The notes under the pieces: model-generated | What the model was told of the DNA's origin: nothing | The model's input: the letters and a program-made list of their open reading frames with translations, nothing else | Databases searched by the model: none | Shown here: positions 1 through 64,000 of the stretch, piece by piece | How the letters are laid out: every line of letters starts with the position of its first letter | Position numbering within the stretch: the stretch's first letter is position 1 | Origin: Candidatus Palauibacter rhopaloidicola | GTDB lineage: Bacteria > Gemmatimonadota > Gemmatimonadetes > Palauibacterales > Palauibacteraceae | Length of the DNA: 64,000 bases | Direction of reading: 5' to 3' | Assembly: GCA_026914155.1 (NCBI GenBank) | Contig: JAPPGH010000054.1 | Location: 62,001 to 126,000, forward strand | Made by a program: the position numbers and the translations under genes

Positions 1-964
1 GGTCATAGAGCGGCGCGAGACGAGGTCCGGCGGTGTCATACAGGAGTGAGAAGTTCTTTCCGTGCGCGTCGGCGTTGCCGACGATCAGGTTGAAGATCGT
101 GGCGTCGAGGAGCTTGAGAACGTCGACGGCGGGGCGGAGGGCAACCCGGCGCAGGAGCTCGAAGCCATCCTTAAGATCCGGACCACCCTCCGCCGCGTAT
201 TTTGCTTCGGGCGGTATCCCGAGCGCCTGGCAGAAATCCTCCTGATGGACGCGGCGGACTCGACCGTCACGACCCGTCGATCGATCATACCGCGCGACCA
301 ACAGAAACGTTCGGTCCCCCACTCTTCGGGGCTCCACGGATGCGACGTCCAGGCCCACCGCCCGCGCGAGCCGCATCACGAAGGCCTCGTTCTCCGTCGT
401 GTGGGGGAAGTCGGGGATCGCCGGTTTCAGGATGTGAGTCGTGGGCTGCCCCGGCGCCGGAGGAGCGATCTGACCGTCGACCGTGACGACGGGCAGTTTC
501 GACTGGGCGCCGGCGAGCGACAGGCGAAGGCCGGCCTCGCCGGCGAGCAGGGGACGCCACGGCAGCCTGTCGAGCACCTCGATCAGTGCCGCGTCGTCAA
601 GCGGTTGAGGCGAATAGTCGGATTCGAGATCTGTCGGCGCTTCTCCGGGCGGCAGGAGTTGGAGCGCGCCCGCCACGTCGCCGCCGAGTCGATCGAGAAG
701 AGCGAAGTCGTTCAGGGGGGAGACGCCCAGCGACCGTGCCACACGGTCCCGCTGGGTCTCCTCCGGCAGGAGGCCGGCGAAGAACGGGCGGCATTGGCGG
801 CGAGAGTACTGCTCGGCACGCTTGGGCAGCGATGCGGACAGTGCCGGGGCCCGGTCGTCCCGCAACCAGTCGTCCGCGTACGCGAACTCCAGGGCGGCGG
901 GCCGGGGCTGCCTCAAACGGCCGACGAGCCGCCCATCCCACCAGATGTCGAGGACGCGGTTCAC
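1..964 (-). CDS. hipA: HipA-family serine/threonine kinase toxin (partial, C-terminus off window)
   Basis: The frame is open on the minus strand from a GTG at 964 to the window edge (321 residues seen). The GTG overlaps the hipB stop as GTGA, so the two are translationally coupled. The N-terminal HipA_N-like region covers about residues 1-110. LSLAGAQSKLP at 148-158 is the conserved loop whose Ser is autophosphorylated in E. coli HipA. ILKPA at 178-182 supplies the nucleotide-binding Lys, and NADAHGKN at 297-304 matches the HipA_C catalytic loop. Known HipA proteins phosphorylate a tRNA synthetase and induce dormancy; the target here is unknown. Gene order hipB-hipA is canonical. The last roughly 100 residues are missing, so intactness cannot be judged. 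Confidence 0.93.
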   Translation of the reverse strand, partial: MNRVLDIWWDGRLVGRLRQPRPAALEFAYADDWLRDDRAPALSASLPKRAEQYSRRQCRPFFAGLLPEETQRDRVARSLGVSPLNDFALLDRLGGDVAGALQLLPPGEAPTDLESDYSPQPLDDAALIEVLDRLPWRPLLAGEAGLRLSLAGAQSKLPVVTVDGQIAPPAPGQPTTHILKPAIPDFPHTTENEAFVMRLARAVGLDVASVEPRRVGDRTFLLVARYDRSTGRDGRVRRVHQEDFCQALGIPPEAKYAAEGGPDLKDGFELLRRVALRPAVDVLKLLDATIFNLIVGNADAHGKNFSLLYDTAGPRLAPLYD

Positions 965-1218
965 GTGTCGCGGATGCCGACCGGTGCAGTCGCGTCAGCT
1001 TCGGTTGGGGGAACGATCTCGACGGAACAGCCGAGCGCCGCCAGCACCTGAAGGACTTTTCCGATCTGCGCGGTCGGTTTTCCCGCTTCAAGGTCTACGA
1101 TGAAGCGCAGACCCACTCCCGCTGTGCCCGCAAGCTCATGCTGGCGCAGCCTCGCGTGCTTGCGCGCGGTACGGACGATTTCGCCGATATCGGAAGGTGT
1201 GACGGTTCGTTTTCTCAT
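961..1218 (-). CDS. hipB: HipB-like XRE-family antitoxin and repressor
   Basis: An 85-residue protein with a Cro/C1-type helix-turn-helix at about residues 10-65 (QHELAGTAGVGLRFIVDLE, then GKP and LQVLAALG, typical of HipB). It should neutralise HipA and repress the operon. The ATG at 1216-1218 lies one base from a perfect 20-bp palindrome (1220-1239), so repressor binding would cover the ribosome-binding region. No Shine-Dalgarno is seen between palindrome and start, so translation may be leaderless or SD-independent. The stop overlaps the hipA GTG. Confidence 0.92.
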   Translation of the reverse strand: MRKRTVTPSDIGEIVRTARKHARLRQHELAGTAGVGLRFIVDLEAGKPTAQIGKVLQVLAALGCSVEIVPPTEADATAPVGIRDT

Positions 1219-1219
1219 G

Positions 1220-1239
1220 ATATTCCCGATCGGGAATAT
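1220..1239. promoter_or_regulatory. hipBA operator 1 (perfect 20-bp palindrome)
   Basis: ATATTCCCGATCGGGAATAT is a perfect palindrome ending one base before the hipB start codon. Its 14-bp core TTCCCGATCGGGAA (1223-1236) recurs twice more upstream. Repeated palindromes of this kind upstream of hipBA are known HipB operators; the assignment here is by analogy. Confidence 0.85.
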
Positions 1240-1272
1240 CGAGTCTCCTCATGCCGCCTGTCAACCTTATTT

Positions 1273-1286
1273 TTCCCGATCGGGAA
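1273..1286. promoter_or_regulatory. hipBA operator 2
   Basis: Exact second copy of the 14-bp core TTCCCGATCGGGAA, 50 bp from the first core. It overlaps a separate inverted repeat, GAATACTG-G-CAGTATTC (1284-1300), that could be a second regulatory site or part of the promoter. Confidence 0.82.
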
Positions 1287-1300
1287 TACTGGCAGTATTC
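1284..1300. repeat. 17-bp inverted repeat overlapping hipBA operator 2
   Basis: GAATACTG and CAGTATTC are perfect 8-bp arms around a single G. Three bases overlap the end of operator 2. The dyad could be another operator or a cruciform-prone part of the promoter; no partner protein can be named. Confidence 0.5.
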
Positions 1301-1321
1301 GGAACTAACGTGGCGCAGAAA

Positions 1322-1335
1322 TTCCCGATCGGGAA
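1322..1335. promoter_or_regulatory. hipBA operator 3
   Basis: Third exact copy of TTCCCGATCGGGAA, 49 bp beyond operator 2 and about 40 bp from the 3' end of tRNA-Gly. The near-constant 49-50 bp spacing puts all three sites on roughly the same DNA face, which would allow looping or cooperative binding. Confidence 0.82.
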
Positions 1336-1375
1336 CACGGAGGAGGGGAAGCGTCGCTTCGCAGGCTCCGAGAAA

Positions 1376-1448
1376 AGCGGGCGACCGGGGTCGAACCGGC
1401 GACCTTCAGCTTGGAAGGCTGACGCTCTGCCAACTGAGCTACGCCCGC
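1376..1448 (-). tRNA. tRNA-Gly (anticodon TCC)
   Basis: Minus-strand cloverleaf with acceptor pair GCGGGCG/CGCCCGC and discriminator T at 1376. The D arm is GCTC..GAGC, the anticodon stem TCAGC/GCTGA with loop CTTCCAA, and the T arm GGTTCGACC. CCA is not encoded. It lies just upstream of hipBA on the same strand; tRNA genes are common integration sites for islands carrying such modules. Confidence 0.97.
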
Positions 1449-1530
1449 GAGGCCGTCGAATCTGGCGACCGAGCCAGCTAACGGGCAAGTTTTCGAGCGC
1501 ACGCGACGACGAATCCAGGAGGAGGATCGA

Positions 1531-1887
1531 GTGAGCGTTCGACATGTCTCGGAGTTCGGGCTGACGCCGGTCACCGCCGGATCGGGCACGGAAACGCAGG
1601 TTCTCATCGGCCCGGACCAGGGACCGAACTTCGCGCTGCGGCGCTTCGTCATGCAGCCGGGCGGCGGGATGCCGCGGCACACGAACATCGTCGAACACGA
1701 GCAGTACGTCCTCCGGGGACGGGCCCGGGTGACGATCGGAGATGAAGTGCACGACGTGAAGTCCGGGGATGTCGTCTACATCCCGGCGGGGACGCCGCAC
1801 TCCTACGACGCGGTCGGCGACGAACCCTTCGAGTTCCTGTGCGCCGTGCCGAACCAGCCCGACAGGATCGAACTCGTCGACTGCTGA
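1531..1887 (+). CDS. Small single-domain cupin protein
   Basis: 118 residues starting at a GTG preceded by a strong AGGAGG six bases upstream. The cupin fold is clear: motif 1 is PGGGMPRHTNIVEHEQYVLRG (metal ligands His, His, Glu) and motif 2 is GDVVYIPAGTPHSY with the second His. No second domain and no signal peptide are seen. Such proteins bind a divalent metal and act as small dioxygenases, isomerases or ligand sensors; the substrate cannot be named. The gene stands alone and converges with the dehydrogenase gene. Confidence 0.85.
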   Translation: MSVRHVSEFGLTPVTAGSGTETQVLIGPDQGPNFALRRFVMQPGGGMPRHTNIVEHEQYVLRGRARVTIGDEVHDVKSGDVVYIPAGTPHSYDAVGDEPFEFLCAVPNQPDRIELVDC

Positions 1888-1926
1888 TCCCGGAGCCCGG
1901 CGGGGCGGGCACCCCCCGGCGCATGG

Positions 1927-2973
1927 CTAGGCGGTAAGGACGACCCTCCCGACCACCCGGCCCGCCTCCAGGTCGCGCAGGCTCGCTTCGGCTTCATCCA
2001 TGGGCCGCGTCGCGTAGGGGATCGGGTCGACGCGCCCGGCACGGACGAGTTTCATCAGCTCACCCATCTCGGCGAGGCTCCCGAGATCGGACCCCTCGAG
2101 GGTGAGATCCTTGAGCACGAGCAGGGGGAGGGGGACGGAGAGGGAGCCGCCCAGCAGGCCTACCACCACGAGGCTTCCGCTCTTGGCGACCGTCCGGAAG
2201 CCCAGCGCCGCAGACGCCGCGGAGCCGGCGAAGTCGACGACCGCGGCGCAGCCGCCGTTCGTGAGCTTCTTCAACTGCCGGGCCGCGTCGTCATCGCGGG
2301 CGTCCACGACGTGCGCGGCTCCCACCCGCCGCGCCGCATCGAGCTTCGCGTCGTCTACCTCGACCACGATGAGTTCGGCGTCGAAGAGCGCCTTTGCGAG
2401 CTGGATGCCGGCGAAGCCGACGCCGCCGGCTCCGATGATGACGAGCTGGTCCTCGAGCCGGCGTTCCGCCTTGCGGAGGGCGCTGTAGGCGGTGAGGCCG
2501 GAGCAGGCGTACGTGCCCGCCAGTTCGGGCGCGACGTCTCCGAAATCGAAGAGATAGCGCGGGTGCGGGACGATGACGTGGTCCGCGAACCCGCCGTCGA
2601 GGTGCGTGCCGAGGGCGCGGGGGCGGTGGCAGAGATGCTCCCGGTCGGCGTCGCAGAACTCGCAGGCGCTGCACCCGATCCACGGGAAGACGACGCGGCG
2701 CTCGCCGATGGAGACCCCGTCGGCGTCGGGCCCGGCCGCGGCGACCTCGCCGACGATCTCGTGGCCCAGCGTAAAGGGCAGTTCACGCACGGCCCGGACG
2801 TCCAGCTGTCGGCCGCCGCCCATCTCGAAGTAGCCCTGCCACAGGTGCAGATCGCTGTGGCAGAGGCCACAGGCGTGAACGCGCACGAGCACCTCGGTGC
2901 CCGTGGGTTCGGGGGTCGGCCGCTCCGCCGGTTCGAGCGGCCCGCCGTACTCGCGGAACTGGTAGCTCTTCAT
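1927..2973 (-). CDS. Zinc-dependent alcohol dehydrogenase (MDR family)
   Basis: The start at 2973 gives MKSYQFREYGG and has a GAGGA ribosome site five bases upstream. An ATG at 2991, right after the upstream stop, is the alternative. The GroES-like domain has catalytic zinc ligands CGLCHSDLH and GHE, and a structural zinc site CSACEFCDADREHLC. The Rossmann motif is GAGGVGFAG, with a binding domain following. Length (348 aa) is normal. It should oxidise an alcohol or reduce an aldehyde with NAD(P). It is last in a minus-strand run behind the aminotransferase and sortilin-like genes. Substrate unknown. Confidence 0.92.
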   Translation of the reverse strand: MKSYQFREYGGPLEPAERPTPEPTGTEVLVRVHACGLCHSDLHLWQGYFEMGGGRQLDVRAVRELPFTLGHEIVGEVAAAGPDADGVSIGERRVVFPWIGCSACEFCDADREHLCHRPRALGTHLDGGFADHVIVPHPRYLFDFGDVAPELAGTYACSGLTAYSALRKAERRLEDQLVIIGAGGVGFAGIQLAKALFDAELIVVEVDDAKLDAARRVGAAHVVDARDDDAARQLKKLTNGGCAAVVDFAGSAASAALGFRTVAKSGSLVVVGLLGGSLSVPLPLLVLKDLTLEGSDLGSLAEMGELMKLVRAGRVDPIPYATRPMDEAEASLRDLEAGRVVGRVVLTA

Positions 2974-2992
2974 CGCCTTCCTCGGTGTCATT

Positions 2993-4144
2993 TCATGACC
3001 TGCAGTGTCTCGTCAGGACCTTCGCGAACGCGTCCACGACATCCTGCATCTGGGCGGCACCCGCAAGCAGGACGTGGTGCTTGACCCAGATCGTCGTGCG
3101 GCAGAGCCGATCGCATACCGGAAGCCCTCTTTCGAGCGGTGCGGTGTAGCCCGGATGCGCGGGGATCCCCTCAGCGCGGAGCGCCTCGATCGCGCGGTGT
3201 TTGTCGCGCCGGTCCGCCGCCATCCGGGATTCGTCGAGCCGGACCATGAAGATGTGACAGCCGTGCGCGGTGATGCGCGCGTCCGGGTCCGGCGTTTGCA
3301 GGCCGCCGATCCCGGCGAGTCCCTTCGTGAGCGCGTCCATGGCCTGCCGGCGGATGGCCTGCTCGGCCGGGAGGCGTTCCAGTCCGGCGAGGAGTAGCGC
3401 CGCCTGGAACTCGGTCATGCGGAGGTTGAGACCGACATCGGCGTGCGCGTGCGGCGAACCGCCGGGCTCGCGCCCGCAGTCGTGCCACGACCACGCCCGC
3501 CGATGGAGCGCTTCGTCGCTCATGAGCACCATCCCGCCCTCGCCGGCCGTGAGGTTCTTGCTCGACTGGAAGCTGAACGCGCCGGCGTCGCCAAGCGTGC
3601 CGACCGCGCGGCCCCGCCAGCTTGCGAGCCACGCCTGCGCGGCATCCTCGACGACCCGGAGGCCCCGGCGGGCGGCGATGTCGTTCACGCGATCCATGTC
3701 CGCCGGGCGCCCGCCGATATGAACGGGCAGGATCGCCGTCGTGCGCTCCGTGATCGCATCCTCGATCCGCTCCGGATCCAGGTTGTGTGTGCCGGCCGCC
3801 ACGTCGACGAAGGCGGGAGCCGCGCCCAGCGACCGGATCGCGTGGGCCGTCGCCGCGAAGCTGTACGGGCTCGTGATGACCTCGTCGCCGGGCTGCACGC
3901 CGGCGGCGACGAGGGCGGCCTGAAGCGCCATCGTGCCGTTGCAGCAGGCCACGGCGTACCGGGCGCCGTGCAGCGCGGCGAAGCGGGCCTCGAGCTCCGG
4001 GACGGCCCCGCCGCCCAGCCCCCAGCGGCCGGACTCGAGCACCTCGGTCAGGGCACGCCGCTCCGCCGCCCCGGAGCGTGGCCACGCGGGCCACGGCGCG
4101 GTGCGGACCGGGGTGCCGCCGTCGACCGCCAACCGGCCCGTCAT
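2993..4144 (-). CDS. DegT/DnrJ/EryC1/StrS-family PLP aminotransferase
   Basis: 383 residues matching sugar aminotransferases and related DegT enzymes. GTMALQAAL lies near the PLP phosphate site, VVEDAAQA carries the PLP ring-binding Asp, and FSFQSSKNLTAGEGG contains the Schiff-base Lys. The family transfers amino groups to keto-sugars or similar substrates. No nucleotide-sugar genes are nearby, so the substrate is open. The start lies 3 bp past the stop of the upstream sortilin-like gene, consistent with one transcript, and the stop sits just before the dehydrogenase. Confidence 0.9.
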   Translation of the reverse strand: MTGRLAVDGGTPVRTAPWPAWPRSGAAERRALTEVLESGRWGLGGGAVPELEARFAALHGARYAVACCNGTMALQAALVAAGVQPGDEVITSPYSFAATAHAIRSLGAAPAFVDVAAGTHNLDPERIEDAITERTTAILPVHIGGRPADMDRVNDIAARRGLRVVEDAAQAWLASWRGRAVGTLGDAGAFSFQSSKNLTAGEGGMVLMSDEALHRRAWSWHDCGREPGGSPHAHADVGLNLRMTEFQAALLLAGLERLPAEQAIRRQAMDALTKGLAGIGGLQTPDPDARITAHGCHIFMVRLDESRMAADRRDKHRAIEALRAEGIPAHPGYTAPLERGLPVCDRLCRTTIWVKHHVLLAGAAQMQDVVDAFAKVLTRHCRS

Positions 4145-4147
4145 GGG

Positions 4148-7100
4148 CTACGAGACGGCGCGCGGCCGGCTCCGTGCGATGACCGCCGGAACGCCGGAAT
4201 CCCGCGCGAGCTGGTTGAACGCGTCGAGCATCTCGCCGAGTACCCGCGCGAGCCCGGCTTCCTCCACCATCCACTCGGCCTCCAGATCGCTCCAGCGCTC
4301 CAGCACGCCGGCGCGGGGAGGAAGATCGGAGCCATCCACCTCACCCATGAGCGCGGTCAACTGCATGTTCAGCAGCCCCTCGTAGGCGACCATGTCCTGC
4401 TGCGCCGCCCGCCGCTTCTGGAACAGCCGGTCTTCCAGCACCGTGATCGAATCCGCGAGCGTGGCGCCCGCCGCTCCGAGCGCCTGCGCCCCGGAGAGGC
4501 CGGCCTCCGCCGCCTGCCCGACGACCTCGTTCACTTGCGCCCGCACGTCCCGGATGTCGTTCAGCCCGACGTGCAGGTCCACGATCGCCCCGAACACCGA
4601 CTCCAGGAAGCGCCCGTTCGCCGCGAAGTCCGTCTCGGCAGCCGGTATCCGCGGATCCCCGCGCACCTCGAACGGCCGGGTCTGCGGCGGCGCTTCTCCC
4701 ACCGTCAGGCGGGCGCTGTAGGTGCCCGGCATGACGCGATATCCCTGCGCGTCACCGAAGAACGCGTACGACTCCGCGACCCTCGGCCCGCTCTCCACGC
4801 GCAGATCCCAGGACACCCGATTGTGGCCCGGCGCGGCGGGCGCGGGCGAGCGCCGGACACCCGCGGCCGTCAGCGCCGTATCCGTGCTGAACGTGCGGAT
4901 CACGGCGCCCTCCGCGTCGAGGATCTCCAGCACGAGCGAGGTGTCCGGCGAGTCCGGCGCTTCCCCGGCTCCCGGATCCCGCGGCGGGGCGCCCACGACG
5001 TAGTCGATCGCCACGCCCGGCGTCTTGTTCTGCCCCGATGTCGTCGGGCCCACGGGGCCGCCGAGTCCCGCGCTCACGCGGTACCCCGTGGAGGGCGCAT
5101 ACAGGTGGTGCCCGTCCGCCGCCTCGGCGTCCGCCTGCTGCCGCAACGGAGAGAGGTCGTCGAGCACCCAGAAGCCGCGTCCCTGCGTCGCCACGGCGAG
5201 GTCCCCCGCCTGCACCTGCAGGTCGGTGATCTGCGTGAGGGGCATGTTCAGGTTCAGGCTTCTCCACGAGGCGCCATCATCGAAGCTCACGTACATCCCG
5301 AGTTCCGTCCCGGCGTAGAGCAGTCCCCGGCGCCCGGGGTCCTCGCGCACGACTCGTGCCCACGCGTCGGGCCGGTCGGCTCCGATCCCGGCGTCGATGC
5401 GCTCCCAGCTCTCGCCGTAATCCACGGTCTTGTAGATGTAGGGCGCGAAGTCGTCGAACTTGTAGCGGGCGAGCGTGATGTAGGCGCCGCCCGGCTCGTG
5501 CGGCGACGGGTCGAGCGAATTCACCATCCCCTCGGGCATCCCGTCCGGCGTGACGTCCATCCACGTCTCCCCGTTGTCGCGCGTCACGTGGACGAGGCCA
5601 TCGTCCGCTCCCACCCAGATCGTCCCCGCCTCCACCGCGGACTCGGCCATCGTCATGATCGTGTTGTAGACCTCGCCGCCCGCCGCCTCGTTCGTGAACG
5701 GCCCGCCTGCCGCGACGTGCTTCTCCGGCTCGTTCCGGGTGAGGTCGGGGGAGATCTCCTCCCATGTCACCCCGCGATCGCTCGACCGCAGCAGGTGCTG
5801 CGCGCCGTGGTAGATGACCCTCGGATCGTGCGGCGACACGACGACCGGCCCGTTCCAGTTCCAGCGGTAGCGCATGTCCTCGGCATCCATCCCGAGCTGG
5901 AACTGCGGGTACGCCTGCACGCTGCGCGCGGAGCCGAGTTCCGTGTCCAGCTCCGTGATGATCCCCTGGATCGAGGTCGCGTACAGGTAGCGCGGGTTGT
6001 CGGGATCGAAGGCGACCCAGGCCGATTCCCCTCCCCCCGCGTCGATCCAGTCCTTCCAGCCCAACCCGCCGGCGTGCGTCGCCCAGCCCAGCATGCCCAC
6101 GCTCGTGTTGTCCTGCTGTCCGCCGTACATGCGGTACGGGAACTGGTTGTCCACCGCGAGCCGGTAGATCTGCGCCGTGGGCTGGTTCTCCTGCGTGGAC
6201 CAGGTCTCGCCGCCGTTGAAGGTGACCGTCCCTCCCCCGTCGTTGGCGGAGAGCATGACCTCGCTATCGAACGGGTTGATCCACAGGTCGTGGTGATCGA
6301 CGTGCGGCGTCTGGATCGTCTCCCAGCTCCGCCCGCCATCGATCGACTTGAGGAAGGGCGAGTTCATCACGTAGACGGTCTCGCGGTCCAGCGGGTCGGC
6401 GTACAGCTCGATGTAGTACCAGGCCCGCCCCCGAAGCTGCCGCTCCGAACTCACCAGCGACCAGCTCTTTCCGGCGTCGTCCGAACGGTAGACGCCGTCC
6501 ACGTCCTCGTCCGCCTCGATCAGCGCCCACACCCGGTCGGGGTCGGCCGGAGACACGTCGATCGCCGTCTTCCCCATGAGATCGGGCAGGCCCGCGTTGA
6601 TCTCCTCCCACGTGTCCCCGCCGTCCGTCGACTTCCAGAAGCCCGAGCCGGGCCCGCCGCTCCGGATGTACCACGGCTCGCGGTCGTGGTCCCACATGGA
6701 GGCGTAGAGGATGCGCGGGTTCGTGCGGTCCATCGCGAGGTCCGAGGCTCCCGTGTTCTCGTCCACGTGGAGGACGAGTTCCCAGTTCTCTCCGCCATCC
6801 GCCGAGCGATAGATCCCCCGCTCCGGTGACGGCGCGAAGGGCGACCCCTGGGCGGCGACGTAGACGAGATCCGGATCCTCGGGATGCACCCGGATGCGGG
6901 AGATGACGCGGGTGGGGGCAAGGCCCAGGTGCGTCCAGGTGCGGCCCGCGTCCGTCGAGCGGTAGACCCCGTCCCCGTGCGAGGTCGTGACGCCGCGGAT
7001 CGAGTGCTCGCCCATCCCGACGTACACGACGTTGGGATCGGACTCCGAGACGGCCACCGCGCCCACGGACGAGGTGCCCACGAAACCATCCGTCACCGGA

Positions 7101-7405
7101 TGCCAGCTGATGCCGGCATCGGAGGTCTTCCACACGCCGCCGCCGGCCGTCCCCATGTAGTACGTGAGACGGTCGCCGGGGACCCCCGCCGCGGCGACGG
7201 CCCGCCCGCCGCGGAACGGCCCCACGTTGCGCCACCGCATCGACTGGTAGAGCGCGGTCTCGCCCTCCGCATCGCCGGCCGGCTCCTGGACCGGGGCTGT
7301 CGCGCGCGCCTCCGCCGCTGGCGCCGCGAGTACCAGCGTCAGAAGCAGAAGCCGCGCGCGCCGCGTGAAGGACGGGGTGGGTGTTCTCGCTTCGATCGAC
7401 CGCAT
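4148..7405 (-). CDS. Exported VPS10/sortilin-like BNR-repeat beta-propeller protein
   Basis: 1085 residues from an ATG at 7405, chosen because GGAGG lies about ten bases upstream; an in-frame ATG at 7456 has less support. The signal peptide includes LLLLTLVLAAPAAEARA. Repeated Asp-box/BNR motifs (STDAGRTW, SADGGENW, STDGGDTW, SDDAGKSW and more) through residue 700 indicate stacked propeller blades. A C-terminal segment (about 800-1085) has a beta-rich part and a helical tail. Such proteins are often annotated as glycosyl hydrolases, but no catalytic site is evident. It probably heads a minus-strand unit with the DegT and dehydrogenase genes. Confidence 0.9.
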   Translation of the reverse strand: MRSIEARTPTPSFTRRARLLLLTLVLAAPAAEARATAPVQEPAGDAEGETALYQSMRWRNVGPFRGGRAVAAAGVPGDRLTYYMGTAGGGVWKTSDAGISWHPVTDGFVGTSSVGAVAVSESDPNVVYVGMGEHSIRGVTTSHGDGVYRSTDAGRTWTHLGLAPTRVISRIRVHPEDPDLVYVAAQGSPFAPSPERGIYRSADGGENWELVLHVDENTGASDLAMDRTNPRILYASMWDHDREPWYIRSGGPGSGFWKSTDGGDTWEEINAGLPDLMGKTAIDVSPADPDRVWALIEADEDVDGVYRSDDAGKSWSLVSSERQLRGRAWYYIELYADPLDRETVYVMNSPFLKSIDGGRSWETIQTPHVDHHDLWINPFDSEVMLSANDGGGTVTFNGGETWSTQENQPTAQIYRLAVDNQFPYRMYGGQQDNTSVGMLGWATHAGGLGWKDWIDAGGGESAWVAFDPDNPRYLYATSIQGIITELDTELGSARSVQAYPQFQLGMDAEDMRYRWNWNGPVVVSPHDPRVIYHGAQHLLRSSDRGVTWEEISPDLTRNEPEKHVAAGGPFTNEAAGGEVYNTIMTMAESAVEAGTIWVGADDGLVHVTRDNGETWMDVTPDGMPEGMVNSLDPSPHEPGGAYITLARYKFDDFAPYIYKTVDYGESWERIDAGIGADRPDAWARVVREDPGRRGLLYAGTELGMYVSFDDGASWRSLNLNMPLTQITDLQVQAGDLAVATQGRGFWVLDDLSPLRQQADAEAADGHHLYAPSTGYRVSAGLGGPVGPTTSGQNKTPGVAIDYVVGAPPRDPGAGEAPDSPDTSLVLEILDAEGAVIRTFSTDTALTAAGVRRSPAPAAPGHNRVSWDLRVESGPRVAESYAFFGDAQGYRVMPGTYSARLTVGEAPPQTRPFEVRGDPRIPAAETDFAANGRFLESVFGAIVDLHVGLNDIRDVRAQVNEVVGQAAEAGLSGAQALGAAGATLADSITVLEDRLFQKRRAAQQDMVAYEGLLNMQLTALMGEVDGSDLPPRAGVLERWSDLEAEWMVEEAGLARVLGEMLDAFNQLARDSGVPAVIARSRPRAVS

Positions 7406-7521
7406 GGGAACGAACCTCCGCGCTGGGATGTCGGCACCGCGCCGACCCGGGTTCATATTGGGCGCGATTGGGGCGCAGAGAATACACCGCGGCCCGCCGC
7501 CGCCGACAGAAGAGAGGGTTC

Positions 7522-8367
7522 ATGCACATGCTCCTGAAGCGGTTCGCCGGACGCCTCACCCTCACGCTGTCGATGGTGGTGCTGGAGTCCGCGGGCTGGC
7601 TGCTCTTTCCGCTCGTCATCGGCCGCGCCATCGACGGCGTTCTCGCGGGCTCGACGCGGGGCCTGTACGAACTCGCGGGACTGGGGATCGGGACGATCTT
7701 CATCGCGATCGGCCGCCGGGTCGTCGACAGCCGCGCCTACGCCGGCATCTACGTCCGGCTGGGCGAGGAGATGGTCGCCTCCGCCGCCGAGCGCAGCACC
7801 TCGACCCGGACGGCGCGGCTCGGGATGCTCCGGGAGATCGTGGAGTTCTTCGAGCACTCCCTCCCCCAGCTCATCACGAGCACCATCGGGCTCGCCGGCA
7901 CCATCGTGATCCTCTCGACGCTGAACGTTTCGGTGTTCCTGGGATGCGTCATCGTCGCCATCGCCACGGGCATCCTGTACGCGCTCACGGGAAGGTTGAC
8001 GACGCGCTACAACGAGGGGCTCAACGATGAGCACGAACGACAGGTCGACGCCGTCGACAGCGGCGATCCCGTCCGCCTCGGCGAGCACCTGCGCGCGATG
8101 ACGCGGTGGAACATCCGCCTCTCCGACCTCGAGGCCGGCACCTTCGGCATCAACTGGGTGCTCATGATGGGGCTGCTGGTATTCGCGGTCGGCATCTCGG
8201 CGGAGCGCACCGTCGAGTACGGCGCCGTGTTCGCCATCGTCATGTACGTCTTCCAGTTCGTGGAATCGCTGATGGCCCTCCCCTTCTACTACCAGCAGTG
8301 GTTGCGGCTGCGGGAGATCTCGGGCCGGCTGGCACGCGTCGGCGCCGAGGCCGGCGTCACCGCGTGA
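7522..8367 (+). CDS. ABC transporter six-TM domain protein without ATPase domain
   Basis: 281 residues from ATG 7522, preceded by AGAGAGG; ATG 7528 is two codons later. It resembles the stand-alone ABC transmembrane-region family PF13748. Hydrophobic segments include VVLESAGWLLFPLVIG, IGTIFIAIG, a pair near LITSTIGLAGTIVIL, and VLMMGLLVFAVGI with YGAVFAIVMYVFQF. There are no Walker A, signature or Walker B motifs and no ATPase gene next to it. It diverges from the sortilin-like gene. It either pairs with a remote ATPase or does something other than ATP-driven export. Confidence 0.75.
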   Translation: MHMLLKRFAGRLTLTLSMVVLESAGWLLFPLVIGRAIDGVLAGSTRGLYELAGLGIGTIFIAIGRRVVDSRAYAGIYVRLGEEMVASAAERSTSTRTARLGMLREIVEFFEHSLPQLITSTIGLAGTIVILSTLNVSVFLGCVIVAIATGILYALTGRLTTRYNEGLNDEHERQVDAVDSGDPVRLGEHLRAMTRWNIRLSDLEAGTFGINWVLMMGLLVFAVGISAERTVEYGAVFAIVMYVFQFVESLMALPFYYQQWLRLREISGRLARVGAEAGVTA

Positions 8368-8390
8368 GCGGGTGCCACCGGCTGCCGGGC

Positions 8391-9821
8391 TCAGTCGCGG
8401 CGAATGGCCTGGCCGGGGAGGGCGGTCTCGATGAGTTCCGCGTCGCGGACCACGAAGGTGCCTGCGACGAGCACGTGCTCGATCCCGGATGACGGCTCCG
8501 TGGGCGACTGGAAGGTCGCGTTGTCGATGACCGTAGCGGGGTCGAAGACGGTGATGTCGGCGTCCGCCCCGACCCGGATCCGGCCCTTATTCGCCATCTG
8601 CGGCACATAGGCGTCGAGCCGCTGCGCCGGCATCAGCGTCATCTTCCGTAGCGCGTCCATGAGGGTGAGGAGGCCCTCCTCGCGCACGTAGCGGCCGAGC
8701 ACGCGGGCGAAGGTGCCGGCCCCGCGCGGGTGTCCCTGGCCGTTGACGAAGGGGACGCCGTCGCTCGCCACCATCACGGCGGGGTGGGCCAGCGCCAGTT
8801 CGAACATCTCCTGAGGGATGATGTGCGCGATGATCCGGCCGCCGGTCTCCCGCCGCTCGTTGAACGTGTCCTCCGTCAGCCGTTCGCCGGTCGCATCCCA
8901 CTCGATGTCGCCGAAGTCGCCCCCGAGCCGCTCCCGCCAGCCCGGGTCGAAGATCGCGGCCCGGATGTCGGTGGAGGCCGCGGTGTAGGGATAGACTTCG
9001 GTCGTCACATCCAGCCCGCTTGCCTGCGCCCCCTCGATCATGCTCAGGAGCGTCGGCACCTGTCCCAGGCCGCTCGATCCGATGTGCACGATGTGGACCC
9101 CGGCCCCGGTCGACGCCGCGTTCGCAATCATCTCGTGCACGGCCTCGATCGAGCTTCCGGGCTCGACGAGTCCGGCGTAGCGGACGTGGACGAAGTTCGC
9201 CACGCCTTCTTCCGCCGCGAGTTGGAACAGCCGGTGGATCTCCTCGCGCCGGGCCCCGGGCGTGTACTGGATGCCGAAGCCGAGGCCGAGCGCTCCGCGT
9301 CCCAGTTCGTCGCGCAGCCGGTCCTCCATCACCACGACCTGCTCGAGGTCGGCCGCGAGCCGGACCGCTTGCCGCTGCCCGCCGAGGGCGAGTCGGCGGG
9401 CCGCCCCGTGCGAAGCCGTGGCGCCGTAGTGGATGGCGGCCTTCCCTTCGCGGCTCGCGTACCATTCGTCCACGTCGCCGGTGCCGCTCTCCAGTTCGAG
9501 CGCGGTGGTGACCCCGTCCTGGGCCTGCAACTGGCTCGAGAAGAGGTCCTGGCCGTGGGCGTGGAGGTCGATGAACCCCGGCGCCACGACGAGACCGGAC
9601 ACATCGACCACGGTCTCGCCGTCCAGCGGAGACTCGGAAACCGCGGCGATCGTCCCGTCGCGGATCCCGACGTCACGCACCGCGTCGAGACCGGACTCGG
9701 GGTCCATGACGCGCCCGCCCGCGAGGACGAGGTCGTAGCTCTGGGCCACCGTCCCGGAAACGGTCGAGGTGAGGGCCGAGACGACGGCGGCGGCGATGGC
9801 GGTCAGCGTTCGGAACCGCAT
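8391..9821 (-). CDS. Exported amidohydrolase, N-acyl-D-amino-acid deacylase-like
   Basis: 476 residues from ATG 9821, which has GGAGGG about nine bases upstream; an ATG at 9854 almost abuts the previous stop. The N-terminus is a signal peptide (MRFRTLTAIAAAVVSALTS). VVAPGFIDLHAHGQD carries the HxH metal site, HVRYAG and HIVHIG supply further His ligands, and MVASDGVPF the catalytic Asp. The D-aminoacylase branch releases D-amino acids from N-acyl forms; specificity here is inferred. It is third in a minus-strand run after proC and a DUF819 permease, suggesting periplasmic processing and uptake of an amino-acid derivative. Confidence 0.82.
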   Translation of the reverse strand: MRFRTLTAIAAAVVSALTSTVSGTVAQSYDLVLAGGRVMDPESGLDAVRDVGIRDGTIAAVSESPLDGETVVDVSGLVVAPGFIDLHAHGQDLFSSQLQAQDGVTTALELESGTGDVDEWYASREGKAAIHYGATASHGAARRLALGGQRQAVRLAADLEQVVVMEDRLRDELGRGALGLGFGIQYTPGARREEIHRLFQLAAEEGVANFVHVRYAGLVEPGSSIEAVHEMIANAASTGAGVHIVHIGSSGLGQVPTLLSMIEGAQASGLDVTTEVYPYTAASTDIRAAIFDPGWRERLGGDFGDIEWDATGERLTEDTFNERRETGGRIIAHIIPQEMFELALAHPAVMVASDGVPFVNGQGHPRGAGTFARVLGRYVREEGLLTLMDALRKMTLMPAQRLDAYVPQMANKGRIRVGADADITVFDPATVIDNATFQSPTEPSSGIEHVLVAGTFVVRDAELIETALPGQAIRRD

Positions 9822-9858
9822 GGGGAAGGCCCTCCGTTCGAGGATCCGTTTCATGCAA

Positions 9859-11058
9859 TCATCCGAGCAACGACGGGAGTATGCGAGCGACCGTCAGGCC
9901 CAGGAAGGTGCCCGCGGCGTTGCCGAGCGACCCGATCAGGACGGCCGGGAGCACGAGATCGCCGCGCCCGAGGCTGCGCGCCAGCGCGAGCGCGGAGGTG
10001 CCGCCGCCCACGTTGGCCTGCGACGCCACGGCCGCGATGTCCACGTCCAGCCGGAGAAGTCGGGCCGCGCCGAAGGTGATGAACCCGTGCACGACGATGA
10101 TCGTGAAGGTGAAGACGAGGAGCGCCAGACCGAGCGGGCCGATGTCGGCGAGCGCCCGCACGTCGCAGTGGGCGCCGATCACGCACAGGAAGAGGTAGAC
10201 GGAGAACAGGCCCAGCGTCCGACTGCCGGCGAGATCCGTGATGGCCCGGAACTGGGCGAGGATGAGAGCGATCACCGTGAGGATCAGGATGTCGGGGATC
10301 GGGAACCCCATGGCCGCGGTCCACGCCTCCAGCCGCTGGGAAGCCCACAGCGTCCCGAAACCGATCGCGAGGACGAGGGCGAGATCGACCGGATGCACGC
10401 GCTCGGTGTCCTCATCGACTCCGAGGTCCGGGGCCCGGTCGGCGGAACCCGGCGCCGCGTCGGCCGGCCCGCCGCCCCAGCGGGACTTCGGCCAGTGCGG
10501 CCGCAGCCAGCGCGGAATCGCGATCGTCGCGGCCATCCACACGGTCGTCATGATCGAGTCCACGGCCGACGCGCCGCCGAACAACACGCCTTCGCGCATG
10601 ACGTCGTATCTGAGCGCGACCGCGTTGAAGTTCACGCTGCCGCCCGTGTAGGTGCCCGTGAACATTCCCCCCAGCGGCCCGAACAGGGGCCCGATCCGCT
10701 CCGGTCCGTCCACGAGGACCATGCCCGCGATCACGCCGGCCACGGTCCCCAGCGATCCGATGATGAAGAGGGTGATGATCGGCAGCCCGGCGCGCAGGAT
10801 GTCGCGCAGGTTGACCTTCAGCAGGAGCCACACGATCGCGAGTGGGGCAACCGTGCCGAAGATCGCGTTGTAGGCCGGGACCGGGTCCGCATCGGTCGAG
10901 GAGGTCGGAAGCAGGCCGAAGTTCGCGATGATCGCGGTGAAGATGATGACCATCAACGCGGTGCCGCCGTGCCGCAGGAAGCTCCGGCGCACGAGCCATT
11001 CCGTCCCGGCGATGACGAGGCACAGGACGGCGACGATGTAGAGCGTCTGCGCGGTCAC
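9859..11058 (-). CDS. DUF819 family integral membrane protein
   Basis: 399 residues, strongly hydrophobic, with about ten predicted membrane segments. The DUF819 signature GGMFTGTYTGGSVNFNAVA sits at about 130-150, and a mirrored SQANVGGGTSALALA near 355-370 suggests an inverted-repeat transporter fold. A charged cytoplasmic loop around 205-235 separates the halves. Function of the family is not established; a transport role is likely. It lies between proC and the deacylase on the same strand. Confidence 0.85.
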   Translation of the reverse strand: MTAQTLYIVAVLCLVIAGTEWLVRRSFLRHGGTALMVIIFTAIIANFGLLPTSSTDADPVPAYNAIFGTVAPLAIVWLLLKVNLRDILRAGLPIITLFIIGSLGTVAGVIAGMVLVDGPERIGPLFGPLGGMFTGTYTGGSVNFNAVALRYDVMREGVLFGGASAVDSIMTTVWMAATIAIPRWLRPHWPKSRWGGGPADAAPGSADRAPDLGVDEDTERVHPVDLALVLAIGFGTLWASQRLEAWTAAMGFPIPDILILTVIALILAQFRAITDLAGSRTLGLFSVYLFLCVIGAHCDVRALADIGPLGLALLVFTFTIIVVHGFITFGAARLLRLDVDIAAVASQANVGGGTSALALARSLGRGDLVLPAVLIGSLGNAAGTFLGLTVARILPSLLG

Positions 11059-11072
11059 GGCGGGACCCGGTC

Positions 11073-11086
11073 AGTCATCAGTCATC
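11073..11086. repeat. 7-bp tandem repeat across the proC stop codon
   Basis: AGTCATC occurs twice head to tail on the plus strand. On the coding (minus) strand this reads GATGACTGATGACT and yields two consecutive TGA codons at the end of proC. It is short enough to be chance, but resembles the longer stop-codon duplications at 16868, 20115 and 39855. Confidence 0.5.
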
Positions 11087-11902
11087 GGCATAGAGCGACT
11101 CCGCCTTCACGGCGGAGGTCGTGATCCCCTTGATGAAGGCGGAGGAGAAGCCGCGGTGCTCCATCTCGTTGAGGCCGGCGATCGTGCAGCCGCGCGGCGT
11201 CGTCACGCTGTCGATCTCGCGCTCGGGATGACGGCCCTGATCCCGGACGAGGGCCGCGGCGCCGAGCGCGGTCTGGGCCGCCATCCGGAGCGCTTCGTCG
11301 GGGTGGAAGCCGATCTCGATGCCGCCCTGGCAGGCGGCGCGCACCGCCCGCAGGAAGAACGCCACGCCGCAGGCACACAGGGCCGTGGCGGGGACCATGT
11401 GTTCCTCCTCCACGACGAGCGTGGCCCCGACGGCCCGGAACAACGCCGCCACCCGGTCGAGGGCCCCGGCGTGAGCGGGCTCCGCCGCGAGACACGTCAT
11501 CGACTCGCGCAGGGCGACCGCCGTGTTGGGCATGGCGCGAACGATCGCCACGTCGGGGTCTACATGTCGGCGAATCGCCGCGATCGACGCCCCCGAGACG
11601 ACGGACACGAGAAGGTGGCGCCCGGCCTCCACGTGCGGGGCGATCTCCATCAGCACCGCGTCGAGGGCCTGTGGCTGGACCGCGACAATCACGGTGTCGC
11701 AGGCGGCCACGGCGCCCGGATTGTCGGACGACACCGGGAACCCCCGTCCCGCGAGGTCCGCTACCCTCTCCGTGTGGCGGCGCGTGACGTGGACCTCCGC
11801 CGGAGCGTGCGAGCCCGCGGCCACGAGTCCCTCGGCGATGGCGCGCCCGATATTCCCCGCGCCGAGGATGGCGACGCTGGCGGACGATGTCGGGTGGCGC
11901 AT
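11078..11902 (-). CDS. proC: Pyrroline-5-carboxylate reductase
   Basis: 274 residues starting at ATG 11902. The Rossmann motif ILGAGNIGRAIAEGL follows directly after the N-terminus. VIVAVQPQ, a long central region, RAMPNTAVA and the C-terminal dimer domain with SVTTPRGCTIAGL are all ProC hallmarks. It reduces P5C to proline with NAD(P)H in the cytoplasm. A long in-frame extension to 12253 is open but unlike ProC and lies over the upstream intergenic region, so it was discarded. It leads the run proC - DUF819 - deacylase. Confidence 0.95.
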   Translation of the reverse strand: MRHPTSSASVAILGAGNIGRAIAEGLVAAGSHAPAEVHVTRRHTERVADLAGRGFPVSSDNPGAVAACDTVIVAVQPQALDAVLMEIAPHVEAGRHLLVSVVSGASIAAIRRHVDPDVAIVRAMPNTAVALRESMTCLAAEPAHAGALDRVAALFRAVGATLVVEEEHMVPATALCACGVAFFLRAVRAACQGGIEIGFHPDEALRMAAQTALGAAALVRDQGRHPEREIDSVTTPRGCTIAGLNEMEHRGFSSAFIKGITTSAVKAESLYADD

Positions 11903-12121
11903 ATCGAAGCCTCTTCGCGTGTTTCGCAAGTGTGGTCCGCGCGGGACCGGTTGCGGCCGAGCCTGGCAGCCCGTGGCGGCGCGAGGCGCATTGTCGCCCG
12001 AGGGCCGCACGACCCGCAAGGCGTTGCCGCCCGAGCGGCGCGTCGATGTTGCCGGAGATATCGCCGGACCCGGCCGGCCCGGCGACATTGGGGTATCCCC
12101 GCAGAAAACGGAGGACGGAAG

Positions 12122-12499
12122 ATGGATCGTCGGATGGTCGAATACGAAGCGAAGAAGCAGACGCCGCTCGTGGCGTACATTCTCCTCGTGGTGTTCGGCG
12201 TCGTGGGCGCCCACAACTTCTATCTCGGACGACGCGGACAGGCGCTGGCCCAACTTCTGTTCTCCGTCGTCATGGCCGGCGCCATGCTTTGGCTCTTCGT
12301 AGGTTTCGCGTCAGCCGAAATGGGCGATGTGTCGGGCGGGTTCGACGAGTTCGTGCGACGCGCCTGGACCTTCTACGCGATCGGCATCGTGTGGGGCGTC
12401 GGCACCTTCGCCTGGCTCGTGGTGAACGCGATCGAGGTTCCAAAACTCATCGCGGAGCACAACGTCCAACTCCACGCCCGCCTCTTCGGCACCGAGTAA
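12122..12499 (+). CDS. TM2-domain-like small membrane protein
   Basis: 125 residues with GGAGG upstream of ATG 12122. The N-terminal segment KKQTPLVAYILLVVFGVVGAHNFYLGR matches the TM2 hallmark of a helix followed by G-HxFYLG. The rest has two further membrane segments (VVMAGAMLWLFVGFA and FYAIGIVWGVGTFAWLVV). TM2 proteins in bacteria have no settled function. The gene stands alone between divergent proC and convergent vapC. Confidence 0.82.
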   Translation: MDRRMVEYEAKKQTPLVAYILLVVFGVVGAHNFYLGRRGQALAQLLFSVVMAGAMLWLFVGFASAEMGDVSGGFDEFVRRAWTFYAIGIVWGVGTFAWLVVNAIEVPKLIAEHNVQLHARLFGTE

Positions 12500-12529
12500 C
12501 CGCCCGCCTGCAATCGCGGGAACGGATCC

Positions 12530-12970
12530 TCAGGACGCCGCCCTCTCGAGGTAGCGCGCTTCGAGGCCGTCGAAACGCTCGAAGTCGCGGTCGTTGGTGA
12601 GAATTGCGGAGATGCCGTGCTCCCGGCACAACGCGGCGGTTTGCGCGTCGAAAACCAGGTTTCCCCGCGCGTCGGCACCGCGGGAAGTGGCGGTCAGCAG
12701 ATCGAGGAAGCCGGCGCCGGGCAGGACGACGCGGCAGCTCGGTGAAGCGACGACGCCGTCGAGGAAATCCACGGCCTGCTCCAACGTCGACGGCGGGCTG
12801 AAGACCCGCCTGTGGGTGACGACCCGCAGGAACTCCACCGCGCAGAAGATGGGAAGGCCCCAGTGAGCCGCGCCCTCGGCGAGCGCAATCAACTCCCGGG
12901 CGGCGGCCGTGTGAAATTCGGTCTCGGCCCGATGCGCATAGACCAGAACGTTGGTGTCGACGGCGATCAC
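12530..12970 (-). CDS. VapC-type PIN-domain ribonuclease toxin
   Basis: 146 residues with the full PIN acidic set: Asp5 (AVDTNVLVYA), Glu46 (AVEFLRV), Asp108 (LVFDAQTAAL) and Asp127/Asp129 (LTNDRDF). These bind Mg2+/Mn2+ for single-strand RNA cleavage, usually of tRNA or rRNA in VapC toxins. The ATG overlaps the antitoxin stop by four bases (ATGA), the standard coupled arrangement. It converges with the TM2 gene. Confidence 0.93.
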   Translation of the reverse strand: MIAVDTNVLVYAHRAETEFHTAAARELIALAEGAAHWGLPIFCAVEFLRVVTHRRVFSPPSTLEQAVDFLDGVVASPSCRVVLPGAGFLDLLTATSRGADARGNLVFDAQTAALCREHGISAILTNDRDFERFDGLEARYLERAAS

Positions 12971-13215
12971 GCGCGATCCTGCAGCCCGTCCAGCACGTCG
13001 TAGAGCGCCTCTCGATCGGAGATGTCGACCTTGGGCGGGGCGTCCCCCTGCACCGTCCTGAGTTCGAGTTTGAAGGCCGGATCCTTCCGGCGGTCGTCCA
13101 TCAGCTTCGTACGCAACGCATCCTCGACGAATCGGGTTAGCGAGATGCCCTCGCGTGCCGCTCTCATTTTCGCTCTCCTGAGAATCTCATCGTTCAAGTT
13201 AAGCGTGGTTTTCAT
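12967..13215 (-). CDS. VapB-type ribbon-helix-helix antitoxin
   Basis: 82 residues from ATG 13215 (MKTTLNLNDEILRRAKMRA). The beta-strand TTLNL followed by two helices (DEILRRAKMRAAREG, LTRFVEDALRTKL) is an RHH DNA-binding fold. The C-terminus is charged and should wrap the VapC active site. An in-frame ATG at 13296 would run through the operator and was rejected. The stop overlaps vapC by ATGA. Confidence 0.9.
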   Translation of the reverse strand: MKTTLNLNDEILRRAKMRAAREGISLTRFVEDALRTKLMDDRRKDPAFKLELRTVQGDAPPKVDISDREALYDVLDGLQDRA

Positions 13216-13245
13216 CGGGCTCTCAACCGGGCTGCGAACCTGTGA

Positions 13246-13260
13246 TATGGTATAACCATA
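13246..13260. promoter_or_regulatory. Probable vapBC operator
   Basis: TATGGT-ATA-ACCATA is a perfect 6-bp-arm inverted repeat about 30 bp upstream of the antitoxin start, in an AT-rich patch that also resembles a minus-strand -10 region. RHH antitoxins normally bind such dyads to autoregulate; the assignment is inferred from position. Confidence 0.65.
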
Positions 13261-13339
13261 CGATTGATGCCATATGTACGGCAAGGAATCGACCAAGCTC
13301 GTCGGACATGCGTGGTGCGAACGGTGCCGCGGGTTGGCG

Positions 13340-14605
13340 CTACTCGCCGTTCCAGCGGCGGATTGCGAGGCAGGCGTTGTGTCCGCCGAAGGCGAACGAG
13401 TTGGAGAGGGCGACCGGGACAGGGCGCTCGATGGGGCCGCCGTGGGCGTATTCGAGATCGCACTCGGGATCCGCCTCCTCGAAGTTGATCGTGGGCGGGA
13501 TGACGCCGTGCCTGCAGACCATCATGGAGATCACGGCCTCGATGGCCCCGGCGGCCCCCAGCGGGTGACCCGTCATCGACTTCGTCGCGCCCACCACCGT
13601 GGATCGCGCGTGCTCGCCCAGCACTTCCTTGATCGCCTTCGTCTCGGCGGCGTCCCCGACCGGCGTCGCGGTCCCGTTCGCGTTGATGTAGCCGATGTCG
13701 CCGGGTGCGAGGCCGGCGTCTTCGATCGCCTGCTGCATGGCCAGCCGGGCGCCGACGCCATCCGGCGCGGGAGCCGTCATGTGATAGGCGTCCGCGCTCT
13801 GCCCGAAACCGACGATCTCCCCCAGGATTCGTGCGCCGCGCGCCCTCGCATGCTCGAGTTCCTCGAGAATCAGCATCCCGGAGCCCTCCCCCAGCACAAA
13901 ACCGTCTCGCCGAGCATCGAAGGGGCGGCAGGCCTTCTCCGGGTCGTCGTTGCGCGTCGACATCGACCCCATCGACGCGAAGCCGGCGACCGCGAGCGGA
14001 GTGATGGCGGACTCCGTGCCCCCGGCGATCATCACATCCGTCTCTCCCCGCCGGATCGAGCGGAAGGCGAGGCCGAGCGAGTGGCCGCTCGACGCGCAGG
14101 CGGACACGGTCGCGTAGTTCGGGCCGCGCGCCCCGTACACGATGGACAGGAGTCCGACCGTCATGTCCGGGATGAACATCGGGATGAGCAGGGGGGAGAC
14201 GAATCGCGGTCCCTTCGACAAGAGCTTCCTGTGCTGCGCCTCCAGCAACGGGAGCCCGCCGACGGCGACGCCGACGACGACCCCCGTCCGATCCGGGGGC
14301 AGGTGGGCGAGCCCATCGCCGAACCCCGCCTGTTCCATGGCCTGGGAGCCCGCGGCAATGGCGAGCTGCAGAAACCGGTCCGCGCGGCGCGCCCCCTTCC
14401 TGTCCAGGTACTCAAGGGGATCGAACCCCTTCACCTCACAGGCGAAACGGACGGCTTGATCCGAGGCGTCGAAGAGCGTGATCGGACCCGCTCCGCTCAC
14501 GCCCCGGAGGAGCGCGTCCCAGGTCGAGTCCACATCGAGACCGATGGGCGTGACCATCCCGACGCCCGTGATGACGACACGCCTCGGTGGATCGGTTTGG
14601 ATCAA
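13340..14605 (-). CDS. fabF: Beta-ketoacyl-ACP synthase II-like protein with an altered active site
   Basis: 421 residues, full-length KAS I/II fold. The nucleophile Cys170 is in TVSACASSGHS, and the second His347 in TKSMTGHPLGAAG with Lys342. The position that normally holds the first catalytic His (consensus NAHGTSTP) reads YINANGTATPVGD, with Asn310 encoded by AAC at 13678-13676. The C-terminal NSFAFGGHNA loop is normal. FabF elongates acyl-ACP using malonyl-ACP; His at 310 is considered important for malonyl decarboxylation, so activity may be altered. No acpP, fabG or fabD is nearby, suggesting a paralogue rather than the housekeeping copy. Confidence 0.88.
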   Translation of the reverse strand: MIQTDPPRRVVITGVGMVTPIGLDVDSTWDALLRGVSGAGPITLFDASDQAVRFACEVKGFDPLEYLDRKGARRADRFLQLAIAAGSQAMEQAGFGDGLAHLPPDRTGVVVGVAVGGLPLLEAQHRKLLSKGPRFVSPLLIPMFIPDMTVGLLSIVYGARGPNYATVSACASSGHSLGLAFRSIRRGETDVMIAGGTESAITPLAVAGFASMGSMSTRNDDPEKACRPFDARRDGFVLGEGSGMLILEELEHARARGARILGEIVGFGQSADAYHMTAPAPDGVGARLAMQQAIEDAGLAPGDIGYINANGTATPVGDAAETKAIKEVLGEHARSTVVGATKSMTGHPLGAAGAIEAVISMMVCRHGVIPPTINFEEADPECDLEYAHGGPIERPVPVALSNSFAFGGHNACLAIRRWNGE

Positions 14606-14794
14606 GCGGATGCTCCTCCCGCCATTCTCGTTCGGCCTCGGGACGGAACGATCCCGTCATGGAATCGTGGGATCAACCTCATTCCGCCCCTCACCCCGTT
14701 CGGGGGGAGATAATACGGCGACTCCGAAGGCCTGACATGGCCCCCGAAGATGGCGTGGTGGGAAAGGGGGGTGGGCTTACGCCCTACTTCCAAA

Positions 14795-14878
14795 CGGAGG
14801 GGGTGGGATTTGAACCCACGTGGGCTTGCGCCCGCCGGTTTTCAAGACCGGTGCATTTAGCCGCTCTGCCACCCCTCC
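14795..14878 (-). tRNA. tRNA-Ser (anticodon TGA)
   Basis: Minus-strand class II tRNA: acceptor GGAGGGG/CCCCTCC with discriminator G. The anticodon stem is CCGGT/ACCGG with loop CTTGAAA, the long variable arm CGGGCGCAAGCCC, and the T arm GTGGGTTCAAATCCCAC. The long variable arm confirms serine. Confidence 0.97.
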
Positions 14879-14987
14879 GGATGACGCTGTTACCCGCGCA
14901 TCGAGGCTCCGCACGGACGCGGCGCGCCGCTCCGAGGGCAAGGTAATGCGCCGGGAGTCGCGAATCCATTAAGGATGACGGGGCGGT

Positions 14988-16241
14988 TCAGGTGTCGGGG
15001 GGGAGGGTGATTCGGTAGCGGACGACGCGCTGGATGCCCAGGTCGTCGCGGCTGACGGCCCACACGTCGTCGCCGTCGAACACGGGGAAGGGGTTGGCGG
15101 AGAAGTCTTCGGGCGGATTCATGGCTCCCAGGTAGGTCCCGTCGGCTTCGAACACATCGAAGCGGAGCGGAGACCGCCACACGAAGGGCGTGGAGAAGGG
15201 GCTGTCCGGGTCGTAGTCCTCGTTCTCGACCTCCCGCGCCTCGGTGGCGACCCGCACCCATATCCGGCCGTCCCGTCCGGGGTAGAGCCCGGTGAAGGGC
15301 GGCTTCGTGTCCGGGATGGACGGCCCGTCCCACGTCCAGCCCGGGACGGTCATGCCGATGCCGCGCTCGGTCTGGGCGCGGGCATGCTCCGCTTCGCGGG
15401 GGAAGACGCGGGCGGGCTCGTGCGCGCGCTCGATTCGGAGGACGCCATCCGAAAGCCCCATGTCGATGGCATAGTCTGACGAGATTCCGCTCGCGAAGTG
15501 TCCGCCGGGGTGGACCACCCAGATCGCCCGCGGCGCGAACGGGACTCCGTATGTCGCCCTCGCACCGTCCCTTTCTCCCGTGACGGTCTCACCCTCGAAG
15601 TCGCCGTGCGGCGGTGCCACCGTGTCGCGGGGCGTTCCATCGGGGTCGAAGACGGCCAGCAGGCTGCGACCGAACCCGGTCGCTGCGGAAGGGTCGCGGG
15701 CCGCCACGTACATCCTCCCCCGACCATCCGTCCACAGCGGCTGGTTCGAATAGAAGGCGGGGACATAGGGCCATTCCTCCAAAGACTCCTCTTCGGGGCC
15801 GTAGACCTGCAGGCGCGCATTGCCCGGATCGCGCACGACGACCCGCCGGTCGGGAAGCAGGGCCATCGCCTCGGGCCGCTCCAACTCGCCGGGGCCCTGT
15901 CCGGGCCCTCCCAGGGTCCGCATGTAGGCGCCCTCCGGGTTGAATACGCGGACTTCCCGGGCCTGCTGGTCGAACACGTAGACGTTGCAGTCGTCATCCA
16001 CCGCGATCGATCCGATGCGGCCGAAGAGGTATTCGTCGCGGCCCTCCACCTCGCCGATCGACAGCTCCGGAACGAGCGTCGCGTCCCCGCCCCACACGCT
16101 CCCCGACAGGGTGCGAACGACCACCGTGTCGCCGATCCTGTCGGTCACCACCTGCGGGCCGCGCGCGACCTCCGAGCCGGTGCCGCACGCGGCGAACGCC
16201 ACCGAGAGTACGGCGAACCACGAATCCCTCATCGCCTGCAT
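14988..16241 (-). CDS. Exported 6-bladed beta-propeller protein
   Basis: 417 residues from ATG 16241, selected by AGGAGG six bases upstream. The N-terminus is a short signal sequence ending AFAACGTG, possibly a lipoprotein. NHL/6-bladed repeats are recognisable: GRIGSIAVDDDCNVYVFDQQAREVRVF, followed by GGPGQGPGELERP, a phrase shared by this Gemmatimonadota-type family. Function unknown; such proteins are thought to act as extracellular binding scaffolds. Related proteins occur at 32627 and 50521. Confidence 0.85.
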   Translation of the reverse strand: MQAMRDSWFAVLSVAFAACGTGSEVARGPQVVTDRIGDTVVVRTLSGSVWGGDATLVPELSIGEVEGRDEYLFGRIGSIAVDDDCNVYVFDQQAREVRVFNPEGAYMRTLGGPGQGPGELERPEAMALLPDRRVVVRDPGNARLQVYGPEEESLEEWPYVPAFYSNQPLWTDGRGRMYVAARDPSAATGFGRSLLAVFDPDGTPRDTVAPPHGDFEGETVTGERDGARATYGVPFAPRAIWVVHPGGHFASGISSDYAIDMGLSDGVLRIERAHEPARVFPREAEHARAQTERGIGMTVPGWTWDGPSIPDTKPPFTGLYPGRDGRIWVRVATEAREVENEDYDPDSPFSTPFVWRSPLRFDVFEADGTYLGAMNPPEDFSANPFPVFDGDDVWAVSRDDLGIQRVVRYRITLPPDT

Positions 16242-16425
16242 CGCTTGCCTCCTGGACCGGACGCACCGGAGCGCCCCCCTCGGACGCGTGAGGGCGCCCC
16301 CCATAGAAACTGCCGCTCCCGGATAGGTTGTCCGACGCCGCGGCGACCGGCACCTTCGAGCTTCGAATCGAAGAATGGCTCAGGGTCAGCGCCTCCGCGG
16401 GCGGGCGCGTGAAGGGAGAGAAGCG

Positions 16426-16875
16426 ATGACGAGAATCGGACGGTTCCGGGTCGGACTGGCGGGGATTGTAGCGGCCGCGGCGATGGCCGCCTCCTACGCG
16501 GCCGTGCAGGCGCAGGAGTCGTGGCTCGTCGGGACGTGGGAAGCCACCGCGGATATGCCCGACATGCCGGGAGCCCCCGCAATGTCAATGACCTGGACGG
16601 TCGAGATGGCGGAAGATGGCACCTACACGGGAAGCTGGACGATCACCGCAGCGGGACAGAGCCGCACCTACGAAATGTCCGACATCTCGGTCGAGGGAGA
16701 CGCCTTCAGCTTCACCGTCGGCATCGACGAGCCGGGGCAAACGGGGGAGTTCGTGTTCGAGGGGACGATGGCGGAGGGCGAGGTGAGTGGCACCTTCGAG
16801 GCAGGTCCGGAAGGGATGCCGGCAATGATGACGGGAACCTTCTCCGGCGGCCGGGCCGAGGGAGACGGCGCCTGA
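16426..16875 (+). CDS. Small secreted beta-rich protein, function unknown
   Basis: 149 residues from ATG 16426, with GGGAGAG upstream; an in-frame ATG at 16375 lacks a ribosome site and gives no signal peptide. The signal peptide is VGLAGIVAAAAMAASYAAVQA. The mature part has repeated short strands with Met and Asp/Glu (WTVEMAEDGTYTGSW, GEFVFEGTMAEGEVSGTFEAG), suggesting a small lipocalin- or barrel-like fold. No family is recognised. A tandem duplication covers its stop codon. Confidence 0.8.
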   Translation: MTRIGRFRVGLAGIVAAAAMAASYAAVQAQESWLVGTWEATADMPDMPGAPAMSMTWTVEMAEDGTYTGSWTITAAGQSRTYEMSDISVEGDAFSFTVGIDEPGQTGEFVFEGTMAEGEVSGTFEAGPEGMPAMMTGTFSGGRAEGDGA

Positions 16876-16904
16876 CGCCAGCAGGCCCGCGCCTGACGCC
16901 AGCA
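16868..16904 (+). repeat. 16-bp direct repeat (21-bp period) duplicating a stop codon
   Basis: GCGCCTGACGCCAGCA occurs at 16868-16883 and 16889-16904. The first copy contains the TGA stop of the upstream secreted-protein gene (16873-16875). Because the period is 21, the second TGA is in the same frame. Confidence 0.85.
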
Positions 16905-16920
16905 ACCCGCGACGGAAAAA

Positions 16921-16993
<73 letters not shown>

Positions 16994-17025
16994 GCGCTGC
17001 CGTGTGCTGCGATCGTGTGCTGCGA

Positions 17026-17099
17026 TGGGGCGGGAGGGACTTGAACCCCCGACTTCTGCGATGTGAACGCAGCGCTCTGGCCAGCTGAGCTACCGCCCC
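17026..17099 (-). tRNA. tRNA-Val (anticodon CAC)
   Basis: Minus-strand cloverleaf with acceptor GGGGCGG/CCGCCCC and discriminator A. The anticodon stem is CTGCG/CGCAG with loop TTCACAT, and the T arm GGGGGTTCAAGTCCC. It lies 32 bp upstream of tRNA-Gly(CCC) on the same strand and is likely cotranscribed. Confidence 0.97.
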
Positions 17100-17212
17100 T
17101 AACGGTCCCCTCACGGGGCCAGCGATGTTACCCCGCGACCCCTTCGCATGTCAAAGCCGCCGCCGCCACGGCGCGGGCGTGGCCGCCACGGTGCGCGGGC
17201 GCGGCGCGGCGC

Positions 17213-18217
17213 TCAGGTGCGCCAGGGCGTGAGCAGCTTGAAGAAGGCGTCGGTGTTGTCCTGCACGAACTCGCGGACGCTCTTCTCGGTGTTCGCGCGC
17301 GTGGAGATGTAGCACTGCTGGCACGCGTTCTGCTTCGTGAACTTCTCCAGCATGTCCTCCTGCCGGTCGAAGTACGCCATCACCATCGCGCACGGCGTGA
17401 GCCTGCCGTCCGGGTTGATGACGAGGAAGCGGCGGCCCGCCTGGCATCCCGGGATCCCTCCCTCCGTCAGAAACCGGTGGAATTTCCACAGCACGCGCGG
17501 CGTCGTGTAGACCGGATAGCCGGCGTTGCGGAGGTCGATGACCTCCTGCAGGCTCTCCGCCAGCCCGTCCAGCCCGTCCCCCTCGATGAGCCCGTCCCGG
17601 TCCTGCACCCGCAGGTGCGTGTAGACGGAGAAGTTGATCGGCACGCCCCAGTCCTTCGCGACGCGCACCATGTCTCCGATGTCCCGGTAGTTCCACGCGG
17701 TGATGCACACGTTGAGCAGGATGTCGTCCGTGTCCGCGCTCTGGCGGCGGATCTCGGGCACCACGCGCGCCATGCGGTCGAACAGGCCGGGGATGCGGCG
17801 GAACTCATCGTGCCGTTCGTCGGGGAAGTCGAGCGAGGTGGACAGCTGGTGCATCCCGCTGTCCTTGAGACGGAAAAAGCGTTCCGGCGTGAGGTTCGAC
17901 GCGTTCGTGACCACGATCATCCAGGGCAGCCCGCCCTTGTTCGTCATCGCGTCGACGATGTCGTACACGTCTCCGCGCGCGAGCGGTTCCCCTCCGGAGG
18001 CGTGCGACACGACGGGCCGAAGCTCCCTGCAGATCGCCGCGTACTCCGCGGCGCCGAGGCGCTCTTCCTTGATCGGCCCGCCCCAGTTGCAGTGCCAGCA
18101 GTTCGCCGTGCAGGCGTGTGTGATCTCGAACGAGACGGAGAGCGGCTTGTTCTGAATCCGGTTCCGGATGCCCCGCGCGAGCATGCGTGCGGCCATGGCT
18201 CCGGAGATGTTCGGCAT
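17213..18217 (-). CDS. Radical SAM protein with a C-terminal cysteine cluster
   Basis: 334 residues. The 4Fe-4S site is CTANCWHC (CxxxCxxC) near residue 36, followed by SGGEPLARGDVYD, the SAM-binding GGE motif. A C-terminal set of cysteines (GCQAGRRF, TPCAMV, NACQQCYIS) resembles a SPASM/twitch auxiliary-cluster region. Such enzymes perform radical chemistry on peptides or lipids; the substrate is not evident. Its start is 4 bp after the stop of the VTT membrane protein, so the two probably form an operon, which may hint at a membrane-linked substrate. Confidence 0.85.
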   Translation of the reverse strand: MPNISGAMAARMLARGIRNRIQNKPLSVSFEITHACTANCWHCNWGGPIKEERLGAAEYAAICRELRPVVSHASGGEPLARGDVYDIVDAMTNKGGLPWMIVVTNASNLTPERFFRLKDSGMHQLSTSLDFPDERHDEFRRIPGLFDRMARVVPEIRRQSADTDDILLNVCITAWNYRDIGDMVRVAKDWGVPINFSVYTHLRVQDRDGLIEGDGLDGLAESLQEVIDLRNAGYPVYTTPRVLWKFHRFLTEGGIPGCQAGRRFLVINPDGRLTPCAMVMAYFDRQEDMLEKFTKQNACQQCYISTRANTEKSVREFVQDNTDAFFKLLTPWRT

Positions 18218-18221
18218 CCGC

Positions 18222-18971
18222 TCAACCCTGCCCAGTGTCTGCCTGGTGCCTCGCCTTCCAACGCTTGACCCCCTCGGGGATGGCCTTCACGAGGTACATC
18301 GCGAAGACCACGGCCACGCACGCGATCAGCACCCAGTTCGGGATCGGAATCGTGGCTCCGAGGAAAGCGAGAAGGTAATAGCGGGGAAAACGGGCGACCA
18401 CCAGCGCCGCGACCCACTTCCACATGGGGTACTGGATGGAGAATGCCAGGAACTTAAAGGGGAAGAAGGGGATGGGCGCGAAGCCGGTCGCCACGATGGT
18501 GGCGAAGGGCCACCTCATGAACCAGGAGATCGCTGTCCGGTAGAACCTCTTGCGCTTGTAGGCCCGGATGTTCTGCAGGTTGAGGAGGGGGACGAAGACG
18601 AGGTGGTCCATGATCCCCGCAATCGCCGTGCCCAGCGTGGCCCACGCCGCGGCGAGCCACAGGTCCGCGACCTTCCCGAAGTAGATGAGGACGGGCTCGT
18701 GGGGGAAGACGGAGATCGCCGTGTTGGCCGGGATGGAGTAGAAGGCGAGATACAGGTAACTGTCGGACTGGAAGTCGCGCAGGAGGAGGATCGACGTCGT
18801 GAGGCCGATCGCGATCATCAGCCCACCGCAGATCCAGACCGCGGGCCCGAGGTGCGTCCGGCCCTCCGCCTCGGACGCGCCGCCGGCCTCGTCGCCAGCC
18901 TCGTCGCCGGCCCTTTCGTTGCGGTCCTGCCCCAAAAACGCTCTCCACCGTAGCTTTGTGTCCCGCGGCAT
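18222..18971 (-). CDS. VTT-domain (DedA/SNARE-associated-like) membrane protein
   Basis: 249 residues from ATG 18971 (MPRDTKLRW). An acidic N-terminal stretch is followed by several hydrophobic segments: VWICGGLMIAIGLTTSILL, LWLAAAWATLGTAIAGI, and WVLIACVAVVFAMYLV at the end. AISVFPHEPVLIYFGKV and the downstream AFLGATIP resemble the re-entrant VTT/DedA core. DedA relatives act in membrane lipid recycling or transport. The longer in-frame extension to 19511 is antisense to the zinc-ribbon and methyltransferase genes and was rejected. Coupled with the radical SAM gene. Confidence 0.78.
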   Translation of the reverse strand: MPRDTKLRWRAFLGQDRNERAGDEAGDEAGGASEAEGRTHLGPAVWICGGLMIAIGLTTSILLLRDFQSDSYLYLAFYSIPANTAISVFPHEPVLIYFGKVADLWLAAAWATLGTAIAGIMDHLVFVPLLNLQNIRAYKRKRFYRTAISWFMRWPFATIVATGFAPIPFFPFKFLAFSIQYPMWKWVAALVVARFPRYYLLAFLGATIPIPNWVLIACVAVVFAMYLVKAIPEGVKRWKARHQADTGQG

Positions 18972-19072
18972 GGCCCGTTTCCCGCTGAAACTACCGCCAC
19001 CCGGCCCGCGGTGCCCCGGACAGGGCGCGCGAAGAGGAGGATTCGATCGGCGACCATCGCATCGACACCCGG

Positions 19073-19312
19073 ATGGACTGCCCGGAGTGCGGCGCCCCCG
19101 TGGGGCGGTCCGATCAGACCTGCCAGAAGTGCGGCGCGGCGTTGTCGTTCGCACCCGATGAGGTCGGCGTGCACTGCGCGGTCTGCGGCGACGCGATCGG
19201 CGCCTACACCGAGACCTGCCCCGGCTGCGGCGAGACGGGCTACCCGGCGCTCCGTCCGCGCCGCGGCCGCAAGTGGAAGGGCTCGCGCCCGGAGGGTCTG
19301 ACCCGGACGTGA
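19073..19312 (+). CDS. Double zinc-ribbon protein
   Basis: 79 residues with four CxxC pairs: CPECG, CQKCG, CAVCG and CPGCG, forming two rubredoxin-like zinc ribbons, then a basic tail (RPRRGRKWKGSR). ATG 19073 has no good ribosome site; a GAGGAGG lies about 30 bp upstream before an in-frame ATC at 19046, so a non-standard start is possible. The stop overlaps the GTG of the TrmJ-like gene as GTGA, so it may be an RNA-binding partner of that methyltransferase. This role is inference. Confidence 0.72.
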   Translation: MDCPECGAPVGRSDQTCQKCGAALSFAPDEVGVHCAVCGDAIGAYTETCPGCGETGYPALRPRRGRKWKGSRPEGLTRT

Positions 19313-20121
19313 CCCACGGCCGCGCACGGCTCGACCGGACATGCATCGTCCTCCACGAGCCGCAGGATGTCGTCAACATCGCGCTCGTGATCCGCGCGAT
19401 GAAGAACATGGGCCTGTCGCGTCTCCGGCTCGTGAACCCCGCGGAGTTCGATGCCTGGCGCATCACCGGGATCGCGCACGACACCGAGGATGTCGTGGAA
19501 CGCATCCGCATCTTCGACGACCTCCCGTCCGCCCTCGCCGATGCGAGTTACGTGCTCGGCGCGACCGCCCGCCGCCGCTCCACCCGGCACGAGTGGTGGA
19601 GTCCCGAGGCCGCCGCGACGGAATTCGCCGGTCCCGCCGGCGGACGCGAGGGCCGGCTCGCCGTCCTGTTCGGCCGCGAGGACCGGGGGCTCTCCAACGA
19701 GGCGCTCGACCTCTGTCACGGACTCGTGTGCATCCCCACGAACCCGGACCACACGTCGATGAACCTCGCCCACGCGGCCGTCATCATTCTCTACGAACTG
19801 CGGAAGGCCGCGCTGGGCCCGGCCGACTGGGAGGCGCGCGACCTGGAGGGCAAGCGGCGGCGCCGGACGCCGCCGGCCCTGCACGGCGAACTGGAGGAGT
19901 TCTTCGATATCTGGGAGCGGGCGATGGAGGAGGCGGGCCTCTTCCACGGCATCGACCCGGCGCCAAAGATGCGGAGTTTCCGGAACATCTTTCAGCGCGC
20001 GGACCTCGACCGGCGCGAACTCGGCCTCATCCTCGCGGTGGCGTACGAGGTGCTGAACTTCGCCCGGAGAGAGAAGAAGCGCGCCCGCGAGCGCGCGGAG
20101 GCGGAGGCGGGCGCCAGCTAG
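19309..20121 (+). CDS. SpoU/TrmJ-like RNA 2'-O-methyltransferase
   Basis: About 270 residues from GTG 19309, which overlaps the zinc-ribbon stop. The SPOUT knot motifs are present: motif 1 NIALVIRAMKNMG, motif 2 AVLFGREDRGLSNEAL, and motif 3 IPTNPDHTSMNLAHAAVI. The C-terminal helical extension (LEEFFDIWERAMEEAG through FQRADLDRRELGLI) is typical of TrmJ, which methylates tRNA position 32. The exact target is inferred. The end of the gene carries a duplicated stop codon and converges with rho. Confidence 0.88.
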   Translation: MTHGRARLDRTCIVLHEPQDVVNIALVIRAMKNMGLSRLRLVNPAEFDAWRITGIAHDTEDVVERIRIFDDLPSALADASYVLGATARRRSTRHEWWSPEAAATEFAGPAGGREGRLAVLFGREDRGLSNEALDLCHGLVCIPTNPDHTSMNLAHAAVIILYELRKAALGPADWEARDLEGKRRRRTPPALHGELEEFFDIWERAMEEAGLFHGIDPAPKMRSFRNIFQRADLDRRELGLILAVAYEVLNFARREKKRARERAEAEAGAS

Positions 20122-20148
20122 CCGTCTGGCGAACGGCAGCTAGCCGTC
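20115..20148 (+). repeat. 12-bp direct repeat (22-bp period) at convergent gene ends
   Basis: CAGCTAGCCGTC is repeated at 20115-20126 and 20137-20148, with GCCGT/ACGGC arms between that can form a small hairpin. The first copy contains the stop TAG of the TrmJ-like gene (20119-20121). The second lies just before the rho stop on the opposite strand. The repeat may act as a bidirectional termination region. Confidence 0.75.
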
Positions 20149-20150
20149 AA

Positions 20151-21527
20151 CTAGATCCGCTGGCGCAGCTTCGAGACGAGTTCCTCGTTGGAGTCGGTCT
20201 GCCGCATGAGCCCGAGGACTTCCTGCATGGCTTCGACCGGCGGGTAGGTGCTGAGTTCGCGCCGCATCGCCTGCGCGACGAGGAGTTCGTCGTCGCTCAT
20301 CAGGCGTTCCTCCCGCCGCGTCGCGCTCGAATTGAGATCGATCGCGGGGAAGATCCGGCGGTCCGAGATGTCCCGGTCGAGCACGAGTTCGCTGTTCCCC
20401 GTCCCCTTGAATTCCTCGAAGATCACCTGGTCCATGCGGGAACCGGTGTCGACGAGCGCCGTCGCGACGATCGTGAGCGATCCGCCGCCCTTGCTCTCCG
20501 GGACGCAGCGCGCGCTGCCGAAGAAGCGCTTCGGCTTCTCGAGGGAGTTCGCGTCGATGCCGCCCGTGAGCGTGCGCCCGCTTCCCTCCTCCGTCGTATT
20601 GTAGGCACGCGCCAGCCGCGTGATGGAATCGAGGATGAGGACGACGTCCTGCCCCATCTCCGCGAGGCGCCGCGCGCGCTCGAGCGTGATCTCGGCAACT
20701 TGCACATGGCGTTCGGCCCGGTGGTCGAAGCTCGAGGCGGTGACCTCGCCGAGTCCCGTGGCCTCCATCTCCGTCACTTCCTCCGGACGCTCGTCGACGA
20801 GGAGGATGAGGATCGTGGAATCGGGATGGTTCTTCGAGATGCCCTCGGCGATCGCCTGCAGCACCATTGTCTTCCCGGCCTTGGCGGGCGCGACGATGAG
20901 AGAACGCTGACCCATCCCCATGGGGCAGATGAGATCGATGATCCGGTTCGTGTAGTCGGGCTGGCCGCGGCGCTCGAGGCCGCACTCCAACCGCAGACGC
21001 CGATCCGGGTGCATCGCGCTCAGGCGGTCGAACTGCCGGCGCCGTCCGAGCTGGTCCGGGGGGTGGCCGTTGACGGTGTGGAGGTGCCGGAGCGGGGGGC
21101 TCTTGCCGGGCCGGGGAGGGCGGCCGGCCTGGCCGCAGATCTCGTCTCCCGTCCGCAGATCGTAGCGGGAAACGATCTTCGGGCTCACGTAGATGTCGTC
21201 GTCGCTCGGGGTATACCCGGCGTGCTGGCGGCGGATGAACCCCGTGCCGTTGCCGAGCCGCTCGATGAGGCCCAGGTAGCCGTCCTTCGGACCCTCCGGA
21301 ACCTCGGCGGCCGTATCCTGCTGGCTGGGCCGCTGCTGGCGGGACCCCTGTCCTCCCCGGTTGCGGCGACCGCGCGAACGGCGCCGACGGTTGCGGCCCT
21401 TTACGCCGCGGCCGCCGGATCCCTTGCCGGATCCCTTGGCCCGGCCTCTAGGCTGCCCCTTGCCGCCGGGCTGTCCTCCGCCCCCTCGCGGGGAGCCGCC
21501 GCGGGGCTGTGATGTGTTGTTCGTCAA
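20151..21527 (-). CDS. rho: Transcription termination factor Rho with Arg/Gly-rich N-terminus
   Basis: 458 residues. Residues 1-75 are an RG/RGR-rich disordered region. The cold-shock RNA-binding domain follows ([37 protein letters not shown]). The ATPase has Walker [19 protein letters not shown], Walker [18 protein letters not shown] and the Q/R-loop regions. Rho is a hexameric RNA helicase that ends transcription. The start is TTG 21527 with only weak AGAG upstream. RG-rich Rho N-terminal extensions are known in Actinobacteria and other high-GC phyla. Single gene, convergent with the methyltransferase. Confidence 0.96.
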
Positions 21528-21841
21528 TGCACCAACTCTTTAGTTGTACTCCGCGAAGCCGGACCGGATTCGCGACTTCGAGACTCCCCGGGGCCGAATC
21601 GACCGCGCCGGGAAACGGGGGTTGGGGATCCCCCCGGAATCGGTTGAATGTGGGGCGCATCCGGGGCTCGCGCCAGTTCCGGGAGTTCCCGGCGCGCGCT
21701 GGCGTAGCCGGGGGATCGAGATCCTGTATATTCCGGGCGCTCCGTTCGGCACGAACGCGACGGGAACGCGACGGGCCGGGGGAGCGCCTTCGACGTGTGC
21801 CTTATGAATCTCATCACAGAAGAACTCCGGAGTGAAATAGA
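21528..21841. other. 314-bp divergent intergenic region between rho and the cuproprotein
   Basis: No ORF with family resemblance and no RNA gene is seen. It must hold the promoters for rho (leftward) and the sulfocyanin-like gene (rightward); AT-rich patches lie near 21540 (TTTAGTTGTACT) and 21725-21732 (TGTATATT). GGGGATCCCC near 21625 is a short palindrome. Confidence 0.6.
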
Positions 21842-22432
21842 ATGATGAAGCGATCCACACTATCGGCCCTCGGCGCGGTCGCCCTCTTCGGATGCGGCGG
21901 CGGCGAGAGCGACCAGCCATCACCCGCGCCGGCGCCGGCCCCCGCCGCCGCCACGGAGGCCGCCCCCGCGGCTTCGGGACCCGTGGCCGTGGACTGGATC
22001 TCGGTGGACGACGGTGCGCGCACCGTGACGATCGATCTCGTCGCGGGCTCGACGGACGCGAACAACCGCTGGAACTTCAACGGTTACGCCAACGGCGAGG
22101 CCACGATCGTCGTGCCTGTCGGATACACCGTCACCGTCAACTTCGAGAATCGGGATCCGGTCAACTACCACAGCTTCAGCGTCCTCCAGCGAGCCGCGAG
22201 CTACCCCGCGGTTTTCGACGACGCCACGCCCGTCTTCGAGGGCGCGGTCACCTCGAACGCGACTTCGATAACGGAGGCCACGGCCCCCGGCGGCGGCACC
22301 GAGAGCATCAGCTTCACGGCTTCCGCGGCCGGCGGGTACGCGCTCGTGTGCCCCGTTCCGGCCCACGCCGTCACGGGAATGTGGATCGGGTTCGACGTAT
22401 CCGATTCGGGCGAGTCCGGGTTGCGGAGCTAG
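21842..22432 (+). CDS. Sulfocyanin-like blue copper lipoprotein
   Basis: 196 residues. Lipoprotein signal ALFGCGGG (Cys18), then a Pro/Ala-rich linker to about residue 47. The cupredoxin domain has His110 (NYHSF) and the C-x4-H-x4-M cluster Cys170, His175, Met180 (CPVPAHAVTGM), the complete type 1 copper set of sulfocyanin-like proteins. It should carry electrons at the outer face of the membrane, for example to a terminal oxidase. No oxidase or bc-complex genes are adjacent. ATG 21842 follows a weak GAAATAGA leader. Confidence 0.87.
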   Translation: MMKRSTLSALGAVALFGCGGGESDQPSPAPAPAPAAATEAAPAASGPVAVDWISVDDGARTVTIDLVAGSTDANNRWNFNGYANGEATIVVPVGYTVTVNFENRDPVNYHSFSVLQRAASYPAVFDDATPVFEGAVTSNATSITEATAPGGGTESISFTASAAGGYALVCPVPAHAVTGMWIGFDVSDSGESGLRS

Positions 22433-22453
22433 TCGAGGGGGAACCGGCCGCGT

Positions 22454-23380
22454 ATGGAGACGATCCGGAAGGTGCTGCTGTGGGCTTCCACGAACCGGTG
22501 GCTCTCACAGCGCCTGCCGGAGCGTCGGTTCGTGCGGCGCGCGGTGCGCAAGTTCATGCCGGGCGAGACGCTGGAGGACGCGCTCGGCGAGGCCGCCCAT
22601 CTGCGGGATGACGGCGTTCCCACCCTCGTCACCACGCTGGGCGAGAACGTCGAGACCGCCGAGGAGACGCGCGAATCCGTCGCCGAGTACGTGCGGGCGA
22701 TGGAGCTGGCGGAGGAGATGGGGCTGGATCTGGAGGTTTCGATCAAGCCCACCCACCTCGGACTCGACCAAGACCCGGAACTCGCGGTCGAGAACGTGGC
22801 GGCACTCGCCTCGCGCGCGGAGGGCCGCAGCACGCTCTGGATCGACATGGAGGGGTCGTTCTACACGGAGGCGACGCTCTCCCTCTACCGCGCGGTCCGG
22901 CGTCGGCATGTGAACGTCGGACTCTGCATCCAGTCCTACCTCAGGCGGACCGCGGACGACCTCGAATCGCTCATGGAATTCGGCCCCCGCATCCGGCTCG
23001 TGAAGGGGGCGTACGCGGAACCGGCCGAGCTCGCCTTTCCGGACAAGCGGGACGTGGACGAGGGCTACCTCGCTCTCGCGCGGCGCCTCATCGACCACCT
23101 GGGGGACGGGGGAGATGGATTCCTCGGGCTCGGGACGCACGATCCGGCGATGATCGGGCCGCTCTCCGCGGACGCGGCGGCGGCGGGTCTCGACGGCAGC
23201 CGGTTCGAGATCGAAATGCTGTACGGCATCGGACGGCGCGAGCAGAGGCGGCTCGTGCGCGACGGGATCCCGCTGCGGGTGCTGATCAGCTACGGTGGGG
23301 CGTGGTTCCCGTGGTACATGCGCCGGCTGGCCGAGCGTCCCGCGAACGTGTGGTTCGTCGCCCGCAGCATGTTCCGCTAG
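22454..23380 (+). CDS. Proline dehydrogenase
   Basis: 308 residues, monofunctional PutA/PRODH TIM barrel. Markers are LEVSIKPTHLGL, LWIDMEGSFYT, VGLCIQSYLRRT, RIRLVKGAYAEP and GLGTHDP, then EMLYGIGRREQ and the FAD/substrate helix YMRRLAERPANVWFV. It oxidises proline to P5C and passes electrons to the quinone pool. The SDR gene starts 10 bp downstream, so they likely share a transcript. proC elsewhere in the window runs the opposite reaction. Confidence 0.94.
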   Translation: METIRKVLLWASTNRWLSQRLPERRFVRRAVRKFMPGETLEDALGEAAHLRDDGVPTLVTTLGENVETAEETRESVAEYVRAMELAEEMGLDLEVSIKPTHLGLDQDPELAVENVAALASRAEGRSTLWIDMEGSFYTEATLSLYRAVRRRHVNVGLCIQSYLRRTADDLESLMEFGPRIRLVKGAYAEPAELAFPDKRDVDEGYLALARRLIDHLGDGGDGFLGLGTHDPAMIGPLSADAAAAGLDGSRFEIEMLYGIGRREQRRLVRDGIPLRVLISYGGAWFPWYMRRLAERPANVWFVARSMFR

Positions 23381-23390
23381 GACGGAGACC

Positions 23391-24251
23391 ATGGACGGAG
23401 AATCGGGAGCCGACGCGCTCTTCGCGCCGGATGTCCTCGCGGGCCGCACCGCGCTCATCACGGGCGGCGGGAGCGGCATCGGATACGGGATCGCGGAGTG
23501 CCTCGCGGCGGCCGGCGCCTCCGTGGGCGTATTCAGCCGCAACGAGGAGCGGGTCGTGCGGGCGGCGGAACGCCTGGCCTCGACGCACGGCGTGCGGACG
23601 CTCCCGACGGTCGGGGACGTGCGTGAACCGACGGCGCTCGAAGCGGCGGTGCGCGAGACGCGGGACGCGCTCGGATCCATCGACATCCTGGTGAACAACG
23701 CGGCGGGCAACTTCTACGCGCCGACGGCCGAATTGTCGCCGAACGGCTGGCGCGCCGTGGTGGAGATCGACCTGTTCGGCACCTTCCACGCCTGTCGCGC
23801 GGTCTACCCCGTCATGGCCGATCAGGGGTACGGGCGTATCGTTTCGATCTCGATGACCATTCACTACCGCGGCTGGCCCCTCATGGCCCACGCGACGGCA
23901 GCGAAGGCGGGAGTGGACGCTCTGACCCGTACGCTCGCCATCGAGTGGGCGCGGGACGGAATCAACGTGAACGCCGTGGCGCCCGGTCCGATCCCGACGG
24001 AGGGCGTGAAGAAGGCGTTCGAGGCTCCCCCGAGCGAGGAAGTCGACATGTTCGGCGTGCGCTCCGGCGCCGGGTTCGCCGAGCGCTTCATCCCGGCCGG
24101 CCGGCTGGGGCACCCGCACGACATCGGTCAGATGATCGCCTTCCTGTGCTCACCGGCGGGAGACTGGATCACAGGCACCGTGATCGTCGTTGACGGCGGC
24201 GAGTCGCTCGTGAGCCCCCGCACCATCCCCGGCGGACGCTCGGAGCGCTGA
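23391..24251 (+). CDS. SDR oxidoreductase, 2,4-dienoyl-CoA reductase-like
   Basis: 286 residues, Rossmann motif TGGGSGIGYGIA, NNAAGNF and the cofactor segment PGPIPTEG. At the active site the usual YxxxK is replaced by HATAAKAGVDALTR: Lys is kept but the Tyr position is His. This matches the peroxisomal-type 2,4-dienoyl-CoA reductase and trans-enoyl-CoA reductase branch rather than classical SDRs. It would reduce unsaturated acyl-CoA with NADPH in fatty-acid oxidation. It sits directly behind proline dehydrogenase; the functional link is unclear. Confidence 0.83.
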   Translation: MDGESGADALFAPDVLAGRTALITGGGSGIGYGIAECLAAAGASVGVFSRNEERVVRAAERLASTHGVRTLPTVGDVREPTALEAAVRETRDALGSIDILVNNAAGNFYAPTAELSPNGWRAVVEIDLFGTFHACRAVYPVMADQGYGRIVSISMTIHYRGWPLMAHATAAKAGVDALTRTLAIEWARDGINVNAVAPGPIPTEGVKKAFEAPPSEEVDMFGVRSGAGFAERFIPAGRLGHPHDIGQMIAFLCSPAGDWITGTVIVVDGGESLVSPRTIPGGRSER

Positions 24252-24261
24252 AGCGCCAGCC

Positions 24262-25635
24262 TCAGACGGCGGCCACCGACGGCTGGACCGCGGCCGCCCC
24301 CCGCGCGTTGGCCGGCACTTCGGCCGTCAGTTTCCCGGCGCGCCCCCGCAGGCGCGCGCGGAAGCGATCGCCGGGGGTCGCGTCGCCGAGCAACTCGACC
24401 CGCAGGTAGTCGCCCGTCACGCCGGCGACGCGGTCGTCCCGGCCCTCCACGACGACGTCGGCGATGTTGCCCACGCGCCTTGCCGAATAGGCCCGGCCCT
24501 TGCGGAGGCCGAGGTCCCGCAGCGTCCGGGAGCGGGCCGCCGCCACGTCGCCGGGCACCCGGTCCGGGAGGCTCGCCGCCACGGTTCCGTCCCGGACGGA
24601 ATAGGGGAAGACGTGCAGGTACGTGTAGGGCAACTCCTCCACGAGCGCCCGCGTCTCCTCGAATTCCTCCTCCCCCTCGCCCGGGAACCCGACGATGATG
24701 TCCGCGCCGAGACCGAACGCGCCGGAATCGATCGCGCCCAGGCGCTCGGCGATCGCGAGCACGCGGGCGCGATACGCCTCCCGCGTGTGCCAGCGGCGCA
24801 TGAGACGAAGCACCCGGTCGGACCCGCTCTGCAGCGGCACGTGCAGGTGGGGCGCCAGCTGTCCGTCCGCCGCCGCGAGCAGATCCACGAGCCGGTCGTC
24901 GATCTCCGTCGCCTCGATGGAGGAGAGGCGGAACCGGGCGGGGACGTCCTCGAGCAGCCGTTCGCACAGCGTGGCGAGACTGGCGGGGGCGCGGGGGCCA
25001 TCGCGCCCGGGATCCGTGTCGAGGTCCTTCCCGTAGTGGCCGATGTGGATCCCGGTGATCACGAGTTCCGGGTGCGCGCGGGCGAGGGTCGCGGCTTCGG
25101 CCACGACCTCGTCGACCGGGCGCGACACCGAGGCGCCGCGGGCGATCCGGGTCGCGCAGAACGAACACTTCCGGTCGCACCCATCCTGGACCTTCAGCCA
25201 GGCGCGGGTGCCGCGCGCATTCCGCCGCAATGGGGCGAACGACCCCTCCGGAACGCCCGCGGTGACCGGATCGGCCCCGGCGAAGTCTCCCAGTTGCGGT
25301 ACGAGTCGCGCGACCGCGGACGGGTCGTGTCCCGGCACGACGCCATCCACCTCATCGAGCGCGTGGTACTCTGCTTCACGGAAGGAGGTTGAACAGCCGG
25401 CGACGACGATGCGGAGATCCGGACGCTGGCGGCGCAGGCGGCGCACGAGTCGCCTCCCGTTGGCGTCCGCCTGGTTCGTCACGGTGCACGTGTTGATCAC
25501 GGCGACGTCCGCCTGGTCCGCGCGGACCGCAGTCTCCGCGCCGCGGAGTTCCAGTTCCTGGCGGATCCGCTCCGTATCGTACTGGTTCGCCTTGCATCCG
25601 AAGGTGTGGAACCAGACGGAAGGTCTGTCGTTCAC
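24262..25635 (-). CDS. MiaB/MtaB-family tRNA methylthiotransferase
   Basis: 457 residues from GTG 25635. The UPF0004 domain begins at once (FHTFGCKANQYD) with INTCTVTNQAD and VVAGCST cysteines for the auxiliary cluster. The radical SAM site is CDRKCSFC, and a C-terminal TRAM domain covers about 385-445. The KANQYD form of the first motif favours MtaB (t6A37 2-methylthiolation) over MiaB. No clear ribosome site precedes the GTG. The open frame upstream to 26115 is antisense to a lipoprotein gene and was discarded. The frame converges on the SDR gene. Confidence 0.92.
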   Translation of the reverse strand: MNDRPSVWFHTFGCKANQYDTERIRQELELRGAETAVRADQADVAVINTCTVTNQADANGRRLVRRLRRQRPDLRIVVAGCSTSFREAEYHALDEVDGVVPGHDPSAVARLVPQLGDFAGADPVTAGVPEGSFAPLRRNARGTRAWLKVQDGCDRKCSFCATRIARGASVSRPVDEVVAEAATLARAHPELVITGIHIGHYGKDLDTDPGRDGPRAPASLATLCERLLEDVPARFRLSSIEATEIDDRLVDLLAAADGQLAPHLHVPLQSGSDRVLRLMRRWHTREAYRARVLAIAERLGAIDSGAFGLGADIIVGFPGEGEEEFEETRALVEELPYTYLHVFPYSVRDGTVAASLPDRVPGDVAAARSRTLRDLGLRKGRAYSARRVGNIADVVVEGRDDRVAGVTGDYLRVELLGDATPGDRFRARLRGRAGKLTAEVPANARGAAAVQPSVAAV

Positions 25636-25849
25636 GTCGCCGGGCCGTGTCGCTCGCGAGGGGGTTCGCACGTTCTCTCTTGTAAGATCGGTGCAGCACG
25701 AACGAGATGCTACGTGTCGGGTGGACGGTATCCCGCTCCGATGTATCTTTCCCAGAGATTTTTTTGTCCGGCCGAATGCAAGGTACGGATCGCGCGCGGA
25801 CCCGGCAGTCGCCGCGCGACCCGGCACAGCGGCCATGGAGGAATGCAAG

Positions 25850-26266
25850 ATGTGGTGCGTGAAACAGAAGCGGTACGCAATCGTCGCCATCGTGGCGATC
25901 GGGTTGTCACTCACAGCCTGCGGTGAAGGCGACCCCGTAGTTCCGGAGCCCACGTTCGACAGCCCGTCCACGGTGCGCGTGGTCAACCGGCTGCTCGGCC
26001 CCGTGATCTTCTTCTTCGCGCGACCCTGCGGGACGTCCGACTGGGGCACGGATCTCTTCGGCACCGACCATCCCGTCGAGGGGACGATCCAGCCCGGCGG
26101 CCAGCGCGACTTCACGGTCGAGGCCGGCTGCTACGACTTCCGGGCGGTGCACCTGGAAACGACCGAGCCGGGTCCCGCGCTCGAGAAGATCATCTTCAAC
26201 CAGTCCGCCACGCCGGTCACGCCGGTGGTCTGGACGCTCGAGGACGATCCCGCGAATCCGACCTGA
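25850..26266 (+). CDS. Small lipoprotein, function unknown
   Basis: 138 residues from ATG 25850 with GGAGG eight bases upstream; an in-frame ATG at 25835 overlaps that site. Signal and lipobox are IGLSLTACGEG. The mature part has a beta-strand-rich pattern (STVRVVNRLLGPVIFFFARPC, GTIQPGGQRDFTVEAGCYDFRAVHLET) with two Cys that may form a disulfide. No family recognised. Confidence 0.8.
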   Translation: MWCVKQKRYAIVAIVAIGLSLTACGEGDPVVPEPTFDSPSTVRVVNRLLGPVIFFFARPCGTSDWGTDLFGTDHPVEGTIQPGGQRDFTVEAGCYDFRAVHLETTEPGPALEKIIFNQSATPVTPVVWTLEDDPANPT

Positions 26267-26299
26267 TCGGCGGCCGTGGTCCGATCCGCTCCGGCGTCC

Positions 26300-26336
26300 G
26301 AGGGGCGTCGCGGGGGCAACCCCGTTGACGCCCCTC
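26300..26336 (+). terminator. Strong GC hairpin downstream of the lipoprotein gene
   Basis: GAGGGGCGTC (26300-26309) pairs perfectly with GACGCCCCTC (26327-26336), and GGGG/CCCC inside the loop can extend the structure. It lies 34 bp past the lipoprotein stop. There is no U-tract, so it may be a Rho-assisted terminator or a transcript-stabilising hairpin. Confidence 0.6.
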
Positions 26337-26402
26337 CTCATGCCCCGGAATATCCGACGCAGGGATCGCGTCCAACACTGAAGTCCGGCCGGAGGAACCG
26401 TT

Positions 26403-27437
26403 ATGAGGCAGCAGCTCGTCCAGGTGGCGGAAGACATGGGGGCCAAGGGCAAGGGGATCCTGGCAGCCGACGAAAGCTCGGGCACGATCCGGAAGAGGTT
26501 CGACGGCATCGGCGTCGAATCGACGGAGGAGAACCGGCGCGACTACCGGGAGCTGCTCTTCCGGACGAGCGATGCGCTGAGCGAGTGCATCTCGGGCGTC
26601 ATCCTCTTCGACGAAACTCTGCGGCAGTCGGCGGCCGACGGCACGCCGCTCGTCCAGCTTCTCTCCGATGCGGGATCGATCCCGGGGATCAAGATCGACA
26701 AGGGGGCGCATGACCTCGCGGGGGCGCCGGGCGAGAAGGTGACCGAAGGACTCGACGGGCTGCGCGAGCGGCTGGCAGAGTACTACGAACTCGGGGCGCG
26801 CTTCACGAAGTGGCGCGCCGTCATCGACATCGGGCGGGACGGAGACCGCTCCATCCCGAGCGCCTACTGCATCGGCGCGAACGCCCATGCGCTCGCCCGG
26901 ATGGCGGCGCTCAGCCAGGAGCAGGGACTCGTGCCGATCGTGGAGCCGGAGGTGCTGATGGACGGCGACCACGACATCGACCGCTGCTTCGAGGCGACCG
27001 AAGCCACGCTCAAGCAGGTGTACATGGCCCTCTTCCACCAGCGGGTGCTGCTGGAGGGCTCGGTCCTGAAGCCCAACATGGTGCTGTCGGGGAAGCTGTG
27101 CGCGGATCAGGCGGGCGTCGACGAGGTGGCCGAGAAGACGGTGCGCTGCCTGAAGCGCGCGGTTCCCTCGTCGGTTCCGAGCATCGTCTTTCTGTCGGGA
27201 GGGCAGTCGGACATCGAGGCCACCGCCCACCTGAACGCGATGAACGCGGGGTTCGATACGCCGTGGAACCTCAGCTTCTCGTACGGCCGGGCGCTGCAGG
27301 CCGCGCCGCTGCAGGCCTGGGGCGGCGCCGCGGATAACGGGGCGGCTGCGCAGGCGGCGTTTGCGCACCGCGCGCGCATGAACGGTCTCGCGACGCGCGG
27401 CGAGTGGTCGATGCAGCTGGAGCGCGCGGCCGCCTGA
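26403..27437 (+). CDS. Class I fructose-bisphosphate aldolase
   Basis: 344 residues, with GGAGGAA five bases before ATG 26403. Class I (Schiff-base) motifs are complete: ILAADESSGTIRKRF near the start, GIKIDKG, KWRAV with the acid/base-region Lys136, EPEVLMDG with Glu182, and the Schiff-base Lys223 in GSVLKPNMV. It cleaves fructose-1,6-bisphosphate in glycolysis or runs in reverse in gluconeogenesis. Single gene. This is the eukaryote-like class I form, seen in various bacteria. Confidence 0.96.
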   Translation: MRQQLVQVAEDMGAKGKGILAADESSGTIRKRFDGIGVESTEENRRDYRELLFRTSDALSECISGVILFDETLRQSAADGTPLVQLLSDAGSIPGIKIDKGAHDLAGAPGEKVTEGLDGLRERLAEYYELGARFTKWRAVIDIGRDGDRSIPSAYCIGANAHALARMAALSQEQGLVPIVEPEVLMDGDHDIDRCFEATEATLKQVYMALFHQRVLLEGSVLKPNMVLSGKLCADQAGVDEVAEKTVRCLKRAVPSSVPSIVFLSGGQSDIEATAHLNAMNAGFDTPWNLSFSYGRALQAAPLQAWGGAADNGAAAQAAFAHRARMNGLATRGEWSMQLERAAA

Positions 27438-27471
27438 ACGGCGCGCGGGCGGCGCGGGCGCGACGCCGGGG

Positions 27472-28857
27472 TCAGATCGCCCGCCGGATCTCCCGCATCG
27501 CCATCCCGTAAGCGGATCGGATCTCGGCCTCCCTCGCCACCGATCCGCGCTCGACGCGTCGCTTCCCGCCGACGTACACGGCCTCGATGTCGCGCTCATC
27601 GCCCCCCACGAGCCAGGCGTCCATGAGGGTCTCCCAATCGTGTCCCAGGGTGTGCGGGCCCTCGCGGTCGAGGACGACGAAGTCGGCTCGGTGGCCGGGT
27701 TCGATTCGCCCCAGCCGCATCGGCGCCCCGGCGGCGACCGCCGGATCGGGCTTGGCCGCCTCGCCGCCGCCCTCCGCGAGCCACGACCAGACGACCGGTC
27801 CCGTGCCCGCTTCGGTGGCCAGACGAGCCCTGCGCCGATCGCGCAGGCGCTGTCCGTATTCGAGTTGCCGAGCCTCCTCGATCGCGGAGATGCGGACGTT
27901 CGCGTCGGAGCCCACCGCGGCCACGCCACCGGCGAGAAGGTGCTCGCGGGCGGGGAAGATTCCGTCCCCGAGGTGGGCCTCCGTGATCGGACACAGGACG
28001 ACGCGCGCCCCCGCGCTCCGAAGCCGGGCGCGCTCCGCCGCCGTGGCGTGCGTCGCATGCACGAGACTCCAGTGCGGACCCAGTTCGACCGTGTCGGCGA
28101 GGAGATCGACGGGCGTGCAGCCCCGAACCGCGAGACACTCCTCGACCTCGAGTTCCTGCTCGCTGACGTGGATGTGCAGCGGCGCATCGGGGCCCAGCGT
28201 CGCGTCGACCGCCGCCACGAGTTCCGCGAGATCGTCCGTGGGCACGGCCCGGAGGGAGTGCGGCGCCACGCCGGCCACCGCCGGGCCCAGCGCCCCGACG
28301 GCGGCCATGAAGTCGTCCACCGAGTCGTGCGCGAATCGACGCTGTCCCGAGTGAGGCGCGGCCCCGTCGAAACCGGCGGTCCGGTAGTAGACGGGCAGCA
28401 GGCTGATGGGAAGGCCGACCTCCGCGGCCGCGGCGAGCACGGCCTGCGTCGTTTCCGGCCCGCGCGCGCCGTCCGGACCGTGATGGAGGTAGTGGAACTC
28501 GACGACGTGCGTGAAGCCTGCGCGCAGCATGCGGGCGTACCCGTGCCGCGCGATGTCGAACAGTTGCGCGGGGGTGATCGAGTTGGCGAGCCGGTACATG
28601 GCCCGGCGCCAACTCCAGAAGGAGTCATCCCCTCGCGCCCCTTCGCCGAAGCCGGCCAGGGCGCACTGAAAGATGTGCGAGTGCGCGTTCGGCATGCCGG
28701 GAACCGCGAGTCCCCCGTCGTAGGGGACGCTGCCGGCGCGAACCGCGCGGATGGCGCGGATCGTCCCGTCCGGAGCGACCTCGATCGACCGGTCCCGCTC
28801 GAGGCCTCCGGGGGCCAGGATGGCGCGAAACCTCAGCGTGCGGCTCTTGGTACTCAC
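27472..28857 (-). CDS. hutF: Formimidoylglutamate deiminase
   Basis: 461 residues from GTG 28857; an upstream ATG at 28911 is the alternative. The amidohydrolase metal site is PGMPNAHSHIFQCALAG, with HIHVSEQ, HATHATAAE, CPITEAHLGDGIFP and GSDANVRIS, all HutF-specific landmarks. It converts N-formimidoyl-glutamate to N-formyl-glutamate in the five-step histidine degradation route. Other hut genes are not in the window. The gene converges with the aldolase. Confidence 0.92.
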   Translation of the reverse strand: MSTKSRTLRFRAILAPGGLERDRSIEVAPDGTIRAIRAVRAGSVPYDGGLAVPGMPNAHSHIFQCALAGFGEGARGDDSFWSWRRAMYRLANSITPAQLFDIARHGYARMLRAGFTHVVEFHYLHHGPDGARGPETTQAVLAAAAEVGLPISLLPVYYRTAGFDGAAPHSGQRRFAHDSVDDFMAAVGALGPAVAGVAPHSLRAVPTDDLAELVAAVDATLGPDAPLHIHVSEQELEVEECLAVRGCTPVDLLADTVELGPHWSLVHATHATAAERARLRSAGARVVLCPITEAHLGDGIFPAREHLLAGGVAAVGSDANVRISAIEEARQLEYGQRLRDRRRARLATEAGTGPVVWSWLAEGGGEAAKPDPAVAAGAPMRLGRIEPGHRADFVVLDREGPHTLGHDWETLMDAWLVGGDERDIEAVYVGGKRRVERGSVAREAEIRSAYGMAMREIRRAI

Positions 28858-29010
28858 GGCTCCGACAATACGCGGCGGTCGGTCGGCGCGGGTAGCCCAC
28901 CGATACATCATCCGCCCCCCGTGCGTTATCTCTTAGGATCTTCGGAGATGCTCACGATGGATCTCGCGGGAGTTGTGCCGGCGGGCCGTTGCGCCGGACA
29001 TGCCCTCGGC

Positions 29011-32000
29011 ATGAGGAGAATCGCCTTGAGTCGCCTTGTCGGCGTTGCGTTGATCGGCCTTCTCGCGGGCCTCGCGGTCCACCCGTCCATCGTCTCCGCC
29101 CAGGGGGTGACGACTGCCGGCGTGGCGGGGCGCGTGATCGACGCCGAGGGAGCCCCCGTGGCCGGGGCCCGGGTAGAGTTCCGCCACACGCGGACCGGCG
29201 CCGTCCACACCGTCCTGAGCAACGATCTGGGCCGTTTCAGCCTCGCCAATCTCCGGCCCGGCGGGCCGTACACGCTGGAGGTCGGGCGCATCGGGCTCAG
29301 CCCGGCGACGCGGGAGGGCCTGACGCTCATCGCCGGACAGCGGCTGCGGCTCGAGGTTCAACTCTCCGAGACGGCGGTTCCGCTGCCCGAACTCTCCGTC
29401 CGCGTCGAGACGGACCCCGAGTTCGACCCCACCCGCATGGGCGCGACGACCGTCGTCAACCGGGAGGTGATCGAGGCCCTGCCCACGATATCACGGGATT
29501 TCACGGGATTCGCCCGACTGTCGCCGCTGGTGGCGATCGACGAGATGGGCACGTCGGTGGCGGGGTCCAACATCCGCTTCAACAACATCCAGGTCGACGG
29601 CGCCCTCAACCAGGACGTTTTCGGCCTGTCGCCGACCGGCGTGGCCGGCGGACAGGCGAGCGGGCGCGTGATTCCGCTCGCGGCGATCGAGGAGCTCCAG
29701 GTGCTCACGGCGCCGTACGACGTCCGCCAGTCCGGGTTTACCGGCGGCGTCCTCAACGCCGTGACCCGGACGGGGTCCAACGAGTTCGGTGGATCGGCGT
29801 TCGGTTTCTTCCGCAACGACGCGCTGGTCGGCGATGCGCTGATCGGCGGCCACCTGCGGGAGCCCGGTGAGCTGGACAACGTGTTCGCGGGCTTCGATGT
29901 CGGCGGTCCCATCGTGCGCGACCGGCTGCACTTCTTTGTCGCCGGGGAGTTCGAGGGCCGCGAGCGGCCGCCCGATGGGTTCACGGTGGGCGTCGACGAC
30001 ATCGTCCGGACGAAGCTCGACCCGGATTCCATAGGGCGCGTCTCGAGACTTCTCAGGGGCTACGGCGCGGATGCCGGTGAAGCGGGCCTGTACACGCTGG
30101 AGAACAATCTGGCGAACGTGTTCGCACGCTTCGACGCGCGTCCCGACGCCAACAACTCCCTCATGCTGCGCTACAACTTCGCCTACGCGGCGGACGATCC
30201 CGCGACCAACCGCCTGCCGGGCGACGTGTACGAAATGTCGTCCACCGGCACTCGAATCGAGTCGCGCAACCAGTCGATCGGCGCGCAATGGCTGTCCGCG
30301 CCGAGCCCCACACTGTCGAACGACCTCATGGTGAACGTGCAATTCCTGCGCGATCGGGAGACGGCGAACGCGCTCTTCCCGCGCGTCGAGGTCCGACTCC
30401 AGGGGGGCGTCCCCGGGGCCGGGTTCCGGAGGGAAGTGCGGGCGGGTTCGAACTATTCGGGCCCGGACGGCGAACTCGATCAGAACATCCTGCAGATCTC
30501 GAACGCGCTGACCCTGGTTCTCGGGAACCACCACATTACCCTGGGCGGCGGGTTCGAACGGTTTTCGATCCGTCGCGAGTATCTGCCCGGAAGCCTCGGC
30601 AGCTACTACTTCAACTCGGCCGAAGACCTGGAGGCGAACACGCCGAGCGAGTATGTGATCCACGTCCCTCTCGCGGAGGACGCGGGCGCCGCGCGGTTTT
30701 CGGTGAACCAGCTCTCCGCCTTCGTCCAGGAGGAGGCGCGGATCGGCGACCGGTTGAACGTGCGGCTCGGCGTGCGCATGGACGTGCCTCTGATGCCGGA
30801 CGCGCCGGCCCACAATCCGGCGGTGGAGAGTTCGTTCGGCCTCGATACGAGCAAGCTGCCGAGCGGGACCGTCATGTTCTCGCCGCGGGCCGGTTTCAAC
30901 CTGGGTCTCGGCGCGGACCGCGGCACGCAGATCCGGGGCGGGATGGGGCTGTTCACCGGGCGGCCGCCGTTCGCGTGGCTGGCGAACGCGTATCAGAACA
31001 CGGGTCTCTCCTCCGTCTTCCTGACGTGCCGGCGGCGGAATCTCGGGGTTCCCGATCCGGAGATCGTTCCGACCTTCGATCCGCGGGCCCCATCCCCGAC
31101 GGCATGCGCCGATGGATCGGGGGGCGACTTCGGCGTTCCCACCGTGACGGCCTTCGACCCCGACTTCCGGTTCCCCCGCGACTTCAAGGCCTCGTTCGGG
31201 ATCGACCAGCGCCTGCCGGCGGGATTCGTGTTGTCGCTCGAGGGGATCTACACGCGCGCCGTGAACCAGATCGCGTTCGAGGACATGAATATCGGACCCG
31301 CCATCCCCGATAGTGAACGTACGGAGGAGAACGGATTCACGTACGGATTCGGGTACGGGACCCGCCAGGTGTTCGGCGACCCGGGGGACGGCAGCGAGTT
31401 CGTCGACCCGCCCCCCGGAGAGCCGCCGGACGCCCGGGAGCCGATTTTCATTCCGCGGCGGGTGGACGAGGCGTTCGCGCAGGTCATCAGGATCGGCGAC
31501 CGGGCGCGGAACTTCTCGTACGCGGTGAGCGCCCGGCTGCGCAAGCAGTTCGGGGACCGGCTATCGGTGGATGTCGGATACGCGTATAACCGCTCTTCGG
31601 ATGTGCAGAGCCTCGCTTCGCTCGATGCAATCGCGAACTACGGATTCACGGCGGTCTCGGGCGATCCGAACGACCCGCTGCGCCAGGCTTCACTCTTCGA
31701 CCGGCCGCATCGGCTTGTGGCGAGCGCGACGGCCGCCCTGCCCCGGATGCTGGGAGGCGGGAGGCTGTCGCTGCTGTACGTAGGGCAGTCCGGCAGGCCG
31801 TACTCCTACGTCTACGCCGACGACATCAACGGCGACACGTATCCCGGATTCGGTCGGGCTCTCGACCTCGCCAACGATCTGATCTACGTGACGGCGGGCG
31901 GATTCGACTTCCCCGGAGGAGGGCAGGCCCCGATCAGCGGAATCCTGTTCGAGCAGCTCATGTTGCAGGAATCCTGCCTCCTGAAGAACCGGCGGCGGAT

Positions 32001-32376
32001 CCTGAACCGGAACGCGTGCCGGACGCCGTGGTCGAATGAACTTGATCTCCGGTTCAGCCAGCCCTTCCGACTGGGCGGGGCGGAAGTGGCGCTGACCCTC
32101 GACGTACTCAACGTCCTGAACCTGGTCGACAGCGCGTGGGGGCATGTCCAGACCGTGAACCCGATCGTAAAACTGCTCAGCGTCGAAGACCGTATCGAAG
32201 ACGACTTCGACCTGACCAACATGACGCCCGAACCGGACGACCCGCTCCGGGCGCGCTACGCGGGCCCCCTCCAGTTCGGAGACACCGGGGGTGTCCGCGC
32301 CGCAGTTCCCTACCTGCCGCAGATCGGCGCCTCACAGTGGCAGGCCCAGTTCGGCATCGGCATCCGCTTCCGATAG
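29011..32376 (+). CDS. TonB-dependent outer membrane receptor with carboxypeptidase-regulatory-like N-terminus
   Basis: 1121 residues from ATG 29011, chosen because a clean signal peptide follows (LVGVALIGLLAGLAVHPSIVSAQG). In-frame ATGs at 28948 and 28957 are closer to a GGAG and remain possible. Residues about 35-115 are a CarboxypepD_reg-like beta sandwich (GRVIDAEGAPVAGARVEF). A plug domain follows at about 120-230 (NIRFNNIQVDG, GGVLNAVTRTG), then a long beta-barrel ending in FGIGIRFR with a C-terminal aromatic/Arg. The ligand is unknown. There is no SusD-like partner. Confidence 0.9.
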   Translation: MRRIALSRLVGVALIGLLAGLAVHPSIVSAQGVTTAGVAGRVIDAEGAPVAGARVEFRHTRTGAVHTVLSNDLGRFSLANLRPGGPYTLEVGRIGLSPATREGLTLIAGQRLRLEVQLSETAVPLPELSVRVETDPEFDPTRMGATTVVNREVIEALPTISRDFTGFARLSPLVAIDEMGTSVAGSNIRFNNIQVDGALNQDVFGLSPTGVAGGQASGRVIPLAAIEELQVLTAPYDVRQSGFTGGVLNAVTRTGSNEFGGSAFGFFRNDALVGDALIGGHLREPGELDNVFAGFDVGGPIVRDRLHFFVAGEFEGRERPPDGFTVGVDDIVRTKLDPDSIGRVSRLLRGYGADAGEAGLYTLENNLANVFARFDARPDANNSLMLRYNFAYAADDPATNRLPGDVYEMSSTGTRIESRNQSIGAQWLSAPSPTLSNDLMVNVQFLRDRETANALFPRVEVRLQGGVPGAGFRREVRAGSNYSGPDGELDQNILQISNALTLVLGNHHITLGGGFERFSIRREYLPGSLGSYYFNSAEDLEANTPSEYVIHVPLAEDAGAARFSVNQLSAFVQEEARIGDRLNVRLGVRMDVPLMPDAPAHNPAVESSFGLDTSKLPSGTVMFSPRAGFNLGLGADRGTQIRGGMGLFTGRPPFAWLANAYQNTGLSSVFLTCRRRNLGVPDPEIVPTFDPRAPSPTACADGSGGDFGVPTVTAFDPDFRFPRDFKASFGIDQRLPAGFVLSLEGIYTRAVNQIAFEDMNIGPAIPDSERTEENGFTYGFGYGTRQVFGDPGDGSEFVDPPPGEPPDAREPIFIPRRVDEAFAQVIRIGDRARNFSYAVSARLRKQFGDRLSVDVGYAYNRSSDVQSLASLDAIANYGFTAVSGDPNDPLRQASLFDRPHRLVASATAALPRMLGGGRLSLLYVGQSGRPYSYVYADDINGDTYPGFGRALDLANDLIYVTAGGFDFPGGGQAPISGILFEQLMLQESCLLKNRRRILNRNACRTPWSNELDLRFSQPFRLGGAEVALTLDVLNVLNLVDSAWGHVQTVNPIVKLLSVEDRIEDDFDLTNMTPEPDDPLRARYAGPLQFGDTGGVRAAVPYLPQIGASQWQAQFGIGIRFR

Positions 32377-32626
32377 CTGTAGTGCCAAGGAGGTTGGTGG
32401 CCAGCACTGCGCGGAGGCCCTCGAAGCAGGCACGGCGTCCAGTTCGCGCGTGCCGGCCGGCGGAGGTCTGGGCGGCCCAGCCAGAAATGGGCGCGACCCG
32501 AGATGCCGGGGGGCATCGTTGGAAGTTGCTGTGAAGCTGTAGGCCGATTCAAGATCGGATTCTGAATTGGCTTAAGCCGATGCAGGGGTACCGAAACTCA
32601 CTGGAGGAGGCGTCGCACAGACAGTC

Positions 32627-33778
32627 TCACCGAACCACGCGGAGACGCACCACATATTGCACGTCCAGCGCGCCCTTCGTGACGGCCGTGATGGTGCCCG
32701 CGCCGAAGACAGGGAACGGCTCCGGTTCAATCGGAACAGGCGACACGAGCTTCCCCCGATAGATGCCCTGCGGATCGAACACCTCCCACGCCCGGATCGG
32801 GCGTTCGCCGGTATCGACCCAGATCCAGCCGTCCGCGCCCACATCGATCTCTTCAAGGGCCGGCTTTCGTTGGGGGAGCCGCGCTTCGTCGAGCCCGGTA
32901 GCCACCGCCAGACTGTCCCGCTCGCGCCCTTCCAGCCTGGGTGCCGGCCTCCGCAGGGTCACCGTGCGGAGCGTGTCTCCCGCATAGGTGATTTCGTGGA
33001 GGTCGAAGGTCGCTTCGTTCGCCAGCCAGACCTCTCCGTCCCGATCCACCGTGAACTCGATGTCCGGCGAGTGGGGGATGGGTGATCGCGCGCTCATTCG
33101 GAGACCGGCTTCCCGGAACGTGGACGCATAGTACTCGCGTTCTACCTCCGGTATCGGGAACGCGTCCACTGCCGTGAGCCCGGAACCCGGAGCGTACCTG
33201 TCTATCCGCCGCTCACCGGGATTCCAGATGTGCAGGCCGCCGCCCTCGTCGACCCACATCGGCCAAGGCAGGCTGGCGCCCATCGACCGTCCCAGGGAGT
33301 GCGTTTCCAGTGCGACCCCGAGCGTATCGAAGACGGTGAGCCTATTGCGGAGCGCATCCAGACCCCAGACGTACCCCGGTTCCCGCCAGGCGATGCCCGC
33401 GAGCATGGCGAACTCCCCCGGCCCGTCGCCGGCTCCTCCGAACGTCCGAAGGCAATCTCCTGACGGCGAGAACATTCGAATCTCGTTCGTTTGGGCGTCC
33501 GCTGCGTAGATCCGGCCCGCATCGTCGACGGCGAGCGAGTAGACATCGCCGAAGGCGGAGCAGTCGTCATCGAGGGACCCGATGCGCAGTTCCTCCACGA
33601 GAGATGGGGTGGGACCCCGGTCGATCGAGTCCGGATTGGAGATGACGATCCGGCCGTTGGGCAGCGTGTCGACCCGGACGCCCCGCGCGGACGTCTCCTG
33701 CGCCGAGGAACCCGAAGCTGCCAGAAGCAGGACAACGGGGACGAATCCGATTGAAGAGGCTGATCCGTATCGTCGCAT
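32627..33778 (-). CDS. Exported 6-bladed beta-propeller protein
   Basis: 383 residues from ATG 33778, giving the signal peptide IGFVPVVLLLAASGSSAQ. Propeller repeats include GDVYSLAVDDAGRIYAADAQTNEIRMF followed by GGAGDGPGEF, the same phrase as the paralogues at 14988 and 50521. The C-terminal strand ends YVVRLRVVR, like the paralogue at 14988. Longer in-frame extension to 33928 has no signal peptide. Function unknown. It diverges from the choice-of-anchor B gene. Confidence 0.85.
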   Translation of the reverse strand: MRRYGSASSIGFVPVVLLLAASGSSAQETSARGVRVDTLPNGRIVISNPDSIDRGPTPSLVEELRIGSLDDDCSAFGDVYSLAVDDAGRIYAADAQTNEIRMFSPSGDCLRTFGGAGDGPGEFAMLAGIAWREPGYVWGLDALRNRLTVFDTLGVALETHSLGRSMGASLPWPMWVDEGGGLHIWNPGERRIDRYAPGSGLTAVDAFPIPEVEREYYASTFREAGLRMSARSPIPHSPDIEFTVDRDGEVWLANEATFDLHEITYAGDTLRTVTLRRPAPRLEGRERDSLAVATGLDEARLPQRKPALEEIDVGADGWIWVDTGERPIRAWEVFDPQGIYRGKLVSPVPIEPEPFPVFGAGTITAVTKGALDVQYVVRLRVVR

Positions 33779-33990
33779 CCACGCTCCCCATGGCCGGTGT
33801 TGATGTGTGCTCGCGTGCCTTACCGCGCCGCGGCGGCGGTGTTCGCCCGGAACCCCAAGAGGGCGCGGACACCGGCGGTGTCGCCTGGTCCGACAGTTAC
33901 GCCGGGCTGGCGGTTGCCCTACCTTCACCCACCTCCAAACCGCCGTGCAGCCTGCCGCGCGGCAGTCATCACGACCAGGAGTCCGGCATC

Positions 33991-36459
33991 ATGCGATCCC
34001 ACAAATCAGAGGGCCTTCACGTAGGCGCAATCATCCTGCTTCTCACCTCGGCATTGTCCGATTCGGCGGCGGCGCAGACTCATGCGGGTGGCCTGAACGA
34101 TGCCGCCGGGGCCCCGATCATCGGCTTCGGGGCGGCGGCCGCGGTTTCCGGGGACGAGATCTTCGTCTCGCGGCCCGGCGAGTTCGCGGCGTTCCCCATG
34201 CCGGGCTCCGAACCCGGCAGCGTGCACGTATTCCGGCGCGGCGGGGACGGCTGGGTGGAGGTCGCCGCGATACCGGCGCCGAGCGGAGTGTACGGAGACG
34301 GCTTCGGGGAGGCGCTGGCCGTCGAGGGCGACATCCTCGTGGTGGGCGCCCCGAAGGAGAACGAGAGCCGGGGAGCCGCGTACGTGTTCGTCCGCGAAGG
34401 CACCATGTGGAGCTCCTGGGAACGGCTGGAGGCGCCGGACGCGATGCCGGGAGACGCCTTCGGTTCCTCGGTCGCCGTGGGGGCCGGGGGCCAGTTCGGG
34501 GTGATCGGCGCTCCGGGGCGCGGCGCCAGCGGTTCCGTGTTCGCCTACGTGCAGTCCGACATGGGGCTGACGTCCGTCGAACTGACCGGGTCCGACGCCC
34601 CGGCGGACGCCCGTTTCGGGGCGGCCGTCAGCGTCGAGGGCGACCTGGCCCTCGTGGGCGCGCCCGGGCCGTTCGCGCTCAGCCAGTTCACACCGCCCGC
34701 GCCACCGCAGGCAGGGACCGGCTACCTGTTCCGCCGCAGCGGCACCGAATGGGATGAGGTCGCCCGGCTGACCCCGGCCGGCGGCATGGTGGCCGGCCTG
34801 TCCGCGGTGCTCATGGAGGGAGACGCATACCTCGGCTCTCCGCTCGCCAACCAGGCGCAGGGCTCCGTCTTCCGGTTCGCGGCGGACGACGATGGGACGT
34901 GGTCGCAGACGGGATCGATCGCGGCTGCGTCGCCGTCTCCGGCGGCCTTCTTCGGCTATGCCCTCGCCGGGGCGGGCGGGCGACTCGTGGTCGGGGCGCC
35001 GGGCACGAACGCCTTCGCGGGCGCGGCGCACGTCCTCGGAGTAGGGGACGACGGCGAGTGGAGCGAGGAGACCCTGCTGCGGGGCGAAACCCGCGGGCTC
35101 ATGGGCTTCATGGGCAACTCCGTGGCCGGAGGCGACGGCCTCGCGGTGGTCGGGGCGCCCGGCTCCGAGTTCTTCGAGGGCATCGGCTTCGTGTTCGAGC
35201 GCGACGCGGGCGGCACGTGGAGCGAGGCCGCTCCCATCCACGAGACCGAACTGGGCCTGGCCGCCGTCAGGGGCGAAGAGATGCGATGCTCGGACGACGG
35301 GACGGTCGCCGGCTTCGACTGCTCCGAGGTGGACCTCGTCTCCTTCCTCCCGGCGCGGGAGGTCGGGGGCGGGCGTGGGATCATGGTCAGCGACATCTGG
35401 GGCTGGGTGGACGCGCAGACGGGCCGCGAGTACGCGATCCTCGGACGGTTCGACGGAACCTCCTTCATCGACGTGACGGACGCCGGGAATCCCGTCTATC
35501 TCGGGAACCTTCCCCTCACCGAGGGCGCGATGCCCAACCTGTGGCGCGACATGAAGGTGTATGCGGACCACACCTTCATCGTGGCGGACAACGCGGGCGA
35601 ACACGGGATGCAGGTCTTCGATCTCACGCGGCTGCGGGACGTGACCAACCCGCCGGTGGACTTCGACGAGGACGCGCACTACGCCGAGTTCGCCTCCGCG
35701 CACAACATCGTCATCAACGAGGCGTCGGGCTTCGCCTACGTGGTGGGCGGCAGCGGCGGCGGCGAGACGTGCGGCGGCGCGCTGCACATGGTGGACATCC
35801 GCGATCCCCGGAACCCGACCTTCGCCGGGTGTTTCGCGGACCCCGAGACGGGGAACGCCGGATCGGGCGGCTATACGCACGACGCGCAGTGCGTGATGTA
35901 CGAGGGTCCCGACGAGGATCACGTCGGCAAGGAGGTGTGCTTCAACGCGAGCGCGACGAAGCTCGGCATCGGAGACGTGACCGACAAGGACAACCCGACG
36001 CCGATCTCGAACGCCGCCTATCCGAACGTGGCCTACTCCCACCAGGGTTGGCTGTCGGAGGACCAGCGCTACTTCTACCTGAACGACGAACTCGACGAAC
36101 TGTCGGGCGGGACGACCGGCACGCGAACGCTCGTGTGGGACGTGGCGGATCTGGACGATCCGGTGCTCGTGCGGGAGTTCGTGCAGGATAACGCGGCGTC
36201 GGACCACAACCTCTACATCCGCGACAACCTCATGTACCAGTCGAACTACGTGAGCGGACTCCGGATCTTCGACATCTCCGACCCGGAGAACCCCGTGCCG
36301 GCCGGCTTCTTCGACACGGTGCCGGGCAGCCCGGACGCGCCGGGCTTCGCGGGGTCGTGGAGCAACTACCCGTTCTTCCCGTCCGGGAACATCATCGTGT
36401 CGAGCATGCGCGAGGGCCTGTTCGTGCTCAGGAAGCGGGAGCCCGCCCTCGTGCCCTGA
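33991..36459 (+). CDS. Choice-of-anchor B family exported protein with FG-GAP-like and LVIVD-like repeats
   Basis: 822 residues from ATG 33991 with AGGAG ten bases upstream. The signal peptide ends SDSAAAQ. Residues about 40-420 contain repeats of the form FGxxVAVGxxxxVVGAPG (FGSSVAVGAGGQFGVIGAPG, FGYALAGAGGRLVVGAPG), resembling integrin-type FG-GAP propellers. Residues about 460-820 match the choice-of-anchor B / LVIVD region: FIDVTDAGNPVYLG, HNIVINEASGFAYVVGG, YTHDAQCV, YSHQGWLSEDQRYFYLNDE. The family is extracellular with no known activity. Confidence 0.86.
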   Translation: MRSHKSEGLHVGAIILLLTSALSDSAAAQTHAGGLNDAAGAPIIGFGAAAAVSGDEIFVSRPGEFAAFPMPGSEPGSVHVFRRGGDGWVEVAAIPAPSGVYGDGFGEALAVEGDILVVGAPKENESRGAAYVFVREGTMWSSWERLEAPDAMPGDAFGSSVAVGAGGQFGVIGAPGRGASGSVFAYVQSDMGLTSVELTGSDAPADARFGAAVSVEGDLALVGAPGPFALSQFTPPAPPQAGTGYLFRRSGTEWDEVARLTPAGGMVAGLSAVLMEGDAYLGSPLANQAQGSVFRFAADDDGTWSQTGSIAAASPSPAAFFGYALAGAGGRLVVGAPGTNAFAGAAHVLGVGDDGEWSEETLLRGETRGLMGFMGNSVAGGDGLAVVGAPGSEFFEGIGFVFERDAGGTWSEAAPIHETELGLAAVRGEEMRCSDDGTVAGFDCSEVDLVSFLPAREVGGGRGIMVSDIWGWVDAQTGREYAILGRFDGTSFIDVTDAGNPVYLGNLPLTEGAMPNLWRDMKVYADHTFIVADNAGEHGMQVFDLTRLRDVTNPPVDFDEDAHYAEFASAHNIVINEASGFAYVVGGSGGGETCGGALHMVDIRDPRNPTFAGCFADPETGNAGSGGYTHDAQCVMYEGPDEDHVGKEVCFNASATKLGIGDVTDKDNPTPISNAAYPNVAYSHQGWLSEDQRYFYLNDELDELSGGTTGTRTLVWDVADLDDPVLVREFVQDNAASDHNLYIRDNLMYQSNYVSGLRIFDISDPENPVPAGFFDTVPGSPDAPGFAGSWSNYPFFPSGNIIVSSMREGLFVLRKREPALVP

Positions 36460-36483
36460 TCAGGAGACGGTCTTGCTCGTCCG

Positions 36484-36936
36484 TCAGTCGAGCGACGACA
36501 TGAAGCGCGACTCGATTCTCAGGTAGCTTCCGCCACCCCCGGGAACTTCGGCGAAGATCTCACGCCACTCGGGCGTACCGAGGACGGCGGGGAGCTTCTC
36601 GTCCCGTTCCTCCTTCGACGCCCAGCGGATGACCCACGTGACGTTCGCGGGACCGAGTTCATCCTGCTCCGCGCCCCGGACCTCCGCGGGGACCCCCGAT
36701 TCGATCCAGAAACCGACGATGTCCAGGTGTTCGCGCAGATAGCGGATGTAGTCGCCCTGGGCGACCTCCGCGTACTCCTCGAACCGCGCCGGGTCGAAGT
36801 GATAGTTGCGGATCTCGTAGATCGCGCCGTCCTGCGCGGGCGCGGCGTTCGGTCCCGCGGCGGCGACACCGAGGAGGAGGACGGCGCCGAGTGCGGCGAG
36901 CGCGAGTGTGTGCGGCGTTCGTGCGGAACCGGTCAT
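36484..36936 (-). CDS. Exported NIPSNAP family protein
   Basis: 150 residues. Signal peptide LALAALGAVLLLGVAAAGPNAAPAQ, then the NIPSNAP fold: IYEIRNYHFDPARFEEYAE, a central region, and WVIRWASKEERDEKL with PEWREIFAEVPG. NIPSNAP proteins are small dimeric alpha/beta barrels of unclear function, normally cytosolic, so export is unusual. It follows the class V aminotransferase on the same strand with 29 bp between them. Confidence 0.85.
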   Translation of the reverse strand: MTGSARTPHTLALAALGAVLLLGVAAAGPNAAPAQDGAIYEIRNYHFDPARFEEYAEVAQGDYIRYLREHLDIVGFWIESGVPAEVRGAEQDELGPANVTWVIRWASKEERDEKLPAVLGTPEWREIFAEVPGGGGSYLRIESRFMSSLD

Positions 36937-36965
36937 TCGTGCCTCCGATCAGCCCGTCGTGCGGG

Positions 36966-38258
36966 CTAGTGCAGGGCCAGGGCCTCGACGAAGCGGTCGA
37001 CCTGCCCCGTCGTGTTGTAGATGTGGGTCGACACACGGATCGCGTTGTGGCCATCGCGCTGGTGCTCGTCGATGTGGGACGAAATGCTCGCCTCGAACGC
37101 GCCCACCGCGGCCACGGCGTCGAGACCCTCCTTCTCGAAGATCGTCGATCCGGGCGTGCTCCGGTCGCGGGCGCCGCTGAGAAGCGTGACGCCGTCCACC
37201 TCCGCCAGGCGCGACTTGAGGTGATCCGAGAGATGACGGCAGCGGGCCTCCACGGCCTCGAGTCCGACCGCCGCGACGAAATCGACCGCCGTCCCGATCG
37301 CGGCGCGCACGGGGAATGCCGCGGTGCCCGGGGGGCCGAACTGAGGCTGCTCCCGGGTGGCATCGGGCGCGAAGGCGGTCCGGATGCGGTCGCGCGCATC
37401 GCGCCGCACGAAGAGGAAGCCGGTCCCCGCCGGGGCCAGCATCCACTTGTGCAGGCTCACGCTGTACGCGTCGCAGCCCAGGGAGGTGAGGTCGATGGGA
37501 AACTGCCCCACCGCCTGCGCGCCGTCCACCAGGCTCACGAGTCCCCGCTCGCGCGCGAGCCCGCAAACCGCTTCCACGGGATAGAGATGCCCGCCGCGAG
37601 TGACGTGGCAGAAGGCCACCGCCCGCGTCCGCGGCGTGATCGCGTCCTCGAACCGCGAGAGGACCTCCTCCTCCGGGGGCAGGGGGCTGGGGATGAAGAC
37701 CTCCGCCACCCGAATCCCTTCCCGTACCTGCCGGAACTCCCACGGGCGGCGACCCGCCGGGTGTTCCTGGGTCGTGATCAGGACTTCATCGCCGGGGCTC
37801 AGCGCGACGCCGATGCTCTGCAGGTGGAGCGCCTCCGACGCGTTTCGCGTGAGCGTGAGTTCGTCGGGCTGCACCGAGAACAGGTCGGCGAGTCCGGGCA
37901 CGACGTGTTCCGCGATCCGGGCGCTCAGATCCGAGCGGCCGCGGACGGGAAGTTCGGCCATGGCCCGATATCCCGTGGCGACCGCATCCACGACCTGCCG
38001 CGGCGGCATGCCGATGCTCGCGTTGTTCAGGTAGGCCGTGCCGGGTTCGACGAGGAAGTGCGCGCGCACGTCGTCCCAGTCCGCGTCGTCCGTCCCGGCC
38101 GGGGTCCGGAGCGGCGGGAGTCCCGCGGACGGCGCGTCCCCCTCCCACGCGGCGCAGGCCGGAAGCCCGAGGGCGGCGGCGCCGGTCGCCCCGAGGCGGA
38201 GCCACTCCCTCCGGTCCAGAAGGCCATGGCGATCGTCTCCGGCGCCTCCACCGGTCAT
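36966..38258 (-). CDS. Tat-exported class V aminotransferase (isopenicillin-N-epimerase-like)
   Basis: 430 residues from ATG 38258, which overlaps the upstream stop as ATGA. The twin-arginine signal is LLDRREWLRLGATGAAALGL followed by PACAA, possibly a lipoprotein. The PLP fold has AYLNNASIGMPP, RNASEALHL, LVDGAQAVGQFP, and SVSLHKWMLAPAG with the Schiff-base Lys. Export of a cofactor-loaded enzyme fits the Tat route. Substrate unknown; relatives include cysteine desulfurase-like and epimerase-like proteins. Confidence 0.87.
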   Translation of the reverse strand: MTGGGAGDDRHGLLDRREWLRLGATGAAALGLPACAAWEGDAPSAGLPPLRTPAGTDDADWDDVRAHFLVEPGTAYLNNASIGMPPRQVVDAVATGYRAMAELPVRGRSDLSARIAEHVVPGLADLFSVQPDELTLTRNASEALHLQSIGVALSPGDEVLITTQEHPAGRRPWEFRQVREGIRVAEVFIPSPLPPEEEVLSRFEDAITPRTRAVAFCHVTRGGHLYPVEAVCGLARERGLVSLVDGAQAVGQFPIDLTSLGCDAYSVSLHKWMLAPAGTGFLFVRRDARDRIRTAFAPDATREQPQFGPPGTAAFPVRAAIGTAVDFVAAVGLEAVEARCRHLSDHLKSRLAEVDGVTLLSGARDRSTPGSTIFEKEGLDAVAAVGAFEASISSHIDEHQRDGHNAIRVSTHIYNTTGQVDRFVEALALH

Positions 38259-38764
38259 GGGCAGCACGCGGAACTGCGCGTGAAGGACATCGAGTTTCCG
38301 CTAGGGAAGCGCAGCGTCAACGCGTCGCCGTCGATCTCGACCCCGGTCGGCTCGAGCGGCCCCTCCCCGTCCCGCGCGGTCATCGCAAGCGGGCTCGCCG
38401 GCAGTCCCGCCATCGTGCGTCCATACGAGAGGTGATGGAGGTGCTCGAAGGTGAGCGTCTCTCCGTCGAAGGTGTAGCGTCCGCCCTCGCCGGAGCCGCG
38501 CCTGGGCTCGTCGCCATCCATGACGAAGAAGAGGACCTGCCACTCGCCGTCCGTGAAGATGATGCGCCCGCGCACGGGATGCCGGGCACCGCTCGCGAGG
38601 ACGTATTCGTTGGCGGCCCAGGCCCCCACGAGCGCGTCGGCCCGCACCGGTCGCGGCTCGTCGGCGTCAGGTGGCGCGGAGCCGATGAGACTCCCGGCCA
38701 GCGCGGCCAGGCAGAGGGCGGAGCCGAGGAGGCTGGCGGTGCTGCCGGGGGGCGGTGTGGACAT
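38255..38764 (-). CDS. Secreted protein of unknown function
   Basis: 169 residues from ATG 38764. Signal peptide SLLGSALCLAALAGSLIGSAPP. The mature domain begins VGAWAANEYVLASG and contains strand pairs (GRIIFTDGEWQVLFFVMDGDEPRRG, GRYTFDGETLTFEHLHHLSYGR), a lipocalin-like arrangement seen in secreted proteins that open with V-G-x-W. The stop overlaps the start of the class V aminotransferase (ATGA), so the two are coupled. Confidence 0.78.
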   Translation of the reverse strand: MSTPPPGSTASLLGSALCLAALAGSLIGSAPPDADEPRPVRADALVGAWAANEYVLASGARHPVRGRIIFTDGEWQVLFFVMDGDEPRRGSGEGGRYTFDGETLTFEHLHHLSYGRTMAGLPASPLAMTARDGEGPLEPTGVEIDGDALTLRFPSGNSMSFTRSSACCP

Positions 38765-38943
38765 AAGCTGCGTCTCCGGGTCGCCGGGGAACGTTGGCCC
38801 CGCAACGTGACGCGGCCCGCGGCGAGCGACAAGCGGCGACTGGCCGCCACGGACGGCCGGGGTCGCCGGGCCTCCGCGATCCCCGTACCGTGAGATCGTC
38901 CGCCGGAGGACCGGCGGCGCAACCGAATCGAGAGGGTCGAGCG

Positions 38944-39864
38944 ATGCGAACAGAGCGGCGAGCGTGGAGCGGGGTCCGGGCACTCCTGACGGTGGCGGTG
39001 GCGGCGTTTGCGGCCGCGTCAATGGCTCCGGCGGCAGCCCGGGCCCAGGAAGTCGGCCCGCCGAACGGGTCGCTCGTCATCGTGGGCGGCGCCATGCGGA
39101 GCCCGGAGATCGCGAACCGCTTCGTGCAACTCGCCGGCGGGACGGATGCCCGCATCGTCGTCATCCCCACGGCGGGCGGGGCGGAGTCCTACGGGCCGTC
39201 GTTCGGGGGCGTCAGGCCCTTCCAGGCGGCCGGCGTCGAGCACCTCACGGTCCGCCACACGAACGACCGGGACGAGGCGAACAGCGAAGCCTTCGTGGCC
39301 GCGATCCGGGAGGCGACCGGCGTCTGGTTCACCGGCGGGCGCCAGTGGCGCCTGGTCGATTCCTACGCGGGGACGCGCACGGAGGACGAGTTGTGGGCCC
39401 TCCTCGAGCGCGGCGGCGTGATCGGCGGTTCGTCCGCCGGCGCGACGATCCAGGGGTCGTACCTGGCGCGGGGAGACACGGCGACGAACACGATCATGAT
39501 GGGGAGTCACGAGGAAGGGCTGGGATTCCTCCGAAACACGGCGATCGACCAGCACCTCCTCTACAGGAACCGGCAGTTCGACCTGCTGGAGATCATCGAA
39601 GCGAGGCCCGAACTCCTCGGCATCGGGATCGACGAGAACACGGCGATCGTCGTGCAGGGCGACCGCTTCGAGGTCATCGGGGAGTCGTACGTCGTCATCT
39701 ACGACAACCAGAGCACGCTCGACAGCGGCGGCCTGTTCTACTTCCTCGCCCCGGGCGACCAGTACGACCTGGCGACAAGGCAGGCGTACCGTCCGTCCCG
39801 CGGGCTTCAACCGCTCGGCCGCGTGGAAGGGCGCCCCTGGCCCCGACGCCAGCCCGACCGCTGA
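38944..39864 (+). CDS. Secreted cyanophycinase-family serine peptidase
   Basis: 306 residues from ATG 38944. Signal peptide VAVAAFAAASMAPAAARAQ. The S51 fold is clear: GSLVIVGGAMRSPEI, VVIPTAGG, VWFTGGRQWRLVD, and the nucleophile elbow IGGSSAGATIQ. MMGSHEEGLGFL and IDQHLLYRNRQFDLLEII carry the His/Glu region, followed by GIGIDENTAIVV. Extracellular cyanophycinases cut beta-Asp-Arg polymers; the true substrate could be another isopeptide. Triple repeats cover its stop codon. Confidence 0.9.
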   Translation: MRTERRAWSGVRALLTVAVAAFAAASMAPAAARAQEVGPPNGSLVIVGGAMRSPEIANRFVQLAGGTDARIVVIPTAGGAESYGPSFGGVRPFQAAGVEHLTVRHTNDRDEANSEAFVAAIREATGVWFTGGRQWRLVDSYAGTRTEDELWALLERGGVIGGSSAGATIQGSYLARGDTATNTIMMGSHEEGLGFLRNTAIDQHLLYRNRQFDLLEIIEARPELLGIGIDENTAIVVQGDRFEVIGESYVVIYDNQSTLDSGGLFYFLAPGDQYDLATRQAYRPSRGLQPLGRVEGRPWPRRQPDR

Positions 39865-39904
39865 GCCGCCAGGTCGACCGCTGACCCGCCGACTCGACCG
39901 CTGA
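39855..39904 (+). repeat. Three 10-bp repeats at exact 20-bp spacing, each with a stop codon
   Basis: CGACCGCTGA occurs at 39855-39864, 39875-39884 and 39895-39904. The first ends with the TGA stop of the cyanophycinase. With a 20-bp period the three TGAs fall in three different reading frames. The MFS gene starts 23 bp after the last copy. Confidence 0.88.
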
Positions 39905-39926
39905 CCCACAAGCCCAGGGGCGTACG

Positions 39927-41174
39927 GTGAGGCGAGGGCTCGTCCTCGTCGCGCTCATCGCGGCGGGGGAGGGCGTCTTCCTTCTCCCCTTCGTCCTCGC
40001 GCGCGTCTTCCGCCCGACGCTGCTCGACGCGTTCGGCATCACCAACCTCGAACTGGGGACCGCCTTCTCGCTGTACGGCGTCGTGGCGATGGCCGCCTAC
40101 TTCGCCGGCGGCCCGCTCGCCGACCGGTTCTCGGCCCGGCGGCTCATGGCGCTCGCGCTGCTCACGACCGGACTCGGCGGGCTCGTGCTGGCCGACTTTC
40201 CTCCGCCGGGGACGATGAACCTGCTGTGGGCCTTCTGGGGGATGACGACGGTCCTCCTCTTCTGGGCCGCGATGATCCGGGCCGCGCGGGAGTGGGGGGG
40301 ACAGTCCGCCCAGGGCCGCGCCTACGGCTTCCTCGACGGCGGCCGGGGGCTCCTGGCGGCGCTCGTGGCGACGGTGTCCGTGGCGGTCTTCGCCTGGCTC
40401 CTCCCGGGCGAGGCGTCGGCGGCCACCCCCGAGGAGCGGGCCGCCGCCTTCCGCGGGGTGATCCGGGTCTTCACCGGAATCACCCTCGGCAGCGCCGTCT
40501 TCGTGTGGCTCGTCGTGCCCGACAGCCGGCCGGGCGCCGACACCGACGGCCGCGCGAAGCTGTCGCTGGAGGGGGTGCGGGCCGCATGCCGCATGCCGGT
40601 CGTGTGGCTGCAGGCCCTCATCATCATCTGCGCCTACACGGGGTACAAGGCGACGGACGACTTCTCGCTCCTGTCGCGGGACGCGCTGGGCTTCAACGAC
40701 GTCCAGGCCTCGGGGATCGGCACGCTCGCGTTCTGGATCCGCGCCGCGGCGGCCATCGCGGCCGGCTTCCTCGGCGACCGGATCGACGCCTCCCGCGTCA
40801 TCGTGTGGGGCTTCGCGATCCTCATCGGCGGCTGCCTGCTCATCGCCTCCGGCCTCCTGGTGCCCGGGCCGGCCTGGATGCTCATCGCCACCATCGTGAC
40901 CGCCAGCGTCGGCATCTACGCGCTGCGCGGCGTCTACTTCGCCCTGCTGGCCGAGGGCGCCGTGCCCCTCGCCTACACCGGGAGCGCGGCCGGCCTCGTC
41001 TCCGTCCTCGGCTTCACCCCCGACGTGTTCATGGGACCGCTGATGGGCGTCCTGCTCGACAACTCGCCGGGTCTCCCCGGCCACCAGCACGTGTTCGCGG
41101 TCGTCGCCGGCTTCGGCGCCATCGGCCTCCTCGCCGCGCTCGCCTTCCGCCGCGTCAGCAGCGGTCCTGCCTGA
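39927..41174 (+). CDS. Major facilitator superfamily transporter
   Basis: 415 residues from GTG 39927 with AGGGG about ten bases upstream. Twelve hydrophobic segments are evident. The loop between TM2 and TM3 reads GGPLADRFSARRLMA, the MFS motif A (GxxxDRxGRR-like), and its counterpart after TM8 reads AGFLGDRIDASRVIV. A soluble insert (EASAATPEERAAAF) precedes TM6. Substrate not predictable. It converges with and overlaps the end of the nuclease gene by 20 bp. Confidence 0.88.
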   Translation: MRRGLVLVALIAAGEGVFLLPFVLARVFRPTLLDAFGITNLELGTAFSLYGVVAMAAYFAGGPLADRFSARRLMALALLTTGLGGLVLADFPPPGTMNLLWAFWGMTTVLLFWAAMIRAAREWGGQSAQGRAYGFLDGGRGLLAALVATVSVAVFAWLLPGEASAATPEERAAAFRGVIRVFTGITLGSAVFVWLVVPDSRPGADTDGRAKLSLEGVRAACRMPVVWLQALIIICAYTGYKATDDFSLLSRDALGFNDVQASGIGTLAFWIRAAAAIAAGFLGDRIDASRVIVWGFAILIGGCLLIASGLLVPGPAWMLIATIVTASVGIYALRGVYFALLAEGAVPLAYTGSAAGLVSVLGFTPDVFMGPLMGVLLDNSPGLPGHQHVFAVVAGFGAIGLLAALAFRRVSSGPA

Positions 41175-41697
41175 AGTCGACCGGGCGGCAGGTGAACCCC
41201 CATTCGCCCCACAGACCTCGCCCCTCGGCCTCGGCGGCGGCTTCCGCGGCCTCGATGCGGTCGGCGTACCGACGGTTGGGGGGGATGATGAACGCGAGCG
41301 CGTACCCGCTCGCGACCATGTGTTCGTTCAGCATGTCTCCGCCCGGAAGGAAGAGGTAGGCGAGATCCCGGTCGAAGGTGTCCACGCGAACCGCGTCGTA
41401 CTCGACCCGGAGCGCCGTGCTCACCGGGGCCACGCGCAGCAACTCGTCGCGGGCGCGGGCGCCCCACGGTTCCTGCGCCATCTCAGGGGTGTCGATGGAG
41501 AGGAGCCGGATTTCCCGGCCATCGGCGCAGCGGACGGAGTCTCCGTCGATCACGAAGGAAAGGACGCAATCCCCGCTCGTCATGGGGGGCGGCGGGGGCG
41601 GGGGCGGCGTCGACTCCGAGCACCGCACCACGGCGAAGGAGATGAAGAGGACGGCGGCCGCGATGCCGCAGCGGCGGGCCTCCCGGCGGGGCCGCAC
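41155..41697 (-). CDS. Thermonuclease (SNase-like) lipoprotein
   Basis: 180 residues if GTG 41697 is used; longer in-frame starts at 41760 and 41781 lie inside the upstream gene. The N-terminus is hydrophobic and ends FAVVRCSES, a probable lipobox, then a poly-Pro linker. The SNase domain has CVLSFVIDGDSVRC (Asp ligands), IRLLSIDTPEMAQEPWGARARDEL (Arg-Asp-Glu core), DLAYLFLPGGDMLNEHMVASGYA and EGRGLWGEWGF. A second active-site Arg is expected near FDRDLAY. It should cleave extracellular DNA or RNA with Ca2+. Confidence 0.85.
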   Translation of the reverse strand: MRPRREARRCGIAAAVLFISFAVVRCSESTPPPPPPPPMTSGDCVLSFVIDGDSVRCADGREIRLLSIDTPEMAQEPWGARARDELLRVAPVSTALRVEYDAVRVDTFDRDLAYLFLPGGDMLNEHMVASGYALAFIIPPNRRYADRIEAAEAAAEAEGRGLWGEWGFTCRPVDFRQDRC

Positions 41698-41728
41698 GAT
41701 CCCGCCCGGGGTTATGGGCCGGACCGAG

Positions 41729-42541
41729 TCACGGGCCGACCCGGATCGTCCCCACCTCATCGGTTCCCAGGTGACGGCCATCGGCGTTCACGTACCATCC
41801 CCGCAGTCGCGGCAGGCGCAGTCCGCCGTCCTCGGTCAGGCCTTCGAAGACGATGTACTCGCCGTCGTTCGCGCTCTCGTCGTGGTAGAAGCGGCAACCC
41901 ACGAGTTGCGCCGTGGCGGGGTCGAAGTAGAAGTACCACGTGTCGCCGCCGGTATCGGGGTCGTAGGTGACCCGGACGGCGTGGACCTCCCGGTCCATGA
42001 AGGCGGTCTCGATCACGTCGGGGTCGAGGTGGGCGCCGGGGTCGGAGATCTTCATCGGAAGACCCGCCAGGAACCCGTAGTAGCTGCGCCAGAACATCCC
42101 GTCCTCGCGATGGAGCCGCATGCGCTCGCGGTCCGCGTCGGGGAGGTCCGCCTGCGCGACCCCGTCCACGGTCGCGGACCAGCCATCGGCCGTCGTCTCG
42201 TACTCGATCGAGGACCCGCGATAGCGGCCGGCGAGGGCAAAGTCCCGCTCGTCCGCGCCGAACTCCAGGTCGACGGCGACGCGTTCCCCGCCCTCTCCGT
42301 CGGTCCCGACCCACGACATCGAGATCGACCGGCTGCCCCAGATGCGGCCCGGATCGTGGAAGGCCACCGATCGCGCCACGAGTTCCTGCGCAGGCGTGAG
42401 GTCGGCGTCCGCGACCGAACTGGAGGGCTCCTCGTCCGCCGGGGGAGGTCCGCACCCGGCGGCGAGCAGGACGAACCCCACCCCGGACGCGGCGCGGAGA
42501 GCGGGCCGGAAGGCCGACCGGAACATCGAGCGACTTTTCAT
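41729..42541 (-). CDS. Lipoprotein of unknown function, possibly DUF6503-like
   Basis: 270 residues from ATG 42541. Lipobox VLLAAGCGPPP, then SVAFHDPGRIWGSRSISMSW and repeated strands (YETTADGWSATVDG, WYFYFDPATAQLVGCRFYHDES). The HDP..W opening and repeated beta hairpins recall DUF6503-type lipoproteins; this is a tentative match. A MITE-like insert ends 9 bp before the start codon and appears to have replaced the native ribosome-binding region. The stop precedes the nuclease gene. Confidence 0.75.
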   Translation of the reverse strand: MKSRSMFRSAFRPALRAASGVGFVLLAAGCGPPPADEEPSSSVADADLTPAQELVARSVAFHDPGRIWGSRSISMSWVGTDGEGGERVAVDLEFGADERDFALAGRYRGSSIEYETTADGWSATVDGVAQADLPDADRERMRLHREDGMFWRSYYGFLAGLPMKISDPGAHLDPDVIETAFMDREVHAVRVTYDPDTGGDTWYFYFDPATAQLVGCRFYHDESANDGEYIVFEGLTEDGGLRLPRLRGWYVNADGRHLGTDEVGTIRVGP

Positions 42542-42550
42542 GTCCCGATA

Positions 42551-42717
42551 CTAGTGTCGTGTCCCGAAAATATCACGGCTATTCGAGCGCCGATCCATCC
42601 GGCCCCGCGACGTTGCTCCTCCTCGAAATAGCGCTGCTATTCCTCGTCCGAGCGCCTTGCGGGCTCCGGCGCCTCGGCACTCTCGGTAGCTCGCGTAGTT
42701 CCGGGACACGACACTAG
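42551..42717. mobile_element. 167-bp palindromic MITE-like element with 16-bp terminal inverted repeats
   Basis: CTAGTGTCGTGTCCCG (42551-42566) is exactly mirrored by CGGGACACGACACTAG (42702-42717). The midpoint carries AATAGC-GCT-GCTATT (42627-42641), and the arms show weaker symmetry throughout. Both ends contain TA inside CTAG, consistent with a TA target duplication as made by IS630/Tc1-mariner-type transposases. No ORF inside. The family link is inference. Confidence 0.72.
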
Positions 42718-42781
42718 CAGTCGGCGTTGAAACGCCGCTACATTCGGGCGATTCGTCACTTCCTGCTTTCGGAGGCTTTTC

Positions 42782-43381
42782 ATGCAGCGCGATATGACAT
42801 CGAACCGGTTTCGGACCGTGGCGGCCCTGCTCCTGGCACCGCTCGCCATCGCATGCGCGGGCGACGCGGGGGAAGAGGCGGAAAGCGGCGCGGAGGGCGA
42901 ACATGAGGCAGCGGAAGCGGCCGAGGCGGCCGGCACGCCCGAGGGCGCCGGCACACCCGAGGGTGTGATCACGGATCTCCGGGAGATGACGTTCGCCGAT
43001 GAACTCGCGGTCGACCTCGATGCGATGGAGGAGACCGAGAGCGGCCTCTTCATCCAGGTGCTGCAGGAGGGAAGCGGACCCCCGGCCGGCTACGGCGATG
43101 AGATGGGCGTGCACTATACCGTCTGGCTTCCGAACGGGAGCAAGGTCGACTCGAGCCACGACCACGACCCGCCGGAGCCGCTCGACATGATCCTCGGTTC
43201 GACGGCCCTGATCGACGGCTGGGTGGAAGGGGTCACCGGCATGCGGATGGGCGAGCGCCGCAAGCTCGTGCTGCCGTACGACCTCGCGTATGGGACCGAG
43301 GGCCGGCCGCCGATTCCCGCCTATTCGCCGCTCGTGTTCGAGGTCGAACTCGCGGAGCACATTCCCGCCGGGGAAGGCTGA
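42782..43381 (+). CDS. FKBP-type peptidyl-prolyl isomerase lipoprotein
   Basis: 199 residues from ATG 42782, with GGAGG six bases upstream. Signal and lipobox LAIACAGD, then an acidic Ala/Glu-rich linker to about residue 70. The FKBP domain has GLFIQVLQEGSG, YTVWLPNGSKVDSSHD, LGSTALIDGWVEGVTGMRMGERRKLVLPYDLAYG and IPAYSPLVFEVEL. It should assist folding of exported proteins at the membrane. The linker contains a tandem GTPEGAGTPEG repeat. A fumarylacetoacetate hydrolase gene follows on the same strand. Confidence 0.92.
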   Translation: MQRDMTSNRFRTVAALLLAPLAIACAGDAGEEAESGAEGEHEAAEAAEAAGTPEGAGTPEGVITDLREMTFADELAVDLDAMEETESGLFIQVLQEGSGPPAGYGDEMGVHYTVWLPNGSKVDSSHDHDPPEPLDMILGSTALIDGWVEGVTGMRMGERRKLVLPYDLAYGTEGRPPIPAYSPLVFEVELAEHIPAGEG

Positions 43382-43415
43382 TCGTGGTCCGGACCGGGGC
43401 GATCGGGCCGGGGCG

Positions 43416-44282
43416 GTGACCGCGTACGTCCGCTATCTCGCGCCGGACGCCGCGGACGTCTCGACCGCCGCGGATGCCCCGACCCTCGCGGAGGGCGGCG
43501 CCCGCTGGGGGGTCGTGGAGGATGAGGTCCTCGCGGACGGAACCATCGAAGACGGCATGGTCGAGGAACTGGCCGCGCCTCCCTTCGGCGGCGAGGTCCG
43601 CACCGGGAACCGCATGCGGCTCGATGAGCTTCACCTCCTCGCGCCGGCGACCCCGTCGAAGGTCATCGCGGTGGGCCTGAACTACCGGAGTCACCTCGAC
43701 AACAGCCCGATCGGGACGCGCCCGGAACCCGTGGACCCCCCTCTGTTCGCCAAGCTGCCGAGTTCGATCGTCGGGCCGGACGCCGCGATCGAGATTCCCC
43801 CGGACGCGGATGTCGTCCATGCGGAGGGAGAAGTCGTCGTCGTGATCGGTCGCGCGGCGCGTCACGTGAGCCCGGAGGAGGCGCGCGAGCGCATCTTCGG
43901 CGTGACGGCGGGCAACGACGTGAGCGAGCGAGTCTGGCAGCGCGACGACCTGCAGTGGCTCCGGGCCAAGGGCAGCGATTCGTTCGGGCCGCTCGGGCCG
44001 CGCATCGTGACCGGCGCGGCGTGGGAGGACCTGCGCCTGCGGACGCGCCTCAACGGCGGAGTCGTGCAGGACGCGCGGACGTCGGATCTCATCTTCTCCA
44101 TTCCCGAGATCATCGCCTACGCGAGCCGCTACTTCACGCTGCTTCCCGGCGACGTGATCTACACGGGAACGCCCGGGAAGACCTCGGCGATCTCTCCCGG
44201 GGACCGGGTGGAGGTGGAGGTGGAGGGCGTCGGCGTGCTGGCGAACGACGTGAAGGTCGCATCACCGAAGGACGGGACATGA
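43416..44282 (+). CDS. Fumarylacetoacetate hydrolase family protein
   Basis: 288 residues from GTG 43416, the first in-frame start. A short N-terminal domain precedes the FAH fold: SKVIAVGLNYRSHLDN, LFAKLPSSIVGPDAAI, VHAEGEVVVVIGR with the metal-binding Glu residues, FGVTAGNDVSERVWQ with the Asp, KGSDSFGPLGPRIVTG and DVIYTGTPGKTSAISPGD. The family hydrolyses C-C bonds or decarboxylates in aromatic and keto-acid catabolism. The stop overlaps the ATG of the giant M14 gene. Confidence 0.9.
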   Translation: MTAYVRYLAPDAADVSTAADAPTLAEGGARWGVVEDEVLADGTIEDGMVEELAAPPFGGEVRTGNRMRLDELHLLAPATPSKVIAVGLNYRSHLDNSPIGTRPEPVDPPLFAKLPSSIVGPDAAIEIPPDADVVHAEGEVVVVIGRAARHVSPEEARERIFGVTAGNDVSERVWQRDDLQWLRAKGSDSFGPLGPRIVTGAAWEDLRLRTRLNGGVVQDARTSDLIFSIPEIIAYASRYFTLLPGDVIYTGTPGKTSAISPGDRVEVEVEGVGVLANDVKVASPKDGT

Positions 44283-47200
44283 TGAAGGCACCGGGGACCG
44301 TGGGGGTCGGGCTGGCGTTCGTGGCGGCGTTCGCGGCAGCGTTCGCGGCGCCTCTTGCTTCCCGCGGGCTCGCCGCCCAGCAGCCGCCGGACCTCGCCGC
44401 GCTGTTCGAGCTGGGGACGCTGGTGCTGGATACGAACGGCGACAGCGTCCCCGATCTCGTGAACGCCGCGCTCGTCCTCGGGGAAGATCCTTCGCCGGGC
44501 GTCCTCGCGGCGGCGGCCGAGGTCGCCGCGCGGCTGGGCTTCGAGACGATGGCGATGGATCTGCCGCTGTCCCGGAACCCGGAGGGCGGCCAGACCGGGA
44601 TCGTCGTGGGGCGAAGGGGACTCGCGGCCTCCGGCCTGCAGTCGCCGGGCATCGACCCGGCCTCCCTCGACTCGGGAGAGGGAGCCGTGGCGGTGCGCGA
44701 GGAGGACGGACGCGCCTGGGTCCTCGTGGTCGGCGGGGACGAAGAGGGTCTGCACGCCGCGGCCCGCCTGTTTGCGGGCGTCCTGCCGCATACGCGCACG
44801 CTGTCGACCGCGAGGCTGGACCGCGTTCGGGACGATCTCGCCGAGACGCTGGAGGCGGGGGGCGTGGCGGGCGCGGCGGTGCGCCTGACCCAGGCGAGGG
44901 TCAGAGCGGGGCAAGCCGGCGTGGGACGCGTGATCGCCGAGATCGAGGTGGATGACGCGGACCTGAACACCGCCACGGAACTCCTCCGTGGCCTCGCCGC
45001 GGGCGAGGTGCCCTCCGACTCCGGAGAGCCGGAAGAGACGGAGGCCGAGGCGGGAGACGAGTCGACCGACGCGGAGACTCCGCAGGCGCGGCTGGCTTAT
45101 CCGGGGCTCGCGTCGGTGGAGGCGCGGCTGGCGGGGGGCCCCACGATCCGGATCGCCGGGCGCGCAACGCCGGATGCCCCGGGGCCGATCGCGGGCCGGC
45201 CGGGCAGCGGCGGCAAGAACGACATGGACCTCTCGAACCTCTACACCTCTGACGGGCTGCTCGGCGGAGGTGTGCTCCCGGACCGCGTGGACGCGATGCT
45301 GGCGCCCGGCGAGGGAGGCGTCGGCGGCCTGCCCGACCTGGCGGGGAGACTCGGACTCGAATCGACCGGGCTCACGGTGCCGCTCGTCGTTCCGGCCGCG
45401 TCGATCGAAGGGGCCGCCGCCCGGCCCACGCTGGTCCTCGCCGGGGTGGACAACGCCCTGACCCGGCAGCTTGCCGACAGCGCGAAGATCGATCCGGGTT
45501 CGCTCGCCCCCGGCGAAGGGCTCATCGAGGTGGTCCCGGCGGCCTTCGGGTCCAAACCGGCCCTCGTCGTCTCCGGCGCCGACGCGGCCGGGGCCGAGCG
45601 CGCGCTCGATCAGCTGGCCGGGACGTTCCCGCACCTCGCGGAGCGCGGCGACGACCGCCCCACCGTCGACGACGTCGAGCGCGGCCTGTGGGACGCCCTG
45701 TCCGGCCACTCGTCCGTGGGCCAGGCGGCGATCGGCCTCTACAAGCTCGGCCGCATTGCCGACAAGCTCGCGGATCGGCAGATCGCCCGCGCGGACGTGC
45801 TGCTCTCCGTCGAGAAGGCGGACCCCGGCCTCGGGGCGTACGTACAGGCCCGGGCGGCGGAGGCGCTGGGCCTCGCCGATGCCGCCGCCATCGACGTCAC
45901 GGTCGACGACCGCGACGTGCAGCGGGCCGCCACGATCTTCGCCGACACGCTCGCGCTGCCGTCGGAAGTCGACCGCTTCCGCGAGCTGTTCCGCGCGCGC
46001 GTCCTCCCGGCGGCCGCGTCCGCGGGGTCCGCCGGCCCCATCCGGATCGAGGCCCGCCTCAGCGAGCCGCCGGAGATCCGCCGCCAGCTGGAGCGGGAGA
46101 CGCGGGACGCGCTCATCGAGGCGGGGGCTCCGGCCGACGCCGTCGAGGTCCGTGTCCTCTCCGCCTTCAAGCAGGGATACTCCTGGCTGGAAGAGGTGAT
46201 TCTGCCGCAACTCGCGGGCCGGGACCCCGGTGAAATTGGCGACATCGTCATCCGCTTCCGCCGCAACGACCCGCCCGAGGAGTGGCCCCAGCAGGCGATC
46301 CACACCCCGGTCCGCTGGCTGCACGAGATCTTCCCCATCGACGAGATCTTCGCCCGCGAACTCGGCCTCGAGCTGGAGCGGATCCGCTTCGAGCAGACGA
46401 CCGATGGACCGATCTACGAGGTGACGGTCACGGACGCGGGCGGTGCCGAGATCCTGTCGGACGACTTCGAGCCGCACCGGGTGCTCCGCCCGTATTTCGA
46501 CCGCTTCCGCGACTACGAACACGTGCGCGTGACGACGGGCTGGATCCACGCCGCGGCAGAGGACCGTACGCTCGTCGACGAACGCATCGTCACCGACCCC
46601 GAGGCCTTCTGGGACCATTACCAGAGCGTCGTGCTCCCGGCCATCTACGACTACGTGATGGACCGGCACGACGGGATTCCGGACGGCGGCAACGCGGACG
46701 CGCCGTACTTCGGCGAACTGACCGTCGAACTCGAGATGAGCGAGCCCAACTACCGGCTCGAAGTCGACAACGAGATCCACGCGCCGATGGACGCCCTCCA
46801 CGAGGAGATCTACTTCGGCACGATCGAGTTCTTCGATCTCATCGGCCGAAACTCGCGCGGGCAGGGGCTGACCTTCCCTGGCCGCATCCTCCCGGTGATG
46901 CGACCGCGCGGCGACGGCCGGCCGGCGGAACTCCGGGTGAGCTTCACGGGTTTCGCCACCTCCCGGCCCGCGGTGGTCGTCGCCTTCGAGGATGCGGCGG
47001 GGGCGGCGGACACGATGCGGCTCGACATCCCGAAGACCGGCCTCGAGCGCCCGTCGGCGAGGCTGGCCATCGTCCGCGCCGGCGAGCCGGGGATCGCGCA
47101 CCTCGGGCTTCGCGTCCGCGTCGACACGGACGCCGACATGCGCGACAGCCTCCTGAACTACGCATCGCCGCGGCAGGTCGACCGGAGCATGGTCTCCGCC

Positions 47201-48583
47201 GAGCAGGTCGAAGCCACGGTGCGCGAGATCGAGGCGCTGCGCGCGGGCGGCCTCTACGCCTCCTCTCTGGCCTGGGCCGGGCTCGGTTCGCTCGAGGTCT
47301 GGGCCGAATGGACGCACGAACAGGACCCGGAGTCCCGCCGCACCGCCCGGCTCGCGGCGAACGGGACACCGCCGGCGCTACCCGACTGGCGCAGCCTCCT
47401 GCCCGAAGGCTGGAGCTACGGCGGCGAACGGCTCGTCCAGTGGGAGACGCCGATGCCACCCCCCGAGGGTCACGGGATCCTGGCCATGATGGCCGAGGCC
47501 TTCGAGGAAGTGACGATGTACAAGGTCGGCGAGTCCTACCTGGGCCGGGACATCTGGGCGGCGGATCTCATGCCCCCGATCGCGGCGTCGCACTGGTCGC
47601 GCGTGAAGGCGACGACCTTCAAGCCCACGCTCATGCACTCCGCGCGGCAGCACGCGAACGAGGTCTCCTCGACCAGCCACGTCCTGCGGCACGCGGAACT
47701 CCTCCTCACGGATCCCGCGCAACGCGCGAAACTGAACGACGTGAACGTCATCATCCACCCGTTCACGAACCCCGACGGCGCCCAGCTCGCCTACGACCTG
47801 TACCGGATCACGCCGGACTTCATCCTGCACGCCGGCTACCTGGCGTCGCTGGGAATCGACGTGATGACGGGGTCGCGCGACAATCACCCCATCTATCCCG
47901 AGGCGCCCGTCAGAAACCGGCTGTGGGGCCGCTGGCTGCCCGACATCTTCCTGAACCCGCACGGGTACCCCTCTCACCAGGTCGTGCAGCTGTTCAGCGA
48001 ATACTCGGGTCTCGTGCGGCGGGGGCGCGTGACGGAGCGCAACTGGGGTCTGAACAAGGGCTGGTTCATGCCGGGGTTCGGCTACGTCGACAGTCCCGAC
48101 TATCCCCGGCACCGCGACGCGGCGTTCGAGATCCGCGACTACATCACGCGCGGGATCAACTCGAACCGTGACGTGTTCGAGATGAACCAGCGCAACTATG
48201 CGCGCTACCGCCGCTACGGAGCCGCCTACGATCCGGATGTGTTCCGGCTCCCGATGTCCGACAGCGTGCTCATCGAGATGCCGTTGCGGGGATCGAGCGG
48301 CGAGTCGCGGTTCGGATACGACCCCCGCATCACGATCTGGTCCGGCACGACGGAAGCCCCGGACGAGACGGCGTACGGCCCGTGGATGGAGCTGGTCGCC
48401 AAGGCGGGACTATCGTGGAACGAGGCGCTGCTCGACTACCTGTACGAGGGAGAGCACGAGGTGAAGCGCTCCGGCTCCTTCTTCTTCGGCGGGGTGTCGC
48501 TGCGCATGAACCGCCCGCGGCCGCCCGAAGACGAGGAGGAGTCGGAGGAAGAGGACGTCACCACGGACGGCGGAGGCTCGTAG
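44279..48583 (+). CDS. Very large exported M14-type zinc carboxypeptidase-like protein
   Basis: 1434 residues; ATG 44279 overlaps the previous stop (ATGA) and ATG 44282 is next. Signal peptide AFVAAFAAAFAAPLASRGLAAQ. Residues about 30-1080 are long alpha/beta and beta-sandwich regions without a recognised family. The C-terminal M14 domain has RQHANE (His1125, Glu1128) and NPHGYPSHQ (His1228) as zinc ligands, and a substrate-type region VIIHPFTNPDGAQ. A catalytic Glu is plausible in SGTTEAPDE. The size is well above ordinary carboxypeptidases. It probably trims extracellular peptides. Confidence 0.83.
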   Translation: MMKAPGTVGVGLAFVAAFAAAFAAPLASRGLAAQQPPDLAALFELGTLVLDTNGDSVPDLVNAALVLGEDPSPGVLAAAAEVAARLGFETMAMDLPLSRNPEGGQTGIVVGRRGLAASGLQSPGIDPASLDSGEGAVAVREEDGRAWVLVVGGDEEGLHAAARLFAGVLPHTRTLSTARLDRVRDDLAETLEAGGVAGAAVRLTQARVRAGQAGVGRVIAEIEVDDADLNTATELLRGLAAGEVPSDSGEPEETEAEAGDESTDAETPQARLAYPGLASVEARLAGGPTIRIAGRATPDAPGPIAGRPGSGGKNDMDLSNLYTSDGLLGGGVLPDRVDAMLAPGEGGVGGLPDLAGRLGLESTGLTVPLVVPAASIEGAAARPTLVLAGVDNALTRQLADSAKIDPGSLAPGEGLIEVVPAAFGSKPALVVSGADAAGAERALDQLAGTFPHLAERGDDRPTVDDVERGLWDALSGHSSVGQAAIGLYKLGRIADKLADRQIARADVLLSVEKADPGLGAYVQARAAEALGLADAAAIDVTVDDRDVQRAATIFADTLALPSEVDRFRELFRARVLPAAASAGSAGPIRIEARLSEPPEIRRQLERETRDALIEAGAPADAVEVRVLSAFKQGYSWLEEVILPQLAGRDPGEIGDIVIRFRRNDPPEEWPQQAIHTPVRWLHEIFPIDEIFARELGLELERIRFEQTTDGPIYEVTVTDAGGAEILSDDFEPHRVLRPYFDRFRDYEHVRVTTGWIHAAAEDRTLVDERIVTDPEAFWDHYQSVVLPAIYDYVMDRHDGIPDGGNADAPYFGELTVELEMSEPNYRLEVDNEIHAPMDALHEEIYFGTIEFFDLIGRNSRGQGLTFPGRILPVMRPRGDGRPAELRVSFTGFATSRPAVVVAFEDAAGAADTMRLDIPKTGLERPSARLAIVRAGEPGIAHLGLRVRVDTDADMRDSLLNYASPRQVDRSMVSAEQVEATVREIEALRAGGLYASSLAWAGLGSLEVWAEWTHEQDPESRRTARLAANGTPPALPDWRSLLPEGWSYGGERLVQWETPMPPPEGHGILAMMAEAFEEVTMYKVGESYLGRDIWAADLMPPIAASHWSRVKATTFKPTLMHSARQHANEVSSTSHVLRHAELLLTDPAQRAKLNDVNVIIHPFTNPDGAQLAYDLYRITPDFILHAGYLASLGIDVMTGSRDNHPIYPEAPVRNRLWGRWLPDIFLNPHGYPSHQVVQLFSEYSGLVRRGRVTERNWGLNKGWFMPGFGYVDSPDYPRHRDAAFEIRDYITRGINSNRDVFEMNQRNYARYRRYGAAYDPDVFRLPMSDSVLIEMPLRGSSGESRFGYDPRITIWSGTTEAPDETAYGPWMELVAKAGLSWNEALLDYLYEGEHEVKRSGSFFFGGVSLRMNRPRPPEDEEESEEEDVTTDGGGS

Positions 48584-48659
48584 CAGCCCCATACTTGCTC
48601 CGGCCCGGCTTCGGAATTCAGGTTGGGGCGTTCTCACCGTTCAACGCAGGGGAATCCCG

Positions 48660-49148
48660 ATGCACATATCGAAGATGATCTCGAACGGTCCTCCGACCGT
48701 CGCTCCATGGACGTGGATCCGCGGATCGGTGTCGCTGGCCGCGGTCGCGCTCATCCTCGGCGCCTCCAGCCTCGCAGGCCAGGAGGAGGGCGGCGAGGAG
48801 GCGGAGACCGAGGAGGCCGCCGCCGCGGCCAACACGACCCAGGGTGTGTTCAGCGAGGAGCAGGCCACGCGCGGCGAAGATGTCTTCTGGAACATCTGCG
48901 CGGAATGTCACTTCGAGGAGGACTTCGGGGGGCCGTTCATCCAGTCGTGGGTCGGGGCCTCCGTGAAGGACCTCGTGGATGAGATCGTGGCCACGATGCC
49001 GGAGGACAATCCGGGCGGGCTGCCCGCCGAGCAGTACGTCGATGTCGTCGCCTACATGTTCAAGATCAACGGCATGCCGACCGGCGAAGACGAACTGACC
49101 GCCGAAAACGTGGACGCCGTGGAGATCGAGGTCGACCTCGACCCCTGA
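48660..49148 (+). CDS. Exported monohaem cytochrome c
   Basis: 162 residues from ATG 48660. Signal segment VSLAAVALILGASSLAGQ, then a Glu/Ala-rich linker. The single haem site CAECH follows RGEDVFWNI, and a distal Met is likely in IVATMPEDNPGGLP, the standard class I pattern, with YVDVVAYMFKINGMP as the C-terminal helix. It carries electrons in the periplasm or on an exported dehydrogenase. No adjacent dehydrogenase is visible. Confidence 0.9.
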   Translation: MHISKMISNGPPTVAPWTWIRGSVSLAAVALILGASSLAGQEEGGEEAETEEAAAAANTTQGVFSEEQATRGEDVFWNICAECHFEEDFGGPFIQSWVGASVKDLVDEIVATMPEDNPGGLPAEQYVDVVAYMFKINGMPTGEDELTAENVDAVEIEVDLDP

Positions 49149-49233
49149 TTCCGTGACGGATTCTCCCTGGCCGAACCCGCGTCCGCGGACCCGGTAGCGA
49201 GCCCACGCGAGCGCGCTCTTCGCGAGCGAGCCC

Positions 49234-49245
49234 CCCAATATTGGG
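49234..49245. promoter_or_regulatory. Perfect 12-bp palindrome upstream of the double-Cache gene
   Basis: CCCAATATTGGG lies 28 bp before ATG 49274 in an otherwise GC-rich stretch, in a position suited to an operator or promoter element. A larger GC inverted repeat (GCGAGCG..CGCGAGCG) lies just upstream. No regulator gene is adjacent. Confidence 0.5.
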
Positions 49246-49273
49246 TGCGACGCGCGCATTCCGGCGTTAGAGT

Positions 49274-50326
49274 ATGACCGTCATGCGAAACCGAACGTCA
49301 TCCGTTATGACCCTGGCGCTGCTGGGCCTGGCCGTGGTCGGGCTCCGGGCGCGTCCCGCCAACGCACAGGTGCCGAAGGTCACCGCCAGTGAGGTGGTGG
49401 ACCGCGAGACCCTGAAGGGGTTCGTGACCTGGGCGACGGCCGTCTCCGCCGCCATTACCGACATCAACGAGGGGTCCCGTCTCATCCAGGCCGTGAGGAC
49501 GGAGGGCAGCGACTACAACGTGGGGAACATGTACCTGATCCTCATGACCCCCGATGGACAGGTGTTCATCCACGGCGAAGACCCTCACATCGATGGCACG
49601 AACGTCTCTGAGGTGGTGGACGAAAACGGGACCAAAGTCGTCCGGCAGATGCTTGCCGCCGCGGCGGCCGGGGGCGGCTTCGTGGAGTGGTGCTGGGACG
49701 ACCCGCAGGATCCGGGTGACCCCCGCTGCAAGGACAGCTACGCCCTTCAGTACCATTCCCAGGTGCTCGGCGCGGATCTGGTCATAGTCGGGGGGTACTA
49801 CCAGAATCTTTCGAACGCCGGGCAGCCGCTCCCTCCCGTCCCGCATCCGGAGGTCACCGCCGCCGATGTGGTAGACCGCGAGACGCTGAGGCAGTTCGTG
49901 CATGGCTCTCTCGACTGGCTGCTCGAACTCGTCGGGCAGGTCGGTTTCCAGCGCGCGACCGAGTGGAAGGCCTTGATGCGAGAGGAGGGCGGCCCGTTCA
50001 AGTCCGGCCCGATCTATCTCTTCGTCTTCACTCCCGAAGGTTATGTGATCTTCCACGGCGCGGACCCCTGGCGTGAAGGCCGTACGGTCATCGACAACAC
50101 GGACTTCCGGGGGAGACCGTTCGTAAGGGAAGTCATCGCCGTAGCCCAGGGGGGTGGAGGATTCGTCGAGTACTTCTGGGACGACCCGACGGTACAGGGG
50201 GATGAGGACACCGGAACGCCCAAGGTGAGTTACGCCGTCTCGTACAAGAGCGACCTACCCATCTACCAGGGCGTCGAGTTCATCGTCGGTGCGGGGTTCT
50301 ACCGGGACCACATAGATATGTCGTAA
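49274..50326 (+). CDS. Exported tandem Cache-domain protein
   Basis: 350 residues from ATG 49274 (ATG 49283 three codons later). Signal peptide MTLALLGLAVVGLRARPANAQ. Two homologous Cache units follow: one with MYLILMTPDGQVFIHGEDP and GGGFVEWCWDDP, the other with IYLFVFTPEGYVIFHGADP and GGGFVEYFWDDP. Each unit begins with a matching VVDRETL..FV helix. Cache domains bind small extracellular ligands, normally on receptors, but no kinase, HAMP or membrane anchor follows here. It may act as a free periplasmic binding protein. Confidence 0.85.
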   Translation: MTVMRNRTSSVMTLALLGLAVVGLRARPANAQVPKVTASEVVDRETLKGFVTWATAVSAAITDINEGSRLIQAVRTEGSDYNVGNMYLILMTPDGQVFIHGEDPHIDGTNVSEVVDENGTKVVRQMLAAAAAGGGFVEWCWDDPQDPGDPRCKDSYALQYHSQVLGADLVIVGGYYQNLSNAGQPLPPVPHPEVTAADVVDRETLRQFVHGSLDWLLELVGQVGFQRATEWKALMREEGGPFKSGPIYLFVFTPEGYVIFHGADPWREGRTVIDNTDFRGRPFVREVIAVAQGGGGFVEYFWDDPTVQGDEDTGTPKVSYAVSYKSDLPIYQGVEFIVGAGFYRDHIDMS

Positions 50327-50366
50327 CCTGATTTATAACAGCAAATTACGGCACATGGCCGTAGGC

Positions 50367-50379
50367 GATGTATCACTCA
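50367..50379. repeat. Left 13-bp direct repeat, candidate attachment site
   Basis: GATGTATCACTCA, identical to 56477-56489 beside the integrase start. It is followed by AGAATACAC, which also recurs near the right end (56509-56517) but 19 bp farther from the repeat. The site sits in an AT-rich gap after the Cache gene. Confidence 0.5.
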
Positions 50380-50414
50380 GAATACACATTTCTGAGCGAG
50401 ATTTCGTTGAACCC

Positions 50415-50438
50415 AATCGGATGTCGCCGGATCCGATT
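50415..50438. repeat. 8-bp-arm inverted repeat near the left element end
   Basis: AATCGGAT and ATCCGATT are perfect arms around GTCGCCGG. Located 35 bp inside the candidate left end and past the propeller gene's stop. It could be a terminator stem or an integrase/accessory binding site; there is no T-tract. Confidence 0.45.
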
Positions 50439-50520
50439 CCGGTTATCGACGGAGGCGGTTGGTACTCCCAAGCTCAGGACCAGCCACCCCCAATGGCGGA
50501 TGCGGCGGCGTGCTGCGTAC

Positions 50521-51708
50521 TCATCGTCGCCCGGTCGGCAGCCGCCGCACCACCACGCTGGACACGTCGAATTCGTCACGCTCGATGAACGCCGCCAACC
50601 CATCCGGACCGAAAGCGTCGGGCATCTCGGTCGTGCCAGCAGCATAGGTCCCAATGTAGCTGCCATCCGGGGTCAGTAGGTCGATCGGACCATCGCTGGC
50701 CGGCTCGTCGCCGCGGCGCTGCACCCAAATCGTCCCCTCCCAACTCGTGCGCACGGTGCGTACGACCGGGACCTCGTGGTAGAACTCCATGTTCCTGATT
50801 CGTCTCCGCCCCAATTCAGCAAAGGCGTCGCCGAACTGATCATTTCGCGAACTCGCGTCCGCCTCGTTATCCGCCAACAGGCGTTCGATCTCTCCATCCC
50901 TGATCGCGTCGGTCACAGGCTCAGGCCGAAACGGTCGGGTGAGCACCCGACTAAGTTCTCCGTTGCGAGTAGCCACCTTGATGGCGTAGGCGGACGAGTC
51001 CGTGTAGACCAAGCCGCCGTCCGGGAGAGCTCTCGCGACCAAGGGAGGTCCGAAACCGTCAGGATCTCCCGATGGCCGCCACGCTTCGATCACCGTGTCT
51101 TGCACGGCCTCGTCCCCAGTGAGGACCAACCGATAGACGGGACGAAACGATGGCTCGGGACCGTCGGCCGGGCCGCCCATGTTGAAGCCACCTAAACTGG
51201 TCGTGATGACGTTCTGGCCGTCCCTCGCAGGCGCCAAGGTCCGGATCAGGTAGAGCGAGGTGCCGGGCATCCGCACCGATCTCTCGAACTCCCCGTGCGG
51301 TGCAAACACTTGAAAGGCACTGTGACCCGCGTCGAACACCACCGTGCGCCCATCGCGGAGCACGGTGAATCCGATGGCGGTGTTGGTGCTCGCGGCGAAT
51401 TCACCCGGCCCATCGCCGAGCCGTCCGAACTCGCGAACGAACTCGCCCTCCCGGCTCATAACCACGATCCGTCCGCCTTGGTCGTCCATCACGTACAGGT
51501 CGCCGGACTGGCTGAAGCCGACCGCGCTGACCCGGCTGAACACCTCCCAGTCCGCACCATCGACGGACCCCACCCGGTAGACCTCCTCGAACGCGGGTTC
51601 GATGTGGGTGTCCCGGCTTGGAAGTTCGATGACTTCTTGAGCTTGGAGAGCCGGGGATCCGAAGCCGAAGATGATTCCGACGGCAACTCGGGGAAAACTT
51701 GGGATCAT
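50521..51708 (-). CDS. Exported 6-bladed beta-propeller protein, possible element cargo
   Basis: 395 residues from ATG 51708, with AGGAGG eleven bases upstream. Signal peptide [15 protein letters not shown]. Repeats include [25 protein letters not shown] followed by [13 protein letters not shown], homologous to the chromosomal paralogues at 14988 and 32627. It lies between the candidate left repeat and the endonuclease gene, so it may travel with the element or mark an island boundary. Function unknown. Confidence 0.82.
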
Positions 51709-51882
51709 GACTCTGGTAGCCTCCTGAAACGCGCGACACTGCTAGCGTTTGGATGAACCAACCTCAAGCTACGGTTGCCCGTCTCGGCAGGGGCCGGCTT
51801 GGCAGGGCCAAGAGGCCGCCATTCTCCCGGTCGCTGCGAATCCCGGTCGATCCTCAGCAGCTCGGTGCTGAATCGCGGTCCA

Positions 51883-52881
51883 CTAGTCAATCGGAATGAA
51901 CACCCGTTTCAGCGGGATCATCGCGCGAGCTTCCGGCTCCATCCGCTCGTAGTGCTCCATCAACAACTCGATGAACTCGTCACCCTTTAGCGTGGTTACC
52001 GATGTTCCTTGTGGAGTCCGGTCCGCTTCGTACAGCGCCTCCCGCGTGAATCCGCCGGTCGAAACGAAGAGCCCCCGGTCCGGCGACCGAAGCGTGGCAA
52101 TGAAGTTCCGCATGTCCCCCACGCTCGCTCGTTGGCTTCGATGCTTCACTTGGACCTTGATCCGCGGTGAATCGAGCCCGAGGGCGTCGGACGTGGCTAC
52201 GACATCCACGCCTCGATCCGGTCCCTTCTCCGTCCTGCGGGCGAAATAACCCATCGAGCGCAAGAGCGCGGCCACCAGTTCCTCGAAGTCGAAGGGGTCC
52301 ATGTGTGCGATCCGGTCCGAGATCTGTTCCTCAGCCTTGCTCTGCACGTCCTCGTAGAACTGGAACCCCGATCCCTCGTCGGCTTCGGCACCCAAGGACT
52401 CCGGGCGCTCCCGACCCGATGCGACCGCCTCGATTTCGTCCCGGTGGTCATTCATGGAGAAGAGTGTCAGCGTGCTGCCTGCACTGTTCTTGGCCGGTCC
52501 GGTTAGCTCGTCTCGCGAAATCCTCTTCGTCCAGTTGATCGGTCGCGTGTGAGGAAGGTCTCCGTCCCGGCGGGGATCGTAACGGTACGGTCCGGCGCAT
52601 GTCCCGAACAGTATCTCCCGCGTGTCCGTGACCGGAGTCAGGATCAAGTCGCCCTCCCGGATCTCATGCACGAAGCGGTAGAGCTGGCTCGCCCCATTGA
52701 TCAGGCGACCCTTCTTCATGTTCGGATGCTCTCGCGCCAACTCCGACAGAAATGCGTCCCGAGACTTCAGTTGCGAGAGGTCCTTACGGATGGAGAACCC
52801 AATCGCGGCGATGCCCGCCTCCTCGAACCGATCCGCGTAGACACCGCCGCCGCCCGCTCTCACTACCCAGATGTTTCTCAA
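51883..52881 (-). CDS. Mrr-like restriction endonuclease
   Basis: 332 residues from TTG 52881, which has GGAG seven bases upstream and begins LRNIWVVRAGGGG, the usual opening of this family. The N-terminal half is a binding module (GLINGASQLY-like region, EGDLILTPVTD). The C-terminal Mrr_cat nuclease has FEELVAALLRSMGY, DRGVDVVATSD with the catalytic Asp, and IKVQVKHRS with the QxK motif. Mrr enzymes cut modified DNA. No methylase is adjacent. It probably defends the element or host. The open frame to 53115 beyond the TTG has no match. Confidence 0.86.
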   Translation of the reverse strand: MRNIWVVRAGGGGVYADRFEEAGIAAIGFSIRKDLSQLKSRDAFLSELAREHPNMKKGRLINGASQLYRFVHEIREGDLILTPVTDTREILFGTCAGPYRYDPRRDGDLPHTRPINWTKRISRDELTGPAKNSAGSTLTLFSMNDHRDEIEAVASGRERPESLGAEADEGSGFQFYEDVQSKAEEQISDRIAHMDPFDFEELVAALLRSMGYFARRTEKGPDRGVDVVATSDALGLDSPRIKVQVKHRSQRASVGDMRNFIATLRSPDRGLFVSTGGFTREALYEADRTPQGTSVTTLKGDEFIELLMEHYERMEPEARAMIPLKRVFIPID

Positions 52882-53148
52882 CTCAGGACTCCGATGGTTC
52901 GGTGATGCGACCGAGCACTGCACAGTTCCCACATGGCTCCAGGTCTTGGGGCTTGGTGCGCTCGGTGCTCTCGTGGTGGGTGTCGTGACCAATACGGTTG
53001 CCGTGGGGCTCGGGTCGTCGCTGCGACCGCTCGCCCCTCGCAGCTTCGACGGTAGGGGATGCAATGGGCTCCGTAAAGGGACTCCGGCCCGTGCGCGGAT
53101 GCGTGGTCGGCGCATCTGACGCGGGCCGATTCACCGGCCGACGCACCC

Positions 53149-54678
53149 TCAGCGGCTCGGACCGGCATCGCGGTCCGGCCCGCGCGGCGGCGGCCTTATC
53201 ACCAGCCGCGGCCGCGCGGTCTCGCGACGCCAGATGTCTCGTAATATTCGGTCAAGCCTGTCACTCGCTCGTCGAGCCGCTCGATTCGCCGCCTCAAGGT
53301 GGCGTTCTCCTCGGTCTGCCGCTCGACTTGCCGCCGCAAGGCTTCGACCTGTTCGGATTGCCGCCGCCGTTCCGTTTCGGACTGCACGGACAACTTCTTC
53401 AAGGCCTCCGTCAACTGCCCCTCCAACTCGGTCATACAGCTTCCTCGCTCTCTTGATGGCTTTCAGGCAGGCCGTCCGCGCCAGATCCAGCGCGGCTTGT
53501 CCAGCGTCCCCGACGGCCCCACCACGGCCTGCTCTTCCTCGATCTCCGGCAGCGCGATCCTCCAAGCGGCCATCTCGATTCTCGCGAGCGTCCGCCGGGT
53601 CTCCGCGATCTCGCAGTCCAATTCGGCCACCGCCTCGATCCGGGCTGGGATGCTCCTCGACCGCCACCGCATCGTCGCCCAGCTTCCGGCGGAGATGCCG
53701 AGCGAGCGGTTCAGGCCGAACGTCAGCGGCTTTGGCCAAGCCTTCTGCGGCAACGTGTGCATCCGCGCGGCCTCTTCCTCCGTAACGAGCCCGATGGTAC
53801 GCAGCGCGTTCCTCGCGGCGCGCCGCGAGTTCTCGTCGGGCCGCCCGAGCTCGCTCACGGTCAACTTCCCTGTCTCCCTGCGTCCGCTCTCCAGCCGCCT
53901 CCTCAGCCGCTCGGTCGGATCGTTCGGGCTGGAAGTCAATGGCGTACAGCCGTCCCTTCAGCCGCCAACGGTCCCCGGTGTCGGGGTCCATCGCGGTCAG
54001 GTAGTCCTTGCCTTGGCGCGGCACTTCCAAGCCCGCCTCCCGGAGCGCGGCGACGACATCGAAGCGGTCTTTCACCACGCCGTGCTCGACCCGCTGGATC
54101 AGGTAGTCTCGGATCAGGTCGCGCGGTGCTGCTTCGAGCCGGAGTCCGGCCCGCAGTCGCGCCGCCTCGACGTAGGCGCGGTGTCCGGGCTGCTCCACCC
54201 TGGCCCGGGCCGGATCGTCCGGACGGCCCCAGCCGTGCTCGTGGTTGAAGGCGTCCCGGAGCGGATCGAACGTCCTCCGCCAGCCCGGAGGGGCGATGTT
54301 CAGGCTGCGGCCGGTCTCAAGGTCGCATCGCGCAGCGAGAACGTGGACGTGGGCACCGCCGCCCTCCTCGCGGTGGAGCACCGCCGCCCATGCGTAGCGG
54401 TCGGGTTCGAGCCCCGCCCAAGCCGTCTCCTCGAAAGCGTCCAGAACCGCCTCGATCTGTTCGTCGGTCGGTTGGTCCTCCGGTGCCCATGCGATTACGC
54501 CGGAGGTGTACCTGTGCTCGAAACCCAGAGTGTCCGCCACCGACGCCACCCGGTGGGGATCACCCCGAAGGACCTCGACGCCTTCGCGCGTCCTCCCGGC
54601 CGCGTCCCGCTCCCCGAGGAGGTATTTGGCCGCCGCCCGCGCCGATCCGGTTCCGCGCGCCAGGAACTTAATGTGCAT
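53149..54678 (-). CDS. mobA: Relaxase, ColE1 MbeA-like
   Basis: 509 residues. The N-terminus MHIKFLARGTGSARAAAKYLLG, then YTSGVIAWAPEDQ and EPDRYAWAAVLHREEG, follows the layout of ColE1 MbeA. The likely DNA-linking Tyr is Tyr19. The metal site is His102, His110 and His112 (GGGAHVHVLAARCD), a three-His version of the HEN triad found in ColE1. The C-terminal half is Arg-rich and overlaps mobB and mobD in another frame. It nicks oriT and leads the strand into a recipient. Start overlaps mobC by 11 bp. Length equals that of MbeA (about 517 aa). Confidence 0.88.
   Translation of the reverse strand: MHIKFLARGTGSARAAAKYLLGERDAAGRTREGVEVLRGDPHRVASVADTLGFEHRYTSGVIAWAPEDQPTDEQIEAVLDAFEETAWAGLEPDRYAWAAVLHREEGGGAHVHVLAARCDLETGRSLNIAPPGWRRTFDPLRDAFNHEHGWGRPDDPARARVEQPGHRAYVEAARLRAGLRLEAAPRDLIRDYLIQRVEHGVVKDRFDVVAALREAGLEVPRQGKDYLTAMDPDTGDRWRLKGRLYAIDFQPERSDRAAEEAAGERTQGDREVDRERARAARRELAARREERAAYHRARYGGRGRADAHVAAEGLAKAADVRPEPLARHLRRKLGDDAVAVEEHPSPDRGGGRIGLRDRGDPADARENRDGRLEDRAAGDRGRAGRGGAVGDAGQAALDLARTACLKAIKRARKLYDRVGGAVDGGLEEVVRAVRNGTAAAIRTGRSLAAASRAADRGERHLEAANRAARRASDRLDRILRDIWRRETARPRLVIRPPPRGPDRDAGPSR
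53199..53435 (-). CDS. mobD: MbeD/MobD-like coiled-coil protein nested inside mobA
   Basis: 78 residues in the +1 frame relative to mobA, the same frame as mobB. MTELEGQLTEALKKL is the typical MbeD/MobD opening, followed by a continuous heptad coiled coil (EALRRQVERQTEENATLRRRI) to residue 60. ColE1 mbeD is also about 70-80 residues and lies within mbeA. ColE1 MbeD is linked to entry exclusion and mobilization. Identification rests on sequence pattern and position. Confidence 0.8.
   Translation of the reverse strand: MTELEGQLTEALKKLSVQSETERRRQSEQVEALRRQVERQTEENATLRRRIERLDERVTGLTEYYETSGVARPRGRGW
53463..53939 (-). CDS. mobB: MbeB/MobB-like mobilization protein nested inside mobA
   Basis: 158 residues in the +1 frame within mobA. 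The N-terminus has a Leu/Arg helix, LTVSELGR and NSRRAARNALRTI; the middle segment LTFGLNRSLGISAGSWATMRW is hydrophobic. A coiled region (RIEAVAELDCEIAETRRTLARI) and the C-terminal W..LPEIE..VVGPSGTLDKPRW..GRPA follow. This order and closing motif resemble MobB/MbeB proteins, whose membrane segment links the relaxosome to the transfer channel. Nested location matches ColE1. Confidence 0.78.
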   Translation of the reverse strand: MTSSPNDPTERLRRRLESGRRETGKLTVSELGRPDENSRRAARNALRTIGLVTEEEAARMHTLPQKAWPKPLTFGLNRSLGISAGSWATMRWRSRSIPARIEAVAELDCEIAETRRTLARIEMAAWRIALPEIEEEQAVVGPSGTLDKPRWIWRGRPA

Positions 54679-55006
54679 CGGCTTCCGGGCTCTCGGCGGG
54701 ATCCAAGGCGCCGAGGGCCCGGTCGATGGAGACCAGATGGGAGATCACCTCGACGGCCTCGATGGCTTCCTTGTGGGTATTGGCCCAGCGAGCGATCTGG
54801 TTGAGGTTGTTCCCGAGGCGCGCCAGTTCGCGGGTGCGCTCGCGCTCGACCTCGGCGTGCGCCACGGTCCACGTCCGCACCCGGCCAATCGACCGCCGCA
54901 CAAGGTCCGACAGGGTCAAGCCCGCCGAGCGCGCCTTGGCGTGCCACTCGGCACGCTCCGCCTCGGAGGCGCGGACCTTCACCCAGACGGCGCGTCCGGC
55001 GCTCAC
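54668..55006 (-). CDS. mobC: MobC-like relaxosome accessory protein
   Basis: 112 residues. KVRASEAERAEWHAKARSAGLTLSDLVRRSI is a ribbon-helix-helix-like DNA-binding segment, and the family hallmark RELARLGNNLNQIARWANTH follows. MobC binds near oriT and helps strand separation for the relaxase. The stop overlaps the relaxase start (GATGCACATTAA). It opens the mob operon, with the candidate oriT directly upstream. An earlier GTG/ATG start cannot be excluded. Confidence 0.9.
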   Translation of the reverse strand: MSAGRAVWVKVRASEAERAEWHAKARSAGLTLSDLVRRSIGRVRTWTVAHAEVERERTRELARLGNNLNQIARWANTHKEAIEAVEVISHLVSIDRALGALDPAESPEADAH

Positions 55007-55297
55007 GGCGCGACGTTTCCGTTGTGGGGGTCACAGGGGGCACGGCCCCCCGCCAGCCCCTGCCGGGGACTCGCGGAGCGTGGCCCCAAAGGGTGGGCTG
55101 GCTCTCCCGCATTAGCGGGCCAAACCATCCGCCGAGGCGCGGAATCCGGGGTCGTCGGAGTTGCCATGACGTGAAGTCAGGCGACCGTTTCGGGCGGTGT
55201 CAACAGCCGTCGAAACGGCGACGTCCAACGACTTCCAGCACCGTCCCGAAGACGGACCGACCGTCGCCAATGGCACCTCCGTTGCTACCGGCCAGCC
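55007..55297. other. Candidate oriT and regulatory region between mobC and the integrase
   Basis: 291 bp without a gene. It holds CCCGC-ATTA-GCGGG (55106-55119) beside TGGGCTGGCTCT, GGGGG-CACGG-CCCCC (55036-55050), and an 8-bp-arm repeat CCGTTTCG/CGAAACGG (55185-55218). Inverted repeats directly upstream of mobC fit an origin of transfer; the ctggc next to the first repeat is loosely like ColE1-type nick regions. The nick site is not assigned. Confidence 0.5.
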
Positions 55298-56470
55298 CTA
55301 TCGCCTCGTGACGTACTCGCTCCACTCCTGAAGGACCTCGGCCCTCCTCTCCAGCAGGTCGGAGCGCTGGTACGCCTGAACGACCTTGCTCCTCGGCACA
55401 TGGGCGAGGCAGGCTTCGGCGACCTCTGCGGAGACCCCGGACTCCGCCATCCACGACCGGGCGCTCGACCTGAAGCCGTGCAGCGTCGCGGCCGCCCCGG
55501 CTCGCCTGAGGACTCGTAGCGGCGCCTTCCTCGGCAGCGTCGCGCCCGTCCGGGATGGGAACACTAGCGTAGACCCGCCCGACAGCCTGCGCGCCCGCCG
55601 AAGCACGTCGAGCGCGCCCGTGCTGAGCGGGACCGCGAACTCGCGGCCCGCCTTCATCCGGGATGCCGGTATCGTCCATGTCGCCGCGGCCATGTCGATC
55701 TCGTCCCAAAGCGCGCCTCTCGCTTCGCCCGGTCGGACCGCGGTGAGGACGATCAGTTCAACGCACAGAGCCGCCGAAGGGTGCGTGTCGGAGGTCCGGC
55801 AAACCGCTCGTAGCGCGGCGGCGACCTCTCCGTACGGGAGCGCCCGGTGGTGGGTTGTCGTGTGGCCGTTCGCCTTCGGCAGCGCAACGACCGCCCGGTC
55901 CACCGGGTTGTCCGCCCGGTAGTTTCGACCGATGCACCAGCGGAAGACGGCGGTGATGCGGTGCTGGGCCTTCCGCGCCGCTGCGGGCTTCGAGTTCCAG
56001 ATCGGCGAGAGGCACGCGAGCACGTCCGCGCTCTCGATCCGGTCCACCCGCTTGTCGAGGAGCGGGGCGGCATGGAGGCGGAAGGTGGACTCCCACTGCT
56101 CGGGAAGCGGGCTCCCATCCTTCCACGCCTCGCGGTGAAGCTCGATGGTCCGCTCGGCGGCCTCGGCGAAGGTCGGGACGCCGCGTCCGCGCGGGTCCTG
56201 GCCCAAGAGGACGCCCCGGCTGTTGTCCAGCGCCTTCTGGCGGGCCTCGGCAAGCGTCACCTCGGGATACGGCCCGAGTCCGATCGAGGTGAGCCGCCCC
56301 TCGATCCTGACGCGCTGACGCCATGTCTTGGTGATCCGGCCATCCAGCGTCCGGTGGACGCGAAGGCTCAGCCCGCGACCGCCGCGCCCGTCGCCGTAGA
56401 CTCCGGGTCTGTTGACCGTCCGCACAAAGGCGGCGGAGAGTGTTCTGGGCCGTTTCATCATGGGTTCCAT
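55298..56470 (-). CDS. Tyrosine recombinase, P4-type integrase
   Basis: 390 residues from ATG 56470; ATG 56461 has a better-spaced GAGG. The N-terminal Arm-binding domain (DUF4102-like: GRGLSLRVHRTLDGRITKTW, IGLGPYPEVTLAEARQKA) precedes a core-binding domain at about 100-195. Catalytic residues are present: Arg246 (TAVRPGEAR), Lys273, His331 and Arg334 (HGFRSSARSW), His357 and Tyr367 (VVQAYQRSD). It integrates and excises the element. Such integrases often use tRNA genes, but none is adjacent. Confidence 0.93.
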   Translation of the reverse strand: MEPMMKRPRTLSAAFVRTVNRPGVYGDGRGGRGLSLRVHRTLDGRITKTWRQRVRIEGRLTSIGLGPYPEVTLAEARQKALDNSRGVLLGQDPRGRGVPTFAEAAERTIELHREAWKDGSPLPEQWESTFRLHAAPLLDKRVDRIESADVLACLSPIWNSKPAAARKAQHRITAVFRWCIGRNYRADNPVDRAVVALPKANGHTTTHHRALPYGEVAAALRAVCRTSDTHPSAALCVELIVLTAVRPGEARGALWDEIDMAAATWTIPASRMKAGREFAVPLSTGALDVLRRARRLSGGSTLVFPSRTGATLPRKAPLRVLRRAGAAATLHGFRSSARSWMAESGVSAEVAEACLAHVPRSKVVQAYQRSDLLERRAEVLQEWSEYVTRR

Positions 56471-56476
56471 CCTCGT

Positions 56477-56489
56477 GATGTATCACTCA
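56477..56489. repeat. Right 13-bp direct repeat, candidate attachment site
   Basis: GATGTATCACTCA begins 6 bp before the integrase start codon on the outer side and is identical to 50367-50379. GATGTA here also pairs with TACATC at 56500-56505. AGAATACAC (56509-56517) repeats the sequence adjoining the left copy. Confidence 0.5.
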
Positions 56490-56610
56490 TTGCAGCACTA
56501 CATCGAGAAGAATACACCGGATCGCGATAGACTTCAAGGGACGACGAGGATTCGGAAATAACCTATAATACGTTGTCTAATAACGTTTTATTGATACCGT
56601 ATGATACGGC

Positions 56611-58188
56611 ATGGGATGGTGTCGGACACGCTGTACCGAGTTCTACCGGAATTTCTCCACCGCCGAGGCGGAGATGGCGGCGGCCGACTGGCTCGAGCGG
56701 TTCGGCCGCTCGGTGGCGAGCCAGGCCATGGAGATGATCGGCAACCGCGTCTCGCACGCGGCCGGTGGACCCGACCGGGTGACGGTCGGCGGGCGCACGA
56801 TCGACCTCGCGGCGGCGGGCGCGCGAGGCGGACCGTTCGGCGGCCTCAACGCCCTGGCGTCCGCGGCTTCCTCCACGAGCCGGATGGCGCCGACGGCGTT
56901 CCTCCCCTCGTCCGTGGGCGGACTCCTCGGTGAGACCTCCTTCCAGGTCTCCACCGGGCAGGCTGCGGGGGGCGGCGGCGACTACTCGCTCTGGGGCGCG
57001 GGAGAGTTGACGCGCTTCTCGGCCGGCGAGGGCGGTGGGTCGGGTCACGGCGAAATCGTCACCGCCGCGCTTGGCGCCGACTACAGGTTCGGATCGGTAC
57101 TCGCCGGGCTCGCCGTGTCCCGCAGTCTCGGGTCGGGTGGATTCGACCTGGGACGTGCCGGAGAAGATGACGCCGGCGACGTGTCGACGAGACTGACCAG
57201 CGCCTTCCCCTACGCCCGGCTCGCACTCAGCGATCGCCTCTCCCTCTGGGGCGCACTCGGGTACGGGTTCGGCCGGCTGGACATCTCCGGGAGCGGAGAG
57301 CAGGAGCCTTCGAGCGACATCTCCATGCGCATGGTCGGACTGGGGGCGCAGGGTGAGCTTGTGCGGGCCGACGATCCGGGAGACTTCAAGCTCGCGCTGC
57401 GGTCGGATGGCTTCGTCGCGCAGATGAACTCCGAGGAGGTCGATGGTCGGCACGAACTCACGACCGATGTGAGTCGCGTGCGCGTGATGTTCGATGCCTC
57501 GAGGGGATACACGCTCTCGTCCGGCGAGACGGTCCAGCCGAATCTGCGGGTCGGCATGAGACGCGACGGGGGCGACGTGGACACCGGCTTCGGGATGGAA
57601 CTGGGAGTCGGTCTCGCCTTCCTCGACCTGGAGCGGGGCCTCACGGTCTCCGTGCACGGGCGCAAGCTCGTGGCGCACGAACAGAGCCACTACGAGGAGT
57701 GGGGCCTGGGTGGGTCGATCACGCTCAACCCGCAGGGGGCGGGACGCGGGCTGTCGCTCCGCGCGAGTCCCTCCTGGGGGTCGACGGCGAGCGGTCTGGC
57801 GCGGCTATGGGCGCAGGGCGCGACCGGGTTGACGCCGAACGCGTACGGCTACGGCCACGGCAGCCGCCGGCTTGATGCGGAGATCGGATACGGCGTCGAC
57901 GCGCTGGCGGGCCGGGGCACCTTCACGCCGTACGCGAGACTGGTCCTGTCGGAGCAGCCGGGCGCGGGTCCGTCCGGCGCGGGCCAATTGGGCGCGGGCC
58001 CGTTCCAGGGTCCGCTGGCGCTGGTTCCGCTCCAGGGATCGGGGCAGAGCCTGTACGGCTACCATCTGGGCGGACGCCTCAACGTCGGCTCGGGCCTCTG
58101 GCTCAACGTCGAGGGGGGCCGGAACGCCTACGGCGCCGCGTCGGGCCCGGCGAACAGCGTGACGCTCAACCTCGCCATGAACTGGTAG
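56611..58188 (+). CDS. Autotransporter beta-barrel domain, probably truncated at its N-terminus
   Basis: 525 residues from the first available ATG (in-frame stops at 56581 and 56602). It begins inside the linker helix AADWLERFGRSVASQAMEMI and the bridge ASAASSTSRMAPTAFLPSSVGG, then the barrel: alternating strands from GDYSLWGAGELTRFS to the C-terminal SVTLNLAMNW. There is no signal peptide or passenger, which such proteins need for export. A GAG-repeat loop (GAGPSGAGQLGAGP) lies near residue 455. It starts about 120 bp beyond the element's right repeat, so the 5' part may have been lost in an insertion or deletion. Confidence 0.8.
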   Translation: MGWCRTRCTEFYRNFSTAEAEMAAADWLERFGRSVASQAMEMIGNRVSHAAGGPDRVTVGGRTIDLAAAGARGGPFGGLNALASAASSTSRMAPTAFLPSSVGGLLGETSFQVSTGQAAGGGGDYSLWGAGELTRFSAGEGGGSGHGEIVTAALGADYRFGSVLAGLAVSRSLGSGGFDLGRAGEDDAGDVSTRLTSAFPYARLALSDRLSLWGALGYGFGRLDISGSGEQEPSSDISMRMVGLGAQGELVRADDPGDFKLALRSDGFVAQMNSEEVDGRHELTTDVSRVRVMFDASRGYTLSSGETVQPNLRVGMRRDGGDVDTGFGMELGVGLAFLDLERGLTVSVHGRKLVAHEQSHYEEWGLGGSITLNPQGAGRGLSLRASPSWGSTASGLARLWAQGATGLTPNAYGYGHGSRRLDAEIGYGVDALAGRGTFTPYARLVLSEQPGAGPSGAGQLGAGPFQGPLALVPLQGSGQSLYGYHLGGRLNVGSGLWLNVEGGRNAYGAASGPANSVTLNLAMNW

Positions 58189-58249
58189 GAGACGTGGCCG
58201 GGGCCGACCGCCCATCCCCGGGCGGCCGACCCCGCCGGTCGCCCGAGTC

Positions 58250-58780
58250 GTGAAACCACCTACGGATTCCTACACGGCGCCGGACTCCCTCGCCGGGATC
58301 CGCGCCGGCATCGGCCGCTGCCTCGAACGAGCCGACGACGTTGACCGGCTGGCCCTCTCCGCGCCCGAAGTCTCGGCGTGGAGCGTCCAGGATCACCTGG
58401 AGCACCTGCTCTTCTCCGACCGAAACGTGCTGGACTGGGTCGTAGCGGCGCTGGCCCGACCGAACCCGGAGACGAGGGAACAGTTCCCGCACGAGTTCGG
58501 CGTGGCGCTCCTGGCGCGCGGATCGATCCCGCGCGGCCGCGGACCTGCCCCCGACTTCACGCTGCCGGAGGGCCTGGCATCTGCTGACGTCCGGGCGGGT
58601 TTCGAGGCGTTGCGTGCGCTGACGGCGGACATCGAGCCGCGAGGGGCGCAACTGGACGCCTGCCGGCTCACGCTCCCGCATCACGTGCTGGGCCACTTCA
58701 CGCCCGCCGAGTGGCTACGCTTCCTCCACCTCCACCACCGGCATCACGAAGCGATCATCCGCGACATCCTGGCCGCCTGA
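58250..58780 (+). CDS. DinB-like four-helix protein
   Basis: 176 residues from GTG 58250. IRAGIGRCLERADDVDRLAL, SAWSVQDHLEHLLFSDRNVL and the C-terminal FTPAEWLRFLHLHHRHHEAIIRDI give the DinB/DUF664 bundle, with His in HLEHLL and HHRHHEA positioned to bind a metal. Members include thiol transferases and damage-induced proteins of unclear function. Overlap with no other gene; it converges with cstA. Confidence 0.8.
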   Translation: MKPPTDSYTAPDSLAGIRAGIGRCLERADDVDRLALSAPEVSAWSVQDHLEHLLFSDRNVLDWVVAALARPNPETREQFPHEFGVALLARGSIPRGRGPAPDFTLPEGLASADVRAGFEALRALTADIEPRGAQLDACRLTLPHHVLGHFTPAEWLRFLHLHHRHHEAIIRDILAA

Positions 58781-58796
58781 CCGAGGAGTCCGGCGG

Positions 58797-60569
58797 CTAC
58801 GCCCGCGCTCTTCCCGCGCGGACGCGTCGGATGGCGGCGGCGCCCTCGAGGAGGAGCCAGATCTCGAGGATGAAGATCGCGGCCCCGATTACGAGGAGCA
58901 GCCACTCGTTCGTTGCGAAGAAGCCGCCGAGGTTGATGATCATGGCCCACGTCGTCATCAGGAGGAGGAACGACATCGGGATCATCGTCACCCAGACGGG
59001 GCGCCCCTTCGCCATCAGGTAGAGCGACACGATGAGGAGCGTGAGGCCGGCCAGGAGCTGGTTCGTGGTGCCGAACAGCCGCCAGATCACCATGCCGCCG
59101 GCGCCCCGGTCGACCGAGAGCGCGAGGAGCGCGCAGCTGGCGACGGCGATCCCCGTCGCGACCCAGCGGTTCTGGATCGCCTTCACCTTGTACTCGACGC
59201 CGAGTTCGCTGATGATGTAGCGCTGCAGCCGGATCGCGGTATCGAGCGTCGTCGCGGCGAAGCTGATCACGACGACCGAGGCGAAGATCACGGCCACGCC
59301 CTCGGGAATCCCCAGGCCGCCCGCGAGCACGCCCACGCCGTTGACGAAGGCCGTCGTGGCCCCCGCGGTGGCCGCCTCGAAGCTCCCGTAGTGCTGCTGC
59401 CAGAGCGCCAGGCCCTGCGTCGCGCCCACGTCCCGGCTGAGGTAGATGGCGAAGCCCGCCGTACACGCGATGATCGACGTCACGGCAAGCGATCCCTCGC
59501 CGATGGCGCCGCCGTAGCCCACGTAGCGCGCGTCCGCCTCGTTCGCGAGCTGTTTCGATGACGTGCCGGACGCCACGAGGCCGTGGAAGCCGCTGATCGC
59601 GCCGCATGCGATGGTGATGAAGAGGAGCGGCAGCCAGCCCGGCGTGTCGGCGGGCAGATCCGTGTTCACCGTGGGCGCCACGACCTCCGGGTTCACCACG
59701 ATCACGCCGAGGCTGATGATGCCGAGTGCAACGAAGAGCTGATGCCCGTTGACGTAGTCGCGCGGCTGAAGGAGGAGCCACACGGGCAGCACCGACGCGA
59801 CGAACGTGTACGCGAAGAGGATCGCGATCCATCCGACGCGCCGCCCATCCGCCGTCGCCGCCTCCCCCGCCACGGCCGCATCCCCTCCCGCCGCAGCCAT
59901 CTGCGCCTCGGTCGGGCTGAACCCGATGAAGTCGGGCAGCGTGAACGGCATGTCCTGCCCGAACCAGATCAGCACGTACAGCGTGGCGAGGGCGCCCAGC
60001 GACGGGACGAGGATCCCCGTCCCCGTCCGGTAGATGAGGAAGCCGACGATGAGCGCGACCACGAGCGACCCCCACACCGGGACGACGGCGCCGGGGTTGG
60101 CCATGAACAGGTTCGCGATGATGACGGCGAACACGGCGTTCACCATAAGGAGCAGGAAGAAGATGATGAGGAGGAAGAGGACGCGGGCGCGCTGGCCGAG
60201 GATCGACTCGGTCAGCGTCCCGATCGAGCGGCCCTTGTGGCGGTTCGAGATCCACAGGGCGCTGAAGTCGTGCACCGCTCCGGCGAAAACCGTCCCGAGT
60301 ACGACCCACAGGAACGCCGGCAGCCAGCCCCAGATGACGGCGATCGCCGGGCCCACGATCGGCGCCGCCCCCGCCACCGAGGTGAAGTGGTGCCCGAAGA
60401 GCACGTGCTTGTTCGTCGGCACGTAGTCGACGCCGTCCCGGAACTCGTGCGCCGGCGTGACGAAGTCCGGGTCGAGCTTGAAGACTTTGCCCGCGATGAA
60501 GCGCGAGTAGATGAGGACTCCCGTGAGGAAGGCCGACAGACCAATCACCAGCAGGACGATCGCGCTCAT
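58797..60569 (-). CDS. cstA: Carbon starvation protein A, peptide/pyruvate transporter
   Basis: 590 residues from ATG 60569, overlapping the ArsA-like stop (ATGA), with GGAGG seven bases upstream. Signature segments are GVDYVPTNKHVLFGHHFTSVAGAAPIVGPAIAVIWGW, ALWISNRHKGRSIG, FLLLMVNAVFAVIIANLF, AISGFHGLVASGTSSKQL, and ISFAATTLDTAIRLQRYIISE. About 16-18 membrane segments. CstA imports peptides and pyruvate under starvation. Last gene of the cory-CC-star/ArsA-like/CstA unit. Confidence 0.95.
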   Translation of the reverse strand: MSAIVLLVIGLSAFLTGVLIYSRFIAGKVFKLDPDFVTPAHEFRDGVDYVPTNKHVLFGHHFTSVAGAAPIVGPAIAVIWGWLPAFLWVVLGTVFAGAVHDFSALWISNRHKGRSIGTLTESILGQRARVLFLLIIFFLLLMVNAVFAVIIANLFMANPGAVVPVWGSLVVALIVGFLIYRTGTGILVPSLGALATLYVLIWFGQDMPFTLPDFIGFSPTEAQMAAAGGDAAVAGEAATADGRRVGWIAILFAYTFVASVLPVWLLLQPRDYVNGHQLFVALGIISLGVIVVNPEVVAPTVNTDLPADTPGWLPLLFITIACGAISGFHGLVASGTSSKQLANEADARYVGYGGAIGEGSLAVTSIIACTAGFAIYLSRDVGATQGLALWQQHYGSFEAATAGATTAFVNGVGVLAGGLGIPEGVAVIFASVVVISFAATTLDTAIRLQRYIISELGVEYKVKAIQNRWVATGIAVASCALLALSVDRGAGGMVIWRLFGTTNQLLAGLTLLIVSLYLMAKGRPVWVTMIPMSFLLLMTTWAMIINLGGFFATNEWLLLVIGAAIFILEIWLLLEGAAAIRRVRAGRARA

Positions 60570-61585
60570 CGGACAACCTCCTCCGTAGTATCGAGTACGG
60601 CGGTATCGAGTACGGGAATCCGCCCAAGTGCGTCCACGCCCACGGGATCGGAGTCCTGAAGGGCGACGCGGAGGACAGGCCAATCTCCGAGAGACTGCGA
60701 GATCCTCGCAAGATAGACGGCTTGGCGTTCGCGCCTGGCGGCGAGAAACGGGTCCTCCCCCGCGCCGCCATCGCGCTCCGGGAGCACCAGGTTCACGACG
60801 ACGGCGCCCACCGGGACGTCGTGCTTCGCGAGGGCCTTGACCGCCTTCTCCGTCTCCCAGATCGGCAGGCGTTCGGGGATCACGACGAACACGAAGGCCG
60901 TCCGGCGGGGGTTGGTGAGGACCCGGCGCGCCTCCTCAAAGCGGTCCCGGCGTTCCTCGAGCGCCCGCAGGAGAGGATCGTTATCGAGATCGTCCGCCTC
61001 GGGCCCCGCCACATTCTTCCACATCCGCGAGAGGGCGCCCACTTTCCGCCGGCGCTTGATGAGCCCGCCGATCCAGGTCGTCATCAGCTCCGGCAGGGAG
61101 AGCAGCCGCAGCGTCTGGCCGGTGGGCGCCGTGTCGAAGACGATCCGGTCGTAGGCGTCCCCCTCGGCCTCGAGGATGTGCGTGAAGCGGTCGAAGACGG
61201 CCGACTCCACGGCCCCGGGAGAGACGCGCGCGATGTCGATCTGCCGGTAGACCTCGCCCAGGAGCCGGGGGGGCGCGGCCGACTCCACGCGCGACTTGAC
61301 GGCCTCGATGTAGCGGTCCGCCTCCCGCTCCGGATCGACCTCCATGGCCCAGCACCCCTCGGCGACCTGCCGCGGCCGGTCCCCCAGCTTCGCCTGGAGC
61401 ACGTCCCCGGTGGAGTGCGCCGGATCGGTGGACACGAGGAGGGTCCGCCGCCCGCGCGCGGCCATGTCCAGCGCGGCTACGGCGGCCATGGTCGTCTTCC
61501 CCACGCCGCCCTTGCCGCCGAAGAAGAGGACCGGCCGGTCCGGGAACGGCAGCGGGGCCCGCCGCGAATCCTCGTCGCTCAGCAA
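60566..61585 (-). CDS. ArsA/Get3-like ATPase
   Basis: 339 residues if TTG 61585 is used; other near starts are possible. P-loop GGKGGVGKTTMAAVAALD, switch LVSTDPAHSTGDVLQ, and VFDTAPTGQTLRLLSLPE form the ArsA/GET3 ATPase core, a deviant Walker A type that dimerises. Single ATPase domain, no arsenite-binding Cys trio evident. No arsB or arsR is near. It overlaps the cory-CC-star gene upstream and cstA downstream, so all three are translationally coupled. A role in membrane-protein insertion or complex assembly is an inference. Confidence 0.88.
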   Translation of the reverse strand: MLSDEDSRRAPLPFPDRPVLFFGGKGGVGKTTMAAVAALDMAARGRRTLLVSTDPAHSTGDVLQAKLGDRPRQVAEGCWAMEVDPEREADRYIEAVKSRVESAAPPRLLGEVYRQIDIARVSPGAVESAVFDRFTHILEAEGDAYDRIVFDTAPTGQTLRLLSLPELMTTWIGGLIKRRRKVGALSRMWKNVAGPEADDLDNDPLLRALEERRDRFEEARRVLTNPRRTAFVFVVIPERLPIWETEKAVKALAKHDVPVGAVVVNLVLPERDGGAGEDPFLAARRERQAVYLARISQSLGDWPVLRVALQDSDPVGVDALGRIPVLDTAVLDTTEEVVR

Positions 61586-61863
61586 CAGCGGAAGCCGCCT
61601 TCGGGCCCGCGTTCCATCCCGACCCGGACGTGCCACTCGTGAAACTCCTCGATCAGCGACGGATACAGCTCGAGCATGTAGAACTGGACCGGGTTGGGTA
61701 CGCCGAGGAGGTCCGAGAAGCCCATCAGCATGAACGCGTCGTGCTGACGCAGGTACTCGCGGTGGATCGTCGCCCGGTAGGGGGCGATGTACAGCCCCTC
61801 GTAAATCTCGCGCGCCGCCCGGAGCCGGCGCCGCCAGCGCGGCACGGTCGTCGTCACAGCCAT
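61579..61863 (-). CDS. cory-CC-star family protein
   Basis: 94 residues from ATG 61863, with AGGGGA upstream. It ends GGFRCC at the stop, the terminal Cys-Cys that names this small family, and contains the conserved IYEGLYIAPYRATIHREYLR and LGVPNPVQFYMLELYPSLIEEFHEWH. The family is known to sit beside ArsA-type ATPase genes, as here, where it overlaps by 7 bp. Biochemical role unknown; the free C-terminal CC could bind metal or be modified. Confidence 0.85.
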   Translation of the reverse strand: MAVTTTVPRWRRRLRAAREIYEGLYIAPYRATIHREYLRQHDAFMLMGFSDLLGVPNPVQFYMLELYPSLIEEFHEWHVRVGMERGPEGGFRCC

Positions 61864-61984
61864 GTCGGCGTCCCCTGATCCAATTGCCGTTTTGCGTCGC
61901 AAAGCGGAAGAAGCGATGCCGAAATCGCACGCACGCTCCTGCGCGTCAAGGTACGGCCGCGCACCGGGGGATCGAATCCAGGGC

Positions 61985-63181
61985 TCAGCGGCCCGCGCCG
62001 CCGGCCCGTTGGCGCGCTTCCCAGGCGCGGACGCGGGGGATGGCGGCGTCGAAGATCCGCTCGTAGTTGAGCCGCTCGACCTGGGCGCGGACGTCGGGGT
62101 CGAGACGTTCCCACAGCGGGTCGTAGACCGTGTAGTTGGCGACGTAGCCCTCCCAGTCGGCGGGGGCCACGGCGTCGGTCCCGAACAGGAACCGCGTCGG
62201 GTGCCGGCCGATCAGCGTCGCCCACGCATCGGCGCTCGCGTCGTCGCCCACGATGTACCGGGCCACCTCGTCCCAGGAGATGTCGAGCGCCACATGGTCG
62301 TAGCGCGGGTCGGACAGCCAGCCGTCGAGCCACGCGACGTGCCCGTCCGAAGGCCCGACGAAGCGGCCCAGGCCGGTGTGGGCCCAGATGATCGTCGTCT
62401 CCCGGTGGCGGGCGAACAGGTCCAGCACCTCCGGCGCGTGATGCGGCGTGTCGCCCGGGCGGACGTGGTCGACGTCGTTGTGGAGGATGACGACGAGACC
62501 GATCTCCGCCGCCGTGGCCAGGATCCGGTCGAGGGCCGGGTTGCGCAGGCTCGCCGCGTGCCCGGCGACCTTGGACGAGACGAACTCCTTGTGGATGGTG
62601 AACTCGCCGATGCCGGCGAACACGCCGGGGAAGGTGAGCAGGACGCGCTCGATGTGGTCGGAGGCGTACATGTCCGTCGGGTTGAAGCCCGTGATCATGG
62701 GGTCGACGCGGCGGCGGTCCTCTTCGGGCAGCGACAGGTACTCCCGCGCGATCATCGCGTCCACGAACGAGTAGTAGTAGAGGTCGGCGTTCGTGCGCAG
62801 GTAGTAGTCGGGCGCGTGGTCGCCCGACAGGAAGTAGTCCCACTTCTGCTGCAGCGGGATCCCGAACATGGCCACGCGCCCCACCCGCCCGGCGGTCATG
62901 TCGAGGAACTCGCGCGCCGTCGGGCCGCGCTGGATGTAGTTCAGGAGATGGAAGTGGGAGTCGTTGAAGAGCGCCGTTCCGGACGGCGGTCCTGCGGTCG
63001 TCGCCGGAACCGGGGTACCGGTTTCCGCGGAAGGCGTCGGGGCGGCGGACGAGGGTGGATCCGCGGCGGGCGGGGCGGCCGAAATCGACCCGGTCGCGGG
63101 AGGGCCGCGCCCCGTCGCGCAGGCCGCGAGGAACACCGCCGCCAGTACACCCGCCGCGGGACTCCGCGCGCTCGGTCTCAC
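61985..63181 (-). CDS. Exported amidohydrolase-family lipoprotein
   Basis: 398 residues from GTG 63181, which overlaps the gamma-glutamyltransferase stop as GTGA. Lipobox VLAAVFLAACATG, then a Pro/Ala/Thr-rich linker to about 70. The TIM-barrel metal motif is NDSHFHLLNY, with GIGEFTIHKE, VILHNDVDHV, IIWAHTGLGR, VALDISWDE and FLFGTDAV supplying later ligands. Like related amidohydrolase-2 proteins it could hydrolyse or decarboxylate small cyclic substrates; the reaction is unknown. Confidence 0.86.
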   Translation of the reverse strand: MRPSARSPAAGVLAAVFLAACATGRGPPATGSISAAPPAADPPSSAAPTPSAETGTPVPATTAGPPSGTALFNDSHFHLLNYIQRGPTAREFLDMTAGRVGRVAMFGIPLQQKWDYFLSGDHAPDYYLRTNADLYYYSFVDAMIAREYLSLPEEDRRRVDPMITGFNPTDMYASDHIERVLLTFPGVFAGIGEFTIHKEFVSSKVAGHAASLRNPALDRILATAAEIGLVVILHNDVDHVRPGDTPHHAPEVLDLFARHRETTIIWAHTGLGRFVGPSDGHVAWLDGWLSDPRYDHVALDISWDEVARYIVGDDASADAWATLIGRHPTRFLFGTDAVAPADWEGYVANYTVYDPLWERLDPDVRAQVERLNYERIFDAAIPRVRAWEARQRAGGAGR

Positions 63182-64000
63182 CAGGCCACCGCGGCGCTGT
63201 TGTTGCGGTTGTGGGACGCCGCGCGCAGTGCGCCCGTCGCCGGATCGCGCTGGATCGCGACCCACAACCCTTCACCTCCGAAACGGGCCTCCGTGGGGAA
63301 GATCTCCTCGTACGCGTACCCCGTCCCGTCGAGGACCTCCGCCGGGAACTTCCCGCCCGGCACGCGGAAGGTGAGGGCGCCGGTCGCCGGATCCGAGTTC
63401 GGCATGAAGAAGTCGGGCGTATCGATGGCCTCGTCCACCGTCATGCCGAACCGCATCACGTTCAGAAGACCCTGGAAGGTCCGGTGGTGGAGGCCGGACC
63501 CCATCGACGCGAAGCCGAGCACGGGCCGCCCCTCCCGGAACAGGATCCCGGTCTGCGTGGGTGCGGGGAGCCGCGATCCCGGCTCGAGGCGGGCGATCTG
63601 CGTCTGCTGGAAGGAGGCCGGATCGCCGATCGTGATTCCGTCCACGACGATGGCGGTCTTGCCCCACAGGACCGCGTTGATGCTGTGCGTGATCGCGGCG
63701 ATGTTGCCCTCGCCGTCGATGGCCACGACGTCGTCCGAGTGGCCGGGGCCGCGCGGCGCCCAGTTGCCGAAGGGCAGCCCGGCCTGGATGACGTTCCACA
63801 GCCGGTCGGCGTGGTCCGGCGTGACGCGCGCCGCCGGCGTGAACTCGCCGCCGACGAGCGACGCGGCCAGTTCGGGCGGCAGAAAGTCGAGCAGCGAGGC
63901 GCGGGTCACGTCGAGCGCGGTCCGCAGGGCCTCCGGCGATTCCGTCCAGTGGCCCTCCGCCAGCAACCCGGAAGCCGCCGCGAGCCGCTGCGCCTCGATC
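63178..64000 (-). CDS. Gamma-glutamyltransferase family protein (partial, N-terminus off window)
   Basis: The frame is open to the window's end, about 273 residues seen. GPGHSDDVVAIDGEGNIAAITHSINAV includes the auto-cleavage/nucleophile Thr region (ITHSINAV), and GSGLHHRTFQGLLNVMRFGMTVDEAIDTPDF matches the small subunit. It is translationally coupled to the amidohydrolase through GTGA. GGTs cleave gamma-glutamyl bonds of glutathione or peptides in the periplasm. The signal peptide and large subunit are outside the window. Confidence 0.88.
   Translation of the reverse strand, partial: IEAQRLAAASGLLAEGHWTESPEALRTALDVTRASLLDFLPPELAASLVGGEFTPAARVTPDHADRLWNVIQAGLPFGNWAPRGPGHSDDVVAIDGEGNIAAITHSINAVLWGKTAIVVDGITIGDPASFQQTQIARLEPGSRLPAPTQTGILFREGRPVLGFASMGSGLHHRTFQGLLNVMRFGMTVDEAIDTPDFFMPNSDPATGALTFRVPGGKFPAEVLDGTGYAYEEIFPTEARFGGEGLWVAIQRDPATGALRAASHNRNNSAAVAW

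Follow-up and report, generated by a model that had tools for sequence, protein, structure and literature searches.

Do two open reading frames that lie entirely inside a relaxase gene of a bacterial chromosome encode proteins, and is each of them still under selection in the copy at hand? The question is raised by a locus of the marine bacterium Candidatus Palauibacter rhopaloidicola (Gemmatimonadota), studied here within a stretch of 64,000 nucleotides (the window). A sequence-only reading had described mobC followed by the relaxase gene mobA, with two plausible genes, mobB and mobD, nested in the +1 frame of mobA, and had likened them to the mbeC-mbeA-mbeB-mbeD layout of plasmid ColE1. Its coordinates and frames are right, with all genes on the minus strand, and the gene order is borne out, together with homology to MbeA, MbeB and MbeD. 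The locus is very likely part of a presumably helper-dependent, 6.3-kb mobilizable element whose nested genes are real in its relatives and whose mobB was lost in the clade of the window (Table 1).

Table 1. Features of the element and its surroundings (window positions).
Feature	Position	Strand	Basis or remarks
Host gene, left fragment	49274..50326	+	Cache domains, PF17200 9.2e-29, PF08269 5.3e-27
Left integration core GTTCTACCGG	50296..50305		Element/left-flank junction
Cargo, 6-bladed beta-propeller protein (DUF5128)	50521..51708	-	PF17170 2.8e-6
Cargo, Mrr-type nuclease, candidate defence (PADLOC PDC-S02)	51883..53115	-	Mrr_cat PF04471 3.9e-24; PDC-S02 6.5e-92
mobA, MOBP-type relaxase	53149-54678	-	509 aa; Relaxase PF03432 9e-7
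mobD, nested in mobA	53199-53435	-	78 aa, +1 frame, ATG start
Probable mobB remnant, nested in mobA	53463-53939	-	158 aa, +1 frame, TTG start, early stop
mobC, relaxosome accessory protein (NikA/MobC type)	54668-55006	-	112 aa, GTG start; NikA-like PF21983 1.4e-14, PF05713 8.1e-11
Predicted oriT	55036..55120		AGCCAG..CTGGC inverted repeat and GGGGGGCCGTGCCCCC hairpin
Predicted nic	between 55101 and 55102	+	GGTGGGCTGG^CTCTC; position deduced from ColE1
Tyrosine integrase with arm-binding domain	55298..56470	-	PF00589 9e-19, PF22022 2.2e-14, PF13356 9.2e-12
Host gene, right fragment	56611..58188	+	Continues G149 ORF past core; no Pfam match
Right integration core GTTCTACCGG	56640..56649		Element/right-flank junction

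The gene mobC lies directly upstream of mobA and overlaps it by 11 bases. Residues 1-486 of MobA match the NCBIfam model MbeA NF047848 (4.4e-27, 95 bits; strict cutoff 500), and residues 1-317 are 31% identical to ColE1 MbeA. The designation as a ColE1-type system holds for gene order and homology but not for the relaxase signature: the catalytic residues are Tyr19 and H102-H110-H112, an HHH triad and not the HEN of ColE1 (signature HQD-x4-ELNF; PMC9282650), which places MobA outside MOBHEN in the strict sense.

The operon had also been taken to point to an integrative element, carried by a Gemmatimonadota-like chromosome, and empty sites now bound this element. On the plus strand of the window the 10-mer GTTCTACCGG occurs only at the two core positions, and in an alignment with the congener G149 the left-flank match stops at 50305 and the right-flank match starts at 56641, so that the operon is carried by a 6.3-kb integrative mobilizable element at about 50306-56649. 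The insertion splits a Cache-domain gene, which is an uninterrupted ORF of 857 codons in G149 and L126; the first ATG of its right fragment is element sequence. Eleven congeners have the right flank, and nine of them have a vacant site, with the flanks adjacent across an 8-nt gap, while the other two are occupied. A tRNA as integration target was rejected, since no tRNA lies from 17.1 to 64 kb and the empty site is a protein gene. In the genome G072, the left element part and the mob block are 98.2% and 96.0% identical to the window, but the flanks are only 81% (left, adjacent 0.95 kb), 92% (3.1 kb beyond) and 83% (right) identical, which is counted as support for movement. In the related elements L042 and L043, a propeller-like sequence directly follows mobA, and the nuclease gene is missing between them.

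No mating-pair genes are found among the annotated genes of the element. VirD4 and VirB4 (PF02534, PF03135) were likewise not found in the draft assembly (95.8% complete, 6.1% contaminated), in a search that recovered PF02534 in 5 of 14 and PF03135 in 1 of 14 control genomes; transfer therefore presumably depends on a helper element. The predicted oriT pattern, devised after the sequences had been viewed, is present in 41 of 46 upstream regions and in none of 2300 shuffles or 46 opposite strands. The window oriT folds no better than shuffled sequence (free-energy z-score -0.88, equalled by 37 of 200 shuffles), and the claim therefore rests on the conserved sequence. ColE1 has TAAGCCAGTATAC oriented likewise relative to mobC. 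Where the MOBP5 nic sequence is CTGGCTTA, described as common to pSDH-1 and ColE1 (PMC5703827, citing Francia 2004), the window has CTGGCT at the corresponding position in matching orientation and departs from the nic sequence in its final two letters (CTGGCTCT).

Taken together, these features suggest a cycle in which the integrase would recombine the GTTCTACCGG repeats, excising a circle that would then reinsert in a Cache-domain gene. A relaxosome of MobC and MobA would assemble at the ColE1-like oriT upstream of mobC, where MobA, through Tyr19 and its HHH metal triad, may nick the plus strand near 55101/55102, and the nicked strand would leave through the type IV secretion apparatus of another element. 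In most relatives, a putatively membrane-anchored, MbeB-like MobB and a coiled-coil, MbeD-like MobD would be produced from the +1-frame genes that lie within mobA. The window clade has lost MobB, probably once, leaving the mobB frame to drift, while MobA and a presumably still functional MobD are kept. The locus could instead be the immobile remnant of a dead integrated plasmid or island, in keeping with the decayed mobB, the helper genes not found in the assembly and the fact that no excisionase gene was noticed among the element genes, which were looked over without a profile search. This is improbable, as both core repeats survive intact, as do the frames of the integrase, mobA, mobC and mobD. 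Other species, moreover, have similar elements between more diverged flanks, and at 93-94% identity to the window, mobA of the mobB-less clade is also present in G042, of family f1, and in G234, of family f6.

Whether the nested frames of this mobilizable element are genes was assessed on 68 distinct mobA genes, with chance modelled by re-drawing synonymous codons in mobA. When the window gene is re-drawn, its +1 frame remains free of stops over mobB in 74% and over mobD in 78% of trials, and for 12 mobA genes the mobB figure is 38-89%; in the GC-rich window gene an open frame is thus expected by chance, and the length of the ORF is no proof by itself. Among the 68 genes, +1 is uninterrupted over mobB in 65 (exceptions L040, L044, L066) and over mobD in 67 (exception L064), and -1 in 0 and 1, respectively. 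Over codons 70-225, a control stretch that contains no nested gene, +1 is open in 1/68 and -1 in 31/68. Selection was estimated in 57 relatives from 103 pairs at 0.90-0.99 identity, which are not independent, with intervals obtained by resampling the codons of up to 40 pairs 60 times. Over mobB, pN/pS in frame +1 is 0.55 (95% 0.44-0.67) and frame-0 synonymous change falls to 0.47-0.70 of that in the N region; over mobD, pN/pS is 0.59 (0.45-0.81). By these measures both nested genes are conserved and selected in the relatives, and both are homologous to their ColE1 counterparts.

For mobD the homology is visible with family models: the window ORF matches PF04899 MbeD_MobD (2.3e-4, 21.7 bits against a cutoff of 21.6) and NF033829 (4.5e-6, below its cutoff), 32 of 32 relatives match PF04899 at E<=0.1, and the mobD profile finds ColE1 MbeD with a probability of 92.8. 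The window mobD also matches many generic coiled-coil families. In the window clade, frame-0 synonymous change over mobD is 0.16-0.81 of that in the control region, and the frame +1 pN/pS interval is 0.12-2.30 (sister group, 1.03, 0.49-3.49). As the window-clade interval is wide, the apparent maintenance of mobD in the window copy rests on the reduced frame-0 synonymous change and on conservation.

Of the two nested proteins thought plausible, it is mobB that is probably a decayed remnant here. PF04837, proposed as a check, was discarded as proof of mobB, as it matches neither the window ORF, which has no match to any Pfam or NCBIfam model, nor any of 32 intact mobB relatives; the link to MbeB comes from a controlled comparison, in which the intact mobB profile matches ColE1 MbeB with a probability of 96.6, an E of 4.9e-10 and a score of 64 (100 shuffles <=18.1). 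AlphaFold renders an intact relative's MobB as a single long helix with four strands (mean pLDDT 78.6, pTM 0.27); neither this model nor a fold search, which gave no match at E below 0.001, was informative.

Eleven of the 68 sequences, including the window, form one clade (support 0.999). Homologues with stops in the +1 frame over mobB, which had been named as counter-evidence to the nested genes, occur within this clade (3/11) and not outside it (0/57), the groups having been defined from mobA identity once stops had come to light in sister-group members. A GGAG, GAGG or AGGA motif precedes the mobB start in 55 of 57 sequences outside the clade and in none of the 11 within. Synonymous-site conservation, the other check put forward, marks mobB in the relatives, but the constraint is lost in the window clade: frame +1 pN/pS is 1.42 there (a wide interval, 0.89-3.72), 0.95 in the sister group and 1.20 between the groups. 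The maximum 19-residue hydrophobic mean is 0.54-0.82 in five window-clade sequences and 1.27-2.13 in the 57 intact sequences. Compared with L045/L060/L003, the window MobB has 54/61/43% identity, against 68/77/55% for the intact L055 MobB, while the MobA encoded by the same DNA gives 64/70/54 for the window and 61/70/54 for L055. A shift of constraint from mobB to mobA was therefore rejected, the MobA overlap diverging equally with and without mobB. Near-full-length copies, tallied by hand with at most nine candidates scored per genome and with a model that excludes the low group by construction, form two groups: 74 copies score 253-285 bits and are free of stops, and 10 score 169-187 bits, six of them with an internal stop. 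In this clade mobB is thus read as decayed, its ribosome-binding motif and purifying selection being lost while mobA around it diverges normally.

The alternative that all four genes work here, mobB being fast-evolving and its TTG-started, 158-aa product a variant, seems quite unlikely. In its favour, the +1 frame is open over mobB in 8 of the 11 clade members, the window ORF is colinear with intact mobB except at its ends (hhalign E 3.6e-39; 54% identical to the first row of the profile), and 3 of 6 sister-group ORFs keep a hydrophobic peak within the intact range (1.31-1.34); but re-draws mostly give an open frame anyway, the window clade has lost the hydrophobic segment and the whole clade the ribosome-binding motif, pN/pS is about 1 or above, and the copies split into two groups. 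That the nested ORFs merely stay open by chance in a GC-rich relaxase tail, and code for nothing in any relative, is hardly credible, for although re-drawn genes often keep +1 open, the relatives show frame-specific purifying selection and a ribosome-binding motif before mobB, both frames have ColE1 homologues, and a Methylomarinovum plasmid bears the same nested pair.

As to why mobB decayed, a speculative and rather unlikely proposal is that the mobB-less clade is a freeloader, which dropped nested MobB as co-resident relatives supply it in trans. Seven of eight genomes with near-full-length decayed mobB also hold an intact copy, and that of the window holds two; no intact copy was found in G042. 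These hosts, however, often have more than one copy in a genome in any case. If true, the decay of the nested gene would mirror cooperation and cheating within a single element family.

Of 395 Gemmatimonadota genomes, 37 contain relatives, spread over 4 of 138 genera, and Acidobacteriota have them as well; G042/L039 belongs to Candidatus Palauibacter, the genus of the window. Among viral contigs, 13 stretches fit a pattern, and none encodes a relative. A search of the open-access literature found no paper on such nested genes in mobile elements of Gemmatimonadota or Acidobacteriota. The ColE1 mob architecture, with genes within a gene, is extended here to chromosomal elements of both phyla, where a pool of nested genes would probably be missed by ordinary gene calling. 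Since one nested gene lost selection while its nested neighbour was retained and mobA around them diverged normally, the locus offers a natural control for the maintenance and loss of overlapping genes, and it cautions against reading much into an open nested frame in GC-rich DNA unless relatives are compared.

Among known systems, ColE1 with its bom (NC_001371) shares the gene order, the mobC/mobA overlap, the nesting of both accessory genes in the relaxase, Tyr19 and an AGCCAG..TAC block upstream of mobC. It differs in being a plasmid, in its HEN motif and low MobA identity, in having rop between this block and mbeC, and in an MbeB N-terminal Pfam domain that is not recognised in the window element. 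The MOBP5 (MOBHEN) modules of small plasmids also have mobC upstream, but are described from Proteobacteria plasmids with the HEN signature (PMC5703827, PMC3832669, PMC3632715); one or two genes within mobA are reported for MOBP5 (PMC5703827, citing Francia 2004), and the embedded ORFs of its member pSDH-1 are given as having no mobilization domains (PMC5703827, PMC3832669, PMC3632715). The best plasmid match found is IN45P of Methylomarinovum tepidoasis (NZ_AP024719; 60% over residues 1-264), with the HHH motif in the same place, a nested mobB (hhalign E 6e-17), a nested mobD-like frame and the same oriT pattern (L118:4488); it differs as a 20.5-kb plasmid of a gammaproteobacterium with an intact mobB. 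The IN45P gene table lists no nested genes. As a class, the element resembles the iMOBs, outlined in PMC11389934 as having a relaxase and an oriT without mating apparatus: it has defined ends with an empty site elsewhere, its own integrase, att repeats, a relaxase and a predicted oriT, and no annotated mating-pair genes. The examples named for the class are SGI1, Tn4451 and NBU1 (PMC11389934). Compared with these systems, it is a known kind of mobilization element, and what is new is the probable decay of one nested gene within a host gene that is itself preserved.

The sequence-only reading of a mobC-mobA pair with two further ORFs inside mobA in the +1 frame was borne out in coordinates and frames, all on the minus strand. 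MobA aligns with ColE1 MbeA over residues 1-317 at 31% identity, with Tyr19 aligned, and its metal triad is H102-H110-H112, compared with H97-E104-N106 in ColE1. Judged by these predicted catalytic residues, the window relaxase fails strict membership of MOBHEN, the ColE1-clade relaxases with a His-Glu-Asn signature. The predicted system most likely acts like ColE1 mobilization.

Features of the mob operon (window positions)
Feature	Coordinates	Strand	Remarks
mobC	55006-54668	minus	overlaps mobA start; Pfam and NCBIfam support
mobA	54678-53149	minus	Pfam and NCBIfam support
ORF at mobB position	53939-53463	minus	inside mobA, +1 frame; no Pfam/NCBIfam match
ORF at mobD position	53435-53199	minus	inside mobA, +1 frame; barely above Pfam cutoff; NCBIfam support

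The open +1 frames, on which the initial claim was based, are insufficient as evidence by themselves because synonymous re-draws mostly keep them open: with codons drawn at the usage of mobA codons 1-240, the frame stayed open by chance over the window mobB stretch in 74% of 4000 re-draws and over the mobD stretch in 78%. Over a control stretch of mobA that lacks nested genes, 31 of 68 relatives have an open -1 frame. A mobB profile of 32 intact sequences matches ColE1 MbeB over columns 25-149 (probability 96.6, E 4.9e-10), shares a TWGV and an LP motif with it, and scores 64 for MbeB against a maximum of 18.1 among 100 shuffled MbeB sequences. PF04837, one of the families proposed for checking the nested ORFs, matched neither the window mobB copy nor any of the 32 intact relatives. 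For mobD, all 32 profile members match PF04899, another of those families, at E<=0.1, beside many generic coiled-coil families, and the mobD profile matches ColE1 MbeD with probability 92.8.

Selection was compared across 68 distinct full-length mobA genes, retained out of 115 tblastn matches across the loci once partial and duplicate copies had been excluded, and grouped by identity to the window mobA into a window clade (the window, L008, L037-L039), a sister group (L040-L044, L066) and 57 others. Among the 57 others, frame-0 synonymous change at mobB is 0.47-0.70 of that in the N-terminal region. Taken frame by frame outside a joint two-frame model, from pairs that share history and with bootstrap over codons only, their frame +1 pN/pS at mobB is 0.55 (95% 0.44-0.67) in 103 close pairs and 0.70 (0.63-0.80) in 120 sampled pairs at 0.80-0.90 identity; the corresponding values are 0.59 (0.45-0.81) and 0.80 (0.64-1.09) at mobD, and 2.69 and 1.79 in the N-terminal control.

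The window clade and sister group, which together form a single clade of 11 sequences (support 0.999; FastTree, codons 1-238, midpoint-rooted), depart from this pattern at mobB. The expectation of a +1 frame uninterrupted over the mobB stretch held for all 57 sequences outside and broke down in 3 of the 11 inside (L040, L044, L066; Fisher p 0.003, the grouping being partly post hoc, as a stop had already been noticed in sister-group members). Frame +1 pN/pS is 1.42 (0.89-3.72) in the window clade, 0.95 (0.72-1.24) in the sister group and 1.20 (0.84-1.76) between them, with no drop in frame-0 synonymous change over the mobB stretch. A GGAG/GAGG/AGGA motif precedes the nested start in 0/11 clade members versus 55/57 others. 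For the MobB hydrophobic peak, the window clade gives 0.54-0.82 and the sister group 0.62-1.34, where three of the six sequences reach intact values, against 1.27-2.13 in the others. Compared with L045, L060 and L003, window MobB is 54, 61 and 43% identical, while that of L055, the nearest sequence outside the clade, with mobB intact, is 68, 77 and 55%; MobA from the same DNA gives 64, 70 and 54% for the window and 61, 70 and 54% for L055. Over the mobD stretch, both groups show less frame-0 synonymous change than the control (0.16-0.81 of it in the window clade, 0.14-0.57 in the sister group), and the ratio between them is 0.46-1.24; frame +1 pN/pS, indecisive alone, is 0.46 (0.12-2.30), 1.03 (0.49-3.49) and 0.73 (0.38-1.70), respectively.

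In a mobB profile search of 390 genomes, which scored up to nine candidates per genome, copies close to full length (150 or more of the 166 profile positions, counted by hand; shorter copies, some with stops, were excluded) fall into two score groups: at least 74 stop-free copies at 253-285 bits, and at least 10 copies at 169-187 bits, six with a stop, the low scores being depressed by construction since the model was built without this group. The window copy lies in the low group (174.9 bits, one TGA). Four genomes (G061, G064, G078, G225) each have at least 8 or 9 matches, and their true copy number is probably larger. The window's own genome holds three further relaxases of the family, at C63:3854-5371 (L003), C63:211106-212356 (L006) and C32:475-765 (L004). 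mobB is full-length in two of them; the C32 copy ends within mobB and adjoins an ORF resembling another integrase. Both ends of contig C63 lie near copies, as if the assembly had broken at repeats. Two stronger PF03432 relaxases are also present, L001 (C8) and L002 (C39), in frames of 570 and 699 codons.

Upstream of mobC, on its strand, the pattern AGCCAG-NNN-AC-N15-45-CTGGC, composed after the sequences had been inspected, occurs in 41 of the 46 distinct regions that were long enough (exceptions L056, L073, L084, L091, L101), in 0/2300 composition shuffles and on 0/46 opposite strands. The full pattern, with its second arm, is absent from ColE1, and a shorter version is present. TAAGCCAGTATAC stands in the ColE1 record, oriented alike, and contains the complement of CTGGCTTA, within which the ColE1 cleavage site lies according to PMC5703827. 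By analogy, the window nic is predicted to fall between 55101 and 55102 of the + strand.

The operon lies in an integrative element. Besides the window's own genome, 11 of the 17 searched in the genus, a number that includes it, match the right flank over a long stretch; the flanks adjoin with an 8-nt gap in nine of these, and in G056 and G072 the same site is occupied and split across contigs. The core GTTCTACCGG occurs at 50296 and 56640, with one minus-strand occurrence elsewhere in the window, and falls at codon 342 of the interrupted Cache-domain gene, whose intact form has 857 codons. The mob operon and the predicted oriT share the space between the cores with a propeller gene, a PDC-S02 Mrr-type nuclease and the integrase. 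Of 45 loci that extend more than 3 kb upstream of mobA, 19 have an integrase of the window type no further than 4.5 kb upstream. The element matches G072 at 98% (left part) and 96% (mob block), better than the flanks do (left, 81% in the adjacent 0.95 kb and 92% in the next 3.1 kb; right, 83%), which suggests from sequence comparison that it moved between species after their split. After the oriT, G072 carries a GmrSD-like gene and then an integrase of 77% identity; modules are therefore exchanged. The G072 site seems composite (L119 = C43:12000-30000; L131 = C2), with a window-type mob block, the GmrSD-like gene, a different integrase and a second recombinase; on the other contig, the right flank is joined to an integrase of the window type. 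The cargo resembles phage defence in both genomes (the nuclease at window 51883-53115; a HEC-05/GmrSD-like protein at L119:6252-8096). Models for VirD4 (PF02534) and VirB4 (PF03135) found nothing in the window's draft assembly, with positive controls in 5/14 and 1/14 genomes, which is weakly consistent with helper dependence.

Relatives of mobA occur in 37 of 395 genomes of the phylum, in 4 of 138 genera. A scan of GTDB contigs gave 150 stretches encoding a relative, of which 79 loci were retained, labelled Gemmatimonadota (43), Pseudomonadota (20) and Acidobacteriota (16). Some of the Pseudomonadota labels look wrong because matches at identical contig positions recur in genomes assigned to the window's class (RHO1_bin_70/G390, RHO2_bin_50/G225, SB0675_bin_31/G280); these MAGs, titled Gammaproteobacteria, affect L046, L050, L055, L057, L068, L076 and others. 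Two chromosome-level assemblies, L078 (Bryobacterales, Acidobacteriota; 6.2 Mb) and L060 (Longimicrobiales; 4.5 Mb), each have a single full-length, stop-free mobB.

According to PMC5703827, which cites Francia 2004, genes inside mobA typify the ColE1 clade on plasmids, and PMC9282650 lists MobB and MobD as internally encoded. A Methylomarinovum plasmid, IN45P (L118:4589-6518), has the full mob set with an HHH relaxase; the nested mobB and mobD frames are missing from its gene table as shown, and its MOB-suite call is non-mobilizable. Relative to the literature searched, three things appear new: that the setting is chromosomal and outside Proteobacteria, with the ends defined, that the nested pair accompanies an HHH variant at scale, and that one of the two nested genes has probably decayed.
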